NCBI RefSeq assembly: GCF_000317675.1
Contig: NC_019776.1
Span: 1-64,000, forward strand
Direction of reading: 5' to 3'
Length of the DNA stretch: 64,000 nt
Source: Cyanobacterium aponinum PCC 10605
Lineage (GTDB): Bacteria > Cyanobacteriota > Cyanobacteriia > Cyanobacteriales > Cyanobacteriaceae
Numbering within the stretch: the stretch's first letter is position 1; every line of letters starts with the position of its first letter. Under the pieces are notes generated by a model, which was given only the letters and a program-made list of their open reading frames with translations, had not been told where the DNA came from and did not search any database. The position numbers were made by a program, and so were the translations under genes. Shown piece after piece: positions 1 through 64,000 of the stretch.

Positions 1-810
1 ATTAATAAGAGTTTAAACAAAACACCAAAATGGGAGTACTTAAGTACAAGCGAGTTTCAATCCCTAAGAGGTATTAATAAGAGTTTAAACGTTCTAGCCG
101 ATATTTTCTCGTCAAACCATTCGTGTTTCAATCCCTAAGAGGTATTAATAAGAGTTTAAACTGACGATGTGATCGGTGAATTGGAAGCTCACATTCAAGT
201 TTCAATCCCTAAGAGGTATTAATAAGAGTTTAAACTTTGGATTATTGGGATTAGTATTGGGATTGGGAATGTTTCAATCCCTAAGAGGTATTAATAAGAG
301 TTTAAACGTACAATACAGTTATACAACTAAGTAAAAAGGTAGTTTCAATCCCTAAGAGGTATTAATAAGAGTTTAAACAGGAACTACTAAAGTAAGAATA
401 GAAATAATATCTTGTTTCAATCCCTAAGAGGTATTAATAAGAGTTTAAACAGTAATAAGAGATTGGAAAATTTTGCGAAGTTCGTTTCAATCCCTAAGAG
501 GTATTAATAAGAGTTTAAACACTGCAAAAGATGAAGCCTTGAAAAAAGGCAGTGAAGTTTCAATCCCTAAGAGGTATTAATAAGAGTTTAAACTAATTGA
601 TAATGACCCTGCTGGAGAAAAAAAAGCCGTTTCAATCCCTAAGAGGTATTAATAAGAGTTTAAACTTACATAAAAGGAGCAGAAGAAGGCATAAAAATTC
701 GTTTCAATCCCTAAGAGGTATTAATAAGAGTTTAAACATCAAAAAGCCAATCAATATCAGTATTAAATCTGCAGTTTCAATCCCTAAGAGGTATTAATAA
801 GAGTTTAAAC
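1..810 (-). CRISPR. CRISPR array, 37-bp repeat, 11 full repeats plus one cut by the window start
   Basis: Eleven identical 37-bp repeats start at 54, 125, 199, 271, 342, 414, 484, 557, 629, 701 and 774; positions 1-18 are the tail of a twelfth, so the array continues leftward out of the window. Spacers are 33-37 bp and all differ. On the plus strand the repeat begins GTTTCAATCCC and ends GAGTTTAAAC. Read on the minus strand it ends GGGATTGAAAC, which matches the usual cyanobacterial 3' repeat end that gives the AUUGAAAC crRNA handle. I therefore infer transcription leftward, with the leader to the right and the newest spacer at 738-773. No cas gene is in the window, so the subtype cannot be set; a type I-D or III partner is possible. 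Confidence 0.97.
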
Positions 811-1130
811 CGCCCACGATCGAAGCCTTTGATATATAAAGTTTTCAAGGTACAATTGCGTAAGCCTATTCATAATTATAAATGAAATTAATACCAACGT
901 CAAAAAAAAATAACGAAAACCCTTGTGAACAAAAAAGCGTAAGGCTATAAAAATTTGAAATTGGTAGAAACTAGACTATATATAGAGTTGTGAGGTAAAT
1001 CTTCTCAAGTCTAATTTTACACCCTATCCCTTACGCATATCTTATATTGCTGATTGCCTATGTTTCTATATAGTTATATTTTTATACTCCCTCAAATAAA
1101 AGAGTTATAATCAGAAAATAAAAAGATAGG
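811..1130 (-). promoter_or_regulatory. Probable CRISPR leader
   Basis: This 320-base AT-rich stretch without a gene lies between the last perfect repeat and the DUF3386 gene. Given the inferred minus-strand array transcription, it is where the leader and promoter should be. Next to the repeat, read on the minus strand, is a segment containing ACCTTGAAAAC and ending CGATCGTGGGCG, which looks like the conserved proximal part of a leader. The word CTTACGC occurs three times on the minus strand (near 863, 939 and 1031). The assignment is inferred from repeat orientation. The right part also holds the promoter of the gene at 1142. Confidence 0.6.
1106..1111 (+). promoter_or_regulatory. Candidate -10 box for the DUF3386 gene
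   Basis: A perfect TATAAT lies 31 bases before the ATG at 1142. No good -35 box is seen at the normal spacing. A weak AGGA-containing ribosome-binding region lies near 1127-1131. Confidence 0.35.
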
Positions 1131-1141
1131 ACAATCGAGAT

Positions 1142-1780
1142 ATGACTCAAACTTTAACAGCAGAACAACTTTTTCGCAATGCTTACGAAAATCGCTATAC
1201 ATGGGATGAGAATTTTCCGGGTTATACCTGTGACATTACCTATAAAACCCCTACAGCTACCTATACAGCCAAGGGTAAAATAGAATCTAATCTACAGTTT
1301 AGCATTTCTGACATCGAAGATAGTTCCGCTCAAAAAGCAATTCAACAACAGTTATGGGAGATTACCATTCACCGAGTTAATCATAGTTTTGAAAAATCCC
1401 ACGGAGAAAATACTTTCAGCTTTGGAGAAACTGATGCAGATGGTGCGGTAGAAATTCTTGTGGGCGGTGCTTCTCAAGGCAATAAATATAAGGTAAAAGA
1501 TAATGTTGTTACCCTTGTTTATCGCAAAATCCGTGATATTTTCGTTACTATCAACACTTTTGAGGTTTTACACACTGACAAAGGCTATTTATCTTTAGGT
1601 TATGACTCCATTTACGCTGATGCTCAAACTGGTGAACAAAAAGGGGCTAAATCTATTTTTCATGACAAATTTGAGAAAGTTGGTGATTACTACGTTTTAA
1701 CTAATCGTCAGATTATTACGGAAGAAAATGAGCAACCAACAATTACCGAATTTAGTTTTTCTAATATCGTTTTTAATTAA
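1142..1780 (+). CDS. DUF3386 family protein
   Basis: The 212-residue product resembles the cyanobacterial DUF3386 family, soluble proteins of unknown function. It starts MTQTLTAEQLF and has no signal peptide or membrane segment. It is rich in alternating beta-strand patterns, as in lipid- or ligand-binding beta folds, and ends with a typical EFSFSNIVFN tail. The gene stands alone between the CRISPR leader and a MITE-like repeat, so the context gives no functional clue. The family call is from memory of its sequence character; the biochemical role is unknown. Confidence 0.75.
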   Translation: MTQTLTAEQLFRNAYENRYTWDENFPGYTCDITYKTPTATYTAKGKIESNLQFSISDIEDSSAQKAIQQQLWEITIHRVNHSFEKSHGENTFSFGETDADGAVEILVGGASQGNKYKVKDNVVTLVYRKIRDIFVTINTFEVLHTDKGYLSLGYDSIYADAQTGEQKGAKSIFHDKFEKVGDYYVLTNRQIITEENEQPTITEFSFSNIVFN

Positions 1781-1797
1781 CGCCAATTAATAATTAA

Positions 1798-2016
1798 CCT
1801 GAGTTTGGGATAAATTTTCATGTCTGAGTGATGAGAAAAAGGACAAAGGGCAAACCCTCCTTTATCTCCCCTAAATAGGGAGGAGAGTAAGAGGCAAAAG
1901 GAAAAGGTGTTTAATAAAATTCCCTCTCTCCCCTCATCCCCGTAAGGGTTGAATATATTCAACCCCTACCACCTGCAACCTGAAACCTTATCCCATATTT
2001 TTAAACCAAACTGAGA
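1798..2016. mobile_element. MITE-like repeat, copy 1
   Basis: The left end reads CCTGAGTTTGGGATAAATTT and the right end, reverse-complemented, reads TCTCAGTTTGG followed by TTTAAAAATA. The same two end types bound elements at 24569-24820, 29492-29721 and 39541-39788. Inside are a 20-bp perfect palindrome (1946-1965), a purine/pyrimidine-rich CTCCCC tract and ACCTGCAACCTGAAACC heptamers. Flanks ATAATTAA (left) and ATAATTAT (2 bp beyond the right end) could be a decayed target duplication. It carries no coding capacity and sits just after the stop of the cca gene. Confidence 0.55.
1946..1965. repeat. 20-bp perfect palindrome
   Basis: GGGTTGAATATATTCAACCC equals its own reverse complement. It is followed by CCTACCACCTGC, like the flanks of other small palindromic repeats in this window. 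It may act as a bidirectional terminator or be a REP-like unit nested in the MITE-like element. Confidence 0.7.
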
Positions 2017-2022
2017 TGATAA

Positions 2023-3237
2023 TTATGTTATAAAATTATTTTTAATAAAATCAATAGCAGTTTCTTTATTATTTATTTTACCTTCGATATAGGCAATTTG
2101 TATCTCTGTTAAGATTTTACCAATTAAAGGGCTAGGGGCAATATTCAAATATTTCATAATATCTTTACCTGATAATAGTGGTTGAGGATGTGCGATCGCA
2201 TCTTCAGGATTTTGGTATAATTCCATAAGCTGAAGAATTAAATCTTTGGATACATTGTGAGCAAGGGCAAAAACAGCTAAATTTGGAAAATAATCCCCTA
2301 CTGACTGGAAGAAAAAATATTGTTTTCTTTTATTTTTTTGGAAATCTATTTCTGTTAAATTATTGGTGAATTGTAGTATAGTCAAAACTGATTTTATTTC
2401 TTGACGGGAGTATTTTAAATTAATTAATTCTGTTTCAGCAATCGAAGGATTTTGGTTAGTTAAACAAGCTAATTTTGCTTCTTTATACCATGAATAATTA
2501 TCAGGAAAATTTGACCTATATTTACTGCTTAAAAACTGGGCAGATTCATCAATGTTTGCTAAGAGATTGACCATTTTTTCATCAGCAGAAGGAAAACAAA
2601 GGTCGAGTAAACCATCTTTAAAGGCTTCTTTTAACCAATAACTACCTTTTTTTGTCTCAAATAAATAAGCTAATTCCTGATTAACCCTCTCCATTGCCAC
2701 ATTTTTTAATAATTCTTTTAAGTCTTTAATAGTGGCACGGGTAAAAGATTCAATGGTAAAATCTAGTTGAGAAGCCTGTCGATAACCTCGCATTAATCTT
2801 AAAGGATCATCCGCTAAATTATCACGACTAATCATCTTTAATATCCCTTTTTTTATATCTATTTCTCCCTGAAAAGGATCAATAATTACACCCTCTCGAC
2901 AATGAAATGCGATCGCATTTATGGTATAATCTCGCCTAGCCAAATCCTGATAAATTGAATCTCCTTCTTGCCCTGCAAAATCAATAGTTGCATGGGGAAA
3001 CACTACCCTAGCAATATACCTTACAGGATCTAAAACAACAAATCCTGCTTGATATTCACGGGCGATGATTTTTGCTGTTTCTATTGGCTTATGGGGCAAA
3101 ACAAAATCTAAGTCTAAATAACTCCTTGAACGTTTTAATAATATATCTCTAACTGCACCACCAACTAAATAACAATTATCAGGTAATAAATTGACATCAA
3201 AAGGTAAATTTTGCTTTAAAAAATTATGTAATATCAT
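2023..3237 (-). CDS. cca: tRNA nucleotidyltransferase (CCA-adding family)
   Basis: This is a 404-residue class II nucleotidyltransferase of the bacterial CCA-adding/poly(A) polymerase family, which builds or repairs the tRNA 3' CCA end from CTP and ATP. Visible motifs in order are GGAVRD (26-31), the catalytic DLDF (42-45, two metal-binding Asp), RRDYTINAIAF (101-111) and DDPLRLMRGYR (143-153), followed by a helical neck and body. Some cyanobacteria split the job between CC-adding and A-adding enzymes, and I cannot tell from sequence alone whether this copy does all three additions. The ATG at 3237 gives the normal N-terminus close to the GG motif. It appears monocistronic. Confidence 0.9.
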   Translation of the reverse strand: MILHNFLKQNLPFDVNLLPDNCYLVGGAVRDILLKRSRSYLDLDFVLPHKPIETAKIIAREYQAGFVVLDPVRYIARVVFPHATIDFAGQEGDSIYQDLARRDYTINAIAFHCREGVIIDPFQGEIDIKKGILKMISRDNLADDPLRLMRGYRQASQLDFTIESFTRATIKDLKELLKNVAMERVNQELAYLFETKKGSYWLKEAFKDGLLDLCFPSADEKMVNLLANIDESAQFLSSKYRSNFPDNYSWYKEAKLACLTNQNPSIAETELINLKYSRQEIKSVLTILQFTNNLTEIDFQKNKRKQYFFFQSVGDYFPNLAVFALAHNVSKDLILQLMELYQNPEDAIAHPQPLLSGKDIMKYLNIAPSPLIGKILTEIQIAYIEGKINNKETAIDFIKNNFIT

Positions 3238-3322
3238 TAAAAATATTTTTACGTAATTATTATATTTTAATTGAATAATTATACTGTTTATTTGATGGTT
3301 ATGTATAATTTCAATTCACGAT

Positions 3323-3410
3323 AAAAGTTTATAAATTATTATTTAATAATTGCCTATTGCCTTTTGCTTACCAAACATCAATAATTCCCATACTCAAAGT
3401 AATAGAGCCA
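3323..3410. repeat. Stop-adjacent dispersed repeat, copy 1
   Basis: The module starts AAAAGTTTATAAATTATTAT, runs through TTGCCTA/TTGCCTT heptamers and ends ACTCAAAGTAATAGAGCCA, 1 base from the stop codon of the CHAT gene. Related copies are at 9817-9898, 21775-21859, 24381-24496 and, degenerate, 39853-39945. Confidence 0.75.
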
Positions 3411-3411
3411 A

Positions 3412-5880
3412 CTATTTAAACCCAAATTGTGCTTTTAAATTAGGATCTATTTTTGCATAATTACTTAAATCTTCTCCTCTTTCAATAGCTTCTTTTAAGG
3501 CTTTTTTATCAGCACTGTAGCTTATTTTTTCAAGACGATATTCTTCTGGTAATTCTTCTATTTTTACTTTTATATCTACTTTAGGATACTCCCTAAATAA
3601 TAATCTTCTTTCTTCCCCTTCTTCTTTTTTATTTAATGAACCTTCTTGATATAAATTAACCAATGTTTTTTGTAGTAATTCTTGTCCTTTTTCTAATTGT
3701 TGAACCTGATTTTTGAGCATTTCATTAACTTTTTTTTGTCTAGCTTTAACAGATGCGATCGCAATTTCATATTGATCATTAATCCATGCAAAACCATCTA
3801 TATCTAAACCTAATTTTCTTAGTAAAATAATAATTTCTTCTTCATCTTCAAGGTTAACTAAATCCTGCCAAATAGTCGCCGCTTTTTCATGATAATTTTG
3901 ATGTAAAGAAGTAACAATTTCTTCATTAACAACCACAGACTTTTGAGAATTAATTTGTTGAGTAATATTTTCCAATGGTAATTGATAATCATAACTATTG
4001 TTTTCTTGCTTCTCTTTCCATCGATTATTAATCCATTCAGTTTCAAAACGATTCAAAGAATCTTGATAAAGATGCAAAATTTCTACCGCCGAAGACATAC
4101 TTCTTTTTTGATAAATTTTGACTAAATCTGATAATAAACTCTGACGGTGATTAATTTCTTTTTTTAGCTCAATATATTGTTTAAAACTTAGGTAAAATCG
4201 ATATAGTTTTTCATCAGTAATATTTTTATTTTGATTATAATTTTGTAAAATAATTTTAACAGAATTTAATTTAGTATTTCCTTCTAAATATTTAACTATT
4301 TCTTGGGCAAATATCAAACCGATTTCATCGACTTCAACAGTAGAATTAACAGGAGAAAGAAAAGGAAAAGCAATAGAATTTCTTCCGCTACTATCAGATA
4401 AGTTTAAACAACGACTAATAACTGTACTAATTAGATTTCTATCCGTTAAACTATGATTATGATAATCATAAATAACTGCATGAAAAATTTTATCCGCTCT
4501 TAATTGACCTCCATTAGTTATCAAAATTTGCCCTAAGTTTTTGACTTGTTCCTGTTTTAATTCCCGATTAATATTTTTTCCCCCTGCCTCTGAAATAATC
4601 CTATTAATATCCTCCGCAAAAGATAAATCTTTATCGATATAATTAACTATTACTTCTGTATTTGTTTCCGTCAAAGATTCATATTCAATTATCAACTGAG
4701 TTTGATTAATCAGAGTTTCTAAAACTAAATGTTGGAAATTTTCAGGAGGTTTAATTGTTTTAATACTAATTGGAGCAAAATCAAGACCTTGTAAATTCTG
4801 CCAAGTCAAGGGTAAACTAGCAGGATTTTGACAAATAATCGGCAACCAAGTAGCACAGGGATATTCGTTTTCAAGTTCTTGGAGTCTTTCCCTAGCTTGT
4901 CTCACTGCCAGATAAAGAGTTTGATTTTGAGCAAAATTAGCTAGAAATTCTTTGATGAAAACATGGGCAACTTTATCGGGTATCATTTCTCCCATAACAA
5001 TGGTTTGAGGAAGATGTAAAGCGGCTAAATCTTTGGCTAACCCTAACCCATCACAAGAGTTAAAAATTGCCAGTCTTAATCCTTTTTGAATAGACTTCAT
5101 TATCGCTTTATTAAATTCTTCAATAGTAATAATATCTTCTTGATTTAGATATAATTGCCCTTGTTGAGTTAGTGGATTTTTTCCGCTATGTCCTGCAAAA
5201 AAAAATAAGTCCCATTCTTCTTCATAAAGATGAGCAAATAATTCTTTTCTACAAGGATTAATTAAAGTTTTAATTTCTGCTTTTTCTAAGTTATTTAATG
5301 TCTCTAAATCTGGCTTTAAATTAATTCCTTCATCATTACCTAACACCGCTAATATTCTTATATTTTGTCTCTGTTTTTGAGGAGTATTTAAACTCTTATA
5401 TTCAATAGGTGCGATCGCAATTTCAGCTTGAGGATATTTAGATAAAAAAGGTTCAAAAAATAAATGCCAAGGAAGAAAAATCAACTCAGAAATTTCCGTT
5501 TGAATTAAAAGACGCACGGATTCATCTCTATTTAATTCTGACAATAAATTTTCTCGAACACGGGCAAAATCAGGAAAAGAAGAATTATACCAATTACTTA
5601 AAGTTTCTTTTAACTGGGAAGCTGACTGACGGCAACTATCACTAATATGAGTTATTTGTTGAGGAGAAGACCCTAATCTCACTTTTTGATTTAAACTGCG
5701 ATAACTTTCTTGCCATTGTTGATAATGTTGACGAATCGGTTGACAAGGGGGAAGTTTCCCTGTAAAAGTAGCAAAAGGATGAGCGATGCGATCGCAACTA
5801 TCTTCACAAATTTGTAAAGTTAAATAAAAACCTGTCTGAAAACTACCTGCTTGAATAGTAAAAAGAATGAGCTTACCCAT
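3412..5880 (-). CDS. CHAT protease-macro domain-Gp157-like fusion protein
   Basis: The product has 822 residues and no signal peptide or membrane segment. Residues about 90-350 form a CHAT (caspase-like) domain: LPWHLFFEP at 136-144, the His of AGHSG (H231), the Cys of NSCDG (C276), and the closing TWLPIICQNP. Residues about 385-550 read as a macro domain: VIVNYID where NAAN is usual, GQILITNGGQL, IFHAVIYDY, NSIAFPFLSP, then a helix and VKIIL. The phosphate-binding loops look degenerate, so ADP-ribose binding is doubtful. Residues about 690-815 are a coiled coil followed by LPEEYRLEK, DKKALKEAIERGED, as in siphovirus Gp157 proteins. I infer a cytosolic protease controlled by a sensor module. 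Substrate and trigger are unknown, and no partner gene is adjacent. Confidence 0.8.
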   Translation of the reverse strand: MGKLILFTIQAGSFQTGFYLTLQICEDSCDRIAHPFATFTGKLPPCQPIRQHYQQWQESYRSLNQKVRLGSSPQQITHISDSCRQSASQLKETLSNWYNSSFPDFARVRENLLSELNRDESVRLLIQTEISELIFLPWHLFFEPFLSKYPQAEIAIAPIEYKSLNTPQKQRQNIRILAVLGNDEGINLKPDLETLNNLEKAEIKTLINPCRKELFAHLYEEEWDLFFFAGHSGKNPLTQQGQLYLNQEDIITIEEFNKAIMKSIQKGLRLAIFNSCDGLGLAKDLAALHLPQTIVMGEMIPDKVAHVFIKEFLANFAQNQTLYLAVRQARERLQELENEYPCATWLPIICQNPASLPLTWQNLQGLDFAPISIKTIKPPENFQHLVLETLINQTQLIIEYESLTETNTEVIVNYIDKDLSFAEDINRIISEAGGKNINRELKQEQVKNLGQILITNGGQLRADKIFHAVIYDYHNHSLTDRNLISTVISRCLNLSDSSGRNSIAFPFLSPVNSTVEVDEIGLIFAQEIVKYLEGNTKLNSVKIILQNYNQNKNITDEKLYRFYLSFKQYIELKKEINHRQSLLSDLVKIYQKRSMSSAVEILHLYQDSLNRFETEWINNRWKEKQENNSYDYQLPLENITQQINSQKSVVVNEEIVTSLHQNYHEKAATIWQDLVNLEDEEEIIILLRKLGLDIDGFAWINDQYEIAIASVKARQKKVNEMLKNQVQQLEKGQELLQKTLVNLYQEGSLNKKEEGEERRLLFREYPKVDIKVKIEELPEEYRLEKISYSADKKALKEAIERGEDLSNYAKIDPNLKAQFGFK

Positions 5881-5887
5881 AATTTAA

Positions 5888-6176
5888 TTAGGAATTGGTA
5901 ATCAGTAATTAGCAATTAAAACAAGGCAATAGGGAAACCCCCCTTCATCCCCCCTCGAGAGGGGGGAGGGCAAAAGGCAAAGGTAAATAGTGAATAGTGT
6001 TGGGGTGAATAGTTGATAATTACTCGTTACTCGTTACTCATTACTTTCTTCTAAAACCTGAAACCTGAAACCTGACACCTTATCTCCCTCATCCCATCAT
6101 CTCCCCATCCCCTAAACACCCTGACACCTGCAACCTGAATGCAACCTGACACCTATTTCCGAACTCCAAACTTAGA
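5888..6176. repeat. Composite intergenic repeat
   Basis: Several repeat modules are joined: AATTAG-type heptamers (5889-5918), a C7/G6 inverted repeat around CTCGAGAG (5949-5966), GTTACTC heptamers (6021-6045) and CCTGAAA/CCTGACA heptamers (6056-6155). Positions about 5985-6176 match the reverse complement of 29303-29491 over nearly their whole length. In both places the module begins at the stop codon of the neighbouring gene and has the same orientation relative to it. Positions 5888-5970 resemble 57188-57260. There is no gene here. Confidence 0.75.
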
Positions 6177-7535
6177 TTAATTGACCTTGGTTTCCGTTTC
6201 CGTTGTTGGTACAGGCTCTTTAAATACTAACTTAAGTAAAGGCGGAGCAACAAAAGTTGTAACAATAACCATCACAATGATTGCCGCATCCGTTGCAGGA
6301 GAAAGAGCGCCACTAGCCGCCCCCACACCAGCAAACACTAAACCAACCTCACCTCTAGGAATCATACCCACACCGACTGCGAGCCTATTAACTTCAGGTT
6401 GTGCCCAAATAGTAAAACCAGCCACAACTTTACCGATAATTGCCACCACTATCAAGAAAGAAGCAATAATCAATCCTTCCCTATTACTAGGCACAGCAGG
6501 ATTTAAAACACTTAAATCAGTTTTTGCCCCAACACAAACAAAGAAAATAGGGACAAACATATCAGCCACAGGAATAATTTGTTCTTCTAATTCTTTTCTT
6601 TTCTCTGTCTCTGCCAAAATTAGACCCGCCGCAAATGCTCCTAAAATCGCCTCTAATTGAATAACATTAGCAATATATGCCAGAGTAAAAGCAAAAATCA
6701 AACCAGTAATTAGAATATCTCCTCTCGTCTTCATCTGGTTCACTAAACCTACTAACCAAGGACTGATTAAACGTCCAATGAGAATTGCACCGATTAAAAA
6801 TGCACCAGCACTAATAATGAGATAAACAATTTGACTAATTTGGATTTCTCCAGTTTTAGCTAAACTTGCAACCACTGCCAAAACAATAATACCTAAAATA
6901 TCATCTAAAACCGCCGCCCCGATGATAATTTGACCTTCTTTTGAGCTTAACTGCCCTAACTCAGCTAATACTTTCGCCGTAATACCAATACTGGTAGCAG
7001 TCAAGGCCGCACCGGCAAAAATAGAAGGAATTAAGGGTAGGTGAAAAAAATAATCCAAACCAAAAGTACCCAAGGCAAAAGGAACAACAACCCCTGCCAC
7101 AGCTACAACAGACGCAGAAGGTCCCACTCTAATTAATTCTTTTAGGTCAGATTCTAAACCAATTTCAAATAAGAGAATAATCACCCCTAACTCAGAAAAA
7201 ATAGAAATCACCTCACTCACGGTGTCAAAAACCTTCTCTGCTGATGAGGGTTCTAAATTAGCTGTAGTTTCCAAAAATTGAATAATTAAAGACTCATCTC
7301 CTGACAATCCACCTTCAGGAAAAATAACTAACTTAAGGGCAGATACCCCGATCACAACCCCACCAACTAACTCCCCTAAAACCGCAGGAAGACCAATTCT
7401 TGAACATAACTCCCCCCCGACTTTACTTGCAAAGTAAATTACGATTAATGTTAATAACACCCCAGCCAGAATAAGGGTAGGACTGGCTGTTTCTGTTGAT
7501 GTTGCTGTTGCGAAAACAGGATAAAACCAAGCCAT
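6177..7535 (-). CDS. nhaS3: Cation:proton antiporter, NhaS3-like (CPA2)
   Basis: The 452-residue integral membrane protein has about 12 hydrophobic segments and resembles the CPA2 family, closest in character to cyanobacterial NhaS3, a Na+/H+ antiporter placed in the thylakoid membrane in Synechocystis. Visible signatures are the early GLPAVLGELVGGVVIG segment, FEIGLESDL, LTATSIGITAKVL and AAVLDDILGIIVLA, the last with the paired Asp used in cation/proton exchange. No C-terminal RCK/TrkA domain is present, which separates it from KefB-type proteins. The family assignment is strong; the exact ion and membrane are inferred. The start at 7535 places the first membrane segment near residue 20. 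Confidence 0.85.
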   Translation of the reverse strand: MAWFYPVFATATSTETASPTLILAGVLLTLIVIYFASKVGGELCSRIGLPAVLGELVGGVVIGVSALKLVIFPEGGLSGDESLIIQFLETTANLEPSSAEKVFDTVSEVISIFSELGVIILLFEIGLESDLKELIRVGPSASVVAVAGVVVPFALGTFGLDYFFHLPLIPSIFAGAALTATSIGITAKVLAELGQLSSKEGQIIIGAAVLDDILGIIVLAVVASLAKTGEIQISQIVYLIISAGAFLIGAILIGRLISPWLVGLVNQMKTRGDILITGLIFAFTLAYIANVIQLEAILGAFAAGLILAETEKRKELEEQIIPVADMFVPIFFVCVGAKTDLSVLNPAVPSNREGLIIASFLIVVAIIGKVVAGFTIWAQPEVNRLAVGVGMIPRGEVGLVFAGVGAASGALSPATDAAIIVMVIVTTFVAPPLLKLVFKEPVPTTETETKVN

Positions 7536-7689
7536 ATATTTTTTGATTCTATTGTTAAAGTTTACTTTCTTTTTTTGATTGTTTACACTTTAACCTATCA
7601 TGACCTCTGTTCGAGCTAAAATTATGGGGCAAAAAAGGGGATGGTGTATAGTGAAGAATTAAATTAAATATTTATAGGAGCTATCATTG

Positions 7690-8607
7690 ATGAAAATCGC
7701 AATTACGGGAGCAACAGGTTTTATTGGTGAAAAATTAGTCAGTAAATTAGCCATTCAACATCAAATTGTCATATTTACCCGTAGTATTGAAAAAGCAAAA
7801 TCAGCTTTTAAAGCTAGTCTTTTATCTAACTTAGAGTTTGTCTCTTATACTCCCAAACAAGCAGGAGAATGGCAAAAAAAAATAGATGGTTGCGATGCAG
7901 TAATTAATTTAGCAGGTGCTCCCATTGCCGAGAGATGGACGACAGATTATAAGCGAGAAATATTAGAGAGTAGGCAATTAGGTACAAGGATGATTGTAGA
8001 AGCAATTTCTCAAGGGGAAAATAAACCAAAAGTTTTAATTAATGCTTCTGCCATTGGTTACTATGGCACCAGTGAAACGGAAACTTATACAGAAATTAGC
8101 CCTGCAGGAAATGATTTTTTAGCCGAAGTTTGTCAAAGTTGGGAAAATGAAGCCCAGAAAGTGACCTCAGAGGGGGTAAGATTAGTTATTTTTCGTTTAG
8201 GCATTGTTTTGGGTAATGGGGGAGCATTAGCAAAGATGATTCCACCTTTTAAAATTTTTGCAGGCGGTCCTATTGGTAGCGGTAAGCAGTGGTTTTCTTG
8301 GGTGCATATCGATGATGTGGTAAATATGATTGAAAATGCTTTAACGTCTGACAACATTGAGGGAACATTCAATGCTACTGCTCCTTATCCTGTAACCATG
8401 AATCAATTATGTGAAACTCTAGGAAATGTTTTAAAACGTCCTTCTTGGTTGCCTGTGCCGAGTATTGCCCTAGAGCTATTGTTAGGAGATGGAGCAAAAG
8501 TGGTATTAGAAGGACAAAAGGTTTTACCACAAAAAACCCAAGAGGTGATGAATTATGATTTTCAGTACTCTAATTTAAAATCTGCCCTAGAAGATATTGT
8601 CGGGTGA
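7690..8607 (+). CDS. TIGR01777 family NAD-dependent epimerase-like protein
   Basis: About 305 residues. The atypical SDR fold is shown by GATGFIG near the N-terminus, INLAGAPIAERW, ASAIGYYG (the active-site Tyr region) and FSWVHIDDV. It belongs to the TIGR01777 group, often misnamed SulA or cell-division inhibitor; the physiological substrate is unknown. A TTG directly precedes the ATG at 7690. I choose the ATG because AGGAG at 7676-7680 is 9 bases away. It is divergent from the antiporter gene, with promoters for both in the 150-base gap. Confidence 0.85.
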   Translation: MKIAITGATGFIGEKLVSKLAIQHQIVIFTRSIEKAKSAFKASLLSNLEFVSYTPKQAGEWQKKIDGCDAVINLAGAPIAERWTTDYKREILESRQLGTRMIVEAISQGENKPKVLINASAIGYYGTSETETYTEISPAGNDFLAEVCQSWENEAQKVTSEGVRLVIFRLGIVLGNGGALAKMIPPFKIFAGGPIGSGKQWFSWVHIDDVVNMIENALTSDNIEGTFNATAPYPVTMNQLCETLGNVLKRPSWLPVPSIALELLLGDGAKVVLEGQKVLPQKTQEVMNYDFQYSNLKSALEDIVG

Positions 8608-8620
8608 GAGGGGGAAGTAA

Positions 8621-8640
8621 GGGCGAATGGCCATTCGCCC
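8621..8640. repeat. 20-bp perfect palindrome between convergent genes
   Basis: GGGCGAATGGCCATTCGCCC is fully self-complementary and lies 13 bases after the TIGR01777 gene stop, between two convergent genes. It can fold in either transcript and may stop transcription from both sides. The unit resembles small palindromic repeats found widely in cyanobacterial genomes. Confidence 0.7.
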
Positions 8641-8714
8641 GTACAGGAGTTCGGAGTTAAGAGTTATTAATTATCAACTATTTACCTTTGCCCTTTTCTT
8701 AATTGCTAATATCT

Positions 8715-9326
8715 CTAATGGCTTTCGAGATAAACTCTGGCATGGTCAAGTGCGATCGCGATCGAAGGAGAAAACATACTCATGAAATCTTCCATATCTT
8801 CGTTGAAATGCCTTGGTTTGGGGTGAGTTAAAGTAAGAATACCTAAAACAAGACTACCCCTTAAAAAAGGAACACAAAGGGCAGAACCAACCTCATAGGG
8901 TTGATTCTCAAAATTTAACCATCGCTCATCCTGTTGAGTATCCTTGACTAAAGCCATACGACGATAACGATAAACCCAACCTGCTAAACCTCGATCTAAA
9001 ATAGTGCCAATCAGGTGAGTTTTTTCTTCTTGAATTGTCGGGCCTCTGGCTAAAATACTTTCTGTAATAACTCCTTTCGGGTTAAGAATAAATAAACTGG
9101 CATCCTGTGCTTTTAATAAATCTCTGGTTACTTCGGATATTTCTAGTAAAATAGAGCGTAGCATCAATTTCCCACTCGCCACATTACTCATCATTAAAAT
9201 AGAACGAAATAACTCTTTTTGAGCTTCCATCGCTCGTTTATATTTACTCAAATCAACTACCAATTTTTTTAGAGAGGCAACCTCCAATGCTAAGGCTTCA
9301 GAAGAATGTTGACGGGGGGAATTCAT
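8715..9326 (-). CDS. GAF domain protein
   Basis: 203 residues. The first about 45 residues form a helix with coiled-coil character (ALALEVASLKKLVVDLSKY). A GAF domain follows from about 55 to the end, with DASLFILNP, GLAGWVYRYRR, LCVPFLRG, LGILTLTHP and a closing helix ending RVYLESH. GAF domains bind small ligands or bilins. No conserved Cys for bilin attachment is evident, and there is no output domain, so it probably works through a partner. The function is not known. It converges with the TIGR01777 gene. Confidence 0.75.
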   Translation of the reverse strand: MNSPRQHSSEALALEVASLKKLVVDLSKYKRAMEAQKELFRSILMMSNVASGKLMLRSILLEISEVTRDLLKAQDASLFILNPKGVITESILARGPTIQEEKTHLIGTILDRGLAGWVYRYRRMALVKDTQQDERWLNFENQPYEVGSALCVPFLRGSLVLGILTLTHPKPRHFNEDMEDFMSMFSPSIAIALDHARVYLESH

Positions 9327-9898
9327 GATTATTATTTTTTCAGACGAGATTCTGTCAAGCTAATTATAGAACAATCTACAATTTGAGAGTAGAGTTATTT
9401 TTTTTACCTCAGTTTGGCTTATTTCGCTCTTACATCCCCTTCCGTTGCGGACAGTTTTAAGAATATCTGAACTCAAAGAAAAAAGTATTAAAAAATACCA
9501 AAAATTTTATATCTCACATTCAGAAAGAAGAAAATATCATTACATATAATTCATTTTTATTTCAAATATAAAAAACCTGATTTAAACTAATTTTTAATCA
9601 AAATAATGCTTAATAACGTTAGTAACGATGGAGATATAACTGCATTTGTGAAAGTTAGCTCAAATGAATGAGTATAAATTTATCGTGGAAATAAATAAAA
9701 AAGTAGGCAAAAATAAATATTAAGTGTCAAAAAATAAGTAGTTTTACTCTTTATTTAAAAAAAGTTATTTTACTCATTTAAGAATAACAATTTTTTTAGT
9801 GCGGAATTTGCATTTTACTATTTAATAATCTCCTGTTGCCTGTTGCTCATTGCCTACCTTAACCAATAATGGTTTACATACTCAAAGTAATAGAGCCA
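9327..9898. other. 572-base gene-free region with repeat relics
   Basis: No convincing gene is present. Positions about 9407-9475 look like a decayed MITE-like end: CCTCAGTTTGG, then about 35 foreign bases, then TTTTAAGAATATCTGAAC. Positions 9817-9898 are a copy of the stop-adjacent repeat, ending at the next gene's stop codon. The remainder is AT-rich, with a 19-codon ORF at 9664 that I do not believe. Confidence 0.6.
9817..9898. repeat. Stop-adjacent dispersed repeat, copy 2
   Basis: ACTATTTAATAATC, then GTTGCCT heptamers, then CCTACCTTAACCAATAAT and CATACTCAAAGTAATAGAGC. It ends on the base before the stop codon of the secreted-protein gene, as copy 1 does beside the CHAT gene. Confidence 0.75.
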
Positions 9899-10246
9899 TT
9901 AATTTTGAGTATTTGTTTCTACTTCCTGAGAAGGAGTTTGTTTCTGCTGTTGCATTTCTAAAATTCTCTTTTGCTGTAATTGTTTGAAATTCTCCGCTTC
10001 TGAATTGATGTTATTTTCTGTATCTTCGGCAAAGTCTGAGCCACTACGACTATTGAAAAAATTAGCATTGTGAATTATGTCAAGGGGATTAATGCCGTCA
10101 CCATAAAAAGGGTTTCTCTCATTACTTTGAAAAGGTTCATTTTTGCCATTAATGTTGTTACTTTGAGCATTAGCAGGAGCAAAAAAACTTGCCAGTGCAA
10201 TGAAAGCAAAGGAAATGGCTAGGGTTTTATTTTTGTTAATAATCAT
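9899..10246 (-). CDS. Small secreted hypothetical protein
   Basis: The 115-residue product has a clear signal peptide: a Lys-rich start, a hydrophobic stretch (residues 9-24) and a likely cut after ANA near residue 27. The mature part is Asn/Gln-rich, with ERNPFYGDGINPLDIIHNANF and a Gln-rich helix (FKQLQQKRILEMQQQ). It resembles a class of short periplasmic cyanobacterial proteins of unknown function. A second such protein, without close similarity, is at 41373. No function can be proposed. Confidence 0.6.
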   Translation of the reverse strand: MIINKNKTLAISFAFIALASFFAPANAQSNNINGKNEPFQSNERNPFYGDGINPLDIIHNANFFNSRSGSDFAEDTENNINSEAENFKQLQQKRILEMQQQKQTPSQEVETNTQN

Positions 10247-10328
10247 AAAATATACTGTTTAATATCTATCTGTTTTTATACTTGTTAGACGGTGAAAAGT
10301 TAATCGAGTTTCCGTCTCAATTACTATT

Positions 10329-10874
10329 TTAAACCTGATTAAAATTGATTGAGGTTTTTATGACGTTAGCCCAACGAAGATCAACACTTTCCATGATAGC
10401 ATGATCAAAATTACACATAAAAATGTCTGCTTTTCCTAGATGGGTATTTACTAACTTGGCATGGGAAAAAGAAGTCTTGTAAATTTTGCTTTCTCCTAAT
10501 TCCGTCTCATAAAAAATTGCCTTGCTGAAGTCTGATTCACAAATAAAACTTTGCACCATATTCGCTTCACTTAAATTGCTACGATGTAAACGAGCTTTAA
10601 ATAAGACGGATTGTCTCATGTTAGCAAGTCTTAGGTTAACTCCAATTAAGTTACTATGACTTAAATCTGCACTACTCAGGTTAGCAAATCGTAAATTACT
10701 ACCAATAAAATTGACATGACTTAGATTGCATCCACTAAAATTTATTGCTTCTAAATCATAACTATTCAAATTGATACCAGATAAGTCGATGGTTTCTTCT
10801 GGATTTAATTCACGCCAGTGATTCCATTTTGGTACATGATGTAATAAGTCTAACCAATATTCTCTTTTTTTCAT
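10329..10874 (-). CDS. Pentapeptide-repeat protein
   Basis: 181 residues. After a non-repeat head of about 30 residues (KWNHWRELNPEETIDL), the protein consists of A(D/N)LXX-type pentapeptides such as INLNSYDLEAINFSGCNL and ANLSSADLSHSNL through to the C-terminus. This predicts a right-handed quadrilateral beta-helix of about seven coils. There is no signal peptide. Such proteins are numerous in cyanobacteria and mostly of unknown role. The gene lies directly downstream of the mannosidase gene on the same strand, about 97 bases away. Confidence 0.85.
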   Translation of the reverse strand: MKKREYWLDLLHHVPKWNHWRELNPEETIDLSGINLNSYDLEAINFSGCNLSHVNFIGSNLRFANLSSADLSHSNLIGVNLRLANMRQSVLFKARLHRSNLSEANMVQSFICESDFSKAIFYETELGESKIYKTSFSHAKLVNTHLGKADIFMCNFDHAIMESVDLRWANVIKTSINFNQV

Positions 10875-10971
10875 ATGTATTTGTTTTATTTTTAATTAAG
10901 ATAAAATCTATTAGGGTTTTCTTATGGGACTATTGTAACTTTTTTACTCTCATTTATTATTCTCATTATTA

Positions 10972-13900
10972 CTATATCTGTTGGTTAGCAAGTAATAAAC
11001 TAAATATTTCATAAGGTTTTATTAAAGTATCTTCGACATTCGGTGCATTATTTTCTAAGACATTAATTCTTTTGATTATCTTTAAATCAAATTCATTTTT
11101 AAAAGTTAATAGACTTGACTTTCCTTCACATTCATAACCACGAATAATCATTTGAGAAGGATTTTTTTCTGCTTGTTTAAATGTCATTAAAACAAAATTA
11201 TTTTCCTCAATATTTATAAATTCATGATTAGTCTTTAAACCTAAATCTTTTTTCTCTCTTTTTTCTGTTAATAAAGCTAATAAAGATATATTAAATTCAT
11301 AGCCCTTTTGTACTGTTTTTCCTTCTTTCCAACCCTGTTTATGTCCATAAATACCATAACTAAATTCGTGAAAGCCTCGATCGCATTTTGGATCTGGCCA
11401 TTTCGGACTTCTTAATAAACTCAAACGTAATTGATTAGGTTTAGCAGAATAACCATATTTACAATCATTGAGTAAACTTACCCCATAATTATCATTATTA
11501 TCGGTTAAATCTGCCCAGTGATGGCCATAAACTTCCCATTGTGCCTTTTCCTCATCTGTCTGAGGTTTAGTAGTGCGTTGGATGTTGCCACAGGCGATTT
11601 CATAGGTGACATAATCACTTTCTAAATTGAAAGGAAAACTTACTTTTAAGAGGGTATAATCTTCTTGCCAATTAACCTTATTTTTTATTTTTAAAATCGG
11701 TGACTGAAAATCAAGAATATAGTCTTGGATAAACTCTGATTTGTTATAAGTTTTAATAACTCTAATTCTCTGTCTTAATATGCCTTTTTCTAACCAGTTA
11801 ATTGACACTAATTGAGGGTTATCTAATCGATAATTTTCATAATTAGGATCTATATTCCAAGCATCCCAATATTGCCCTTTATCCTCGAATAATTGTAACT
11901 CGTTTCCCTCTCCTTTAATAATTTCTCGTTGGTTGACTTTGTCAAATATCCCGTCAATATTACCTGTTTTTTTATCAATAATTACCCGTAAAGAATCATT
12001 CTCTAAAATATAAGTAATATCTTCTTCAATTATTTCCATTCCATTGTGTGGAACAGGCATCTTACCCGTATTTATATCCTCTTTTAGGATAGTATCATGA
12101 TCTTCTCTAAAACCCCTTAATAAGGGAAGGATTTTATTGGTTAAATAAAAGGATTTATAGCCAACACTAGGTACATTTTCAGCAAGAAATAACAACTTAC
12201 CTTCATGGCTTATTTGTGTTAATAACTCTTTTCCTTCACCATCATAAATTTTATATTTTTCTCCCTCTATATCCAATTCAACTATTTCTGACCTTATCCA
12301 ATTCAGGCTATTAAAAATCGTTACTTCATAATCATATTCTAAATTAAAATTAGGTAATTTAATATAAGATGCGATCGCATTTAAGCTGTTAGATAAAATA
12401 TTATTAGTAGAGGTAATTATTTCTTGATAAAGTTGATTAGCTTCTGTAAAAACAGGAGTTATAGAAGTGCCGGGTAAAATATCATGGAATTGATTTAATA
12501 ATAGTTTTTGCCAATTAGCCTCTATTTGAGATTGTATGTGATTATCAACTTGATACTCTGGAATAAATTGATTATGTAAAATAGTGGCAATAGTAGAGAA
12601 TAATTCCGCTTGATATAGTAACTTTTCACAATAACGATTTTGATATTTTTGATCTCCATGAGTAGTATAACAACCCCGATGTAATTCTAAGTAAAGTTCA
12701 CTATTCCACACAGGATAATTTTGAGGAGAAATAGTACTAATTTTGTTTAAGTAATCTTCCGCAGTGCTAAACTTAATTTTAGGGAAAAAAGGAGAGTCAT
12801 CATAACGTTGGGCAACCTCTAGCATATCACGAGTGGGTCCTCCGCCGTGATCTCCAACCCCGGGCAACCAGAAAATATCTTTTAATCCCGTTTGTTTTTC
12901 CCAGTCAATACTGTAGTTAGTCATGGTGATAGGGTTTGTATCCATAACCCCCGTGACATTGGGCGGAGACATAAGAGTGAGAATTTGACTACCATCAGGA
13001 GATTGCCACCAAAAGCAACCATAAGCAAATTTATTCGTATCATTCCAATGCAATTTACCTGTCACAAAATATTCAATTTCTGCTTGTCTTAAAATCTGCG
13101 GTAATTGCCACGGAAAACCAAAGGTATCAGGAAGCCATGCAACTTTATTATATTTCCCAAACTTTTCCTTAAAATATTTTTGTCCATATAATAACTGTCT
13201 AACTAAAGATTCTCCGCTAATTAAATTAACTTCAGGCTCAATCCACATTCCCCCCAATATTTCCCATTGAGAAGATGCGATCGCATTTTTTATTTGATTA
13301 AATAATAATAAATTATGAGACTCAATCCATTGATATAGATACGCAGTGGTATGACCAAATGTTAAGTATTTATATTCTTTTTGAAGATTTAAAACAGAAT
13401 TAAAAGTTCTTTGAGCGACTTCATAAGTTTCCTCAAGAGTCCATAACCAAGCCATATCTAAATGAGCATGACCTAAAGGATAAAAACATCTTTCTTTGAT
13501 ATAATTACTTAGGGGTAAAAGTTTATCTCTTAGATTAGCTAATTCTTGATGAAAAAGAGACTTATTATCAACATACTCCCAATTTAATTCTTGAATTGCC
13601 AGATCTAAAAATGGTTTTTTGTCAGGGTGAAAATTATCAAGATATTGACTTAATACGGTTAATTCATTTGCTACAAAACTGGGATCAATTTCTCCTTTTT
13701 TTGCTTCATAAACACATCGAGAAATCATCAAACCACCAATATCATGATTAGGACTAATTAAGCGAATTGTGATTAAAAATTCTTGGTGAGGCTTAACATT
13801 TTCTGTAACTAAAAGACGGCAAGAAGAATCAAATAAATCCCCTTCAACTTTTAACTGACCATTAACAAAAATTTGAGCAGATTCTGCCCACCATGTCAAG

Positions 13901-14142
13901 AAAAGTCTTAAATCCAAACCTTCGAGAGGATAATTGCTATCTAAACTATGGGGAATAATTATTTTTTGAGCAAACCAACGAACTTTATTACCTTTTTCCC
14001 ATACTAAATAGCCTTTCTCATTGATAACTGCATTTTGCCAATTTTGCTCAATTATTTTTGGTGATTGTGCATAGTCTTTATCACTAAAATACCAGTTATT
14101 TTTTATATCTAATTCGGTTAATAATCGTAATTTATTAATCAT
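10972..14142 (-). CDS. Alpha-mannosidase, glycoside hydrolase family 38
   Basis: The 1056-residue GH38 enzyme hydrolyses terminal alpha-mannose. Motifs seen: GHAHLDMAW at 224-232 (zinc-ligand His and Asp), LGGMWIEPE near 297, WLPDTFGF at 336-343 with the nucleophile D339, and HDILPGTS in the mid domain. An N-terminal beta-domain (about 40-130) precedes the catalytic barrel and the long C-terminal beta-sandwiches follow, as in the bacterial and eukaryotic class II layout. There is no signal peptide, so it is probably cytosolic, acting in glycan recycling. Oddly, residues about 668-702 look like repeat DNA captured in frame (TGKMPVPHN, encoded by a palindrome at 12053-12069). Confidence 0.9.
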   Translation of the reverse strand: MINKLRLLTELDIKNNWYFSDKDYAQSPKIIEQNWQNAVINEKGYLVWEKGNKVRWFAQKIIIPHSLDSNYPLEGLDLRLFLTWWAESAQIFVNGQLKVEGDLFDSSCRLLVTENVKPHQEFLITIRLISPNHDIGGLMISRCVYEAKKGEIDPSFVANELTVLSQYLDNFHPDKKPFLDLAIQELNWEYVDNKSLFHQELANLRDKLLPLSNYIKERCFYPLGHAHLDMAWLWTLEETYEVAQRTFNSVLNLQKEYKYLTFGHTTAYLYQWIESHNLLLFNQIKNAIASSQWEILGGMWIEPEVNLISGESLVRQLLYGQKYFKEKFGKYNKVAWLPDTFGFPWQLPQILRQAEIEYFVTGKLHWNDTNKFAYGCFWWQSPDGSQILTLMSPPNVTGVMDTNPITMTNYSIDWEKQTGLKDIFWLPGVGDHGGGPTRDMLEVAQRYDDSPFFPKIKFSTAEDYLNKISTISPQNYPVWNSELYLELHRGCYTTHGDQKYQNRYCEKLLYQAELFSTIATILHNQFIPEYQVDNHIQSQIEANWQKLLLNQFHDILPGTSITPVFTEANQLYQEIITSTNNILSNSLNAIASYIKLPNFNLEYDYEVTIFNSLNWIRSEIVELDIEGEKYKIYDGEGKELLTQISHEGKLLFLAENVPSVGYKSFYLTNKILPLLRGFREDHDTILKEDINTGKMPVPHNGMEIIEEDITYILENDSLRVIIDKKTGNIDGIFDKVNQREIIKGEGNELQLFEDKGQYWDAWNIDPNYENYRLDNPQLVSINWLEKGILRQRIRVIKTYNKSEFIQDYILDFQSPILKIKNKVNWQEDYTLLKVSFPFNLESDYVTYEIACGNIQRTTKPQTDEEKAQWEVYGHHWADLTDNNDNYGVSLLNDCKYGYSAKPNQLRLSLLRSPKWPDPKCDRGFHEFSYGIYGHKQGWKEGKTVQKGYEFNISLLALLTEKREKKDLGLKTNHEFINIEENNFVLMTFKQAEKNPSQMIIRGYECEGKSSLLTFKNEFDLKIIKRINVLENNAPNVEDTLIKPYEIFSLLLANQQI
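12053..12069. repeat. Palindromic repeat inside the mannosidase gene
   Basis: ACAGGCATCTTACCCGT folds into a 7-bp stem (with wobble pairs on the coding strand) around a 3-base loop. It is the same unit as the intergenic ACAGGCAAGATGCCTGT at 59103-59119. Translated on the minus strand it gives TGKMPV, in frame. Confidence 0.65.
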
Positions 14143-14237
14143 GGATATCTAAATTAAATTTGAAGATAGAGATTCCTTTTCTATCATCAATGACAGTATT
14201 TATATACAGTTATTCAATATGTAAATCTTTGTTTTAG

Positions 14238-14245
14238 TATAAAAT
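14238..14245 (+). promoter_or_regulatory. Candidate -10 region of the toxin-antitoxin pair
   Basis: TATAAAAT lies 34 bases before the antitoxin ATG, in the 136-base gap that also serves the divergent mannosidase gene. A -35 box is not clear. Confidence 0.3.
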
Positions 14246-14278
14246 AAAAGCTAGTGATAAAAACATAAAAATTTAACT

Positions 14279-14527
14279 ATGAGAATTATTGAAACAAAAA
14301 TAAATATAACCGACGAACATTTATTAAATATTAAACTCCCTGAAGATATTACAGTGGGGGAGTATGAAATTGCAATTATTATTAATCCTGTTACAAAAAG
14401 TACCAACTCTCATCCTATCAATCAATTGGCAGGAAAAGTCAAAGCATTTAAAAATATTAACTCGGTAGAATGGCAAAAGGAAATTCGGGGAGAGTGGGAT
14501 GAAATTAGATTATCTGATAGATACTAA
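14279..14527 (+). CDS. Putative antitoxin of a PIN toxin pair
   Basis: The 82-residue protein is acidic and beta-rich at the N-terminus (EYEIAIIINPV), with a C-terminal part (EWQKEIRGEWDEIRLSDRY) suited to wrapping around a PIN toxin. Its stop overlaps the toxin start by 29 bases in another frame, the tight coupling usual for type II toxin-antitoxin operons. I do not see a textbook DNA-binding fold such as AbrB or ribbon-helix-helix, so the antitoxin class is open. The role is inferred mainly from position. Confidence 0.65.
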   Translation: MRIIETKINITDEHLLNIKLPEDITVGEYEIAIIINPVTKSTNSHPINQLAGKVKAFKNINSVEWQKEIRGEWDEIRLSDRY

Positions 14528-14867
14528 TATATTTATTTGTTTAATTAATGAAGAATTAAGAGAAGCAATACCCAACGGAATTTTAGGTTATTCTATCATT
14601 ACCCAGATTGAATTACTTTCCTTTCCATTATTGGAAAAAGAGGAGGAAAACTTGATAAAAAGGTATCTTAATACCTTATCTGAAATTCCTTTAAACAAAA
14701 TTATTGCCGAAAAAACTATTTATTTACGTCGCAAATATAACTTAAAAACACCAGATGCGATTATTTTGGCAACGGCTTGGGAATGTCAGTCAGTATTATT
14801 AAGTAATGATCAAAAATTAACTAATATAAAAGAAGTTTCTGTTATTTCGTTAAAAACCAAAAATTAG
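14499..14867 (+). CDS. PIN domain toxin, VapC-like
   Basis: The 122-residue PIN domain has the expected acidic residues: D8 in LIDTNIF, the Glu of TQIELLSF, the Asp of KTPDAIILATA, and the late SNDQKL. PIN toxins are Mg-dependent RNases that cut tRNA or rRNA when freed from the antitoxin. The length and the Lys-rich TPDA motif fit VapC. It overlaps the upstream antitoxin by 29 bases and is followed 18 bases later by an unrelated aldo/keto reductase gene, which may be read from the same transcript. Confidence 0.85.
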   Translation: MKLDYLIDTNIFICLINEELREAIPNGILGYSIITQIELLSFPLLEKEEENLIKRYLNTLSEIPLNKIIAEKTIYLRRKYNLKTPDAIILATAWECQSVLLSNDQKLTNIKEVSVISLKTKN

Positions 14868-14885
14868 CAAGAAGAAAATTAAAAG

Positions 14886-15848
14886 ATGAAAACCAGACAA
14901 CTCGGCAAATCCGACATTTATATCACTCCGATTATAATGGGTACATGGCAAGCAGGAAAAAGGATGTGGGCAGGTATTGAAGATAGTGAGAGTATCAGTG
15001 CCATTCGTCAAGCTGTGGAATCTGGTATCACGACTATTGATACAGCAGAAGTTTATGGAGAAGGGCATTCAGAGAGAATTGTGGGAGAAGCCTTAAAAAG
15101 TGTTAGAGATAAAGTAATTTATGCCAGTAAGGTGTTTGCTAACCATCTCAAATATGATCAGGTGATTAGTGCTTGTCATAATTCCTTAAAAAATCTACAG
15201 ACAGATTATATTGATTTATACCAGATTCATTGGCCTTCTGGTAGTTGGAATAGTGAAATTGTACCCATAGAAGAAACCATGAGGGCATTGAATGATTTAA
15301 AAAGAGAAGGTAAGATAAGAGCGATCGGAGTTTCTAATTTTTCTCAGCAACAGTTAGCCTCTGCCCGTGAATGTGGACAAATCGATAGCATTCAACCACC
15401 TTATTCTTTGTTTTGGCGCATTGTAGAAAAGGAAATTCAACCCTACTGTGTAGAAAACAATATTTCCATCCTTGCTTACTCATCCCTCGCCCAAGGTATT
15501 TTAACGGGAAAATTTGGAGATAATCCCACATTTGCTGAAGGTGATCATCGCAAAAATAATCGCTTATTTCAACCCCCTCACTGGGAAAGAGTGAAACAGG
15601 CTTTATCTCAATTACAACCCTTTGCCGATAAATATAATTGTACTTTAGCTCAAATTGCGATCGCATGGCTAATACAACAACCCCAAACCAATGCTATAGT
15701 TGGGGCAAGAAATGCTCAACAGGCGAAAGAAAATGCCCAAGCAGGAGAAATAGAATTAACAATAGAAGATATTAAACAAATCAGTAATATAGGAACAAAT
15801 GTAACTAAAGACTTAGACGATAATCCCGTAATGTGGAATTTTTCTTAA
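14886..15848 (+). CDS. Aldo/keto reductase
   Basis: This is a 320-residue TIM-barrel NADPH-dependent oxidoreductase. Family landmarks are the N-terminal RQLGKSDIYITPIIMGTW, IDTAEVYGEGHSE (catalytic Asp and Tyr), VIYASKVF (catalytic Lys), the IHWP segment with the catalytic His, AIGVSNFS, and the cofactor-binding VGARNAQQ near 280. It reduces an unknown aldehyde or ketone. The ATG at 14886 lies 18 bases after the toxin gene, with an AAGAAGAAAA-type weak ribosome-binding region. Confidence 0.88.
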   Translation: MKTRQLGKSDIYITPIIMGTWQAGKRMWAGIEDSESISAIRQAVESGITTIDTAEVYGEGHSERIVGEALKSVRDKVIYASKVFANHLKYDQVISACHNSLKNLQTDYIDLYQIHWPSGSWNSEIVPIEETMRALNDLKREGKIRAIGVSNFSQQQLASARECGQIDSIQPPYSLFWRIVEKEIQPYCVENNISILAYSSLAQGILTGKFGDNPTFAEGDHRKNNRLFQPPHWERVKQALSQLQPFADKYNCTLAQIAIAWLIQQPQTNAIVGARNAQQAKENAQAGEIELTIEDIKQISNIGTNVTKDLDDNPVMWNFS

Positions 15849-15955
15849 AGAGGGATAAATTATAACAATAATGGGAAAAATTAATGTTATAAAAACAATC
15901 CTTAATTTAAAAAGAAAAATCAATATAATAAAAAAACAAAAGTTTCTCAGTAACT

Positions 15956-17482
15956 ATGAATCAAAGGGATTTATCGGAAGGAAAACTATTAGTACAGCGC
16001 TATCTCCTTCGAGAAGTAGTGGGCGTTGGCGGCATGGGTACAGTATATCGAGCCCAAGATATCGCCTCTAAAAACCATAATGTGGCAGTAAAAATATTAT
16101 CCCGTTCCCTAGACAACATGAAAATGATTAAACAATTTCAACGGGAAGCCACTTTTAGTGCTTTACTCTCAGAAAGAAGCCAAAACATTGTCAAAGTCAC
16201 AGACTACGGAGTCGATGAACAGAAAGTTCCTTTTTACGTGATGGAGTTTCTCGAAGGGGAAAATCTTGATGACATGATAGAAGTTCACGATATATCCCTA
16301 CCCCAATTTTTTGACTTTATTTGTCAAATTTGTCGAGCAATGGAAACAGCCCATAATGGCATATTTTTTGAAGGGGAAATTTATCCAGTTATTCATAGAG
16401 ACTTAAAACCCAGTAACGTTTTTATCATTGAAGATGATACGGGAAAACAAATAATTAAAGTCTTAGATTTCGGCATTGCCAAATTAGTCAAGGATGATCC
16501 CATTGATACAGAAAATTTTATGGGAACTCCAAAATATTGCTCCCCAGAACAGCTACAAGGTAAAGACTTAGATAATCGTTCCGATATTTACAGTTTAGGA
16601 ATGATTATGTATTTAATGTTATGCAAAAAACTCCCTTGGAACTTAGAAGTAGAATCTGTCGGTTTGTGGTATAAAGCACACACTGAGCTATCACCTAAAC
16701 CCTTTCCTCCAGAACTAAACATATCTTCAGACTTAGAAAAATTAGTTTTACAATGCCTAGAAAAATCTCCTTCTAACCGCCCTCAAAACGTGGGAGAGAT
16801 TATTCAAAGACTAGAATCTATTGCTAAGAAATTAAAAATAGTCAAGAAAACCATAAGTGAAGGTCAAAATCATTTACTGAATATTAATAATAACTTCGTT
16901 GAAAGTTACGAAAATACTAATCCTAAAGAAGATTTTTTATTATCTCATCCATGGCCGAAGAATAAACCTAAACAAAAAATAGTTTTTCCTCGTGTTGTTT
17001 TTTATCAAAATTCTTCCTTACCAACAATTTGCACAATGTTAGAAACGGAAGATATACGAAAAAGAAAAAATAATATTCGCTACAGTCAATTTCTGTTCCA
17101 AAGTTACCCTCATCCAATGATTTTATGGATAACTCTACTGTATAGCCCTAAACACGAACCCAGATGGTTTCCCTGCTACCTAGATTTAAAAGCAAAAATA
17201 GGTCAACAATTAGTAAGCACTTTAAGCGAATCAAAGGAATATTTTGTTCTATTTTATTCCTTAGAAAAACCCCATAAATGTATTGATTTACAACCCTTTA
17301 AAATCATGCTGAAACAGAGAACTAGCTTAAAGCAATGGATGTCTGTTAGTAATATGATTAGTGTTAAGCATGACGATGAGGTTTTATTTAGTCGGCGTAA
17401 ACTAAAACAAGACTTAGAAGCATTGAAGCCAAAAATTATAATCGATCTTGAAAAAACAAATACTTTGGAAGTTTACGAATAA
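15956..17482 (+). CDS. Hanks-type Ser/Thr protein kinase
   Basis: 508 residues. The kinase domain spans about 14-290: glycine loop GVGGMGTV (23-30), ATP-anchoring K46 in AVKIL, catalytic HRDLKPSN (147-154), DFGIAK (171-176), GTPKYCSPEQ and DNRSDIYSLG. All catalytic residues are intact. No membrane segment is seen. The remaining about 210 residues form a C-terminal region that I do not recognise, with Trp/Tyr-rich segments such as PHPMILWITLLY, possibly a cyanobacterial-specific sensor or docking domain. The substrate is unknown. Confidence 0.88.
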   Translation: MNQRDLSEGKLLVQRYLLREVVGVGGMGTVYRAQDIASKNHNVAVKILSRSLDNMKMIKQFQREATFSALLSERSQNIVKVTDYGVDEQKVPFYVMEFLEGENLDDMIEVHDISLPQFFDFICQICRAMETAHNGIFFEGEIYPVIHRDLKPSNVFIIEDDTGKQIIKVLDFGIAKLVKDDPIDTENFMGTPKYCSPEQLQGKDLDNRSDIYSLGMIMYLMLCKKLPWNLEVESVGLWYKAHTELSPKPFPPELNISSDLEKLVLQCLEKSPSNRPQNVGEIIQRLESIAKKLKIVKKTISEGQNHLLNINNNFVESYENTNPKEDFLLSHPWPKNKPKQKIVFPRVVFYQNSSLPTICTMLETEDIRKRKNNIRYSQFLFQSYPHPMILWITLLYSPKHEPRWFPCYLDLKAKIGQQLVSTLSESKEYFVLFYSLEKPHKCIDLQPFKIMLKQRTSLKQWMSVSNMISVKHDDEVLFSRRKLKQDLEALKPKIIIDLEKTNTLEVYE

Positions 17483-17787
17483 AAAATGTTTATCTATTGT
17501 TAAAAAACTATATTGACGAATACAAGTTAAAAATTAAGTTGCAATCTAACGTTTTTATTTTTATTTAATAAAAAGTAGCAATATGGTTTTTATTTTTAAT
17601 TACTAATAGTTAGTGGCCAATTACTAATTACTAATTACTAATTATTCGTAATTTTTTACGTGGGATTTAATAAAGTTATAAGGTACAGTTTTCTATGCTA
17701 TTTATTAGTGTGCTGTTGCCTATTTACTATTTCCCGATACGGATAAGTAGTGTTAATGTAAAACACCATATCTTGTTGTTACTGTAG
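17483..17787. other. 305-base gene-free region with repeats
   Basis: No gene is seen. It holds an ATTACTA heptamer tract (about 17621-17645) and, at 17717-17780, a module starting CTATTTCCCGATACGGATA that is also found at 21871-21944. It lies between two convergent genes. Confidence 0.6.
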
Positions 17788-18609
17788 CTAATTTTTTACA
17801 GGAGCTAATTTAATATTTTTAGCTAATCCAAAAAATGCTAACAACTTAATGGTCATCCATGTTAAATCAATTTCCCACCACTGCAAACCATGACGAGCAG
17901 AGTATTGAAAAGCATGATGATTATTATGCCAACCTTCACCAAAAGTTAATAAAGCCACCCACCAACAATTACGAGAGTGATCATTTGATTCATGACTTTT
18001 GTAACCAAATTTGTGAGTAGCGCTATTAACAAACCAAGTCACATGGAAAACTAAAACTAAACGAAGAAATATACCCCAAACGACGAAAGACCATCCTCCC
18101 CACCAAAAGAGCAATAATCCTAAAACAACTTGAATAGGAATAAAATACTTTTCGCAGAAAACATAGAAAGGATCATTTTGTATATCCTTGGTGTATTTAG
18201 GGACATCGTTATTCGCAGGATTTTTGACAAACATCCATCCCATGTGACTCCACCAAAAACCCTTATTGGAGTCATGGGGATCACCCTCATGATCAGAATA
18301 TTTATGATGGATACGGTGTAATCCTACCCAGGAAATAGGACCACCTTCACAGGCTAAAGTACCACAAAAAACAAGAAAATATTCTAGCCATTTGGGAGTT
18401 TCAAAACTGCGGTGAGAAACTAGACGATGATAGCCTAAAGTAACTCCTATACAGGCTGTCAGCCAATAGAGAAAAGCTGTTATTCCCACTGCTCCCCAAC
18501 TAAAATTGCTGGGTAAAAAAGCTAATAAAGCTATTAAGTGGATACTTGTCATATAAATGATGACACTCCATGCTGGAGCAAGTTTTTCGGTTGTTGTTGT
18601 TGCTGTCAT
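17788..18609 (-). CDS. desC: Delta-9 acyl-lipid desaturase
   Basis: The 273-residue membrane desaturase introduces a cis double bond at C9 of fatty acids on membrane lipids, using ferredoxin. The three His boxes for the di-iron centre are present: HRLVSH (61-66), HRIHH (98-102) and HNNHH near 235. Hydrophobic segments at about 15-30, 40-58 and 150-190 match the DesC topology. The gene is transcribed alone; the 325-base upstream gap could hold a cold-responsive promoter, as desaturase genes are often cold-induced in cyanobacteria. DesC-type is the best match; no other desaturase class shares the HRIHHKYSD spacing. Confidence 0.9.
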   Translation of the reverse strand: MTATTTTEKLAPAWSVIIYMTSIHLIALLAFLPSNFSWGAVGITAFLYWLTACIGVTLGYHRLVSHRSFETPKWLEYFLVFCGTLACEGGPISWVGLHRIHHKYSDHEGDPHDSNKGFWWSHMGWMFVKNPANNDVPKYTKDIQNDPFYVFCEKYFIPIQVVLGLLLFWWGGWSFVVWGIFLRLVLVFHVTWFVNSATHKFGYKSHESNDHSRNCWWVALLTFGEGWHNNHHAFQYSARHGLQWWEIDLTWMTIKLLAFFGLAKNIKLAPVKN

Positions 18610-18934
18610 TACTTACGGTAAATTTTTTTTACAAAACTTCAAATTGTTCAGATTAAGATTGCCTAAATCTGAGCTGTTTTTAGGTTGATAATTAAAGGTC
18701 AGTTTTAAAGATCAAAAAAGAAAAAGGTTTATAATTCTGCTCTTACAAAAAAGAGAAATTTAATTTTTATTTTGAACTTAATAGATCACCGAGTTTAAAT
18801 TATAAACTATAAACTAGTGATCAACAAATTATAGTTTACCATCATCATTTAATATAATTATCTTAATTGTTATTAAATAAAGTTTAAAAAAAATTTATTA
18901 TATCAGTAACGCACAATATAGTTGACATACCCGA
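18610..18934. other. 325-base gap between divergent desC and glcE
   Basis: AT-rich DNA without a gene; both flanking genes are transcribed away from it, so it must hold two promoters. Runs such as TTTTTTTACAAAAC next to desC and TAGTTTACCATCATC are seen, but no repeat module of the kinds found elsewhere in the window. Confidence 0.5.
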
Positions 18935-20245
18935 ATGAATAATAACTTTTCCGTCCCTTCTTTAGAAACAATCAAAAAACAACTCCATAATCAAGACTTA
19001 GAATTCATCGAAATCTTTGATTGGGGGCAAGAATCTCCTTGGAAAGAGTGTATTGAGGCATCTGAATTAAAAAATGGTCTTCCTCGCTACATAATTGTCC
19101 CGAATACTAACAAAATGCTATCACAGTTTTTAAAGATTTGTTGCAAAAATAAGTGGCGGATATTACCCCTTGGCAATGGCTCAAAATTACATTGGGGAAA
19201 CTTACCTTCTGGGGCGAGTGTTTTAGTTAGTACGCATAAACTAAATAAAATTATTGAACACGCTCAAGATGATTTAACTATTACGGTTCAATCTGGAATG
19301 AAAATCAAAGATTTACAGGATTTTTTAGCTTCTTTTAATCAGTTTTTACCAATAGACCCTATTTATTCTCAATTTGCCACGGTTGGAGGGGTTGTTGCTA
19401 CTGCTAATACTGGTAGTTTAAGACAAAAATATGGAGGAGTTAGAGATTTAATTTTAGGGATTTCTTTTTTTAGAAGTGACGGAGAGGAAGCAAAAGCAGG
19501 GGGAAAAGTGGTCAAAAATGTAGCTGGTTACGATCTAATGAAGTTATTTACGGGTTCTTATGGTAATTTGGGTATTATTACGGAAGTTACTTTTCGTTTA
19601 TTTCCAGTTCCTTCTGATTCCATAACTTTGCTTTTGACGGGAGGTCAAGAAAAAATTAATCAGTTACAAAAAAAGATTTGTGCTTCTGCTTTAACTCCTA
19701 CATCGGCGGATTTATTATCTGAATCCTTGATCAATGGTTTAAATTTAAATTTTTCTTTGGGATTGGCGTTGCGTTTTCAGGGTATAGAAGAGAGCGTTTC
19801 ACAACAGAGTGCAAGAGTAAAACAGTGGGCGGAAGATATTGGTTTATTGATCCATCAATGGGATTCAGAAAAAGAGTTAGACTTATGGACTCGTTTAAAG
19901 GATATGGTATTCCAAGGTGCTAATAACAGAGGAATTATTTGTAAGGTTGGCATTTTGCCCACTAAAATAGCGGAATTGTTTGCCTTAACTCAAGGTTCTG
20001 GTTTTGTTAATATGGGTACTGGTGTCGGTTATGTTTGTTTGCCAAAAGGGATAAAAAATCATCAAGTTAGAGGTATCAGAAATTTTTGTCAGGATAATGA
20101 GGGTTATTTAACAGTTCTTGAATCTGGGGCTTCTACCATTAAACAAGAAATTGAACCATGGGGCTATGTTGGTAATGGATTGGAGATGATGAAAAAAATC
20201 AAGTCAAATTTTGACCCTTTTAATATTTTTGTTGATAGATTATAG
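18935..20245 (+). CDS. glcE: Glycolate oxidase/dehydrogenase FAD-binding subunit GlcE
   Basis: This is a 436-residue FAD-binding (PCMH-type) protein. FAD-binding signatures: PLGNGSKLHWG near 90, VQSGMKIKDLQ, ATVGGVVATANTGS with the covalent/FAD loop, and AGGKVVKNVAGYDLMKLFTGSYG. This fits the GlcE subunit of the glycolate dehydrogenase complex (GlcD/E/F), which oxidises glycolate to glyoxylate in photorespiration. No glcD or glcF is in the window, so the partners are elsewhere, as is common in cyanobacteria. There is no signal peptide, and it is likely associated with the membrane through the complex. Confidence 0.85.
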   Translation: MNNNFSVPSLETIKKQLHNQDLEFIEIFDWGQESPWKECIEASELKNGLPRYIIVPNTNKMLSQFLKICCKNKWRILPLGNGSKLHWGNLPSGASVLVSTHKLNKIIEHAQDDLTITVQSGMKIKDLQDFLASFNQFLPIDPIYSQFATVGGVVATANTGSLRQKYGGVRDLILGISFFRSDGEEAKAGGKVVKNVAGYDLMKLFTGSYGNLGIITEVTFRLFPVPSDSITLLLTGGQEKINQLQKKICASALTPTSADLLSESLINGLNLNFSLGLALRFQGIEESVSQQSARVKQWAEDIGLLIHQWDSEKELDLWTRLKDMVFQGANNRGIICKVGILPTKIAELFALTQGSGFVNMGTGVGYVCLPKGIKNHQVRGIRNFCQDNEGYLTVLESGASTIKQEIEPWGYVGNGLEMMKKIKSNFDPFNIFVDRL

Positions 20246-20246
20246 G

Positions 20247-21764
20247 TTATAAGCTATTGTTTCCATATTCCAATAAAGCCCAGTATCGGGAATCTTGAGG
20301 AAATTTGGCATAAAGAATAATATCTCCATTGCCTACGTTAATATTTCCAGCAAAAACATTCCCGTAACGTTCTAAATCATGCCATTGATTCGTTGATTTG
20401 TTAACTGCTTTTACTTCTAAGGCTTGATCTATTTTTAACTTAAAATAAGTATTTTGGTTGGGATTTAAGCTGTTATTTAAGGGGGTTTCTAAATAGCCAT
20501 TGTATTCGTTAAAGTGTTGGAATGTTTTAGGAAATTGATTACCATTACCTGAAGCTAATATGTTGTAGCTGACTACTAAAGGATAAGAATTAGTCTCATC
20601 TTTTGGTTTCGCAAATATATCCAATTTATATTCCCCTTTTTCGGGAAATGAGGCGTTAATGAGTATATTTTCTCCTTGTTTTTGAACGAATGTATAATTG
20701 TCTTGCAGTTGTTTCTCTTTAGATTTCAAGGATGCGATCGCAATTACATTTTTAGGAACTTTGAGGGCAATATTAACATTATTTTCATCAGTACTAATAT
20801 TAACATTAGGATGACTTAATAATTGAATATCGTATTCAAATAAAGTAGGAGAAACATTAGCCAAACTATCAAATTCAGAACGAGACATAATAGGATTTAA
20901 TAATTGCCATTTATCGTTTTCTGGGAAATGAGTATAGATAAATTCTCGTGGATTTGTGGCAAAATAAAAAGGATTAAATTGAGCATTAAAACCATTATTA
21001 GTTACAGTTCCAGATCCCCATGTTGTATCAATTAAGTACCAATTGCTATCTATTTTTACTGCATTCCAAGCATGATTTACATTATTATCTAAACCTACAA
21101 TATAATTTTCTCCTTTAGCATATCCTAAAATAATAACAGATTTTAAGCCCATTTTTTTTGCTAATTGCTGGTATAAATTAGCATATCCTGAACAAATTGT
21201 TGAGCGAGTATTTAAAACTATTTCGGTTCTAACATCGGGATAAATATTATTATTAAATAAGTCGTTTAATGCTCCTACATCGTAACTAATATTATACGTT
21301 ATCCAAGTGTAAATAATTCTAGCTTTATCCGCTTCTGTTTTGGCATACTTAGACAAAATTTGACTTAATTCTTCCACAGAATTACCAGTATATTTTATGC
21401 TTTTGGCTTTTCTGTCAATATCACTAAAATTTCTTTTTTCTAATAATTGATAATTTTCAGTGATAACCACTGGCTCATCAATTTCTGTAATAAATTCTTC
21501 AGTGAGAGATTTAAGAGAATTAACTCGAAAACGAAAGGCATTAAAAAAACTGGATAGATTAGGTGATTCTAACTGATTTTGTAAATAATCTATTATTTGA
21601 GGATTACTTTTAATCGTTACTCCCAGAGAAATAGCAATGATTAAAAATACAAAAAAGCCAAAATTACTTTTTTTTCTTTGACGGCGTTTAACTTGTTTAT
21701 TTCTTTGTTTATGCCATTCTCGATATTCTCTTTCTGTAGTCATAATAAAAACTAAAGTAGTCAT
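20247..21764 (-). CDS. Membrane-anchored transglutaminase-like protein
   Basis: Up to 505 residues: a basic head (KQVKRRQRKK), one membrane helix (about 34-52), then an extracytoplasmic transglutaminase-like core with Cys of STICSGYANLYQQ, His of VNHAWNAVKI and Asp of YLIDTTWGSG, and beta-rich C-terminal domains from about 300. The Cys-His-Asp triad is intact, so peptidase or amide-transfer activity on envelope protein is plausible. Two starts are possible: a 21-bp duplication gives ATG at 21764 and at 21743, and I favour 21743 (MTTEREYREW) because the first seven residues are just the duplicate. The gene ends 2 bases from glcE's stop, convergent. Confidence 0.75.
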   Translation of the reverse strand: MTTLVFIMTTEREYREWHKQRNKQVKRRQRKKSNFGFFVFLIIAISLGVTIKSNPQIIDYLQNQLESPNLSSFFNAFRFRVNSLKSLTEEFITEIDEPVVITENYQLLEKRNFSDIDRKAKSIKYTGNSVEELSQILSKYAKTEADKARIIYTWITYNISYDVGALNDLFNNNIYPDVRTEIVLNTRSTICSGYANLYQQLAKKMGLKSVIILGYAKGENYIVGLDNNVNHAWNAVKIDSNWYLIDTTWGSGTVTNNGFNAQFNPFYFATNPREFIYTHFPENDKWQLLNPIMSRSEFDSLANVSPTLFEYDIQLLSHPNVNISTDENNVNIALKVPKNVIAIASLKSKEKQLQDNYTFVQKQGENILINASFPEKGEYKLDIFAKPKDETNSYPLVVSYNILASGNGNQFPKTFQHFNEYNGYLETPLNNSLNPNQNTYFKLKIDQALEVKAVNKSTNQWHDLERYGNVFAGNINVGNGDIILYAKFPQDSRYWALLEYGNNSL

Positions 21765-21774
21765 AATAAAAACT

Positions 21775-21859
21775 AAAAGTTTATAAATTATTATTTAGTA
21801 ATTGCCTTTTGCCTCTTGCCTACCTTAACCAATAACTCACATACTCAAAGTAATAGAGC
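21775..21859. repeat. Stop-adjacent dispersed repeat, copy 3
   Basis: It starts AAAAGTTTATAAATTATTAT and ends CATACTCAAAGTAATAGAGC, with TTGCCTT/TTGCCTC heptamers between. Unlike copies 1, 2 and 5, it lies upstream of a gene start rather than at a stop codon. Confidence 0.75.
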
Positions 21860-22063
21860 TTTTTTATACCATTGCCCATTCCCTATTCCCCGATACCGAT
21901 AGTTTTTGTATCTCACCATAGTGAGAAATGCTATATTTTGTTGAAAATACTAACTTGAAATTTATCAAATTTTCCCTAATTGAAACATCATTAATTAAAC
22001 ACGATGCCGAAGGCACAGCTAACGTTGCTCGCAACTTTAATGAACTAAAACAATATAAGCTAT

Positions 22064-22729
22064 CTATATTAATTGACTAAAAATAGGTTCACTAATATTT
22101 GCTAACTCATCCAAATTCAGAGAATTAACATCCCCCAAGTAAGGAAAATAACCCAAAACGGAAATACCAGTTAAAGACTCAATTAAACCCTTGGGTGTCC
22201 ATTGATTTATTTGCGTAGGAGTGTAATCCTGAACACAATTAAAAATAATACCCGTTAACTTTATATTATACTGTTTCGCTAAAGCTACATTTGCCACCGT
22301 GTGTGCGATCGCACCCAATTTTACAGGTACAATCAAAATAGTATCCAATACCCAGTCATGGGCAATATCAGCAATAATTAATTCTTCTGTAATTGGTGAA
22401 CCTAAACCACCTAAAGCCTCAACTAAGACAAAATCATGGCTTTTTTGTAAATCTAGTAAACGATTCCTGACAATATTTAAATCAATAGATTTACCCTCCA
22501 ACTTAGCAGACAAAGGAGGAGCAAGGGGGGCTTGATAACGTAACGGAATAACAGCATCATCAAAATATTGGCAATAAAATTCTTCATCTCCTATTTCTCC
22601 TGTTTGCAACAACTTCATTAAGGCAGTAACTAAATGAGATTTTTTTTTCTGCAAATAAGCTCTAAAAGCAGTGGTGATAATGGTTTTTCCCGCATCAGTA
22701 TCCGTTCCTGCGATCAATAAAGTTTGCAT
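22064..22729 (-). CDS. bioD: Dethiobiotin synthetase
   Basis: About 221 residues from the ATG at 22729; a TTG start at 22747 would add six residues, but the family begins at the LLIAGTDT strand, so the ATG is preferred. The enzyme closes the ureido ring of 7,8-diaminononanoate with CO2 and ATP in biotin synthesis. Visible features are the P-loop GTDTDAGKT, the switch-like EALGGLGSPI region, and IIFNCVQ before the nucleotide-base-binding end. No other bio gene is adjacent. The segment upstream of its stop (21871-22063) holds repeats. Confidence 0.88.
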   Translation of the reverse strand: MQTLLIAGTDTDAGKTIITTAFRAYLQKKKSHLVTALMKLLQTGEIGDEEFYCQYFDDAVIPLRYQAPLAPPLSAKLEGKSIDLNIVRNRLLDLQKSHDFVLVEALGGLGSPITEELIIADIAHDWVLDTILIVPVKLGAIAHTVANVALAKQYNIKLTGIIFNCVQDYTPTQINQWTPKGLIESLTGISVLGYFPYLGDVNSLNLDELANISEPIFSQLI

Positions 22730-22816
22730 ATAGTATTGTTGACTCAATATAAAAAATACAAAAGATTAAGAAAAAATTAAAAATAGTTAACTAAAAAAGC
22801 GGTTTATATAGTAAAT

Positions 22817-22822
22817 TATAAT
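22817..22822 (+). promoter_or_regulatory. Candidate -10 box for prs
   Basis: A perfect TATAAT lies 89 bases before the GTG start of prs in the 163-base gap between the divergent bioD and prs genes. No -35 box stands out. Confidence 0.35.
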
Positions 22823-22910
22823 GTTAAGCTAAGAGTATCCTATGCAAAAAAAAGGAAACACATTAACACACATAAACCAGTATTAAATATCAAGAGGTTG
22901 AGAATTTGCC

Positions 22911-23906
22911 GTGAGTCATTCTGCCACCTTAACAGTGAGTTCAATCTTACCACAACAGGTATCGGACAACAACCGTTTACGCCTATTTTCTGGATCAGCC
23001 AACATTGGCTTAGCCACTGAAGTAGCCCGTTATTTGGGCATGGATTTAGGTCCGATGATTCGGAAAAGATTTGCTGATGGAGAATTATATATTCAAATTC
23101 AAGAATCGATCAGAGGTTGTGATGTTTACTTAATTCAACCCTGTTGCCATCCAGTGAATGATAATCTGATGGAGTTGCTGATTATGATTGATGCTTGTCG
23201 TAGAGCATCAGCACGGCAAATTACAGCAGTAATCCCTTATTATTCCTATGCCAGAGCGGATCGTAAAACCGCAGGTAGGGAATCTATTTCAGCTAAATTA
23301 GTCGCAAATTTAGTCACCACTGCCGGGGCTCATCGAGTCTTAGCAATGGATTTACATTCCGCCCAAATTCAGGGCTATTTTGACATTCCCTTAGATCACG
23401 TTTATGGTTCACCCGTAATTTTAGATTATTTGAATCATAAAAATATTGAGGATTTAGTTGTTGTATCTCCTGATGTTGGGGGGGTAGCTAGAGCGAGAGC
23501 TTTTGCAAAAAAATTAAATGATGCCCCTCTTGCCATTATTGATAAACGTCGCCAAGCTCATAATGTAGCTGAAGTGATGAATGTTATCGGTGATGTTAAG
23601 GGTAAAAATGCTGTATTAGTCGATGATATGATTGATACTGCTGGAACATTGTTAGAAGGTGCAAGGTTGTTGAAAAAAGAGGGTGCAAACAAAATTTATG
23701 CTTGTGCAACTCATCCCGTTTTTTCAGGCCCTGCTATTTCCCGTCTTTCCAGCGATGTCTTCGAGGAAGTAATTGTAACAAATACGATTCCTTTACCAGT
23801 AGATAGTTATTTTCCCCAATTAAAAGTGTTATCCGTAGCTAATTTATTGGGTGAAACTATTTGGCGTATTCACGAGGATAGTTCTGTTAGTATTATGTTT
23901 CGTTAA
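22911..23906 (+). CDS. prs: Ribose-phosphate pyrophosphokinase
   Basis: 331 residues. It makes PRPP from ribose 5-phosphate and ATP for nucleotide, His and Trp synthesis. Seen: RLFSGSANIGLA near the start, the RKRFADGELYIQI segment, PYYSYARADRK (catalytic flexible loop), MDLHSAQIQGYFDIP, VVSPDVGGVARA, and the PRPP-binding VLVDDMIDTAGTL. The start is GTG at 22911, with AAGAGG about 13 bases upstream. The N-terminal about 20 residues before RLFSG are longer than in the E. coli enzyme but normal for cyanobacteria. The gene is monocistronic. Confidence 0.95.
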   Translation: MSHSATLTVSSILPQQVSDNNRLRLFSGSANIGLATEVARYLGMDLGPMIRKRFADGELYIQIQESIRGCDVYLIQPCCHPVNDNLMELLIMIDACRRASARQITAVIPYYSYARADRKTAGRESISAKLVANLVTTAGAHRVLAMDLHSAQIQGYFDIPLDHVYGSPVILDYLNHKNIEDLVVVSPDVGGVARARAFAKKLNDAPLAIIDKRRQAHNVAEVMNVIGDVKGKNAVLVDDMIDTAGTLLEGARLLKKEGANKIYACATHPVFSGPAISRLSSDVFEEVIVTNTIPLPVDSYFPQLKVLSVANLLGETIWRIHEDSSVSIMFR

Positions 23907-24380
23907 CTAAGGGTTGCCGAGAAAATGGTATTATGGGGATAGGTGTCAGGTAATTTCAATTAGTAATTAGCAATTCTAAGATAAGAGAATAAGCAACAGG
24001 CAACTTCGCATCTGGCAATAGTTTTTTATTAGCTTTCCCTTTATACTCCGATTTAGTATCTAGCCAAAAATGGGCTGAGAAAGGTAAGGAGCGGGGAAAA
24101 AGAATAAGAATTGATGAAAAACTTATTAAAGTTGATTTTAAATACTTCATGTTTAGCCATGATGTCCTAACGTATTTTCTCAGTAATATCTTAGCTTTGA
24201 AATCCTGATTTCTGCCTATAACTCCACTCAACCGTTATACCTAAAAATCAACCCAAATCTTATCTTTTTATATCGAAAAGAATTAAAATTTATGGTTCTT
24301 CAGAGTGTGGTTATGATAAATTAAGAGAAACAGGACTTCCATAACTTTTATTTAATAGTGTTTGTAGTAAAATAAAAACT

Positions 24381-24496
24381 AAAAGTTTATAAATTATTAT
24401 TTAATAATCCTCTATTGCCTATTGCCTCTTGCCTCTTGCCTCTTGCCTTTCAGGCTACCCTAATTAATAATTTACATACTCAAAGTGATAGAGCCA
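24381..24496. repeat. Stop-adjacent dispersed repeat, copy 4 (heptamer-expanded)
   Basis: Same ends as the other copies (AAAAGTTTATAAATTATTAT and CATACTCAAAGTGATAGAGC), but 116 bases long against 85-88 for copies 1 and 3. The extra length is in the middle, where TTGCCTA/TTGCCTC units are repeated about five times. This shows that the heptamer tract varies in copy number. Confidence 0.75.
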
Positions 24497-24568
24497 AATT
24501 TATTTTTTGATGAATACTTGCCTCTAAAACTCCGTTAAATTTCCTTGTTTGCTCACAAACTTAACCAA

Positions 24569-24820
24569 CCTCAGTTCGGTTTAAGAATATTGGATAAGGG
24601 TAGGTGTCAGGTTTCAGGTTGCAGGTTGCAGGTGTTGAGAGAAAGTAATGAGTAACAAATAATGAGTGTTCGGGGTTTTTAATTCCTAATTCTTAATTTT
24701 TCCTTTGCCCTCCCCCCTCTCGAGGGGGGATAAAGGGGGGTTCGCCTCTTGCCTCTTGCCTTTTGCCTTTTGCCTTTTTTTCTCCATCATTCATAGATGA
24801 AAATTTATCCCGAACTCAGG
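24569..24820. mobile_element. MITE-like repeat, copy 2, with 8-bp target duplication
   Basis: Left end CCTCAGTTCGGTTTAAGAAT, right end CCCGAACTCAGG, so the outer 11 bases are inverted repeats with one mismatch. It is flanked by perfect 8-bp direct repeats TTAACCAA at 24561-24568 and 24821-24828, the hallmark of transposition. Inside are AGGTTGC/AGGTTTC heptamers, GAGTAAC-type units, an inverted repeat around CTCTCGAG and TTGCCTT heptamers. There is no ORF, so a transposase would have to act in trans. Confidence 0.65.
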
Positions 24821-24981
24821 TTAACCAAGTGTAAAATCAATTGTTTTCGTCCTTTCTTAGAAAAAGAGCATTAGATTGAGCAACGGCTCTAGTAGTGTTA
24901 AAATGGCTGCTTAGAAGTAAAAGTAGAGTTACACAATCACATTTTAATCCGAGTCAAATTTTGCTACAATAAAGGTTATTT

Positions 24982-24988
24982 AAGGAGG
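24982..24988 (+). promoter_or_regulatory. Strong Shine-Dalgarno that fixes the TTG start of asd
   Basis: AAGGAGG lies 8 bases before TTG at 24997. No in-frame ATG exists near the family's N-terminus, so the site decides the start. Confidence 0.75.
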
Positions 24989-24996
24989 ATAGTTAT

Positions 24997-26007
24997 TTGT
25001 CAAATCAAGTTAGGGTTGCCATTTTAGGAGCAACAGGTGCAGTTGGAACAGAACTAATAAACTTATTAATAGAGCGTAAATTTCCCTTAAAAGACCTAAA
25101 ATTATTAGCTTCTCCTCGCTCTGCTGGAAAAAAGGTAACTTTTCAAGATCAAACCTTAGAAATTGAAGCTGTTGACGATAATTCTTTTGATGATGTTGAT
25201 ATTGTTTTAGCCTCTGCTGGTGGTTCAACTTCAAAACAATGGGCAGAAAAAATCGTTGCGGCTGGAGCGGTGATGATAGATAACTCTAGTGCTTTCCGCA
25301 TGAATCCTGACGTGCCTTTAGTTGTACCTGAAATCAATCCTAATGATGTTCACAATCATAAAGGAATCATTGCTAACCCCAACTGTACAACTATTTTGAT
25401 GGGGGTTGCTATCTATCCCTTACATCAAATTCAACCCATTAAAAGAGTAGTGGTTTCTACTTACCAATCTGCAAGTGGTGCAGGGGCAAGGGCAATGGAG
25501 GAAGTAAAAACTCAATCAGAAGCCATTTTAAAAGGGGAAAATCCCCAACCTGAAATTTTACCTTATCCTTTAGCTTTCAATCTATTTCCTCATAATTCAC
25601 CATTGATGGATAATGGTTATTGTGAAGAAGAAATGAAAATGGTTAATGAAACTCGCAAAATTTTTGGAGATGATGATATTCGTATTACTGCAACTTGTGT
25701 GAGAGTACCTGTGTTAAGAGCTCATTCAGAGGCGGTTAATATCGAATTTGCCCAGCCTTTTCCCTTAAATAAAGCCCGTGATATAATTGCCCAAGCGCCC
25801 GGGGTGAAATTAGTGGAAGATTGGCAAAATAATTATTTTCCTATGCCAATGGATGCAACAGGAAAGGATGAGGTATTAGTGGGTAGAATTCGTCAGGATT
25901 TATCTAACCCTAATAGTATAGAATTGTGGTTATGTGGAGATCAAATTCGCAAGGGTGCGGCTTTAAATGCGGTGCAAATTGCTGAACTATTGGTTCACGA
26001 TAATTAA
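24997..26007 (+). CDS. asd: Aspartate-semialdehyde dehydrogenase
   Basis: 336 residues. It reduces beta-aspartyl phosphate to aspartate semialdehyde with NADPH, the entry to lysine, diaminopimelate, threonine and methionine. Seen: the nucleotide-binding AILGATGAVGTELI, SAGGSTSKQWAE, NPNCTTI with the catalytic Cys, QSASGAGARAMEE, and the His-containing RVPVLRAHSEAVNIEF. Translation begins at TTG behind a strong ribosome-binding site. It is followed 88 bases later by dapA, the next enzyme of the pathway, and then by rnj, a gene order often conserved in cyanobacteria. Confidence 0.95.
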   Translation: MSNQVRVAILGATGAVGTELINLLIERKFPLKDLKLLASPRSAGKKVTFQDQTLEIEAVDDNSFDDVDIVLASAGGSTSKQWAEKIVAAGAVMIDNSSAFRMNPDVPLVVPEINPNDVHNHKGIIANPNCTTILMGVAIYPLHQIQPIKRVVVSTYQSASGAGARAMEEVKTQSEAILKGENPQPEILPYPLAFNLFPHNSPLMDNGYCEEEMKMVNETRKIFGDDDIRITATCVRVPVLRAHSEAVNIEFAQPFPLNKARDIIAQAPGVKLVEDWQNNYFPMPMDATGKDEVLVGRIRQDLSNPNSIELWLCGDQIRKGAALNAVQIAELLVHDN

Positions 26008-26095
26008 CCAAGAGCGTTTTTTGATTTTTCTTTTATGGATTTTGCCCACAGCTTTTATTTTAACAACTCTATTTATTTGGTAACAGGATTAATTA

Positions 26096-26998
26096 TTGAG
26101 CGTGATGAGTAATTATATTTTTGGTCGAGTTTTAACCGCTATGGTAACACCTTTCAATGGTGATGGTTCAGTGAATTATGGTGTTGCAGAAAAGTTAGCT
26201 GACCATTTAGTTAATAATGGTAGTGATGGTTTAGTTATTTGCGGTACAACGGGAGAGTCTCCTGCTTTGGAGAGTGACGAAAAATATCAATTACTAAAAG
26301 TTGTTAAAAATGCTGTGGGCGATCGCGCTAAGATTGTTATGGGTACAGGTAGTAACTCCACTCAAAAAGCCATCACAGAAACAAAAAAAGCCTCTCAGAT
26401 TGGTATAGATGGAAGTTTACAAGTAGTTCCTTACTATAATAAACCCCCCCAAGAAGGATTATATCAACACTTCGGTGCGATCGCACGTTCTTGTCCTGAT
26501 GTTCCCATAATGTTGTATAATATACCCGGACGTACTGGTAAAAACTTAGAAGCGGAAACTACCGCCCAACTAGCACAAGATTTTGATAATATTGTGGCAG
26601 TAAAAGAAGCTAGTGCAGATTTAGATCAAACTGCTAAGATAAATAGAATAGCACCGCCAGATTTTTTAATTTACTCAGGAGAAGATTTTTTAACTCTACC
26701 AATGATGACCGTGGGATGTGTAGGAGTCGTCAGCGTCGCTAGTCACCTAGTAGGTAAACAAATGCAAATGATGATTCAATCCTATGAAAAAGGAGATAAT
26801 TTCCAAGCTCAAAAAATTCAGAAACAACTCTACCCTTTATTTAAAGTTTTATTTTGCAATACTAATCCAATTCCTGTAAAATACGCTCTGCAATTGCAAG
26901 GTTGGGATATTGGCGGTTTCAGACTTCCCCTGTGTAATCTCCCCCCTCATCAACAAAAAGAAGTAGAAGAAGTTTTAAATAATTTAGAATTAATTTAA
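26096..26998 (+). CDS. dapA: 4-hydroxy-tetrahydrodipicolinate synthase
   Basis: About 300 residues. It condenses aspartate semialdehyde with pyruvate in lysine and peptidoglycan synthesis. Family motifs: GRVLTAMVTPF, CGTTGESPAL (Thr of the proton relay), YYNKPPQEGLYQHF (catalytic Tyr), MLYNIPGRTG, and the Schiff-base Lys in VAVKEAS. Three in-frame starts lie together: TTG 26096, GTG 26102 and ATG 26105. AGGA at 26085-26088 is best placed for TTG, but the exact start is not certain. It probably forms an operon with asd upstream. Confidence 0.93.
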   Translation: MSVMSNYIFGRVLTAMVTPFNGDGSVNYGVAEKLADHLVNNGSDGLVICGTTGESPALESDEKYQLLKVVKNAVGDRAKIVMGTGSNSTQKAITETKKASQIGIDGSLQVVPYYNKPPQEGLYQHFGAIARSCPDVPIMLYNIPGRTGKNLEAETTAQLAQDFDNIVAVKEASADLDQTAKINRIAPPDFLIYSGEDFLTLPMMTVGCVGVVSVASHLVGKQMQMMIQSYEKGDNFQAQKIQKQLYPLFKVLFCNTNPIPVKYALQLQGWDIGGFRLPLCNLPPHQQKEVEEVLNNLELI

Positions 26999-27406
26999 AA
27001 GAGCCAAGACTCATATTAAAAAAAGTATTTCAATGATTTATTTAATTCGACACAAATATAAGTTTACCGAGTATTGATAAAAGTTTATTCAAGTTTTTTA
27101 TTCATTAATTACTGTTGAGGAGGTGAAATTGTGATTTTAAACTTATGACATTTAGATTCCCCAGATACCTATAAAAAATTAAAGGTAAAATCCACCAAAT
27201 ATCTTAATAAAAGTCAACGTAATGATATTTAAGCATTATTTTAGGGGGGCTTTTTTATCAAAAAATATCTCGTTGTTGCGGGGAAAACGAATCTATTTAA
27301 CTTATTAACTATTTATTCTTAAAGAAAAACTTAATAAGTAATTATTTAACTACCCTTAAAAATCACATTGTATTCATTTTATTCTAGTCAAAAAAATCAA
27401 ACCAAT
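26999..27406. other. 408-base gap upstream of rnj
   Basis: No real gene is seen. It holds the sequence GAGGAGGTG (27117-27125) placed 5 bases before a GTG that opens a five-codon reading frame (27131-27148), and a G6CT6 run at 27244-27256 that resembles the descending half of a terminator without a clear matching stem. A long, possibly regulatory, rnj leader is one reading. Confidence 0.4.
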
Positions 27407-29302
27407 ATGAAAGACAAAAAAGTATATACCATTAAAGGCAGACGCACCAGAAAAACCATAACCACAGAAAACATTGCTCCTACCCCTGCGGAAAAAAGCA
27501 ATTCTAATAATCAACCCCATGTAAAAATTGTTCCTTTAGGGGGATTACACGAAATCGGAAAAAATACCTGTATCTATGAATATGAAGATGAGATGATTTT
27601 AGTGGATGCGGGTATCGGTTTTCCTACGGATGGAATGCACGGTATTAACGTGGTTTTACCTGATATGACTTATTTAAAGGAAAATAACCACAAAATTAAG
27701 GCAATGATTGCCACTCACGGACACGAAGATCATATCGGTGGTATCCCCTACCATTTAAAACAGGTGGATTTTCCCTTGATTTATGGTCCTCGTCTAGCCA
27801 TGTCTTTACTTTCTGATAAATTAGAAGAGGCTGGACTTTTAGAAAAAACCAAGATTCATACTGTTTCCCCTAGAGAAGTAGTTAAAATTGGTAAACATTT
27901 TCGAGTGGAATTTATCCGCAATACCCACTCCATCGCTGATAGTTTCACCTTGGCAATTCATACCCCTATTGGGGTTTTAATCCACACAGGAGATTATAAA
28001 GTAGATCATACCCCCGTTGACGGAGAATATTTCGATTTTCACCGTTTAGCCCAATTAGGAGAAGAGGGAGTATTATGCTTACTGAGTGACTCTACTAACT
28101 CCGAAGTACCCGGATTCACCCCCTCAGAAATGTCGGTTTATCCCGGTTTAGATCGAGCCTTCACTCAAGCTCAAGGGCGTTTAATGGTGACAACCTTTGC
28201 CACTTCCGTTCATCGTATCAATATCATCCTTGCTTTAGCTATGAAGCATAACCGTAAAGTAGGAGTAGTGGGGCGATCGATGCTGAATGTGATTGCCCAC
28301 GCCCGTAAATTAGGTTACATCAAATGTCCAGATCATATATTTGTACCTTTAAGAACTTTACGCTCTTTACCCGATGACCAAATATTAATATTATGTACAG
28401 GGTCTCAAGGGGAAAAATTTGCGGCGATGACTCGTATTTCACGGGGAGAACATCCCCATATTAAAGTAAGAGAAGGAGATACGATCGTCTTTTCTGCTAA
28501 TCCTATTCCCGGTAACACCATTGCCGTAGTAAATACAATTGACCGCCTTATGATTCAAGGGGCAAACGTTATTTATGGTAAACAAGCAGGAGTACACGTT
28601 TCAGGTCATGGTTGTCAAGAAGATCAAAAATTGATGTTAGCTCTAACCAAGCCGAAGTTTTTTGTGCCTGTCCACGGTGAACATAGAATGTTAGTAAAAC
28701 ACTCAGAAACCGCTCAAAGTGTAGGAGTGCCTAAAGAAAACATTGTCATCATCGATAACGGTGATAGCATCGATCTAACGGTAGATAGCATTGCTAAAGG
28801 AGAAAAAGTACCTTCAGGTATTCAATTAGTCGATACTGCTGGGGTTGTTCATGAACACGTAATGGAAGAAAGACAACAATTAGCTGAAGATGGTGTTATT
28901 ACTATTGCCGCAGTGATTGACTCTAAAGGTAATTTATTAGTAGAGCCTCAAGTTAATTTACGGGGGGTTGTCTGCACGATGGAAGTACCCAGTTTAGAAA
29001 GGTTGATTACTAGAACAGTGGATCGTACAATAAGCGATCGCATCAAAAGTAACTTACTCCTAAGTGAAGGAGACAATATCAACTGGAATAGTATTCGCAT
29101 TGAAGTCGAAACTAACCTCAGCCGTGTCATTCAAAGAGAAATCAATAGCGAACCATTGGTCATTTTTATCTTACAAGTCCAAGAAGGGATAACTAATAAC
29201 AACGGACAAATAAACAATGAATCTCTTTCTGATAGTGATGATAATGACGAAGGAGACGGTAAATTTACTCGCCGTCGTCGCAAAGCTACTGCTAATGTCT
29301 AG
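27407..29302 (+). CDS. rnj: Ribonuclease J
   Basis: About 631 residues from the ATG at 27407; a TTG 39 bases upstream would extend the frame, but has no ribosome-binding site. The enzyme is a metallo-beta-lactamase/beta-CASP endo- and 5'-3' exoribonuclease in mRNA decay and rRNA maturation. Seen: VPLGGLHEIGKN, the zinc-binding HGHEDHIGG (about 104-112), HTGDYKVDHTP, SDSTNSEVPGFTPSE, FATSVHRI, CTGSQGE, HVSGHGCQED and the C-terminal dimer domain. The tail (from about 600) is Asn/Asp-rich and ends in RRRRKATANV. It is downstream of asd-dapA. Confidence 0.93.
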   Translation: MKDKKVYTIKGRRTRKTITTENIAPTPAEKSNSNNQPHVKIVPLGGLHEIGKNTCIYEYEDEMILVDAGIGFPTDGMHGINVVLPDMTYLKENNHKIKAMIATHGHEDHIGGIPYHLKQVDFPLIYGPRLAMSLLSDKLEEAGLLEKTKIHTVSPREVVKIGKHFRVEFIRNTHSIADSFTLAIHTPIGVLIHTGDYKVDHTPVDGEYFDFHRLAQLGEEGVLCLLSDSTNSEVPGFTPSEMSVYPGLDRAFTQAQGRLMVTTFATSVHRINIILALAMKHNRKVGVVGRSMLNVIAHARKLGYIKCPDHIFVPLRTLRSLPDDQILILCTGSQGEKFAAMTRISRGEHPHIKVREGDTIVFSANPIPGNTIAVVNTIDRLMIQGANVIYGKQAGVHVSGHGCQEDQKLMLALTKPKFFVPVHGEHRMLVKHSETAQSVGVPKENIVIIDNGDSIDLTVDSIAKGEKVPSGIQLVDTAGVVHEHVMEERQQLAEDGVITIAAVIDSKGNLLVEPQVNLRGVVCTMEVPSLERLITRTVDRTISDRIKSNLLLSEGDNINWNSIRIEVETNLSRVIQREINSEPLVIFILQVQEGITNNNGQINNESLSDSDDNDEGDGKFTRRRRKATANV

Positions 29303-29491
29303 GTTAGGAGTTTGGGGTTAGGACTTCGGAAATATGTATCAGGTGTCAGGTTGCAGGTGTTAGGGGATGGGAGGATGAGGTGATGAGGGGAGAGGGAGAT
29401 AAGGTGTCGGGTTTCAGGTTTCAGGTTTTAGAAGAAAGTAATGAGTAACGAGTAACGAGTAATTATCAACTATTCACTATTCACTATTTAA
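29303..29491. repeat. Stop-anchored composite repeat (inverted copy of 5985-6176)
   Basis: Begins immediately after the rnj stop codon and matches the reverse complement of the module after the antiporter gene: GGAGTTTGGGG, ACTTCGGAAATA, AGGTGTCAGGTTGCAGG heptamers, GAGGATGAGGTGATGAGGGG, AGGTTTCAGGTTTTAG, then GAGTAACGAGTAACGAGTAA and TTCACTATTCACTATT. Relative to the upstream gene both copies have the same orientation. Confidence 0.75.
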
Positions 29492-29721
29492 CCTGAGTTT
29501 TGGATAAGCTGAAAGCATCCCAACTCGTAGTCAGAAAACCTTATAGCTTCTTCTTAGAAATAACGACAAAATTGCCTTAACCCGAACTGACTTAAACAAG
29601 GGGCTTAAGCCCCTTGCCTAGGTCAGAAGAAAGCCCCTTGCTAAAAACCCCTACCACCTGCCACCTGCAACCTGACACCTGACACCTAACCTTATTCAGA
29701 TATTCTTAAACCGAACTGAGG
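29492..29721. mobile_element. MITE-like repeat, copy 3
   Basis: Left end CCTGAGTTTTGGATAAG; right end, reverse-complemented, CCTCAGTTCGGTTTAAGAAT. Inside are a 20-bp perfect palindrome (29597-29616) and a CCACCTGCAACCTGACACCT heptamer tract. The flanks CTATTTAA and TTATTTAC share six of eight bases, perhaps a decayed target duplication. There is no ORF. Confidence 0.55.
29597..29616. repeat. 20-bp perfect palindrome
   Basis: CAAGGGGCTTAAGCCCCTTG is identical to its reverse complement. A partial echo (AAAGCCCCTTGCT) follows at about 29630-29642. It is nested in the MITE-like element. Confidence 0.7.
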
Positions 29722-29752
29722 TTATTTACCTTTACCCCTTGTCCTTTCAATT

Positions 29753-30619
29753 TTAACTGCGATGAAGAGGATTTAAACGCTCACTTAATCCCTCTCCTAA
29801 TAAAGATAAACCCGTTACCATAGTTGCCATTGCCAAGCCGGGGAATAAGGCATTCCACCAAATACCAGTGGGTAAACCGTCTAATGCTAATTTTAAATCA
29901 TGACCCCATTCTGGGACATCTTCAGGTAAACCTAAACCTAAAAATCCTAAGCCTCCTAAAATTAAAATGGCATCGGCGGCGTTAAGGGTAAATAAAACAG
30001 GTATGCTTTGCACTACATTAAAAAAGAGATATTTATAAATAATACGAGTGGGAGATGCCCCCATAGCTTGGGCGGCTTCGATGAATAATTCTGTTTTAAC
30101 GCTAGTAGTATGATTTCTGACTACTCGATAATATTGAGGAATATAAGATATAGATAAGGCAAGGGCGGCATTTATTACTCCCCTACCAACCACAAAAGCT
30201 AAAGTAACTGACAATAATAACCCCGGTAAGGTATAAATAGTATCCATTAAAAAGAGTAAAATTTTGTCAATTTTTCCTCCAAAATAACCACTAATTAAAC
30301 CTAATGGAACACCGATAATTAAACTTAAAAACGTAGCAGTAATAACAACTTTTAAAGCCGCTTGTGAGCCAAAAATAGTTCGGGAAAAAACATCATAACC
30401 CTGTCCTGTTGTACCAAACCAGTATTTACTATTAGGAGGTTGGTTAATGGGATTACTAAGAGATTCTAAGGGGTCTTGAATAATGCCTATATTTTCTAAT
30501 AAAGGAGCAGAAAAAGCAAAAAATATAAAGGTTAAAGTGATAATAATACCCACCATCAGCAAAACATTTGATAACTGTTTAAAAGTATTTTTTTTTCTTG
30601 AAAAACTACGAGCAATCAT
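29753..30619 (-). CDS. ABC transporter permease, dipeptide/nickel (DppC/OppC) type
   Basis: 288 residues with about six membrane segments. The N-terminal membrane anchor (about 18-42) is followed by a periplasmic loop with SKYWFGTTGQGYDVFSR, the typical DppC/OppC signature FGTDxxGRDxxSR in variant form. The cytoplasmic EAA loop reads EAAQAMGASPTRIIYKYL, which docks to the ATPase. It imports peptides, nickel or a similar solute. Genes for the partner permease, ATPases and binding protein are not adjacent, a scattered arrangement often seen in cyanobacteria, so the substrate cannot be assigned. Confidence 0.88.
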   Translation of the reverse strand: MIARSFSRKKNTFKQLSNVLLMVGIIITLTFIFFAFSAPLLENIGIIQDPLESLSNPINQPPNSKYWFGTTGQGYDVFSRTIFGSQAALKVVITATFLSLIIGVPLGLISGYFGGKIDKILLFLMDTIYTLPGLLLSVTLAFVVGRGVINAALALSISYIPQYYRVVRNHTTSVKTELFIEAAQAMGASPTRIIYKYLFFNVVQSIPVLFTLNAADAILILGGLGFLGLGLPEDVPEWGHDLKLALDGLPTGIWWNALFPGLAMATMVTGLSLLGEGLSERLNPLHRS

Positions 30620-30832
30620 TTTTATTAGACCTTTTATAAAAGAAAAATAGCAGGAAATTTAAATGCTTTAATTAACCTTACTTTGGAGAATTGAAGAGTA
30701 ATTAATAAGACAGAGGTCTCAGACGGTAGAGATTTAATATATTTAACTCATAATATGTGGGAAAGTTATATACAACTTTTGTACTAGGTATTAGAAGTTT
30801 TTAATTATTCACTATACACTATACACTATACA

Positions 30833-32008
30833 CTACTCATAAACTCTCCCACGCCATTGACTAGGTTTTGTGAATGCTGAAAGGATAATTCTCGTCACTG
30901 CTAATATATCGGCAAAAGGTGAAAGAATAAAGGTTAATTCTGATATTGATTTATTAAATTGATAAGAAGATGCGATCGCACCTAAGAGGGCAAAACGGAT
31001 AATAACGAGAAAAGTATTTAGGGCAAATAATAACTTGAAACTAAGAAAATCAAAGTGGGGATAGAAAAATAAGCAGAGGAAAAAGAGAGGTAAAGGTAAA
31101 GCCTGAATTAGTAGCAAAAAAAGACATTCCCCCCATAATTGTAGCTTTGAGGACGCATCTTTAAGATCTAATGATCTACCCCAACCCTGCCAAGTATCTT
31201 GTAAACCTTCATACATCCGCACCTTAATAATTTTACTGCCATCCGCAAACCCGACTTTATAACCTAAACTTGCCACATAACGAGCTAAAGTGACATCATC
31301 ACAAAAGGAATTCGCCGCATAAGTATAACCGTTAATCTCTGTTAGAATATTACGTTTAATTAAAAAACATTGACCATTCGCCATGATTGTACTAGGGTTG
31401 TTCGTATTCACGCCAGAGGATTCAAAGCGAAATAACAAAGTCATTAATAAAGAAGGTTGTAGCCACCATTCTCCCATAGACTTTAAAATAAATTGAGGAG
31501 AAAAAGAGACTAAATCATAATCCTGTTGAATGGCAAAATCTAAGACAGTGGCAACGAGGTTTTTATGGGGAATAGTATCCGCATCAACTCCTAAAATCCA
31601 TTCGCTATTTTCAGAACTATTTAAGAAGCCGTTGTGTAATGCCCAAGGTCTGCCCACCCAATTTTTAGGCAAAGGTGGATCTGTAATTAAATGAATACGA
31701 GGGTCTTTTTTGCTATAGTTCTCAATTTTTTCCTGAGTGCCATCAGTGGAATTACTATCAACAAAAATAATTTCTCTAGTTTCGTAGCTTTGACGAGTAA
31801 TACTTTCTAATAAAGGAGAAATGCGATCGCACTCATTTAAAGTAGGTATAATGACACTTACTTTGCCAATTAAAGCTAAATAAGGAAGTTTTGGAGTTAA
31901 AGGAGGAATCCTTCTTGCCCCTCGAGCCAAGCGACTTAAAAGAATAAAAGTACAAACTCCTTGAAATAAAAGTAATTTAAAGCTCAGAATGGCAATAATA
32001 ATAGTCAT
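30833..32008 (-). CDS. cruG: Glycosyltransferase family 2, CruG-like
   Basis: 391 residues. An N-terminal membrane helix (about 4-24) precedes a GT-A domain with VSVIIPTLNE, IFVDSNSTDGT, the PKNWVGRPWALHNG segment, the DxD-type GVDADT, and FCDDVTLARYV. Several membrane helices follow from about 290. This layout resembles CruG, the glycosyltransferase that adds a sugar to the 2'-OH of myxol-type carotenoids, and also hopanoid-linked GT2 proteins. The carotenoid role is inferred from overall resemblance only. A run of ACTATAC heptamers (about 30815-30837) lies right at its stop. Confidence 0.65.
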   Translation of the reverse strand: MTIIIAILSFKLLLFQGVCTFILLSRLARGARRIPPLTPKLPYLALIGKVSVIIPTLNECDRISPLLESITRQSYETREIIFVDSNSTDGTQEKIENYSKKDPRIHLITDPPLPKNWVGRPWALHNGFLNSSENSEWILGVDADTIPHKNLVATVLDFAIQQDYDLVSFSPQFILKSMGEWWLQPSLLMTLLFRFESSGVNTNNPSTIMANGQCFLIKRNILTEINGYTYAANSFCDDVTLARYVASLGYKVGFADGSKIIKVRMYEGLQDTWQGWGRSLDLKDASSKLQLWGECLFLLLIQALPLPLFFLCLFFYPHFDFLSFKLLFALNTFLVIIRFALLGAIASSYQFNKSISELTFILSPFADILAVTRIILSAFTKPSQWRGRVYE

Positions 32009-32047
32009 AATAAATAAAACTAAGGGTTAAATTGACACCAAGTATAT

Positions 32048-33094
32048 TTAACAATCCTTAATTAACATAGCATCTCCAAAAGAATAGAAACGATATTTTT
32101 CTCGAATTGCTTCCTCGTAAACCATCATTAATCTTTCTCTACCAATTAAGGCACTAACTAGCATTAGTAAACTCGACTTAGGTAAATGAAAATTAGTAAT
32201 TAGTCCATCAATAACCTTAAATTCATAACCCGGATAGATAAATAGATTTGTTTTGCCCTCAAAAGCCTGTAAATCTCCACATTCTTTACAAACTCCTTCT
32301 AATGTTCTTACAACCGTAGTTCCCACCGCAATTACTTTATTTCCCCTTGCTTTAGTTGCCCGAATCAAATTAACCGTTGCTTCATCAATTTCAATCCATT
32401 CTTGGTGCATATCATGGTTAACAATATCTTCTACCTCCACTGGGCGAAACGTACCAATCCCCACATGGAGAGTTACTTCTGTTTTATTAATTCCTTCTGC
32501 TTTTAATTGTTCAAATAGTCGATCTGTAAAATGTAGTCCTGCTGTCGGAGCTGCGATCGCACCTTGTTTTTGAGCATAAACCGTCTGATACTGGCTCGGA
32601 TTAGCCGATGACTCAGTGACGTAAGGAGGAAAAGGAATATTACCCACCTTCTCCAACAAATGCCAGAAAGACTCCCCCTCTTGCCAAGAAAATTCTAAAT
32701 ATCTTCCCCCCGTTGCCTCATCCTTATCAACAACCGTCGCCTTTAATAAACCATCCCCAAAATAAATTTCACTGCCCACAGAAAAACGCTTTCCGGGTTT
32801 TACCAAAGCTAACCAACAATTATCCCTCGTTTCCTCCACTAATAAAACCTCTACCTGAGCGCCAGTGCTTTTTTCTCCATATAAACGGGCAGGAATAACA
32901 CGAGTATTATTAACAACTAATAAATCTCCCGCCGACAAAAACTGAGGTAAATCAGCAAAAATTTGATGCTTAGGACTATTTTCTCCCTCAATTACTAATA
33001 AACGGGAACTATCTCTAGGAGTAACAGGATTTTGAGCAATTAATTCTGAAGGTAAATAATAATCGTAGCTAGACAATTGTTGATCAGGACTCAT
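32048..33094 (-). CDS. queA: S-adenosylmethionine:tRNA ribosyltransferase-isomerase
   Basis: 348 residues of normal family length. QueA transfers and isomerises the ribose of SAM onto 7-aminomethyl-7-deazaguanine in tRNA to give epoxyqueuosine. Motifs: YDYYLPSELIAQNP at the start, RDSSRLLVI, NNTRVIPARLYG, AAPTAGLHFTD, TLHVGIGTFRPV, AVGTTVVRTLE, and LITNFHLPKSSLLMLVSA. The gene appears to stand alone; the region upstream of its start (about 33107-33262) is filled with heptamer repeats shared with other gaps. Confidence 0.95.
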   Translation of the reverse strand: MSPDQQLSSYDYYLPSELIAQNPVTPRDSSRLLVIEGENSPKHQIFADLPQFLSAGDLLVVNNTRVIPARLYGEKSTGAQVEVLLVEETRDNCWLALVKPGKRFSVGSEIYFGDGLLKATVVDKDEATGGRYLEFSWQEGESFWHLLEKVGNIPFPPYVTESSANPSQYQTVYAQKQGAIAAPTAGLHFTDRLFEQLKAEGINKTEVTLHVGIGTFRPVEVEDIVNHDMHQEWIEIDEATVNLIRATKARGNKVIAVGTTVVRTLEGVCKECGDLQAFEGKTNLFIYPGYEFKVIDGLITNFHLPKSSLLMLVSALIGRERLMMVYEEAIREKYRFYSFGDAMLIKDC

Positions 33095-33106
33095 AGTTTA
33101 TAGTGT

Positions 33107-33262
33107 ATAGTTAATAATGAATAGTTGATAATTACTCGTTACTGGTTACTCATTACTCCCTTAAACCTGACACCTGCCACCTGATACCTGCCACCTCTCC
33201 CCCCATCCCCTCGTCTTCCTACCCCCCGAACACCTGCCACCTGATACCTGACACCTCTTGTT
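33107..33262. repeat. Heptamer-rich composite repeat between queA and hisS
   Basis: GAATAGTTGATAATTACTCG, GTTACT units, then two blocks of CCTGACACCTGCCACCTGA-type heptamers separated by a C-rich stretch. The order of modules follows that at 5985-6176, so this is a diverged relative of that composite repeat. Confidence 0.65.
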
Positions 33263-33320
33263 GCTTCTAGGGTAAAAATTTTGTCACAATTGTGAAAGAA
33301 ACCCTTTATCAAGAGATTTT

Positions 33321-34571
33321 ATGGACAGTATTCAGGCAATTAGAGGAACAAAAGACATTTTACCTGAAGAAATAGTTTATTGGCAGTATTTGGAAAAAAC
33401 CGCCGCCGATATTTTAACTAAAGCGGCTTATAGGGAAATTCGTACCCCTATTTTTGAGCAAACAAATTTATTTGAAAGAGGCATTGGTGAAGCCACGGAT
33501 GTTGTAGGTAAAGAGATGTACACATTTACTGATAGAGGCGATCGCAGTTTAACTCTACGGCCAGAAGGAACAGCAGGAGTAGTAAGATCTTATATACAAA
33601 ATAAATTATTTGCTAGTGGCGGAGTAGAGAGACTTTGGTACACTGGAGCAATGTTTCGTTATGAGCGCCCCCAAGCAGGACGACAAAGACAGTTTCATCA
33701 AATAGGTTTGGAGTTATTGGGTAGTAAATCTCCCCGGGCAGATGTGGAAGTGATAGCCATCGCTACAGATATTCTCAAAGCATTAGGTTTAAAAAACCTT
33801 AGCCTACAACTAAACTCCGTGGGCAATCAAGAGGATAGACAAAAATATCGTCAAGCCTTAGTCGATTATCTAACCCCCTATAAAGCTGATTTAGATCCAG
33901 ATTCTCAAGACAGATTAACCCGCAATCCCCTACGCATCCTCGATAGTAAAGATCAAAAAACCCAAGAAATTACAGAAAATGCTCCGAGCATTCTTGATCA
34001 TCTAGGAGAAGATTCCCGTTACCATTTTGAGCAAGTTTGTGGATTATTAACAGAATTAGGAATTGATTATCAACTGAATGCCCGTTTAGTCAGAGGATTA
34101 GATTACTATACTCACACTGCTTTTGAAATTCAATCAGCAGATTTGGGGGCTCAAGCAACGGTTTGCGGAGGAGGTAGATACGATGGGTTAATTTCTCAAT
34201 TGGGGGGGAATGAAACCCCTGCCATTGGTTGGGCAATGGGTATGGAAAGGTTAATTTTATTACTGCAAAATCTCAATCCTTTAACTCCTCAATGTCCTGA
34301 TATTTATTTTGTTTCCAGAGGAGAAAAAGCGGAAAATCAGGCTTTAATTATGGCTCAAAAACTTCGTCACAACGATTTTAATGTGGAGTTAGACCTCAGT
34401 GGTAGTAATTTTGGTAAACAGTTCAAAAGAGGCGATCGCAGTGGTGCTAAAATTTGCTTAATTTTGGGTGATGAAGAAGTGGAAAATAAAACCGTTCAAA
34501 TTAAGCATCTGGTTACAGGAGAACAAAAAACAGTGTCTCAAGATGAATTAATTAATGTTCTAAAAAAATAA
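33321..34571 (+). CDS. hisS: Histidyl-tRNA synthetase
   Basis: The 416-residue class II aminoacyl-tRNA synthetase charges tRNA-His. Seen: IQAIRGTKDILPEE at the N-terminus, motif 1 around EIRTPIFEQTNLFERG, motif 2 FRYERPQAGRQRQFHQI, the histidine-specific LVRGLDYYTHTAFEI, motif 3 AIGWAMGMERL, and a C-terminal anticodon-binding domain (about 325-416). Length and all motifs are normal. It is divergent from queA and followed by the aquaporin gene. Confidence 0.96.
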   Translation: MDSIQAIRGTKDILPEEIVYWQYLEKTAADILTKAAYREIRTPIFEQTNLFERGIGEATDVVGKEMYTFTDRGDRSLTLRPEGTAGVVRSYIQNKLFASGGVERLWYTGAMFRYERPQAGRQRQFHQIGLELLGSKSPRADVEVIAIATDILKALGLKNLSLQLNSVGNQEDRQKYRQALVDYLTPYKADLDPDSQDRLTRNPLRILDSKDQKTQEITENAPSILDHLGEDSRYHFEQVCGLLTELGIDYQLNARLVRGLDYYTHTAFEIQSADLGAQATVCGGGRYDGLISQLGGNETPAIGWAMGMERLILLLQNLNPLTPQCPDIYFVSRGEKAENQALIMAQKLRHNDFNVELDLSGSNFGKQFKRGDRSGAKICLILGDEEVENKTVQIKHLVTGEQKTVSQDELINVLKK

Positions 34572-34671
34572 AGTGAAAAACTATTTCAAGTATTTATTTC
34601 TAATAATAAAGTAGTTTTAAGACAAAAACAACCTATGTTTAATATTTATTAATGCTTGTTTCTTAGTAACT

Positions 34672-35469
34672 ATGGCTACAATTTCGGTTATTAATAACTA
34701 TCTTGAATTAGATGTCATGAAAAAATATATTGCCGAATTTTTTGGCACTTTTTGGTTAGTGCTTGGAGGTTGCGGTAGTGCCGTTTTAGCGGCCAATTTT
34801 GGAGGAGAAGGCAATCCTCTGGAGCTAGGATTTTTGGGGGTTTCTCTTGGCTTTGGTCTAACGGTTCTAACTATGGCTTATGCTGTGGGACATATTTCAG
34901 GAGGTCATTTTAACCCGGCGGTTTCCTTTGATTTGTTTGCTGGAAAACGTTTTAGTGGTTCTGACTTACTACCTTATATTATTGCTCAGGTTTTAGGTGC
35001 AATCCTTGCGGGGGCTGTTTTATTTATCATCGCCAGTGGTAATGGTGCTTTAGACTTAAGTGGCTCAAATCCCTTAGCTACTAACGGTTATGGTTCTCAC
35101 TCTCCCGGTGGTTATAATTTATTTGCCCCTCTGATTACAGAAATTATCATGACCTTTATGTTTCTTGTGATCATTATGGGTGCAACTGATCGCCTTGCAT
35201 TAGGAGGATTTGGCCCATCTGCCATCGGTTTAGCGTTAACATTAATTCACCTCATCAGTATTCCTGTAACGAATACATCCGTCAATCCGGCAAGAAGTAC
35301 AGGAGTAGCTTTATTTTGCGGTAATATGGAGATTATTGCTCAACTATGGTTATTTTGGTTCGCTCCGATTGTTGGTGCTGTTCTCGGAGGCTGGTTTTAC
35401 TATCAATTTTTAGAAACAGGAATTGAAAGTCGCCCCTTGCAACCTATCGAATCTGAACCCAGAGACTAA
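34672..35469 (+). CDS. aqpZ: Aquaporin Z
   Basis: This is an up to 265-residue six-helix water channel with both NPA motifs, GHFNPAVSF and [10 protein letters not shown], and the selectivity-filter surroundings of AqpZ. Family proteins usually begin at [15 protein letters not shown], which is residue 16 here (ATG at 34717), so the true start may be 34717; the upstream ATG at 34672 is open and in frame but has no clear ribosome-binding site. In cyanobacteria AqpZ is in the plasma membrane and assists osmotic adjustment. Confidence 0.92.
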
Positions 35470-35528
35470 AGAAAGAATCAAACATTAGGAATTAGGACTT
35501 AAATTATTTATTATTCACTCCCGAAAAA

Positions 35529-35927
35529 ATGCGATCGCCCATAGAAAGAATCAAACTATCAAAAAAGGCTAAAGATCAATTAATTAAATTAAGAAAAGTT
35601 ACAAAAATAGAACAATGGAATATTCTCTGTCGTTGGGGATTTTGTCGCTCTCTGCGTGAAAAACATACTCCCGCCCCCTATCCAATTCCTGCCGATAGCA
35701 ATGTGGAAATGAGTTGGAACACCTTTGGAGGGGAAATAGCAGAGATTTTACTCTTGGCTTTAATTCATCGTTGTCATCAAGATGGTTTTGAAACCAATGC
35801 AGAAACCCTTAATCAACAATTTCGCTTACATCTTCACCGAGGAATTAATTACCTAGTCACAGATTTAGAATCCAAAACTCTCTCTGATTTCGTTGCCCTA
35901 GGCATCAAAAAAGATGACTCTCAATAA
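35529..35927 (+). CDS. dndE: DndE family protein (phosphorothioation-associated), orphan
   Basis: 132 residues matching the character of DndE: PIERIKLSKKAKDQLIKLR, then WNILCRWGFCRSL, and SNVEMSWNTFGGE. DndE is the small DNA-binding protein of the DndABCDE system that replaces a backbone oxygen with sulfur. The rest of the cluster (dndB, dndC, dndD) is not nearby; the neighbours are aqpZ and an RRM gene. It could be an orphan with a changed role, or work with a distant cluster. A HIP1 octamer overlaps codons 2-4. Confidence 0.75.
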   Translation: MRSPIERIKLSKKAKDQLIKLRKVTKIEQWNILCRWGFCRSLREKHTPAPYPIPADSNVEMSWNTFGGEIAEILLLALIHRCHQDGFETNAETLNQQFRLHLHRGINYLVTDLESKTLSDFVALGIKKDDSQ

Positions 35928-35930
35928 AAA

Positions 35931-35953
35931 AGACCGCTAAAAACTAGCAGTCT
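35931..35953 (-). terminator. Intrinsic terminator of the RRM gene
   Basis: On the minus strand AGACTGCTA pairs with TAGCGGTCT (nine pairs, one G-U) around a 5-base loop and is followed by TTTTTATTG. It lies 44 bases past the RRM gene stop and starts 3 bases after the dndE stop on the other strand, so it may also slow convergent transcription. Confidence 0.75.
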
Positions 35954-35996
35954 GAAAAGAATAATTATTTTTTATTTTTAGCTTTTGCTATTTAGA

Positions 35997-36242
35997 CTAA
36001 TCACGAGGTTTAGCTTTATTTACTTTGATTTGGCGTCCCATCCACTGAGCACCATCTAAAGTTTCGATCGCTTTTATTTCCTCATCGTCATTGGACATTT
36101 CCACAAAACCAAAACCACGTTTTCTCTTGGTTTCACGATCAAGGGGAAGATAGACGCGCTTTACTTCACCATAATCGGCAAAGACTGATTGTAAATCATT
36201 TTCTGAAATATCGTAGGATAAATTCCCAACGTATATGGACAT
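35997..36242 (-). CDS. RNA-binding protein, single RRM
   Basis: The 81-residue protein consists of one RNA-recognition motif: RNP2 is IYVGNLSYD and RNP1 is KRGFGFVEM, with aromatic residues at the RNA-contacting positions. It ends in NKAKPRD without a glycine-rich tail. Such Rbp proteins in cyanobacteria bind RNA, are often cold-induced, and some guide mRNA to the thylakoid membrane. A second paralogue with a longer tail is at 44243. The 279 bases upstream may contain a long 5' leader typical of cold-responsive rbp genes. Confidence 0.92.
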   Translation of the reverse strand: MSIYVGNLSYDISENDLQSVFADYGEVKRVYLPLDRETKRKRGFGFVEMSNDDEEIKAIETLDGAQWMGRQIKVNKAKPRD

Positions 36243-36521
36243 AAACTGTTCCTCAATTTTTTACTTTTGTATAAGATAATTGAGACGACCGACACGAAGC
36301 ATTCCATATAGAAGGGATAATCCTGCAAAACTGGAAGCAAACACTTTTAACGGAACCGAGACTCAAATTAACATTATATATAATATCATACTTAGGCTTT
36401 GAAATCTGATAAGTTATAGAAAAAAACTTCATCAAGAGAAAATATTTTCACAATATCCAACAGAGGGTTAGAATTAAGTTTCAAAGCGAAAAGAGTTCCA
36501 AATTCTCAAGAGGTGTAGGCG

Positions 36522-37919
36522 GTGAGTGACAACTTCAAGGCAACGGAGAACAATTCTCGTCATGAATTACGGGATTTAGTACGTTCTCAATTACAAATAT
36601 TATTAGACCAAAATAACCTAAAAGGTGCAAAATCTTTATTAATCCCCGTGCAACCTGTGGACATTGCAGAAGCGATCGCATCTTTATCAGAATCAGCTCA
36701 AGCGATTGCTTTCCGTCTTTTAGATAAAAACAAAGCCATTGAAGTGTACGAACATTTAGAGGCAAAAATTCAGGGTATTCTCATTGAGGATTTTAAACGC
36801 CAAGAAGTCATTGATATAGTTGATAAGATGTCTCCTGATGATCGCGCTCGCTTATTTGATGAACTTCCCGCCACTATTGTTAGTCGTATCATAACTCAAT
36901 TGAGTGATCAAGAAAGACAAGCCACTAATTTACTGTTGGGTTATCAGGAGAACACAGCCGGAAGAATTATGACTCCTGAATATATCTTCGTCAAAGAAAC
37001 TTTTAATATAAATGAAACCTTTGCTAAAATTCGTTCTCTGGCCAATACTTCTGAGTTAATCTACTACGTTTATGTCGTTAATGAAACAAGACAATTAACA
37101 GGGGTAGTATCTTTTCGAGATTTAGTCATTCATGGGCGACAAACCATAGTTAAAGATATTATGACTCAAGATATTATCTATGTGAAAACTGATACAGATC
37201 AAGAAGAAGTCGCTAATTTAATTAAACGTTATGATTTTTTCGCCCTGCCAGTAGTGGATCGAGAATTACGAATCGTTGGCGTTGTCACTGTTGATGATGT
37301 AATTGATATTTTACAAAAAAAAGCCACTGAAGATATATACGCCCTTAGTGCTATTCAAGGAGAAGGAGAAAATTATTTTAAAACTAATCTATTTACTATT
37401 ACTAAAAGGCGAGTAGGTTGGTTATTGGTTTTATTATTAACTAACACGGTAACAGGGGGAATTATTGGAGCTCAAGAAGATATAATTGCTCAATATACGA
37501 TCCTTGCCGCATTCATGCCTCTTTTGGCTGACACCGGAGGAAATATCGGTGCTCAATCTTCCACTGTTGTAATTAGAGGTATTAGTACGGAAGAAGTTAG
37601 AGAGTTAGGTACTACTAAAGTTATTATTAGAGAAGGCTTAGCCGGATTGCTTTTAGGATTCGTGTTAGGTCTTGTGACTATGATATGGGCTTATTTACTA
37701 CCTAGTAATGATAACAATCTGATCGTTGCTTTTGCTGTGGGTATTACTTTGACTGCTATTTGTACCTTAGCTTCTATTGCTGGTTCTGCCTTACCCTTCC
37801 TTTTTCGCCGTTTGGGTTTAGATCCAGCTTTAATGTCTGGTCCTTTTATCACCACAGCAGTGGATGTTTTAGGTATTCTGATTTATTTTAATATTGCCCG
37901 TGCAATGTTAGGATTTTAG
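36522..37919 (+). CDS. mgtE: Magnesium transporter MgtE, first tandem copy
   Basis: 465 residues. Order: cytosolic MgtE N domain (about 30-135, with DIVDKMSPDDRARLFDELP), two CBS domains (about 140-265, IMTPEYIF and VVTVDDVIDIL), a connecting helix, and five membrane helices with GGNIGAQSSTVVIRG and the C-terminal LPFLFRRLGLDPALMSGPF. MgtE is a Mg2+ channel gated by intracellular Mg2+ through the N and CBS domains. The start is GTG, with AGAGG upstream. It is followed 81 bases later by a close paralogue. Confidence 0.93.
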   Translation: MSDNFKATENNSRHELRDLVRSQLQILLDQNNLKGAKSLLIPVQPVDIAEAIASLSESAQAIAFRLLDKNKAIEVYEHLEAKIQGILIEDFKRQEVIDIVDKMSPDDRARLFDELPATIVSRIITQLSDQERQATNLLLGYQENTAGRIMTPEYIFVKETFNINETFAKIRSLANTSELIYYVYVVNETRQLTGVVSFRDLVIHGRQTIVKDIMTQDIIYVKTDTDQEEVANLIKRYDFFALPVVDRELRIVGVVTVDDVIDILQKKATEDIYALSAIQGEGENYFKTNLFTITKRRVGWLLVLLLTNTVTGGIIGAQEDIIAQYTILAAFMPLLADTGGNIGAQSSTVVIRGISTEEVRELGTTKVIIREGLAGLLLGFVLGLVTMIWAYLLPSNDNNLIVAFAVGITLTAICTLASIAGSALPFLFRRLGLDPALMSGPFITTAVDVLGILIYFNIARAMLGF

Positions 37920-38000
37920 AACCCACTATGACTAAATTGACTAAGATTTTTGATATTCCCAATTTCTAATTGTGATCAAGCCTGATGAGGAGGTAAAAGC

Positions 38001-39398
38001 GTGTCTGAAAATACTGTTACTGTAAAAAATGATTCCCGTCATGAGTTGAGAGAATTGGTTTCTTCTCAATTACAAATACTTTTAGAGCAAAATAATTTAG
38101 AGGGTGTTAAGGCTTTATTATTACCTGTTCAGCCGGTGGATATAGCAGAAGCGATCGAATCTTTACCTTCCCAAATGCAGTTAATTGCTTTTCGTTTATT
38201 AAATAAAACAGAAGCCATCGATGTTTACGAACATTTAGACTATACCGTCCAACAGTCTTTAATTGAACAGTTTAAAAGGCAAGAGGTAATTGATATAGTT
38301 GATAAAATGTCTCCTGATGATCGCGCTCATCTGTTTGATGAACTTCCTGCCAGTGTAGTTAGTCGCATTTTAGAACAATTAAGCCCAGAAGAAAGACAGG
38401 CGACTAATCTAATTTTGGGTTATGAAGAAGATACCGCCGGGCGAATAATGACCCCAGAGTATATTTCTTTGAAACAAAATTTAACTGTAGAACAAACTCT
38501 CGAAAAAATACGCTCCCTTGCTCCTAACTCTGAATTAGTTTATTACATGTATGTGGTCGATCAATCTCGTCATCTGGTTGGTATTGTTTCTCTAAGAGAT
38601 CTCGTACTCCATGAACCACAACAAACTTTAGAAAATATTATGACTAAAGATGTAATTTATGTAAAAACAGACATGGATCAGGAAGAAGTCGCCCGCTTGA
38701 TTCAACGTTATGATTTACTCGCTTTACCTGTTGTGGACAAAGAATTACGTCTGGTGGGTATTGTCACAGTTGATGATGTTATTGATGTTTTGGAACAAGA
38801 AGCAACCGAAGATATTTATGCTTTAGGGGCGGTTTCCTCTGATGGAGATAATTATTTTCAAACAAACTTATTTACCGTTGCCCGTCGTCGGGTTACGTGG
38901 TTGTTGGTATTATTACTAACCAATACCGTCACAGGAAGTATTATCGGAGCTCAAGAAGATGTTTTAACCCAAGTAACAGTTCTAGCGGCTTTTATCCCCC
39001 TTCTCATCGGTACAGGAGGAAATATTGGTACTCAGTCCTCCACTGTGGTAATTAGAGGTTTAAGCACTGATGAAATTAGCGATTTAGGTCCTGCTAAAGT
39101 TGTTTTTCGAGAAGCGATCGCAGGTTTGTTATTGGGTTTGATTTTGGGCTTGTTGGCTACTATCTGGGCTTATTTTTTACCCCAAACCGACAAAAATATA
39201 ATCGTTTCTCTCTCTGTGGGTATTAGCTTAATTGCAATTTCTACTCTTGCTTCTATTTCTGGTTCAGCTTTACCTTTTCTATTTCGCCGTTTAGGATTAG
39301 ATCCTGCTTTAATGTCTGCACCTTTTATTACCACTGCGGTGGACGTTTTAGGCGTTTTAATTTATTTTAATATTGCCCGTTTAATGTTAGGAATTTAA
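38001..39398 (+). CDS. mgtE: Magnesium transporter MgtE, second tandem copy
   Basis: 465 residues, exactly the length of the preceding paralogue and similar along its whole length, so the pair arose by tandem duplication. It has the same domains: N domain, two CBS domains (TPEYISL, VTVDDVIDVL), five membrane helices with GGNIGTQSSTVVIRG and LPFLFRRLGLDPALMSAPF. The start is GTG behind a strong GAGGAGG. Differences concentrate in the N domain and CBS1, which sense Mg2+, so the copies may respond to different levels. Confidence 0.93.
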   Translation: MSENTVTVKNDSRHELRELVSSQLQILLEQNNLEGVKALLLPVQPVDIAEAIESLPSQMQLIAFRLLNKTEAIDVYEHLDYTVQQSLIEQFKRQEVIDIVDKMSPDDRAHLFDELPASVVSRILEQLSPEERQATNLILGYEEDTAGRIMTPEYISLKQNLTVEQTLEKIRSLAPNSELVYYMYVVDQSRHLVGIVSLRDLVLHEPQQTLENIMTKDVIYVKTDMDQEEVARLIQRYDLLALPVVDKELRLVGIVTVDDVIDVLEQEATEDIYALGAVSSDGDNYFQTNLFTVARRRVTWLLVLLLTNTVTGSIIGAQEDVLTQVTVLAAFIPLLIGTGGNIGTQSSTVVIRGLSTDEISDLGPAKVVFREAIAGLLLGLILGLLATIWAYFLPQTDKNIIVSLSVGISLIAISTLASISGSALPFLFRRLGLDPALMSAPFITTAVDVLGVLIYFNIARLMLGI

Positions 39399-39540
39399 CT
39401 ATAAAAATATTCAATCACAGTTTTATATTATTATCTGATGTTAAGCAAAAATAAATATCAAAAATAAATATAAATTAATTGTCGATGGAAGGTGACAGGT
39501 GGCAGGTAGCAGGTAGCAGGTTAAGAGTAGATGTAACTAA

Positions 39541-39788
39541 CCTGAGTTCGGGATAAATTTTCATTTATGAGTGATGGCGAAAAGGGCAATTAGTGAATAG
39601 TGAATAGTTGATAATTAAAAACTCCGTTCACGATTGAAAGGAATGTACAAGCACAGCGAACTTTCATTTACCACTAATACCCTAACATCCCAAGCCTCTA
39701 CTTCTCCCCTTCTCCCCTTAAAAAGGGAGACATAGAGGGGTTTCTCCTGTTTCTTACTTTCACCAGACAATTTTATATCGAACTCAGG
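39541..39788. mobile_element. MITE-like repeat, copy 4
   Basis: Left end CCTGAGTTCGGGATAAATTT, right end TATCGAACTCAGG; both ends are of the CCTGAG type, so this copy has the most symmetrical inverted repeats. Flanks GTAACTAA and TTAAGTAC match in only five of eight positions. The interior has CTTCTCCCC/AAAAGGGAG inverted segments and no ORF. Confidence 0.5.
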
Positions 39789-39852
39789 TTAAGTACGTAA
39801 CGTCAGTTATTATCAAAAAAGCAATAGACTAGGATGAAAATTAAAAATTTAT

Positions 39853-39945
39853 CTTTTACTATTTAAGAATTCCCTGTTGCCTGTTAGTAGATGCGAATTT
39901 GCCTACCTTAACTAATAATTTACACAACAAGAACTAAGAAAGCTA
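39853..39945. repeat. Stop-adjacent dispersed repeat, copy 5 (degenerate)
   Basis: TTTTACTATTTAAGAATTCC, CTGTTGCCTGTTAG, then CCTACCTTAACTAATAATTT and a diverged ACAAGAACTAAGAAAGCT. It is weaker than the other copies but in the same position relative to a minus-strand stop codon. Confidence 0.5.
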
Positions 39946-39951
39946 TATTTC

Positions 39952-40503
39952 TTAAGTGACAGTGAAAGATTTGACAATAGTTTTAAAACGATTTTCCACA
40001 TTTTCCCAGCGAGATTCGGTAGTAGAGATATTAAAAGTATAAAGTTTTCCATTTTTTGTCACCACACTAGCTAGATTATGACGATATTGATTGTCTCCTA
40101 ATTTAACCTTATACTCTAATAGATAGTAGTCTTCTAAATTTTGTTCTCTTTTCTCAGCAGAAATTAATTCAGCTTCTCTTTGATTATTGGTGTCTTGATT
40201 TACTATTTGCATAAAACGATAGCCTACATCAGTGGGGCTACCTAAATCAGACAAATCCATATTTTTATTAACATCACTGATAATTACGGATAAATTTTCA
40301 CTCCGTTCGATAAAATCTCGAAAAACTACATCAACCCCTTCTGAAGCCTCTTTAACGTCAACAGCCATCCAACCATTAGGATATAAGAATTTATAACCAT
40401 CTGCACCATCAACGTAAGGATTTAAGCCACCAGTGGGAGAAACACAAGCGGAAAGAGTTACTGTAAGAATAATAACGATAAAAGTTGCGATCGACTTTAA
40501 CAT
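39952..40503 (-). CDS. PsbP-like lipoprotein (CyanoP)
   Basis: 183 residues. It has a lipoprotein signal peptide with lipobox LSAC (Cys at about 20), then a PsbP-fold domain: GADGYKFLYPNGWMAVDV, VVFRDFIERSENLSVIIS, DLGSPTDVGYRFM, LLEYKVK and a closing KSFTVT. This fits CyanoP, a lumenal lipid-anchored protein bound to photosystem II assembly intermediates. Length and the GSPTDVGYR motif are typical. It is transcribed alone. Confidence 0.88.
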   Translation of the reverse strand: MLKSIATFIVIILTVTLSACVSPTGGLNPYVDGADGYKFLYPNGWMAVDVKEASEGVDVVFRDFIERSENLSVIISDVNKNMDLSDLGSPTDVGYRFMQIVNQDTNNQREAELISAEKREQNLEDYYLLEYKVKLGDNQYRHNLASVVTKNGKLYTFNISTTESRWENVENRFKTIVKSFTVT

Positions 40504-40732
40504 AGCTAAGATGTTTAATATTTTTACTCGCTTATTATCCCATTTTTGTAGAGAATAATCAAAATTCCTGAAACTGAAGAGTATTAATTTTATTTGAGTT
40601 CCCCTCCCGAAGGAAGGGGGGAATAGGGAACGGTTTCACCCATTACCCATCACCCATTGCCCATTGACTTCTAATATAGCTAATAATTGACCTATATTTC
40701 AATAGTTTATAAGTTTTTCTTAGTATTGCTAC

Positions 40733-41299
40733 TTACTTACGGCTGTGTGCTTGAATTTCATCAATGGTAAAAATACTTGCAAAACTCAAACCGTGAGATT
40801 GATACAATTCTCGTCCCCCAGAAAGACGATCTACTAAAGAAATGACCTGATTTACTTTATAACCCGCATCTGTTAATCTTTCCACGGCTAACATTGCCGA
40901 TTTTCCTGTCGTCACCACATCTTCTAATACCGTGACTAATGCCCCTTGTTTTAAGGTCGGTCCTTCAATATAAGCCTTTGTTCCATGGCCTTTGGCTTCT
41001 TTACGAATAATTAAGGCGGGGATTGGTTTATTTTCGTAAGCAGAAACAACACTTACCGCCGAAACCATTGGATCTGCTCCCAGAGTTAAACCTGCGATCG
41101 CATCTGTGTCATCAGACAACATACTAAAAATTAATTTTCCCACCAGTAAAGCCCCCTCTGCCCTGAGCGTCACCTGCTTGCCATTGAGATAAAAACTACT
41201 TTTTTGCCCCGAAGATAAAGTAAAATCCCCTTCCTGATAAGCATATTCCACTAATAAATTTAATAATTGTTGGCGCCAAGCAGAGTTATTATTTTCCAT
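40733..41299 (-). CDS. pyrE: Orotate phosphoribosyltransferase
   Basis: 188 residues. It joins orotate to PRPP, giving OMP in pyrimidine synthesis. Seen: FTLSSGQKSSFYLNGKQVTL, DAIAGLTLGADPM, IIRKEAKGHGTK (catalytic loop), and the PRPP-binding TVLEDVVTTGKSA followed by VISLVDRLSGG. All motifs are intact. CCCATTA heptamers lie about 65 bases past its stop. Confidence 0.93.
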   Translation of the reverse strand: MENNNSAWRQQLLNLLVEYAYQEGDFTLSSGQKSSFYLNGKQVTLRAEGALLVGKLIFSMLSDDTDAIAGLTLGADPMVSAVSVVSAYENKPIPALIIRKEAKGHGTKAYIEGPTLKQGALVTVLEDVVTTGKSAMLAVERLTDAGYKVNQVISLVDRLSGGRELYQSHGLSFASIFTIDEIQAHSRK

Positions 41300-41372
41300 A
41301 AATATTTTTCAAAATAGATAAGAATAGATCCGTTACAATTAAAGCAACATAGATTTTACCAAATATAAACTT

Positions 41373-41783
41373 ATGTTATCAAAATTCTCTCGTTTTCTAA
41401 CTATTGCCGCTCTTACTACTTTAACTTGTGTGATTACCCATCCTAGTTCTGCTCAACCTGAAACCTCAGAAATGGGGGAAGAAATTGAAATTGTAACTGT
41501 CCCACTCACCATTAACCAACTTGTTAATGAAGCATTTTGGGAAAACAGTGGTGATTTTTTCGAACAAGCCAGTATGGGCGGACAACTAAATACTATTTTT
41601 GGTTGGCGTAAATTCCCTCAAGGTTCATATCCCGAAAATAATATTACGGAAGATGGTTTGCTTCTGTACGCTATTTTAAGTGACTATTTTCGTCAGCTTC
41701 AAGAAAGAGAACCTATTATTAGAACTAGAGACTTAGCGAACCCTTTTGATACCTCTCTAAGAGAAAATCCTCAATATCAATAA
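41373..41783 (+). CDS. Secreted hypothetical protein
   Basis: 136 residues. A signal peptide is clear (FLTIAALTTLTCVITHPSSA, cut about residue 27). The mature region contains LTINQLVNEAFWENSGDFFEQ, FGWRKFPQGSYPENN and a C-terminal IIRTRDLANPFDTSL segment, a pattern I associate with conserved cyanobacterial periplasmic proteins of unknown function. It is divergent from pyrE and followed by the tRNA gene on the other strand. Confidence 0.65.
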   Translation: MLSKFSRFLTIAALTTLTCVITHPSSAQPETSEMGEEIEIVTVPLTINQLVNEAFWENSGDFFEQASMGGQLNTIFGWRKFPQGSYPENNITEDGLLLYAILSDYFRQLQEREPIIRTRDLANPFDTSLRENPQYQ

Positions 41784-41948
41784 ACAATCACAAACATCTC
41801 AAAAATCCAGTTTTGTCCGCAGTTATAGAACGAAATTCAGTTAATGAAAAACCCTCGAAACTGGATAATATTTTTATCAACATTTAGTAGCAATATTGAG
41901 AAGCCCACGCTTACAGGAAGTGAAGCGATGGGAGTAGTCACTAACTTA

Positions 41949-42021
41949 TCCAGGGTACAGGAGTTGAACCTGTCTAGGGCGAATTATGAGTTCGCTGCCT
42001 CAACCGCTCGGCCAACCCTGG
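41949..42021 (-). tRNA. trnI(cat): tRNA-Ile (anticodon CAT, lysidine type)
   Basis: The 73-base gene folds fully: acceptor CCAGGGT/ACCCTGG, D arm GCC...GGC, anticodon arm GCGAA-CTCATAA-TTCGC, T arm ACAGG/CCTGT with TTCAACT loop, discriminator A, no encoded CCA. The anticodon is CAT. The CTCATAA loop is that of tRNA-Ile2, whose C34 is changed to lysidine by TilS to read AUA, rather than elongator or initiator Met. Confidence 0.9.
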
Positions 42022-42112
42022 TCACTTAGGGCTTAATTTTTGCCCTTTATTATTATAAAATATATAATCCCTTATTTGTCAAATTACTTTTATTAAAAAT
42101 CTTTATTTTTAT

Positions 42113-42415
42113 ATGGGAATCATGTCCAATTCCACGATCTTAGCTAGTAGTTTAGTCATTCTTAGCAGTTTAACCATTGGTGTTGCTAGTGGTTTGATTT
42201 CATTTTATGTCGGCAGTGAATCCCTTAAAAGTGTTAATACTCCCCCTGAAAATCCTACTCAGAAAATTAACGAACAAGAAAAAGAAGTTCAAGACAATAA
42301 AAAATTCTCTATTATTCCTGAACAAAAAATTCTTGTTAAGGTTTATGACTACGTTCACAAACAGCAAGAGGCGAGTAAAGTGAAACAATCTCAGAGTAAT
42401 TCAAATCCTCAATAA
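42113..42415 (+). CDS. Small membrane protein of unknown function
   Basis: 100 residues: a short N-terminus, one hydrophobic segment (about 9-33, LASSLVILSSLTIGVASGLISFYVG in part) and a hydrophilic Lys/Gln/Asn-rich tail that ends SNSNPQ. A second ATG follows at 42122. I do not recognise a family. It is followed 78 bases later by the CNNM-type gene on the same strand and may share its transcript. Confidence 0.55.
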   Translation: MGIMSNSTILASSLVILSSLTIGVASGLISFYVGSESLKSVNTPPENPTQKINEQEKEVQDNKKFSIIPEQKILVKVYDYVHKQQEASKVKQSQSNSNPQ

Positions 42416-42493
42416 TTTATTTATGGGTATAGACGAAAATCATAACTGTGGTTTCTTTTTTGGGGATGTCCAAGGAGTTGGCATCAGTTTTTA

Positions 42494-43801
42494 ATGAGAT
42501 TATTTGCCATTTTTCTTTTGATCGTAATCAATGCTTTTTTTGTCACCGCAGAATTTGCGATTGTTTCTGTGCGAAAATCAAGGATTGATCATTTAGTCAT
42601 GGAAGGGGATATTCAAGCCTCTACAGTCCAGTCTCTACAAAAAAGTCTTGATAAACTACTTTCTAGCACTCAATTAGGTATCACCCTTTCTAGTTTGGCT
42701 TTGGGATGGATCGGAGAAGGTACGATCGCACTTTCTGTGCAGTATGCTATTTCTTCTTTGCCTGTTTCGGAAAATATTTCTACTACCCTAAGTCATTCTT
42801 TTGCCATTCCTATTTCTTTCTTTTTATTAGTTTACTTACAAATAGTATTGGGAGAATTGTGTCCTAAATCCTTAGCTTTACTATATCCCGAACAATTAGC
42901 CCGTTTTCTTGCCCCTCCTATTAGCGTTATCAGCACTATTTTTAAACCTTTTATTGATATTCTTAATCTTTCCACTCGATTTTTATTAAAACTTATTGGA
43001 GTTGAATACACAGGGCAAGGGTGGTACAAACAAGTTACCCCTGAAGAATTGCAATTAATTATTAGTACGGAAAGAGATTCTTCTGGTTTAGAAGCCGAAG
43101 AAAGAGAATTATTAAGCAATGTCTTTGAATTTGGAGATGTGGAAGCATCAGAAATTATGACTCCTAGAGTTAATATTAAAGCCCTTAATCTCCATTTAAC
43201 TTGTAGAGAATTATTTCAAGAAATAGTCAAAACAAAGCATTCTTTTTATCCCGTCATTGGAGATTCTCTGGATGATATTCGAGGAGTTATTGATTTTAAA
43301 GATTGTCTTTCCATTTTAAATGAAGATCCTATTAACTTAGATATACTCCTAGAAGATTTTATTAAACCTGTACGTTTTTTACCTGAATCAACTCTATTGA
43401 GTGAATTACTCGCTATAATGCAACAATCACGATCAAAATTAGTCATCATCGTCGATGAATATGGCGGCACTTCTGGATTAGTCACAATGCAGGACTTAAT
43501 TAACGAAATTTTAGGGGGTGATGATAGTGAATATACTGAAGACCAATTTAGTATTACAGTAATTGACGAGCAGAACTTTCTCGTATCTGCCCAAATAAAC
43601 TTAGAAGAATTGAATGACTTATTAGATTTTGATTTACCTCTAACAGACGACTATCAAACCTTAGGAGGATTTCTTGTCTATAATTGGCAGAAAATACCCA
43701 AGCAATACGAAGTATTTAACTATGATCATTTTCAATTCACCGTCATAGATACAGATGGTCCTCGTATCAACAAAATAAAAATCACCTTGAAAGAACAATA
43801 A
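42494..43801 (+). CDS. CNNM/CorC-type transport-associated protein (hemolysin family)
   Basis: 435 residues. A CNNM (DUF21) membrane domain with four segments (about 1-180, starting NAFFVTAEFAIVSVRKSRID), two CBS domains (about 205-330, IMTPRVNIKAL and IVDEYGGTSGLVTMQDLI), and a C-terminal CorC/HlyC domain (about 345-430). Such proteins are linked to Mg2+/Co2+ efflux or regulation, despite the old name hemolysin. The layout is complete. Function in Mg2+ handling is a family-level inference, interesting beside the tandem mgtE genes 3 kb upstream. Confidence 0.88.
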   Translation: MRLFAIFLLIVINAFFVTAEFAIVSVRKSRIDHLVMEGDIQASTVQSLQKSLDKLLSSTQLGITLSSLALGWIGEGTIALSVQYAISSLPVSENISTTLSHSFAIPISFFLLVYLQIVLGELCPKSLALLYPEQLARFLAPPISVISTIFKPFIDILNLSTRFLLKLIGVEYTGQGWYKQVTPEELQLIISTERDSSGLEAEERELLSNVFEFGDVEASEIMTPRVNIKALNLHLTCRELFQEIVKTKHSFYPVIGDSLDDIRGVIDFKDCLSILNEDPINLDILLEDFIKPVRFLPESTLLSELLAIMQQSRSKLVIIVDEYGGTSGLVTMQDLINEILGGDDSEYTEDQFSITVIDEQNFLVSAQINLEELNDLLDFDLPLTDDYQTLGGFLVYNWQKIPKQYEVFNYDHFQFTVIDTDGPRINKIKITLKEQ

Positions 43802-43926
43802 TCAAATAGTAGCGGGTTGATTAACTTTCTTTAGATACGGAGCGAAAAAGAGAAAATCAAAAATGTAAGAGAATGAGAAAAAATAATTACTCATTACTCA
43901 TTCCTAATTGCTAATTGAAATAACTT

Positions 43927-44109
43927 TTACTGGTTATTTTGAGAATCAGATCTAGTCTCTGTGGTATCATTATCATCGGATTTAGAATTATTACGGTTAA
44001 ACCCTTTATTATTACGAGAAGAATACCGAGAAAACTTCTTCCTAAATTGTCTTGCATAAGCCTTATTACGCTCTGCTTTTTCTTTTTTGGGATTGCGACG
44101 TTTAGACAT
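43927..44109 (-). CDS. Small basic protein
   Basis: 60 residues, beginning MSKRRNPKKEKAERNKAYAR and followed by an Asn/Ser/Asp-rich tail. The head is very basic and looks like the conserved short proteins found in many cyanobacteria; the tail is low-complexity. It lies 133 bases downstream of an RRM gene on the same strand, so it may belong to the same transcript and bind nucleic acid. This is an inference from charge and position only. Confidence 0.55.
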   Translation of the reverse strand: MSKRRNPKKEKAERNKAYARQFRKKFSRYSSRNNKGFNRNNSKSDDNDTTETRSDSQNNQ

Positions 44110-44242
44110 TCATTACCTCATCTATAAAAAATACAAAATGCCCTCGAATACTCACAAGTAAGAGACTAACTCACCTCAGTAACCGAAAGCATTAACAAAA
44201 ATAAGTTGATAAACTCTTGTTTGATTTGTTCAAACAATTAAG

Positions 44243-44548
44243 TTAGAAGCGCTGAGAAAAGCGTTCTTTTCTTTGACCACCACCACGATTGAAAGAATCT
44301 CTTTTTTCACGGGGCTTAGCTTTGTTTACTCTGAGTTCCCGTTTCATCCATTCCGCTCCATCGAGAGCATCGATCGCACTTTCTTCTTGATTATCGTTTT
44401 CCATTTCCACAAAGGCAAAGCCTCTCATACGACCAGTTTCACGGTCTGTGGGAATGTGAACACGGCTAACAGTTCCATACTCGGCAAAAACTTCCATCAG
44501 ATCTTCCGATGTAACCTCGTAGGGGAGATTTCCTACATATATTGACAT
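44243..44548 (-). CDS. RNA-binding protein, RRM with basic tail
   Basis: 101 residues. One RRM (1-80) with RNP2 IYVGNLPYE and RNP1 RMRGFAFVEM, then a short Gly/Arg/Lys tail (RGGGQRKERFSQRF). It is a paralogue of the protein at 35997, differing mainly in the tail, which in this family is linked to cold-inducible forms. The 407 bases upstream probably include a long 5' leader. Confidence 0.92.
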   Translation of the reverse strand: MSIYVGNLPYEVTSEDLMEVFAEYGTVSRVHIPTDRETGRMRGFAFVEMENDNQEESAIDALDGAEWMKRELRVNKAKPREKRDSFNRGGGQRKERFSQRF

Positions 44549-44955
44549 AGCTTGAATGATTCTTTTTTAATTGAACTTTGTAGAGAGCGAAGATCTGGGA
44601 AATAAGTCTGCCAATACTTTAATAGTCGATTCTATCAATACTAAAAACAAACGTTGTCACTAAATCTTTATTCTCGAGTTTAATTATAGCATCTTTTTTT
44701 CCAAACACATAACCCTCTTGCACAAAAAAAATAAAATCACAAAATTTTTCCCATTCAACTTAGGTTGTTTTTTTGCTACCAGAAATCCCCTGTTTTCCTC
44801 GCTACAAACTCAATTCACCCACAAAGACTACATCCATTAAACTCTCGGATAGCTTTAATGAAAATAAAACTAAATATTTCTTAAAATTAAATATTTTCCT
44901 ACAACTAACACCTGATACCTTTTTATCTTTATCTCGAATTCAGTTAGGTGGAATG
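44549..44955. other. 407-base gap upstream of the RRM gene
   Basis: No gene is supported. The part next to the RRM gene is probably its promoter and leader. Near the other end (about 44910-44950) an ACACCTGATACC unit and CTCGAATTCAGTTAGG resemble eroded pieces of the MITE-like family. Confidence 0.45.
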
Positions 44956-45615
44956 TTAACTCAAATTAGTGTTAGGTAAGCAAACTTTTGTTCCCCCTAA
45001 ACCACAATAACCATTAGGATTTTTAGCAAGATACTGTTGATGATAACCTTCGGCAAAGTAAAACTCTGGGGCATCAATAATTTCTGTGGTTATTTCTGTA
45101 TAACCTGCTTTACTTAATTCTTCCTGATATAAGGCTTTTGATTTTTCTGCTAAGGCTTTTTGTGTATCAGAAAAAGTATAAATACCCGAACGATACTGAG
45201 TACCTTTATCATTGCCCTGACGCATTCCCTGAGTAGGATCATGATTTTCCCAAAATACTTTTAACAGAGTCTCATAACTGATAATTTTAGGATCGTAAAC
45301 CACTAAAACTACCTCATTATGACCAGTTAAGCCGCTACACACTTCTTCATAAGTAGGATTAGGAGTTAAACCAGCACTATAACCCACCGCAGTGATAAAA
45401 ATACCTTTTTCTAACTGCCAAAATTTCCTTTCAGCCCCCCAGAAACAACCCATCCCAAACATCGCTTTTTCCATAGTTTCAGGATAAGGCGGTTTCATCG
45501 GATTACCATTAACATAGTGTTTACTAGGAATGGGCATCTTGTCTTTTCTGCCGGGTAATGCTTCTTCTGGGGTGGGCAGAGTTAATTTCTTATTTCCTAA
45601 GCCAAATAAAAACAT
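44956..45615 (-). CDS. msrA: Peptide methionine sulfoxide reductase MsrA
   Basis: 219 residues. It repairs methionine-S-sulfoxide in proteins. Catalytic GCFWG is at 56-60 (C57); [40 protein letters not shown] (shown in part) and [16 protein letters not shown] follow. There is a C-terminal Cys pair region ([12 protein letters not shown]) for resolving. The N-terminal about 45 residues ([15 protein letters not shown]) form the extension common in MsrA1-type proteins. The gene appears monocistronic. Confidence 0.95.
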
Positions 45616-45706
45616 AATAACTACTAAATTTTAATATTTCTTCATATTCAATTTTATACCCAAGATTTTGGGATTGAGAGTTTTTGGCTAATTGGAAATA
45701 ATGTTT

Positions 45707-46360
45707 CTAAACAGCTAATAATTCTTGCCAATCTTTTGCCGGAGCGGACTCTGCTTGTATAATTTCTAGGATGCGATTATTCGTTTCAGGATAAAAAATG
45801 GATTCTATACAAACTTTTGCCACTTCTTGACGAGAGATTGAACCCTCAAATAAAGTATCTGCTTCACCTACAATCAAAGAGTATTGATTATCTTCATTCC
45901 TTAAACCCCCGGGACGAATAATAGTATAAGTTAAACCACTATCGATTAAATAATTTTCAGCTTGTTTTTTCCAAAAAAGTACTAAGCCGAATAAATTGAG
46001 GGGATGAAAAAAGCGAGACACACACAAAGAAGTAACAAGAATAAATTTTTCGATTTGTTTTTTCTTTGCCACGTTAATTAAATTTTTAGTTCCCTCGTAA
46101 TCCACCCAATAAAAAACTGTTGGGTCTAAACTAGGGGTTGCACCGGCGGCACAAATAACAATATCGCATTCGTCCATTGCAGAAGCAAAGGAGGAGGGAT
46201 TCAAAACATCTGCGATAATTAAATCCACACAGGCAGGTAAAACATCTCTAGCTTTAGCTTTATCTCTTACCATTGCCATGACGGGTATTTTTCGCTTTAC
46301 TAATTCGGCAACGATTCTTCTACCTGTTTGCCCTGTTGCCCCAACAACTAATATTTTCAT
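45707..46360 (-). CDS. Atypical SDR, NAD(P)-binding protein
   Basis: 217 residues. Rossmann fold with GATGQTG at 7-13, then RDKAKARD, a second strand LIIADVLNP, CAAGATPS, and FILVTSLCVSRF where the Tyr of classic SDRs is missing. TIIRPGGL is typical of NmrA/Ycf39-like atypical SDRs. Members act as redox sensors or assembly factors rather than enzymes. The exact role is not known. The gene is divergent from the HAD gene. Confidence 0.8.
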   Translation of the reverse strand: MKILVVGATGQTGRRIVAELVKRKIPVMAMVRDKAKARDVLPACVDLIIADVLNPSSFASAMDECDIVICAAGATPSLDPTVFYWVDYEGTKNLINVAKKKQIEKFILVTSLCVSRFFHPLNLFGLVLFWKKQAENYLIDSGLTYTIIRPGGLRNEDNQYSLIVGEADTLFEGSISRQEVAKVCIESIFYPETNNRILEIIQAESAPAKDWQELLAV

Positions 46361-46503
46361 CGAATATATTCTTTATATTTTTCTTGATTATATTGCTTAC
46401 ATTCTCCTCTTGAGCAGAGTTAATCAAAGCAAAGTATTAGGCAATGCAAAAATAATTTAAGATGGGTGAAGGAAAAATTAAGATTAAGATTAACAAAAAT
46501 CTC

Positions 46504-47274
46504 ATGTCAGCGATTGTTATTTTTGATATTGATGGTGTGATTCGTGACGTTACTAATTCTTATCGTCGTGCTTTAGCGGATACGGTAGAACATTTTACGA
46601 ATAATCATTATCGCCCTTCAATGGAGGATATTGATAGTTTGAAGGCGGAGGGAATTTGGAATAATGACTGGTTAGGTTCACAAGAGTTGATTTATCGTTA
46701 TTTTGAGCAGATGGGGAAATCCAGAGATGAGATTAACCTTAATTATGAGGAAATTGTGGATTTTTTTCAAAGACGTTATCGAGGGCAAAATTTAGAACAA
46801 CCAACAAGCTGGGATGGTTATATTTCTTCTGAGCCTCTTTTGGTGAGTAGGGAGTATTTCGAGATATTGGATAAAAATAATTTATATTGGGGCTTTTTTA
46901 GCGGTGCAACAAATGGTTCTGCCCAATATATCTTACAACGCCGCTTAGGTTTAGAGAATCCCGTGTTAGTGGCAATGGATGACGCTCCTAGTAAACCTGA
47001 TCCTACTGGTTTGTTTTTAGCCGTCAATTTATTAGAAGAAAAACTTTCTCTTGATAATTCTTTACCCGTAATTTATTTAGGGGATACTGTAGCAGATATT
47101 ATTACTGTTATGAAAGCAAAAGAAATAAAACCTGAAAGAGAATGGATTGCAGTGGGAGTTTTGCCTCCCCATGTTAGTAATGATAATGAGAAAGGAGATA
47201 AGTATCGTCAACAGTTAATCGATAGCGGTGCATCTTTTGTAGTTAATCAAATTACTGATTTTTATGATTTTTAA
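46504..47274 (+). CDS. HAD family hydrolase, TIGR01548-like
   Basis: About 256 residues from the ATG at 46504; an upstream ATG at 46462 adds a Lys-rich leader that I consider unlikely. The HAD fold shows the nucleophile motif IFDIDGVIRDV, the sugar- or phosphate-contacting GFFSGATNGS, and DDAPSKPDPTGL plus YLGDTVADI for the acidic Mg site. It is a phosphatase-like protein resembling TIGR01548, a group seen often in cyanobacteria and sometimes called HAD-superfamily phosphatase. The substrate is unknown. Confidence 0.8.
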   Translation: MSAIVIFDIDGVIRDVTNSYRRALADTVEHFTNNHYRPSMEDIDSLKAEGIWNNDWLGSQELIYRYFEQMGKSRDEINLNYEEIVDFFQRRYRGQNLEQPTSWDGYISSEPLLVSREYFEILDKNNLYWGFFSGATNGSAQYILQRRLGLENPVLVAMDDAPSKPDPTGLFLAVNLLEEKLSLDNSLPVIYLGDTVADIITVMKAKEIKPEREWIAVGVLPPHVSNDNEKGDKYRQQLIDSGASFVVNQITDFYDF

Positions 47275-47283
47275 ATTTCATAT

Positions 47284-49494
47284 TCAAGAATAACGCCAAT
47301 TTTGGAAGTTATCTTTTGATTTACTCATCCATAATAGTTTTTTGGCTCTAGTTATGGCTACATATAGTAATCTTAATTCTTCTGCTTGTTTTTCTTGGAT
47401 GGCTTTTTCATGGGCTTGATGAAGGGATAAGGGTTCTATTTTTTTACCTAATCTTTGTTGATGGATTTCTTGTCTTAGTTGTGTGCGAATAATATCATTT
47501 AAGTCACATTTGCCCAAAAATTTAAGACTTCCGTTAATTTTTTTTTCTGAGAAAATATTTTCTTTGTCATAAAACGGTAAAAAGACATAATCCCATTCTA
47601 AACCTTTAGATTTGTGCATGGTCATAATGGTAATTTGACCTTTTTTTGTATAAATATCTTCATTCTCTGTTTCTACTCCTTCAAACCTTTCTGTATTATT
47701 AATATTAGTTAATGTCTCTATCATTGCTTTTAAGGACATTTTTCCTTGATTTTCTTTTTGGATGCGATCGCACAATTTTTGAGCAGTAGCAAGGGCTAAT
47801 TGATCATAATTTAAAACAGAGCAAATAAAAGGAATTAGTTGATAGGAAGATAATTCAATACTGGCTTGGAGAAATTTGAGGCAAAATTTTCGAGCTTTTT
47901 CCTGCTCAGGAGTTAGGGCATCATCTAAAGGTGTTGGATATAAAAATTTTTCAGGATAGATACTTAATTGATCAAAATCTTGGTTACTAATAATTTCCTG
48001 TTGTGCCAAAATTTTCAAAATATTATAGACAAATTTGGAAGAATGAGGAAAAGCAATAAACTGTAAAACTCCTAGTATATCTTTCACTATATCACTGTAA
48101 GAGATGCGATCGCCTATTAGTTTTAAGGGAATATCATAGGCAGATAATCTTTTTTGTAATTCTTGAAAAATAAAACTTCCCTGCTTATTAGCTCTGACTA
48201 AAATGGCACAATTAGTATTAATTTCTTGTTCTTTTTTGTCAAATAAATGAATGATTCTTTCACTCATTAAATCTAAAACTTGCTCAAAGGTTTCAGGTTC
48301 ATAAAATTCTACCCCTTTCCCCTCTGCCAAAGGATTAGAGTCTGGTTGAGAATCATTTTCTCCAACAATTTTTATCTCCTGTTTTTCAATTAAATTTGCT
48401 TCTACCTTTTCCGCCATCCAAGCCAAAGTTTCATTAGCATAGTTAATAATATTTTCATTACTTCTTCCTGCTTGTTCCATTAAAAATAATCGATTTTTTT
48501 GGCGACAATCCTCACAAAATTGATGAAAATAAAAGGGGTCTGAAGCGGTATAAGTGGAATTAATTGCTTGATTGGGGTCCCCCACCCTCACTAAATTAGG
48601 TTCGCTACAATCCTTATCTTGGGCTAAGATACTGATTAAATCACCCTGCAACGGTGTAGAGTCTTGGGCTTCATCTTCAAATACTCCTGCAATTTCTTGT
48701 TGTAGTGTTTGTCTTGCATCTTCATTATTCAGAACGTTTAATGCCCCAATAATTAAGTCATCATAGTCTATTACCTGATATTTATGAATTAGTTTTTGAT
48801 ATTCTTGATATAGTTCAGAGGCTACCGTGCCTAAAGGATAAATACCGGAATTATCTAAATTTGCTAGATTGTCAAGGTTATCAATATTCCAACCAGAACT
48901 TTTAAGGGTACTAATGACAGTATGAGTAAATTTGGGTAAAACTTCCGTACGCAGTACCGATTCTCTACGCAAAACTTCGCTTTCTTCATAATTAAATGAC
49001 TTTTCATTTTCCCCCCTTAACAAGGCATCAAAAGCAGGAGAATGAAGAGACATCCAATTTTCCACCGTTTCTAGGATTAAGGGATGATTGCTAGACACAT
49101 CGACTAAATTACTGGTTTCTAAATTTAATCCCGACAAAAAAGGATAACGATTGACAATACTTGACGCTAAAGCATGAATTGTTTGTACCATAAAACCCAC
49201 AGGAGGCATCTTAAATTCTTCAGTTAAAATCGTCCTCATTTTGTCTTTAATACTAGCGGCGGCGGAACGAGTATAAGTTACGATTAATAGATAGCGATTC
49301 GGATTTAGTTTTTCTTGACAAACCAATATTGCACCGGCAACGGCTAACGAAAAAGATTTTCCTGAACCCGGCACAGCAGAGACTGCCATTTTGCCACCCT
49401 GCCATTGACTTAATTCTATTTGACCCGGACGCAGTTTTTGTCTGAATTGGGCGATTGTTTCTTCTATTCTCCTATGGTTGTTCATGCTTATCAT
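47284..49494 (-). CDS. UvrD/Rep-like ATP-dependent DNA helicase
   Basis: 736 residues of superfamily 1A. Motifs: Walker A AVPGSGKSFS (about 40-49), TYTRSAAASIKDKM (Ia), VFEDEAQDSTP (II), RVGDPNQAINSTY (III), TIMTMHKSKGLEWDYVFLP (V), and RLLYVAITRAKK (VI). It is shorter than UvrD or PcrA at the C-terminus and lacks a Tudor-like tail; cyanobacteria carry several such helicases. It probably works in repair or replication restart. The start could be ATG 49494 or ATG 49485; neither has a strong ribosome-binding site. It ends 9 bases from the convergent HAD gene. Confidence 0.88.
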   Translation of the reverse strand: MISMNNHRRIEETIAQFRQKLRPGQIELSQWQGGKMAVSAVPGSGKSFSLAVAGAILVCQEKLNPNRYLLIVTYTRSAAASIKDKMRTILTEEFKMPPVGFMVQTIHALASSIVNRYPFLSGLNLETSNLVDVSSNHPLILETVENWMSLHSPAFDALLRGENEKSFNYEESEVLRRESVLRTEVLPKFTHTVISTLKSSGWNIDNLDNLANLDNSGIYPLGTVASELYQEYQKLIHKYQVIDYDDLIIGALNVLNNEDARQTLQQEIAGVFEDEAQDSTPLQGDLISILAQDKDCSEPNLVRVGDPNQAINSTYTASDPFYFHQFCEDCRQKNRLFLMEQAGRSNENIINYANETLAWMAEKVEANLIEKQEIKIVGENDSQPDSNPLAEGKGVEFYEPETFEQVLDLMSERIIHLFDKKEQEINTNCAILVRANKQGSFIFQELQKRLSAYDIPLKLIGDRISYSDIVKDILGVLQFIAFPHSSKFVYNILKILAQQEIISNQDFDQLSIYPEKFLYPTPLDDALTPEQEKARKFCLKFLQASIELSSYQLIPFICSVLNYDQLALATAQKLCDRIQKENQGKMSLKAMIETLTNINNTERFEGVETENEDIYTKKGQITIMTMHKSKGLEWDYVFLPFYDKENIFSEKKINGSLKFLGKCDLNDIIRTQLRQEIHQQRLGKKIEPLSLHQAHEKAIQEKQAEELRLLYVAITRAKKLLWMSKSKDNFQNWRYS

Positions 49495-49817
49495 TAGGGA
49501 TTGCTAAAATTATATCAACAATCTTTCAATTAGTAATTAACTTATAACTCCTGATTTCTACTTATTATTCATTACTCATTAATTTCACTAAACACCAGTC
49601 TTTCATTTCTCGATAAATTCGGTTATGATAGAGGATGTGTCAATTTTTATTGTAAATAATTAAACAAAAGTTGAGTAAGACATCGCTTAACTATAAAAGG
49701 CTTTGGTATCCATTCCAAAGAAGCCTACATCATAATTAGGTAACAGGGACAAAGTCCCGCCTCTGATGTGATGATAGGGTTATGTCACTGTAAATAAATA
49801 TATAAGTATTAATTTAA
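49495..49817. other. Structured leader region upstream of rpsN
   Basis: This gap of 323 bases has no repeat module of the families seen elsewhere, but contains several stem-loops just before rpsN: AGGCTTTGG with CCAAAGAAGCCT (about 49698-49726), GGGAC-AAA-GTCCC (about 49747-49759), and a GTGA...TCAC pair around 49770-49790. A long structured 5' UTR, possibly an autoregulatory S14 site, is the likely reading. Confidence 0.45.
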
Positions 49818-50120
49818 ATGGCTAAAAAATCAATGATTGCACGGGAAGTAAAACGTGCTAAATTAGTGGCTAAGTATGCCCATAAAAGAGCAGAATTAAA
49901 AGAACAAATTCGCACCGCAGAAGATCCTGCAGAAAGATTCGAGTTACAACGCCAATTACAAAGATTACCTCTCAACAGTTCTCCTTATCGTCAACGTAAT
50001 CGTTGTTGGGTAACTGGAAGACCTAGAGGTTATTACCGTGATTTTGGTTTATCTCGTAATGTATTGCGTGAATGGGCGCATCAAGGTTTATTACCCGGTG
50101 TGGTTAAGTCTAGTTGGTAG
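49818..50120 (+). CDS. rpsN: 30S ribosomal protein S14
   Basis: 100 residues of the zinc-free long form: [15 protein letters not shown] at the start, [31 protein letters not shown] and [17 protein letters not shown] at the end (given in part). S14 sits in the head of the small subunit. It is outside the main ribosomal clusters, as in most cyanobacteria, and has its own structured upstream region. Confidence 0.97.
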
Positions 50121-50203
50121 GTTGAGCCAACTTTAAATAAGTGGGATGAGTAGGGTGTGTTAAGGATTATATAACGCACCTTATTATCTATTCTTTTTAA
50201 TTC

Positions 50204-50683
50204 TTATTTTCGGTTATAGTCCGATTTTCCTCCCGTTTTGCTGACTAACTTGATGTCAGTAATGGTAATAGATTTATCTATGGCTTTGAGCATATCATAA
50301 AGGGTCAAAGCGGCGATCGATACAGCCGTTAAAGCCTCCATTTCTACCCCTGTTTCTGCGTTGGTTTTGGTAGATGCAGATATTTCATAACAATAATTGT
50401 CTTGATTTAGGTGAATATCAATGGCAATTTTCTGTAACGGTAGGGGATGGCATAGAGGAATTAGAGAAGATGTTTGTTTTGCTCCCATAATACCGGCTAT
50501 CTTGGCGGTAGCGATCAGATCTCCCTTGGGGTTTTTCTGTTTTAAAATAGTTTCTAAAGCAGTGGGATTTAATAACACTTTTCCTGATGCGATCGCAGTT
50601 CGAGAGGTGACGGATTTAAGAGAAACATCCACCATTTGCACCTCTCCTTGGGAATTGAGATGAGATATTTTTTGTTCTGTCAT
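50204..50683 (-). CDS. moaC: Cyclic pyranopterin monophosphate synthase MoaC
   Basis: 159 residues. MoaC turns the MoaA product into cyclic pyranopterin monophosphate in molybdenum-cofactor synthesis. Seen: [39 protein letters not shown] (given in part), [38 protein letters not shown]. Length and active-site residues are normal. No other moa gene is in the window. It may be read with, or after, the CheA-type gene? No: that gene lies downstream on the same strand, 32 bases after the moaC start side, so the order on the minus strand is CheA then moaC. Confidence 0.95.
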
Positions 50684-50715
50684 TATTATGAGTATGTAAA
50701 CAGTCTGAACTGTGA

Positions 50716-53700
50716 TTAGGGATTAAGTAAAACTTGCCCTTCAATTAATTTTTCTGCCGCCCTTAATAACTCTTCTTCAAGATAAGGCTTGGTAAAATAG
50801 GCTTTTGCCCCCAAATCAGCCGCAATTTTACGATGTTTTTCCGCTCCCCTTGATGTTACCATTGCCACAGGTAACTTAGAAAGGTTCTCATCCTGTTGCA
50901 TTTTCGCCAATAGTTCTAAACCATTCATTCTCGGCATTTCAATATCACACAGTAACAAGTCACAAGGCAAGCCATTAGATATTTGTTCCCATGCGTCTTG
51001 TCCATCTCTAGCTTGTTCTACTTGATAACCTGCTTTTTTAAAGGTCATAGATAACATTTCTCGTACTACTACCGAATCATCAATAATTAAAACCATACGG
51101 GCAGATTTACCTTTTGTTTTTCCTTGAGTAACGAACCCAGAAGATCTAATATTAGGATCTGTGGCTTTATTAATCTTAACTTTGGGAACTTTACGACTAC
51201 CTGCTAGTAAAACTTCACCCTTAATCATTCTTTCCGCAGAATCTAATAAATCTTTTTCCACATAAGGTTTAATTAAATAAGCCGAAGCTCCTAATTCAGC
51301 CGCAATACGTTGATGTTTTTCTGCCCCCCGAGAAGACAAAATGGCAACAGGGATATTTTCTAAAGACTCATCTTCTTGCATATGTTGAAGAAGTTCTAAA
51401 CCATTCATCCTCGGCATTTCAATATCGCAGAAAACAAGATCACAAGGAAGACCCGATCGCAATTTTTGCCATGCTTCCTGTCCATCTCTAGCCTGTTCTA
51501 CCCGATACCCTGATTTACTGAAACTGATAGATAACATCTCTCTAACCGTAATCGAGTCATCCACAATTAAGACTAATGGTTGATTGTTAACGGGAAGATC
51601 ATAAATGGTTTCATGGTTACTAACCACATCAGGAAGATTTTGAGGTAAGTCAAGGCTTAAATTACCGTTGGCAATTTCAATTAATTCGATGACATCTCCA
51701 ATAGGCATGACAATACCATCACTGCGTACCGTAGCCCCAGCAATTCCCTTCGGTTTTGGTAAAGGTCCTGATATTTGCTTGATAACAATTTCTTCCTGCC
51801 CTAAAACCTGATCTACTTGAATCGCCAAAAGGTTATTACCCCCCCTGAGAATGATAATGGGTATAGTTTCATCTTCATTATTGCTTGTGTAAATAATGCT
51901 TCGGGTAATCTGACGGTTATATCTCAAGAGAGTACTTAAGGGACGGAAAGGTAATAAATTATTTTTCCAGAGAATACATTTTTGACCTTGAGCATTAATT
52001 TTTATTTCACTAGATGTAAAATCTTTCGTATCTTCGATCGCATCCATGGGGAAAGCAATACGAGTATTATCATTAAGGCAACAAAGCGCTTTACCAACAG
52101 TAACCGTTAAAGGCAAACGAATGGTAAAAGTTGTACCCTGACCTACAACAGAATCAATACTGACAATCCCTCTAATCTCATTTAATTTACTGCGAACAAT
52201 ATCTAAACCAACTCCCCTTCCTGCGTGGCTGTCTGCTTTTTCCTTCGTGGTAAAACCGGCATGGAAAAGAAAGTCATAGACTTCTTGAGGCTTTAAATTT
52301 TTTGCCTGTGCAGGAGTGATTAATTTATTTTGAATTGCTTTTTTCTTAATTTTTTGAGGATCAATTCCTCCCCCATCATCCGAAACAGAAATAACCGTTT
52401 GCTGACCCTGTAAAAATGCTCTAACGGTGATTGTACCCACCGGCGGTTTACCCATTTCTTCCCTTTCTTCAGGTAATTCGATACCATGAGTGACCGAATT
52501 TTTCGTAATTTGTAAAAGAGGATCCCAAATATGTTCAAGGATCATTTTATCGATTAAAACATCTCTACCCTCTAACTTCAGTTGTACCTGTTTGTTATAA
52601 CCTTCTGCTATTTTACGAATTGGTAAAGGAAGGCGATCGGCGTTTTGGGCAAAAGGAACCATGCGAGACTTATTAATTCCTTCTTGCAGTTGAGTTGTAA
52701 CTTCTCTTAGGTTTCTTCCTAACTGATCTGTTTCATCCACTAGGAATTGAATATCAGAGGCTGATTCTCTTACTTTAACAATTAACTCTATAATTTCCTG
52801 AGATAGCAAATGAAAACCCGTGAAGCGATCGAGTTCTAGCTCGTCTAATTCAGGAGTTTCTAACTTAGAAGTATTTGTGTTACTATTGCTACTAATATAG
52901 GTCGATCTTCCTTCAGTCCTTGCTAACTGCGCTTTTACCGTTTCTTGATTCTTACGACGACTGTTCATTAACGCTCCTTCTAACAAACTACGCTCGTAAA
53001 GATCTTGCATTCTTGCACTGACATCACTTAAATTTTGTACCTGATACAGTAAATTATCGAGGAACTGTCTTAACTTTTCTTGGTCTTCTTCTAAGCGATT
53101 TCGCCTTACAACCATCTCCCCAATCAAGTTATTGAGATTATCTAACTGTTTTACTGGCACACGCATACTTTGTTCAAAAACTTTCGTCTGAGAACTAGAT
53201 TTAGTATGGCCTTGACGGGAAGTGCGACTTTGAGGAGATTTTCCCCTGTCTTTCTCTGCTTGTGCTAATAATTGATCTAAATCATTAAACGGAGACGGTT
53301 GAGGTTGCCTTGTTTGTACTCCCGCATTAAAAGCATTATCAACAGTTCCAAACTCCGCTTCAGGCAAATCTTCAATAATATTACTTAGTTGTTGCCAATC
53401 AACTTCTTCTAAGTGACGGGGTACAGAATTAACTAAACGTTCTAATTCACTCTGTTGATCATAGTAGTTGATTTTGTTGTTGTCTAAAATTAATTCTAAA
53501 TCCTGCCAAGAATCACTTTCTAACCAAGATAAATTAGATGACAAAACATTGTTTAATTCAGAAAACTCGTCATAAAAAACGATCTTGACTTCCGAAGATT
53601 TTACGGGCTGTAGAATTTGAAATGTATTTGCACTGCCCATGCTAGGGAAATCATCTTCTATTTCTAAATCATCTAAACTGTTAATAATATTTTCTAATTC

Positions 53701-54762
53701 TTCTTCAGGGTCATCAATAATAACAGTACTTCTTTCTGTTTCTGTGAATAATTGATCTAAATCATCTATATCAAGATTATCCTGACTAATGGTCACTTTA
53801 TAATCTTCTTGCTCTACTTCTGAAGAATTATCCTCTTCTACTAAATCCGATAAATCATCGACAAACGAATCATATTCAGAGTCATCAGTATCCTCTATGG
53901 GGAAAATAGAATCTTCTTCTTCTAGTCCTAACGACTCCCATTCTAAAGAATCTTGGGCTTCTAGTTCTTCTGTCTGTTCTAGTGAAGACCATTGGTCTAT
54001 ACTAATATTCTCATCTTCACCTTCAAATAAACTGGTAAAAGCATCAACTTCTTCAGAAGAATCATGATTGGTGGTAAAAGATGTGTCATGAAGAAAAACA
54101 GAACTAATTTGAGGATTATCATCTGCAAAAGAATCATCTTCAAACCAGTCTTCCAGCAAATTATCGTCTTCTCCTAAATCTCCAATTCCTTCAAAAATAT
54201 CTAAATCTTCTTCATTGTCATCATGTTCTGAAGGGTGACTATTTTTTTCTTCTGAACTATGGGAAACCTCAAATAAGGTTTCTTCCCACAAATCTTTGTC
54301 TAATGTGCTTTTGGTCACTGCCTGAGATGATGTAGCCGCCGCCTGTGCTTCTATTTCTTCCATGGAAGGGATTTCATCTGCAAAAACTGTTTCTACATCC
54401 ATCAATCTTGCTTTTGCTTGGGGTGCTAAATCTTGTAATTCATCGCTCACACAAATAGAATTAATTTCTTGTTGAAGAAGAAGCTCACCAGCATTTTTAA
54501 TTTCTTTAATAATTAATTTGGCGGTAGAGCTGTACTCATTATTTGGTCGAGAGATGGCTATTTTTGCCGTTTCCATGATTTCCACCCAGCCGAACAAATT
54601 TTGTTTTTTCCCCTGAGTTGATAGGTAGTCGCAATGATTTTTTAAAATTTCTCGATTACGACTATTATCCCCCTGTTTTAATATTTTTAACATTTCTCCT
54701 AAGCGTAGGAGAGTTTGCTTGTATAATTTTTGGGCTTGGTGGGCTTGTTCACTATTAATCAT
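50716..54762 (-). CDS. CheA-type hybrid histidine kinase with two receiver domains
   Basis: 1348 residues. An N-terminal helical part (1-120) is followed by a very acidic region (about 130-480), a dimerisation and linker segment (about 520-700), the HATPase domain ([11 protein letters not shown] near 752, [18 protein letters not shown]), a CheW-like domain (about 900-1040), and two receivers, each with VDDS or DDS and [10 protein letters not shown] (phospho-Asp near 1112 and 1274) and the terminal KPY. No HXXKG Hpt motif is visible in the N-terminus, so the phosphorylatable His may be on another protein, as with the split PilL system (PilL-N/PilL-C) of Synechocystis. It probably controls phototaxis or pilus motility. 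Confidence 0.85.
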
Positions 54763-54972
54763 AGACCTGCTCTAATTTTCAACTCTCAAACTCAAGATTT
54801 TACATTAGTACTAAAGGCGATGGACCCATGACAAAATATTTACCACTGAAACTGTAATGTTATAACCTTGTCATTAAGTTTTTTTTAGTATAACTCAATG
54901 ATAACTTTTTCTTTCTATTCATCTTCAGTTTTTGACATAAAACAATCGTGAACGCAGTTTTAATTGTTTCAA

Positions 54973-55179
54973 TTAGTTAATTTTCAAGGCATTAACCGGT
55001 ACATCATCCCAAGATTCTACGGTTATTAAGCTCACTTCCCACCCCTGTTGTTTTTGTTGAGGCGTTAATTTTGCTAACCAATCGGCATGACAATCTTGTG
55101 CGGCTTCTTTATTTTTTGTAGCGATACAGGCTTGAAGAATTCCACATCCATCTTTTTGTTGATTTACCCAAATAGTCAT
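54973..55179 (-). CDS. Conserved small cyanobacterial protein
   Basis: About 68 residues from the ATG at 55179 (a TTG 30 bases upstream is an unlikely start). The sequence MTIWVNQQKDGCGILQACIA, then LTPQQKQQGWEVSL and ESWDDVPVNALKIN resembles short conserved cyanobacterial proteins, in some annotations mislabelled glycogen debranching protein. It contains three Cys. The function is not known. The gene is preceded by AT-rich DNA and lies 210 bases downstream... upstream side of the CheA-type gene on the same strand. Confidence 0.7.
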   Translation of the reverse strand: MTIWVNQQKDGCGILQACIATKNKEAAQDCHADWLAKLTPQQKQQGWEVSLITVESWDDVPVNALKIN

Positions 55180-55454
55180 GATCTTTAATACGTAATTAAT
55201 TACTAACAATAATAATATAGTTTACCTCGATATTTTGTAACTCCAAGACCTCTTCAGATTAAAATTAAAATAAATTTCTAGATCAAAGTGATCAATTTTT
55301 TCACTACTGCTTCTTGCCTTTCACCTTTTGCTTGAGAAAGCAAGAACTCTCGTGACTATGTATTAGAAGTTACATATATAAAATTTAGATTTGAGTTATC
55401 CTTATCTATAGAACCTCTTTTTAATCACTCTTTATCTTTAGTGAAGGAACAGTT

Positions 55455-55637
55455 ATGATTTCATCGACTATAGCCAATAATTTACCTCAAGACCAAGAAA
55501 TTTGGAACAGTTTACAAAAAGCCATTGCTAAAAGTTCTGGTTTTCAAAGATGGCAAAAAGAAAACAAGTTTGATGGCACTGTGGAAGAACAAGTCACTCA
55601 GTATTTACGTTCTACGTTAGAAACATTAGCTTATTAA
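55455..55637 (+). CDS. Small conserved hypothetical protein
   Basis: 60 residues: ISSTIANNLPQDQEIWNSLQ, then KSSGFQRWQKENKFDGTVEEQ and an amphipathic QYLRSTLETLAY tail. GAAGGAAC just upstream of ATG 55455 is a good ribosome-binding site, and codon use is like that of its neighbours. It resembles short soluble cyanobacterial proteins of unknown function. No partner is suggested by context. Confidence 0.65.
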   Translation: MISSTIANNLPQDQEIWNSLQKAIAKSSGFQRWQKENKFDGTVEEQVTQYLRSTLETLAY

Positions 55638-55702
55638 CATTTACTGCATCTAAAAGGAATATTACAAGAATGTTGGTGAGCAAGGGCTTTTGTTGGCAAA
55701 TA

Positions 55703-56488
55703 TCACTTATTTTTAATTTCTAATGGGGGGAGTCCTATCCCCTCCCAAGTTTTCCAGAATGACTGAGGTGCAATAAAATACCAAGCTACGCCGATGGTAG
55801 TTATCAGGGTAGCAACAGTTAGAAATCCTGATTTGATAATACTGAAAATGTTATCTCCTGTGTTGCGTTGTAGATTCCTTTGGGATTGCACTTTTCTTGA
55901 GTTTAAGTTTTTTGCATTGTTGGTCTTGCCCAATGAAGAACTAATTCCCTTTAATTTAGATGTTTTTAAGGAATTATGGGAAGATACCTGATTGTTTTCC
56001 TGAAAGGATAAGTTTTCCATAACATCTTGAACTGCTTGAGGGGTTTCATCCGCTCGAATCCACTGTTTCAACTGGGATGAACTGATGATTGCTAAATTAG
56101 TTTGTCCAATTTGATTTAACTCTCGCTTCAAATTACCGTCATTAGTGACAAAAATAACTATTTGCTCAGAATGTCTTAAAGCTAAATCATATACTGATTC
56201 TGCGATCGCAATTGATAAACGAGCTTTTTTACTAATACTTTCTCCATCTTTGGCAGTTAAAGCAGGATGAGATGACATCGTTGAGGTTATTTGCCAACCG
56301 CTATCAGGGAAAAAACGACTAAATTCCCTTGCGATTTTCTCATCTTTGGGAGTGATTGCCCTTTGAGTTAAAAAATTTAATTCCTGTAAAACAACTTCAG
56401 GTAAATAGCATTCACCTTTGTCACTAAATTTAGTCCAATCACGGGTACATCCTGATAATATTGTGGTTAGTTCAAAAACAAGTATCAT
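55703..56488 (-). CDS. PIN domain protein with C-terminal membrane anchor
   Basis: 261 residues. Residues 1-150 form a PIN-like RNase domain: VFELTTIL (Glu where Asp is usual), YLPEVVLQELNFL, RLSIAIAESVYDLAL, and FVTNDGNLKREL. A Ser/Asn/Lys-rich linker (165-215) leads to one membrane helix (about 223-242) and a short tail PPLEIKNK. So the domain would be held at a membrane on the cytosolic side. This is not the usual toxin layout, and no antitoxin gene is adjacent; a membrane-tied RNA-processing role is possible but unproved. Confidence 0.7.
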   Translation of the reverse strand: MILVFELTTILSGCTRDWTKFSDKGECYLPEVVLQELNFLTQRAITPKDEKIAREFSRFFPDSGWQITSTMSSHPALTAKDGESISKKARLSIAIAESVYDLALRHSEQIVIFVTNDGNLKRELNQIGQTNLAIISSSQLKQWIRADETPQAVQDVMENLSFQENNQVSSHNSLKTSKLKGISSSLGKTNNAKNLNSRKVQSQRNLQRNTGDNIFSIIKSGFLTVATLITTIGVAWYFIAPQSFWKTWEGIGLPPLEIKNK

Positions 56489-56545
56489 AGATAAATATAT
56501 ATTTAATAGCTTTATTTTTTATTAATAAATCCTATACACTAACTA

Positions 56546-57187
56546 ATGTCTATTTCTACTATACCCACTCAGGATAATTTACAAGTCGTTAATCCTTACG
56601 AGCGTACAGCTTCTGTTAGTCGTACAACAAAGGAAACTGATATTAATGTCACCGTAAATCTTGATGGCACGGGAAAATGTAATGTTAATACTGGTATTCC
56701 CTTCCTTGATCATATGCTACACCAACTTTGTTCCCATGGACTTCTTGATTTAGATATTCAAGCCACTGGAGACATTGAAATTGATGATCATCACACTAAT
56801 GAAGATGTTGGTATTACTTTAGGACAAGCCATTGCCATTGCGGTGGGAAATCGTAAAGGAATCAATCGTTTCGGTCATTTTATTGCCCCTTTAGATGAAT
56901 CTTTAATTCAAGTGGCTCTTGATTTTTCTGGTCGTCCTCACTTAAGCTACGGGTTAGATATTCCTACTCAAAGAGTTGGGAATTATGATACTCAATTAGT
57001 AAGAGAATTTTTCGTTGCCTTAGTCAACCATAGTCAGATAACTCTACACATTCGCCAACTAGATGGTGTTAATTCTCATCATATAATTGAAGCAACCTTT
57101 AAGGCTTTTGCCCGTGCCATGCGTATGGCTTTAGAAATTGATCCCCGCCGCATTCACGAAATACCTAGTTCTAAAGGGGTTTTATAA
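56546..57187 (+). CDS. hisB: Imidazoleglycerol-phosphate dehydratase
   Basis: 213 residues, monofunctional HisB of histidine synthesis. Metal-binding signatures: [22 protein letters not shown] (HHxxE), a substrate loop around [31 protein letters not shown] and [17 protein letters not shown]. The N-terminal 20 residues ([14 protein letters not shown]) are variable. It is divergent from the PIN gene. Its downstream gap (57188-57345) is made of heptamer repeats. Confidence 0.96.
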
Positions 57188-57345
57188 CAATTAGTAATTA
57201 GTAATTAGCAATTAAGACAAGGCAATAGGGAAACCCCTCTGTGTCTCCCCTTAAAAGGAGAGAAGGGTAATAGGCAATGGGAATTAAAAATTAATTCACT
57301 ATTCATTATTCACTATTCATTATTCACTATTCATTATTCACTATT
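57188..57345. repeat. Heptamer composite repeat between hisB and the next gene
   Basis: TTAGTAATTAGTAATTAGCA (57191-57210), GACAAGGCAATAGGGAAACC, a CTCCCCTTAAAAGGAGAG inverted repeat (57244-57261), and about seven ATTCACT/ATTCATT heptamers (57297-57344) that run right up to the ATG at 57346. The first half resembles 5888-5970. The start codon of the next gene thus follows a tandem repeat directly, with no recognisable ribosome-binding site. Confidence 0.75.
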
Positions 57346-58413
57346 ATGGTTTCTTCTCAATCAAAACATTTATTAATTGCTTCTAGTGAGCCTTATACTG
57401 GAAAAACTGCCACAATTTTAGGTATTGCCCATCAGCTACAAAAGAAAGGAGTAAAACTAGGTTATGGTAAGCCCATTGGCACTTGCTTTAATCCTAATGA
57501 TGGAATTCAAGATGAGCAAGATTTACAATTCATTAGTGAAATCCTCGGTTTGCCCCCCGAAAGAGTCAAAGCACCTTTATTATTTTTGGATGAGAAAACT
57601 ATTACAGATTATCTGAAGACAATTAATGACGACTATCAAGATACATTAAAGGAATATTGTGATTCTATTGAGGGAGATTTAATTTTATTAGAGGGTGCAG
57701 GAAATTTAACTCAGGGTAAGCTATTTAATCTTTCTGTACCAGAAATAGTGGAAAAAATTTCAGCAGAAGTTTTATTAGTGGTCAAATACGATGGATTATT
57801 AATAGTTGATCAAATTCTTCATGCAAAAGACGTTTTGGGCGATCGCCTCTTAGGTGTTTTAATTAATAGTATCCCCAATGATGCCTTAGATCATATTGAA
57901 AGTGATCTGAAACCCTTTTTCCAAAGTAGAGGGATTGATATATTGGGAATGTTACCCACTGACAGACTATTACAAAGCGTTAGCGTTAGAGAATTAGTCT
58001 CCCAACTAAATGCAAGGGTATTGTGTCGAGAAAATCGCCTTGATTTAATGGTGGAAAGTTTAACGGTAGGGGCGATGAATGTTAACTCTGCTTTAGAGTA
58101 TTTCCGTAAAGGACAAAATATGGCTGTAGTCACAGGAAGCGATCGCACTGACTTACAATTAGCCGCCCTAGAAAGCTCTACAAACTGCTTGATTTTAACC
58201 GGACACACCCCACCTCAACAACTCATTTTAGCAAGGGCTGAAGACCTAGAAATTCCAATTCTGATGGTAGATTGCGATACCCTTACCACAGTAGAAATCA
58301 TTGATAGAGCTTTTGGCAAAGTCAGACTTCATGAGACCATTAAAGTAGAATGTATGCAGAATCTTATTGAAGAACATTTCAATGTAGATTTATTATTAAA
58401 AAAACTAGGCTAG
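57346..58413 (+). CDS. Phosphotransacetylase-like protein with BioD and DRTGG domains
   Basis: 355 residues. N-terminal P-loop domain related to BioD (HLLIASSEPYTGKTATILG, about 8-26; EGAGNLTQG near 115), then a DRTGG-type domain (about 215-320) and a short end. This architecture corresponds to the cyanobacterial phosphotransacetylase family protein, not to true Pta, because the catalytic C-terminal Pta domain is absent. Role unknown, perhaps regulatory nucleotide binding. The gene starts immediately after a heptamer repeat. Confidence 0.82.
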   Translation: MVSSQSKHLLIASSEPYTGKTATILGIAHQLQKKGVKLGYGKPIGTCFNPNDGIQDEQDLQFISEILGLPPERVKAPLLFLDEKTITDYLKTINDDYQDTLKEYCDSIEGDLILLEGAGNLTQGKLFNLSVPEIVEKISAEVLLVVKYDGLLIVDQILHAKDVLGDRLLGVLINSIPNDALDHIESDLKPFFQSRGIDILGMLPTDRLLQSVSVRELVSQLNARVLCRENRLDLMVESLTVGAMNVNSALEYFRKGQNMAVVTGSDRTDLQLAALESSTNCLILTGHTPPQQLILARAEDLEIPILMVDCDTLTTVEIIDRAFGKVRLHETIKVECMQNLIEEHFNVDLLLKKLG

Positions 58414-58426
58414 TTGGCACTTTAAA

Positions 58427-58443
58427 ACAGGCGTTTTGCCTGT
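58427..58443. terminator. Hairpin ACAGGC-GTTTT-GCCTGT after the phosphotransacetylase-like gene
   Basis: A 6-bp stem with a 5-base loop, followed on the plus strand by ATTTATT. It may end transcription from either side of these convergent genes. The unit is close to the ACAGGCAAGATGCCTGT palindrome family seen at 59103-59119. Confidence 0.5.
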
Positions 58444-58462
58444 ATTTATTGGGTGTCTATTT

Positions 58463-59059
58463 TTAGGTTGATGAACTATTAGACTCGAAATATAACTTTG
58501 ATTTTAACGGATCAGGAATCATGGTTTTGTCTCCTTCCTGCCAATCAACAGGACAAACTTCGTTATCATGAGAGTGAACGTGTTGAATGGCTTTTAGATT
58601 TCTCAACGTCTCATCTACACTGCGTCCACAAGAAAGATTATTGATGGTAATTTGTTGTATGTTACCCTCCGTATCAATAATAAACAATCCCCTAGCGGCA
58701 ACCCCTGCACTTTCGTCTAAAACTTCATAGGCTTTACTAATTTCTTTCGACAAATCAGAAATTAATGGATAGTTAATATCTCCTATTCCACCCTGTTTTC
58801 TTTCTGTTTGAATCCACGCTAAATGAGCGAATTCACTATCAACAGAAACCCCTAAAATTTCTGTATTTAAACTGCTAAATTCTTCGTAACGTTCACTAAA
58901 AGCAATAATTTCTGTGGGACAAACAAAGGTAAAATCAAGGGGATAAAAAAATAAAACCACATACTTTCCGAGATAATCAGATAGTTTAACTACTTTAAAT
59001 TCTTGATCAATAACGGCAGTTGCGGTAAATTCTGGTGCTTTTTGTCCTATTTTTAACAT
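58463..59059 (-). CDS. 2-Cys peroxiredoxin
   Basis: About 198 residues from ATG 59059, preceded by AGAAAG; an ATG at 59083 would add eight residues without a ribosome-binding site. Typical 2-Cys peroxiredoxin: [26 protein letters not shown] with peroxidatic C47, [24 protein letters not shown], and the resolving Cys in EVCPVDW. The C-terminus ([13 protein letters not shown]) is a short tail. It reduces H2O2 and organic peroxides with thioredoxin. Hairpins of the same palindrome family flank the gene on both sides. Confidence 0.93.
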
Positions 59060-59102
59060 CTTTCTATAGGTATTTTTATACATTAATAGTTTTTAGGAAA
59101 AT

Positions 59103-59119
59103 ACAGGCAAGATGCCTGT
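59103..59119. repeat. Palindromic repeat ACAGGCAAGATGCCTGT
   Basis: A 7-bp perfect stem with the AGA loop lies between the peroxiredoxin start and the end of the IS element. The same unit is found inside the mannosidase gene (12053-12069), and a shorter relative at 58427-58443. Confidence 0.7.
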
Positions 59120-59205
59120 TTCACGATGAAAAAAATCGTAAGTTAATTTGGATTTAAGTTATTTTGTGATTATGAAAGAAAAGCCATTGGTACAGGAATT
59201 ATGAA

Positions 59206-60459
59206 CTACGCATTTCCGCTACGCTGAGAAATGCGTTTCTGACGCTTCTTCGCCCCAATTTGCCTCATGTTTCCACACTCGGTAGAGCTTGACGACTCTG
59301 CGTCTAAAGAGGCACGTTCCATACCCCTGATGTAATTTTCGATGACCATAGCGGCAGCAGTATCACGATTAGTAGTAAATCCACAGTTTTCGCACTTATG
59401 CACCCTCTCAGATAAAGATTTTTTCTTTTGATGTCCACATTTAGGACAAGTCTGAGAGGGTTTTACTTTGCGAGTAGGAATTTCTATGTACATTCCTCCT
59501 GCTTCTGTTACCTTATAAGCAATCATGGACTTGAGTTCTCCTATCCCTACATCTAAGATAGAGCGATTAAGTCCTGTTTTTTGCTTTTTACGTTTACTAC
59601 CTTTTTTAGCTTTTTTGGTCATTCCCTTGATGTTAAGTTGCTCTGTACCGATGAAGCTATTACGGCTAACGATTTCTACCGATACTTGATGATGCCAATT
59701 GTGCCGTTGACGAGCAACTTTACTTTGAATTTTACCTACGGCTTTAGCAGACTTTTTCCATCTACAAGAGGCTTTTATCCCTTTACGGGGATTTCTTTTT
59801 TTCCTAGCTTTCTTTGCAACTTTATTGATTTTTTGTTGAGATTCTTTTAAAAATCGAGGATTTTCGATAAAATTCCCCGATGAATCTGCTATAGCATCAT
59901 TTACCCCAAAATCAAGCCCTATTACTCCCTTATCCGTTTGATAGCGAGTAGGGATACACTCTACCGTGATTGATGCGTACCATTTTCCTTGTTTGTACAG
60001 AATCGTACAGGTTTTAGGTTCACCCCAATCTCTAGCTTGTCCACGCATCTTAATTTCTCCTAAATTTGAGATTTTAAGCCTACCGTGCTTTCCGTTACTT
60101 AGAGCCTTCCATCCTGCTTTACAAGGATATGTCCATCCTCTGTAATGTCTAGCAGACTTGTACTTTGGATAACCCGACTTTAGTTTAAAAAATCGCTGAA
60201 AGGCAAAGTCAACACGCTTTACCGTTGCTTGGAGAGCATGAGAACCTAGCTTCTTGTATTCTATCCATACTTCTTTAAACTCAGGTAAAGAATTTTGTTG
60301 CTCAAAATAAGTCACACTTCTACCATATCGCTTATATTGCTCCCTGCGATGAGTGATACACGCATTATAGAGATCCTTGTGCAATCTCCGCCAATAGTGC
60401 ATTTTCTCGTTTTGAGCTTTATTCGGATATAGTCTAAATGTAACTCTTTTTATAGCCAT
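59206..60459 (-). CDS. tnpB: RNA-guided endonuclease TnpB
   Basis: 417 residues. The ancestor-type of Cas12: N-terminal RNA/DNA-binding region starting AIKRVTFRLYPNKAQ, split RuvC domain with D183 (GLDFGVNDA), E273 (GTEQLNIKGM) and D366 (TNRDTAAA), and a zinc finger with C338/C341 and C356/C359. TnpB is directed by a right-end RNA to cut donor or empty sites after transposition and so keep the element. Its stop codon lies within 3 bases of the right-end hairpin. All catalytic residues are present. Confidence 0.95.
   Translation of the reverse strand: MAIKRVTFRLYPNKAQNEKMHYWRRLHKDLYNACITHRREQYKRYGRSVTYFEQQNSLPEFKEVWIEYKKLGSHALQATVKRVDFAFQRFFKLKSGYPKYKSARHYRGWTYPCKAGWKALSNGKHGRLKISNLGEIKMRGQARDWGEPKTCTILYKQGKWYASITVECIPTRYQTDKGVIGLDFGVNDAIADSSGNFIENPRFLKESQQKINKVAKKARKKRNPRKGIKASCRWKKSAKAVGKIQSKVARQRHNWHHQVSVEIVSRNSFIGTEQLNIKGMTKKAKKGSKRKKQKTGLNRSILDVGIGELKSMIAYKVTEAGGMYIEIPTRKVKPSQTCPKCGHQKKKSLSERVHKCENCGFTTNRDTAAAMVIENYIRGMERASLDAESSSSTECGNMRQIGAKKRQKRISQRSGNA
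59208..59236 (-). ncRNA. Candidate omega-RNA/right-end hairpin of the TnpB element
   Basis: A perfect 9-bp stem ACGCATTTC/GAAATGCGT with an 11-base loop overlaps the 3' end and stop of tnpB. In TnpB elements the guide RNA covers the tnpB 3' end and right end and takes its guide from the flanking sequence, which here would be the bases just below about 59200. The RNA itself is inferred. Confidence 0.5.
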
Positions 60460-60500
60460 CTATAGTCAAAAAGTTTTGCTAAGATATTCGTTATTATATC

Positions 60501-60929
60501 ATGCAGTTGGGGGATTGTGTATTGAAACCCAGAAAAAGCTCTCATAGTGTTTTTAGCGTTCACTTACATCTAGTTTTTGTCACTCATTATCGGAGAAAAG
60601 TATTAACAAAAGAAATGATTGTAAGACTAGGAGAAATGTTAGAACAAGTAGCAAAAAAGTTAGATTGCTTTATCTTAGAATTTAACGGTGAACCAGACCA
60701 TGTACATATTTTGCTAGACTTGCATCCTAAAAATGCTATCTCCACAGTCGTCGCTTGTCTAAAAAGCTCAACGGCTAGAATGCTAAAAAAGGAATTTCCT
60801 CAAGAAGTAAAAAAATACTATTGGGGGAAAGTGTCTTTCTGGTCTGGTTCTTATTACGTAGCTAGTACGGGTGGTGCGACTATCGAAAAGCTCAAAGAAT
60901 ATATAAAAAATCAGGAAGGGGGAAAATAA
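60501..60929 (+). CDS. tnpA: IS200/IS605 transposase TnpA (HUH Y1)
   Basis: 142 residues. Y1 single-strand transposase: HLHLVFVTHYRRKVL near the start, the HUH pair in PDHVHILL (H67, H69), KYYWGKVSFWSGSYYV, and the catalytic Tyr in EYIKNQ (Y134). Intact length for the family. It cuts and joins the hairpin-marked ends of the element. The gene is divergent from tnpB, with a 41-base gap between the starts. Confidence 0.95.
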   Translation: MQLGDCVLKPRKSSHSVFSVHLHLVFVTHYRRKVLTKEMIVRLGEMLEQVAKKLDCFILEFNGEPDHVHILLDLHPKNAISTVVACLKSSTARMLKKEFPQEVKKYYWGKVSFWSGSYYVASTGGATIEKLKEYIKNQEGGK

Positions 60930-60949
60930 AATTAGGTGTTGCTATCCTT

Positions 60950-60978
60950 CCCCAATCCGCTTACACCTGAGATTGGGG
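60950..60978. other. Left-end hairpin of the IS element
   Basis: Perfect 8-bp stem CCCCAATC/GATTGGGG with a 13-base loop, 20 bases past the tnpA stop. TnpA recognises such structures on the single-stranded DNA. On the minus strand it is preceded by TTGAACGTCC, in which TTGAA(C) could be the target/TAM, but this is only a guess. Confidence 0.65.
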
Positions 60979-61031
60979 ACTGCCGCAACGGACGTTCAAT
61001 TTTTATTTTTAATTCTTAATTCTTTCCATGA

Positions 61032-62459
61032 CTAATTGCTAATATTACTAATAGCTAATTCTTTATCTCCTTCATGGACTGTTTTAACCCATTTTAAACG
61101 TTTTTGACGAATAGACATTCTTCCAGTGGTAACGGGCATTACAATAAACCAATGAGTCATATATATCATGCCTAGGATACTCTTTTGTATCAGTTGTAAG
61201 TAATCAGCAAATTTGTATTCTTTCTCTGGGTTAGTACGTTTTAAGCCGATAATCATACCCCAAAAGGCAAGAAAGAGGGTTAAACTACTCAAAGGTGCAA
61301 TTAAGGGATAAGTATGATGAGTTGTCACCATAATTAAATCGGGAATGGCGGCGGTAGGAAAGATATACTGCACCATGAAAAAATATAGCAGATCGAATTT
61401 TTTTTGCCAGTTGAGGCGGTTACTGATAATAAAGCGCCAATAGTCAAGATAGCGTTGATAGCCTCCTTCTGCCCAACGACTTCTTTGATGCCAAAGTGCG
61501 ATCGCACCTTTAACTCCTTCTTCTTCTACGGCAGGATGTTCTAAAATACCTATATCCCAATGATCAAGGTGTAAACGAATAGTTAAGTCTAAATCATCGG
61601 TGATGGTTTCCTCGTTCCAACCGCCACAACTTTCTAGGGCTAATCGACGCACAAACTGCCCATTTCCTCTTAATTCTCCCATACCACCACAAGCGATTCT
61701 TTGTTGCTGAAAGTAGCTATCTAAAGCCATTTCCACCGATTGCCCTTTTGTCCAAAAATTATCGTTACTATTGGAAATAGATTTTCTGACTTGAATCGCC
61801 CCTATTCTTTCCTCGGTAAATAAAGGTACAGTTTTTAAGAGAATATCACGAGGAATAATAGCATCAGCGTCAAATACTCCCACTATTTCCCCCTTGGTTT
61901 GTAAAAATGCCTGATTTAAAGCTCCAGACTTGCCTCCTTTGGCACTAGCATCACGGTGCAAAACTTTTAATTGGGGATATTCCTGCTTTAATTCATCTAA
62001 AATAATACCAGTGCGATCGCTACTATTGTCATTAATTACCCAAAAATCGTACAAATGGCGAGGATAGTCCACATTTGCCAACATTTTCACTAACTTAGCC
62101 ACCACTGCTTCTTCATTCTTTGCCGATACCATTAAAGAAACATAGGGTAATTTTTCCAACTCAGGGGTTTTTATCGTAGGAGAAGCCACAAACATTAACC
62201 TTAAAGCCTGAATGGTGACAAAAATCCCTAAAATCGCTATGATCCAGACACTCCAAGAAACAAGATGGAGAGTTACCGTCACAATCCAGATAATACCCAA
62301 AGCAAAAGCGGCTTTCTTTCGCCTTCCCGACAATCCCTGAAAAAAGTCACTTCTAAATTCCTCTTCTTCCATTTCTGGGTCAGAAAACTCATCTATAAAG
62401 GAAGTGATGGGATCTAATTCTTGATTTTCGTAGTTATCTTGGTGATTATTTGGCATCAT
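61032..62459 (-). CDS. mgdA: Glycosyltransferase family 2, monoglucosyldiacylglycerol synthase-like (MgdA)
   Basis: 475 residues. Two N-terminal membrane helices (about 48-93), a GT2 processive-type domain with VSLMVSAKNEEA, INDNSSDRTG, VFDADAI, the acceptor-binding GNGQFVRRLAL, ETITDDLDLTIRLHLD and the QRSRW signature, then more membrane helices to about 450. This matches cyanobacterial MgdA (Sll1377 of Synechocystis), which makes glucosyldiacylglycerol from UDP-glucose, the first step of galactolipid synthesis. Cellulose synthase-like proteins share the fold, but the sequence around TDDLD and the length favour MgdA. It is followed by the DUF3318 gene upstream on the same strand. Confidence 0.78.
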   Translation of the reverse strand: MMPNNHQDNYENQELDPITSFIDEFSDPEMEEEEFRSDFFQGLSGRRKKAAFALGIIWIVTVTLHLVSWSVWIIAILGIFVTIQALRLMFVASPTIKTPELEKLPYVSLMVSAKNEEAVVAKLVKMLANVDYPRHLYDFWVINDNSSDRTGIILDELKQEYPQLKVLHRDASAKGGKSGALNQAFLQTKGEIVGVFDADAIIPRDILLKTVPLFTEERIGAIQVRKSISNSNDNFWTKGQSVEMALDSYFQQQRIACGGMGELRGNGQFVRRLALESCGGWNEETITDDLDLTIRLHLDHWDIGILEHPAVEEEGVKGAIALWHQRSRWAEGGYQRYLDYWRFIISNRLNWQKKFDLLYFFMVQYIFPTAAIPDLIMVTTHHTYPLIAPLSSLTLFLAFWGMIIGLKRTNPEKEYKFADYLQLIQKSILGMIYMTHWFIVMPVTTGRMSIRQKRLKWVKTVHEGDKELAISNISN

Positions 62460-62562
62460 TGTTTGAGTAATGAGTAATGAGTAATGAGTAGGAAGTGGGA
62501 AAATTAAATAAAATTAATTATTAACCTGACACCCGAAACCTGAAACCTCTATTCTTAATTCT
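62460..62562. repeat. Heptamer repeats between the GT2 and DUF3318 genes
   Basis: GAGTAAT repeated about four times (62466-62491), then CCTGACACCCGAAACCTGAA (62523-62546). Both units occur in other gaps of the window. Confidence 0.65.
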
Positions 62563-63258
62563 TTAAATGTTTTTCATTCTGGCACTAGAGCGCGATCGCA
62601 CGGAGGGGGTTTTCAGGGGTTGATTACCGCCTTCTGGAGTCTTCTGTTGTTTTGCTTTTGCCGCACTACGTCTTAAAGCCTGTAAACGCTCCTCATATTT
62701 CTTGCGTTGACTACGGTTAGGAGTTTGCTCTATTAAAGTTTTAAAAGCACTTCCTAGACTTTGATAGGCATTTTTTAAGGTGTATCCGAAACGAGTGGCA
62801 ATTTGAATCGCTTTTTCATCGGCTTCAATAGCTTCTTTTAGGTTTTTCTCCCCATTATTTTTCTGCCAGAGACGATAACCAGAAATACCACACAAAGCCA
62901 AAGCTAAAAGCAACAATAAACCATCTTGTACCCATAACTCCCCTACAGCACCGCCTAAACCAATAGCTAACGCCGCCATTTCCCATCCTTCTTTGGGAAT
63001 CGTATCATTTTGAATTCGGGCTACTTCATGCCAGAATAAGAGATTACGTTGATCTATCGCTAAGTTTTCCCATTTTGCCAAATCAATTTGAATTTCTACC
63101 TCATCCTTCCCTAATTCTTCTGTGCGAACTAAAGGAGGATTGACTTCTGTAGAGGCTTCAATCATCACCCAACTTTGTAACTCAGGCGGTAGTAACGTTT
63201 TCAACCTTCTCAGTTCATTCATTTCAGCCCTTGCAGAGGAAGTTGTATAAGAAGTCAT
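62563..63258 (-). CDS. DUF3318 family protein
   Basis: 231 residues. N-terminal soluble part (ELRRLKTLLPPELQSWVMIE, given in part), a HEVAR motif near 77, two hydrophobic segments (about 93-127), a helical region with coiled-coil character, and a basic tail rich in Arg and Lys. It resembles the cyanobacterial DUF3318 group, membrane-associated proteins of unknown function. The HEVAR sequence looks like a decayed zinc-peptidase motif, but no second site is seen. It lies upstream of the GT2 gene on the same strand. Confidence 0.75.
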   Translation of the reverse strand: MTSYTTSSARAEMNELRRLKTLLPPELQSWVMIEASTEVNPPLVRTEELGKDEVEIQIDLAKWENLAIDQRNLLFWHEVARIQNDTIPKEGWEMAALAIGLGGAVGELWVQDGLLLLLALALCGISGYRLWQKNNGEKNLKEAIEADEKAIQIATRFGYTLKNAYQSLGSAFKTLIEQTPNRSQRKKYEERLQALRRSAAKAKQQKTPEGGNQPLKTPSVRSRSSARMKNI

Positions 63259-63399
63259 ATAAATATTTACTCTCTAAAATATATAATTTTCGATAAACTA
63301 TGATTTTACTGACTCAGGGTCAATTTTTAATTATTTCCTGAGATAAAATCAATTTTTATTCTATGCTAGTCCTAATAAAGTTTAATTGCCAATTTTAAC

Positions 63400-63804
63400 A
63401 TGGAACGTGGTTTACTCTGGTTGCCGTTACTCGTGCTATTCTTTTGGTTAGCGTGGAGTGGTAAAAAAGAATATGATAAAGTTCAGGCTTATCAAGCATG
63501 GGCAGAACAATTTGATAAGTCCAAATATGACATTTATTCAGTGTTGGGGAAAAAAGGTGATTTAATCACTATTGGTATTCCCACTAACCAAGGAATAAAA
63601 GAGCAAAAAACTTTTTCTCTACAGAATTTATCCCAATTGAATCTATTAGTTAAAAATCAAGTCGTTGATGTAGATAATCTACCGGAAAAAGGAGAAGCAA
63701 CTCTCCAGTTTAGTTTAAAGGAAAATCAAACTATTGATGTACCTTTTACCGATATTAATATTGCCAGTCAGTGGTTAAAGTATTTAAAAAAATTAATAAT
63801 TTAA
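63400..63804 (+). CDS. Conserved hypothetical protein with N-terminal membrane anchor
   Basis: 134 residues. An N-terminal hydrophobic segment (about 5-19, LLWLPLLVLFFWLAW) is followed by a Lys-rich soluble domain with beta-rich pattern (LITIGIPTNQGIKEQKTFSL in part), probably extracytoplasmic. I associate it with unnamed conserved cyanobacterial proteins. It is divergent from the DUF3318 gene, and its stop is followed at once by repeat DNA. Confidence 0.65.
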   Translation: MERGLLWLPLLVLFFWLAWSGKKEYDKVQAYQAWAEQFDKSKYDIYSVLGKKGDLITIGIPTNQGIKEQKTFSLQNLSQLNLLVKNQVVDVDNLPEKGEATLQFSLKENQTIDVPFTDINIASQWLKYLKKLII

Positions 63805-64000
63805 CCTGAGAATATCAGTTCTTGCTTAGAAAAGGTATCAGGTTGCAGGTGTCAGATGTCAGGGGAAATAAAAACTATGATATTTTTCAAGGGAATGGGG
63901 AGAGATTTATGCTTTAAGGTTATCGTCTCTATTTTAGAGAAATATCCAATGTGTGTTACAATCTTGATTATCTTGAAAACTAAAGAAATTTTAACATGAG
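63805..64000. repeat. Repeat-bearing end of the window
   Basis: Directly after the stop, CCTGAGAATATCAG resembles a diverged MITE-like end, followed by AGGTATCAGGTTGCAGGTGT heptamers. The remaining about 130 bases look unique. An ATG at 63996 may open a gene beyond the window, with no way to judge it. Confidence 0.5.

Follow-up and report, generated by a model that had tools for sequence, protein, structure and literature searches.

The window analyzed here is the whole stretch of 64,000 nt with which contig C1 (4,114,099 bp) begins, in a genome of 4,176,973 bp. On its minus strand, positions 10972-14142 encode a GH38 alpha-mannosidase-like protein of 1056 amino acids, with Pfam matches to Glyco_hydro_38N, Alpha-mann_mid, Glyco_hydro_38C and Glyco_hydro38C2. 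This gene is host to a decayed REP-like palindrome copy at 12053-12069 (minus strand), translated as TGKMPV in the frame of the mannosidase ORF. The translation places the peptide at residues 692-697, in agreement with the initial annotation (about 691-697). A GTGG guide tetranucleotide can be read in the sequence at 12048-12051 (plus strand), one base ahead of the hairpin stem. The copy is part of a 72-bp block of 24 codons (12021-12092, minus strand) that DNA and protein alignments find absent from the sister species, G001. Elsewhere in the window there are intergenic copies of the palindrome, one at 58427-58443 (minus strand), also present in G001, and an exact one at 59103-59119 (plus strand), which folds as a hairpin and occurs in G001 with one change.

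The sequence at 12053-12069 is ACAGGCATCTTACCCGT and that at 59103-59119 is ACAGGCAAGATGCCTGT; a comparison on the minus strand shows 2 differences in 17 bases. By chance, 0.07-0.10 matches with up to 3 mismatches would be expected in the whole window. Across the genome we found 37 sites matching ACAGGCANNNTGCCTGT with at most 2 mismatches and none matching the reversed control pattern. The consensus is ACAGGCAAGATGCCTGTTTcACgg, from 31 aligned sites that include one, at 3719331, counted as a chance match. Family members have a 7-bp stem and a 3-nt loop, ACAGGCA-TCT-TGCCTGT (the hairpin written ACAGGCATCTTGCCTGT), and one base before the stem stands a 5' guide, GTGA, GTAA or GTGG. Two intact copies fold into this 7-bp stem and 3-nt loop at -6.6 and -7.5 kcal/mol, with 1 of 200 shuffles as good in each case. 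Guides at 40 distinct sites of this genome, chance sites included, are GTGA (16), GTAA (6), GTGG (3), GTAG (2) and others (13), so that 5 of the 40 carry a strict GT[AG]G guide; the GTGG of the GH38 copy is of this type. At least 5 of the 37 sites look like chance matches within conserved genes, lacking the consensus flank; presumably these genes encode AspRS, an RNase II-like protein, an oxidoreductase, a transglycosylase-like protein and a helicase-like protein. An in-gene match with 2 mismatches is therefore weak evidence by itself. The copies at C1 921818 and 2082549 (L112 and L116) are 96% alike over 73 nt and show, by eye, a partial end symmetry, AGAC...GTCT, possibly that of a larger composite element.

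The GH38 copy retains the AAGATG center, the TTCCAC flank and the GTGG guide. Scored as a held-out site against a motif derived from 26 further copies, which themselves score 32.5-48.6, it reaches 24.2 bits. The highest score in simulated DNA was 17.5 (2 Mb on a single strand, shorter than the genome at 4.18 Mb), and three of the chance-like sites score 7.8, 11.2 and 16.1, the remaining two being absent among the top scores listed. Read from the sequence, 5 of the 7 stem pairs are left, and the copy folded alone does no better than shuffled sequence (87 of 200 shuffles equally good). It is thus a genuine but decayed member of the family. The relationship to the palindrome at 59103-59119 that had been proposed from the sequence holds; the description of 12053-12069 as itself a palindrome fits the family and not the present state of this copy, which is a poor one.

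The GH38 protein aligns over its full length with that of G001, a member of the same genus; of 1029 aligned residues, 918 are identical. A single internal indel separates the two proteins, a segment of 24 residues that holds TGKMPV and is placed at residues 684-707 by the DNA alignment and at 687-710 by the protein alignment. A gap in relatives at about residues 668-702 had been suggested as a check on an insertion, and a gap is indeed found at this slightly later position. The length of the block is divisible by three, no stop interrupts the frame used, and the reading frame is kept. Folded as a whole, the block does better than all but 1 of 200 shuffled sequences, as two hairpins in decay would. 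It is also longer than the 24-nt consensus, and no dispersed match to the remaining bases improves on E = 0.27, which leaves part of the origin of the block unexplained. A search of a plasmid collection with the linker DNA gave no match. No clear target duplication borders the block, at most a GATA on both sides by eye in the DNA alignment; for an insertion of the IS200 type, a target-site duplication is not expected. The event was probably a gain in the present lineage rather than a loss in the sister, a polarity that depends on this single sister genome.

Directly upstream lies a second repeat, of the CCCTTATTAAGGGG type, at 12107-12126 (minus strand), from which the residues LLRGFRED (674-681) had been said to derive. 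A CCTTATTAAGGGG repeat is present there with 0 mismatches to the pattern, and it resembles, over 42 nt at 81%, a copy that the CobN gene carries here (IPPLLRGVRGDQ in CobN). The pattern is less specific than the palindrome: with 2 mismatches allowed, it gave 21 matches and the control 9. G001 has this repeat directly upstream as well, so that it is older than the 72-bp block and lies outside it; the repeat origin of LLRGFRED stands, and its union with the TGKMPV segment does not.

The block falls, in the predicted structure, in a loop that connects two beta strands ahead of the Glyco_hydro_38C domain. An AlphaFold2 model computed with 35 sequences has a mean pLDDT of 86.3 and a pTM of 0.86, and only two segments fall below a pLDDT of 50, residues 396-398 and the linker, 672-707. 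This low confidence supports a flexible loop short of proving one, since gappy alignment columns would give low values too. The Pfam layout and the predicted disordered loop agree with the earlier placement of the segment at a domain junction of the C-terminal region. The added residues are probably neutral. The linker has 40 amino acids here, compared to 14-51 in the 12 other family genomes read, 11 of which have 32 or fewer. Across 109 of 110 GH38 loci (L101 has no readable linker), its length ranges from 11 to 96 amino acids with a median of 18. Among the 102 distinct linkers left after 7 duplicates were removed, inverted repeats were not enriched overall (8 below 0.05 against 5.1 expected; median 0.875), and we therefore do not regard the GH38 linker in general as built from repeats. 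Strong palindromes do occur in a few, namely L066 and L068 (Moorena), L089 (Oscillatoria, GGACAGGCGGGACGCCTGTCC) and L045. The GH38 linker of L025 (G050) encodes VGAKHSRM...RECFAPTN, which we take to be a GTAG-type cyanobacterial repeat.

DNA of the IS200/IS605 type (59125-60999), with a TnpB-like ORF at 59206-60459 (minus strand) and a TnpA at 60504-60914 (plus strand), directly adjoins the palindrome at 59103-59119. We rejected the idea that the palindrome is part of this element: G001 has the palindrome at this place and lacks the IS200/IS605 DNA, and at two further places in the genome that score equally for TnpA (L237 and L238) there is no palindrome.

Of the ten matches to Y1 transposases in the genome, the one at about 3,460,690-3,461,187 is an intact gene for a REP-associated tyrosine transposase (RAYT). 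Its 166-residue product matches NF047646 (REP_Tyr_transpos) at 108.9 bits, the cut-off being 80, and contains HVH (residues 74-76) and, later in the sequence, YIQLNP, the HUH motif and the catalytic tyrosine motif of RAYTs. Four family palindromes lie within about 200 nt of this gene. The 3' copy, into which the reading frame runs, is oriented opposite to the two outer upstream copies and like the nearest upstream palindrome. One of the flanking copies folds poorly (5-bp stem; 30 of 200 shuffles as good).

This association extends to relatives. Among the best 30 RAYT loci from this genome and 59 relatives, 12 are close and 18 distant. The palindrome is found no more than 400 nt away at 7 of the 12 close loci, our own included, with 18 copies in 23 flank windows, compared to none in the 36 windows beside the 18 distant loci and none in 116 windows used as controls. 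Of the five close loci that remain, four show hairpins in which the CATCTTG center is the same and the arms differ, such as GCGAGCATCTTGCTCGC; the fifth, L255, has neither the palindrome nor a hairpin with this center. In two order relatives, G048 and G046, the copies next to the RAYT mostly have a GTGG guide (L247, 5 of 5 copies; L248, 5 of 7).

Exact copies of the palindrome occur in 20 of the 59 relatives, with up to 168 per genome. They are found in 6 of the 11 relatives that have a RAYT match with E < 1e-25 among the matches listed (G008, G010, G012, G046, G048 and G056) and in 14 of the 48 others, including G015 (60 copies) and G036 (77 copies). Leaving our own genome out, the presence of a RAYT thus predicts that of the palindrome only weakly. 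Of the 13 copies in G001 with up to 1 mismatch, 8 are in stretches that match copy-bearing stretches here, the only part of this genome that the comparison covered, and 5 are not. There is no G001 entry among the RAYT matches listed. Upstream of the same gene start that adjoins the RAYT locus here, which we take to be that of ileS, G001 has a palindrome relic and no RAYT, and in G010 a RAYT fragment lies at a contig end beside what appears to be the same start. These observations suggest that the RAYT was lost in G001. A second RAYT-like gene of our genome, at about 1.967 Mb, scores 65.8 bits and so falls short of the cut-off of 80. It carries GTAGGGGCGAACGGCCGTTCGCCCCTAC inside its reading frame (L243:1441-1468), in a manner that resembles the 'double foot' REPs that PMC6006769 describes for cyanobacterial RAYT genes.

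The palindrome family most likely represents a REP (repetitive extragenic palindrome) element. It has in common with the REP/RAYT systems (REPtrons, REPINs) a short, dispersed and mostly intergenic hairpin and a RAYT gene that it flanks, and, as in those systems, the arms vary between RAYT relatives while the center is constant. It differs in its guide, which is mostly GTGA or GTAA in this genome and mostly GTGG beside the RAYTs of G048 and G046. RAYT genes have been described as flanked by two inverted REPs (PMC2817692). The published rule places GTAG or GTGG 0-2 nt from a stem of 7-20 nt with a loop of 2-5 nt, and the same source also notes REPs of some RAYT classes without GT[AG]G (PMC6006769).

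Insertion of such elements into reading frames has also been described. PMC3733652 reports codogenic REPs in many genes of many bacteria, as well as recB genes of two Xanthomonas species in which different REPs occupy roughly the same position. REP insertions that keep the frame have been found in RAYT genes of subclass 2.4, which is abundant in cyanobacteria, and REP insertions are thought to be harmless in flexible linkers or loops (both PMC6006769). The palindromic elements of Rickettsia (RPE) are likewise palindromic repeats found in frame in protein genes (PMC3733652), and the GH38 copy resembles them in this. Because codogenic REPs and the tolerance of linkers are already published, we would regard the GH38 case as another instance of in-frame REP insertion. 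It differs from the cases in that literature in its host, a cyanobacterial GH38 enzyme, and in the sister species that displays the site without the block. What it would add is the likely transposase tied to the repeat and the loops of other core enzymes discussed below. RPE-1 is longer than the palindrome studied here. Titles and abstract openings on cyanobacterial in-gene or small repeats and on RAYTs name neither the palindrome nor its host genes; outside this set stands the most relevant work, that of Elhai et al. 2008, which, going by its title, reportedly treats very small mobile repeats of cyanobacterial genomes.

Other enzymes of this organism also carry in-frame copies. Motif scores are 21.8 for the copy in GltB (held out) and 27.0 for that in a GltB paralogue. 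The CobN copy scores 42.3, but it was a member of the training set, and the Mfd copy, at 14.0, does not reach the simulated maximum of 17.5 and is counted for its tandem form only. The Mfd linker has VGQAS repeats here as opposed to IPPNPPLKGGNNG in G001. A second CobN linker has an IPPLLRGVRG repeat common to both organisms. The first CobN linker, which holds the palindrome copy, measures 30 here and 31 in G001, about the same length, so that no clean insertion can be demonstrated there.

The clearest series is in GltB, in the linker between the GATase_2 and central domains, where 7 of the 12 family genomes read (GltB of G006, L164, stands outside these counts) have perfect palindromes. These are ACAGGCTTCTAGCCTGT in this organism and in G008, which has a second one in addition, and CCCC-type palindromes in G001, G009, G011, G012 and G002. 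In G003, G005 and G010 the linker is longer or repeat-like without such a palindrome, and in G004, G007 and seven order relatives it has 26-29 residues, two of the seven order relatives having hairpins of another kind. Sister species thus differ in the palindromic repeats of some enzyme loops and share those of others. One could imagine that the loops of GltB, Mfd, CobN and GH38 are standing landing places at which unrelated short palindromes come in, degenerate and give way to others, owing to a preference of transposition and not just to selection, and that they supply raw material for new protein segments. We think this improbable; if it were true, sister species would carry different repeat-born peptides at one and the same site.

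A second loop of GltB shows repeats of its own. In L151 (G000:C1, about 295,890-296,050), the loop, situated before YIPPLLAIGAVHQ, holds a repeat-like cluster of 92 nt. This length is not divisible by 3, and the frame ends at 665 amino acids; either a true frame break or, the stretch being C-rich, an error of sequencing may be the reason. At the 18 other loci read (L164 left out), this loop is a multiple of 3 in length, and several of them have repeats. In L153 (G010) it contains an in-frame tandem array of a 27-nt unit encoding EAGSLNHI-type peptides, with GCAGGAAGCCTG half-palindromes in the array.

We consider it likely that a RAYT moved a REP copy, together with adjoining DNA, into the GH38 linker, and that the insert survived because it was a multiple of three in length, free of stops and placed in a flexible loop, and is now decaying. 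On this reading, the 72-bp block with its REP would have entered the loop after the split from the sister species. The enzyme that copied it would be the HUH tyrosine transposase (RAYT, or TnpA_REP) at about 3,460,690-3,461,187 or a relative of it, a role suggested by sequence and by the copies that flank its gene. The mannosidase would tolerate the block given its length, its open frame and the unstructured loop, and once tolerated the copy would drift. The initial annotation had seen in the peptide a mobile repeat entering genes, and the palindromes beside the RAYT gene and the other in-gene copies support this, with the movement itself deduced from them.

A different route into the linker, by recombination or template switching with another copy, by slippage, or by the TnpA of an IS200/IS605 element, appears unlikely. 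Such a route is favored by a block that exceeds one REP, by the IS200-type TnpA genes in the genome and by repeat units duplicated in tandem within further linkers (Mfd here and GltB of G010). However, the palindrome is absent from the other IS200/IS605 copies and present at the 59103 site of G001 without the element, and the RAYT is the transposase that has the palindromes beside it. Still somewhat less probable is that the block is ancestral and was deleted in G001, in which case the repeat would be of the same REP kind and simply older. The polarity does depend on one genome of the same genus, one whose lineage seems to have lost the RAYT and hence does lose such DNA, and a decayed copy fits an older event; against this, the short linker is the commoner state in the family (32 amino acids or fewer in 11 of 12, compared to 40 here), and an exact, in-frame removal of 72 bp is the less simple event. 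That a fast-evolving linker came to resemble the palindrome by accident at TGKMPV is very improbable, since, for all the freedom of linker length across the 109 loci, mostly without an inverted repeat, and the at least 5 apparently accidental sites among the 37, the held-out score lies above every simulated one and above those of the listed chance-like sites, and the copy keeps its center, flank and GTGG exactly inside the lineage-specific block.

A REP insertion by a RAYT, as preferred here, gives the TGKMPV palindrome of cyanobacteria a likely class, the REP elements, and a candidate enzyme, the RAYT. The GH38 gene provides a pair of sister species with and without the insert in a metabolic enzyme, and GltB is the stronger example, with different palindromes in one linker in 7 of the 12 family genomes read. 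For annotation and structure modeling, such peptides would be better treated as traces of mobile DNA than as conserved domains.
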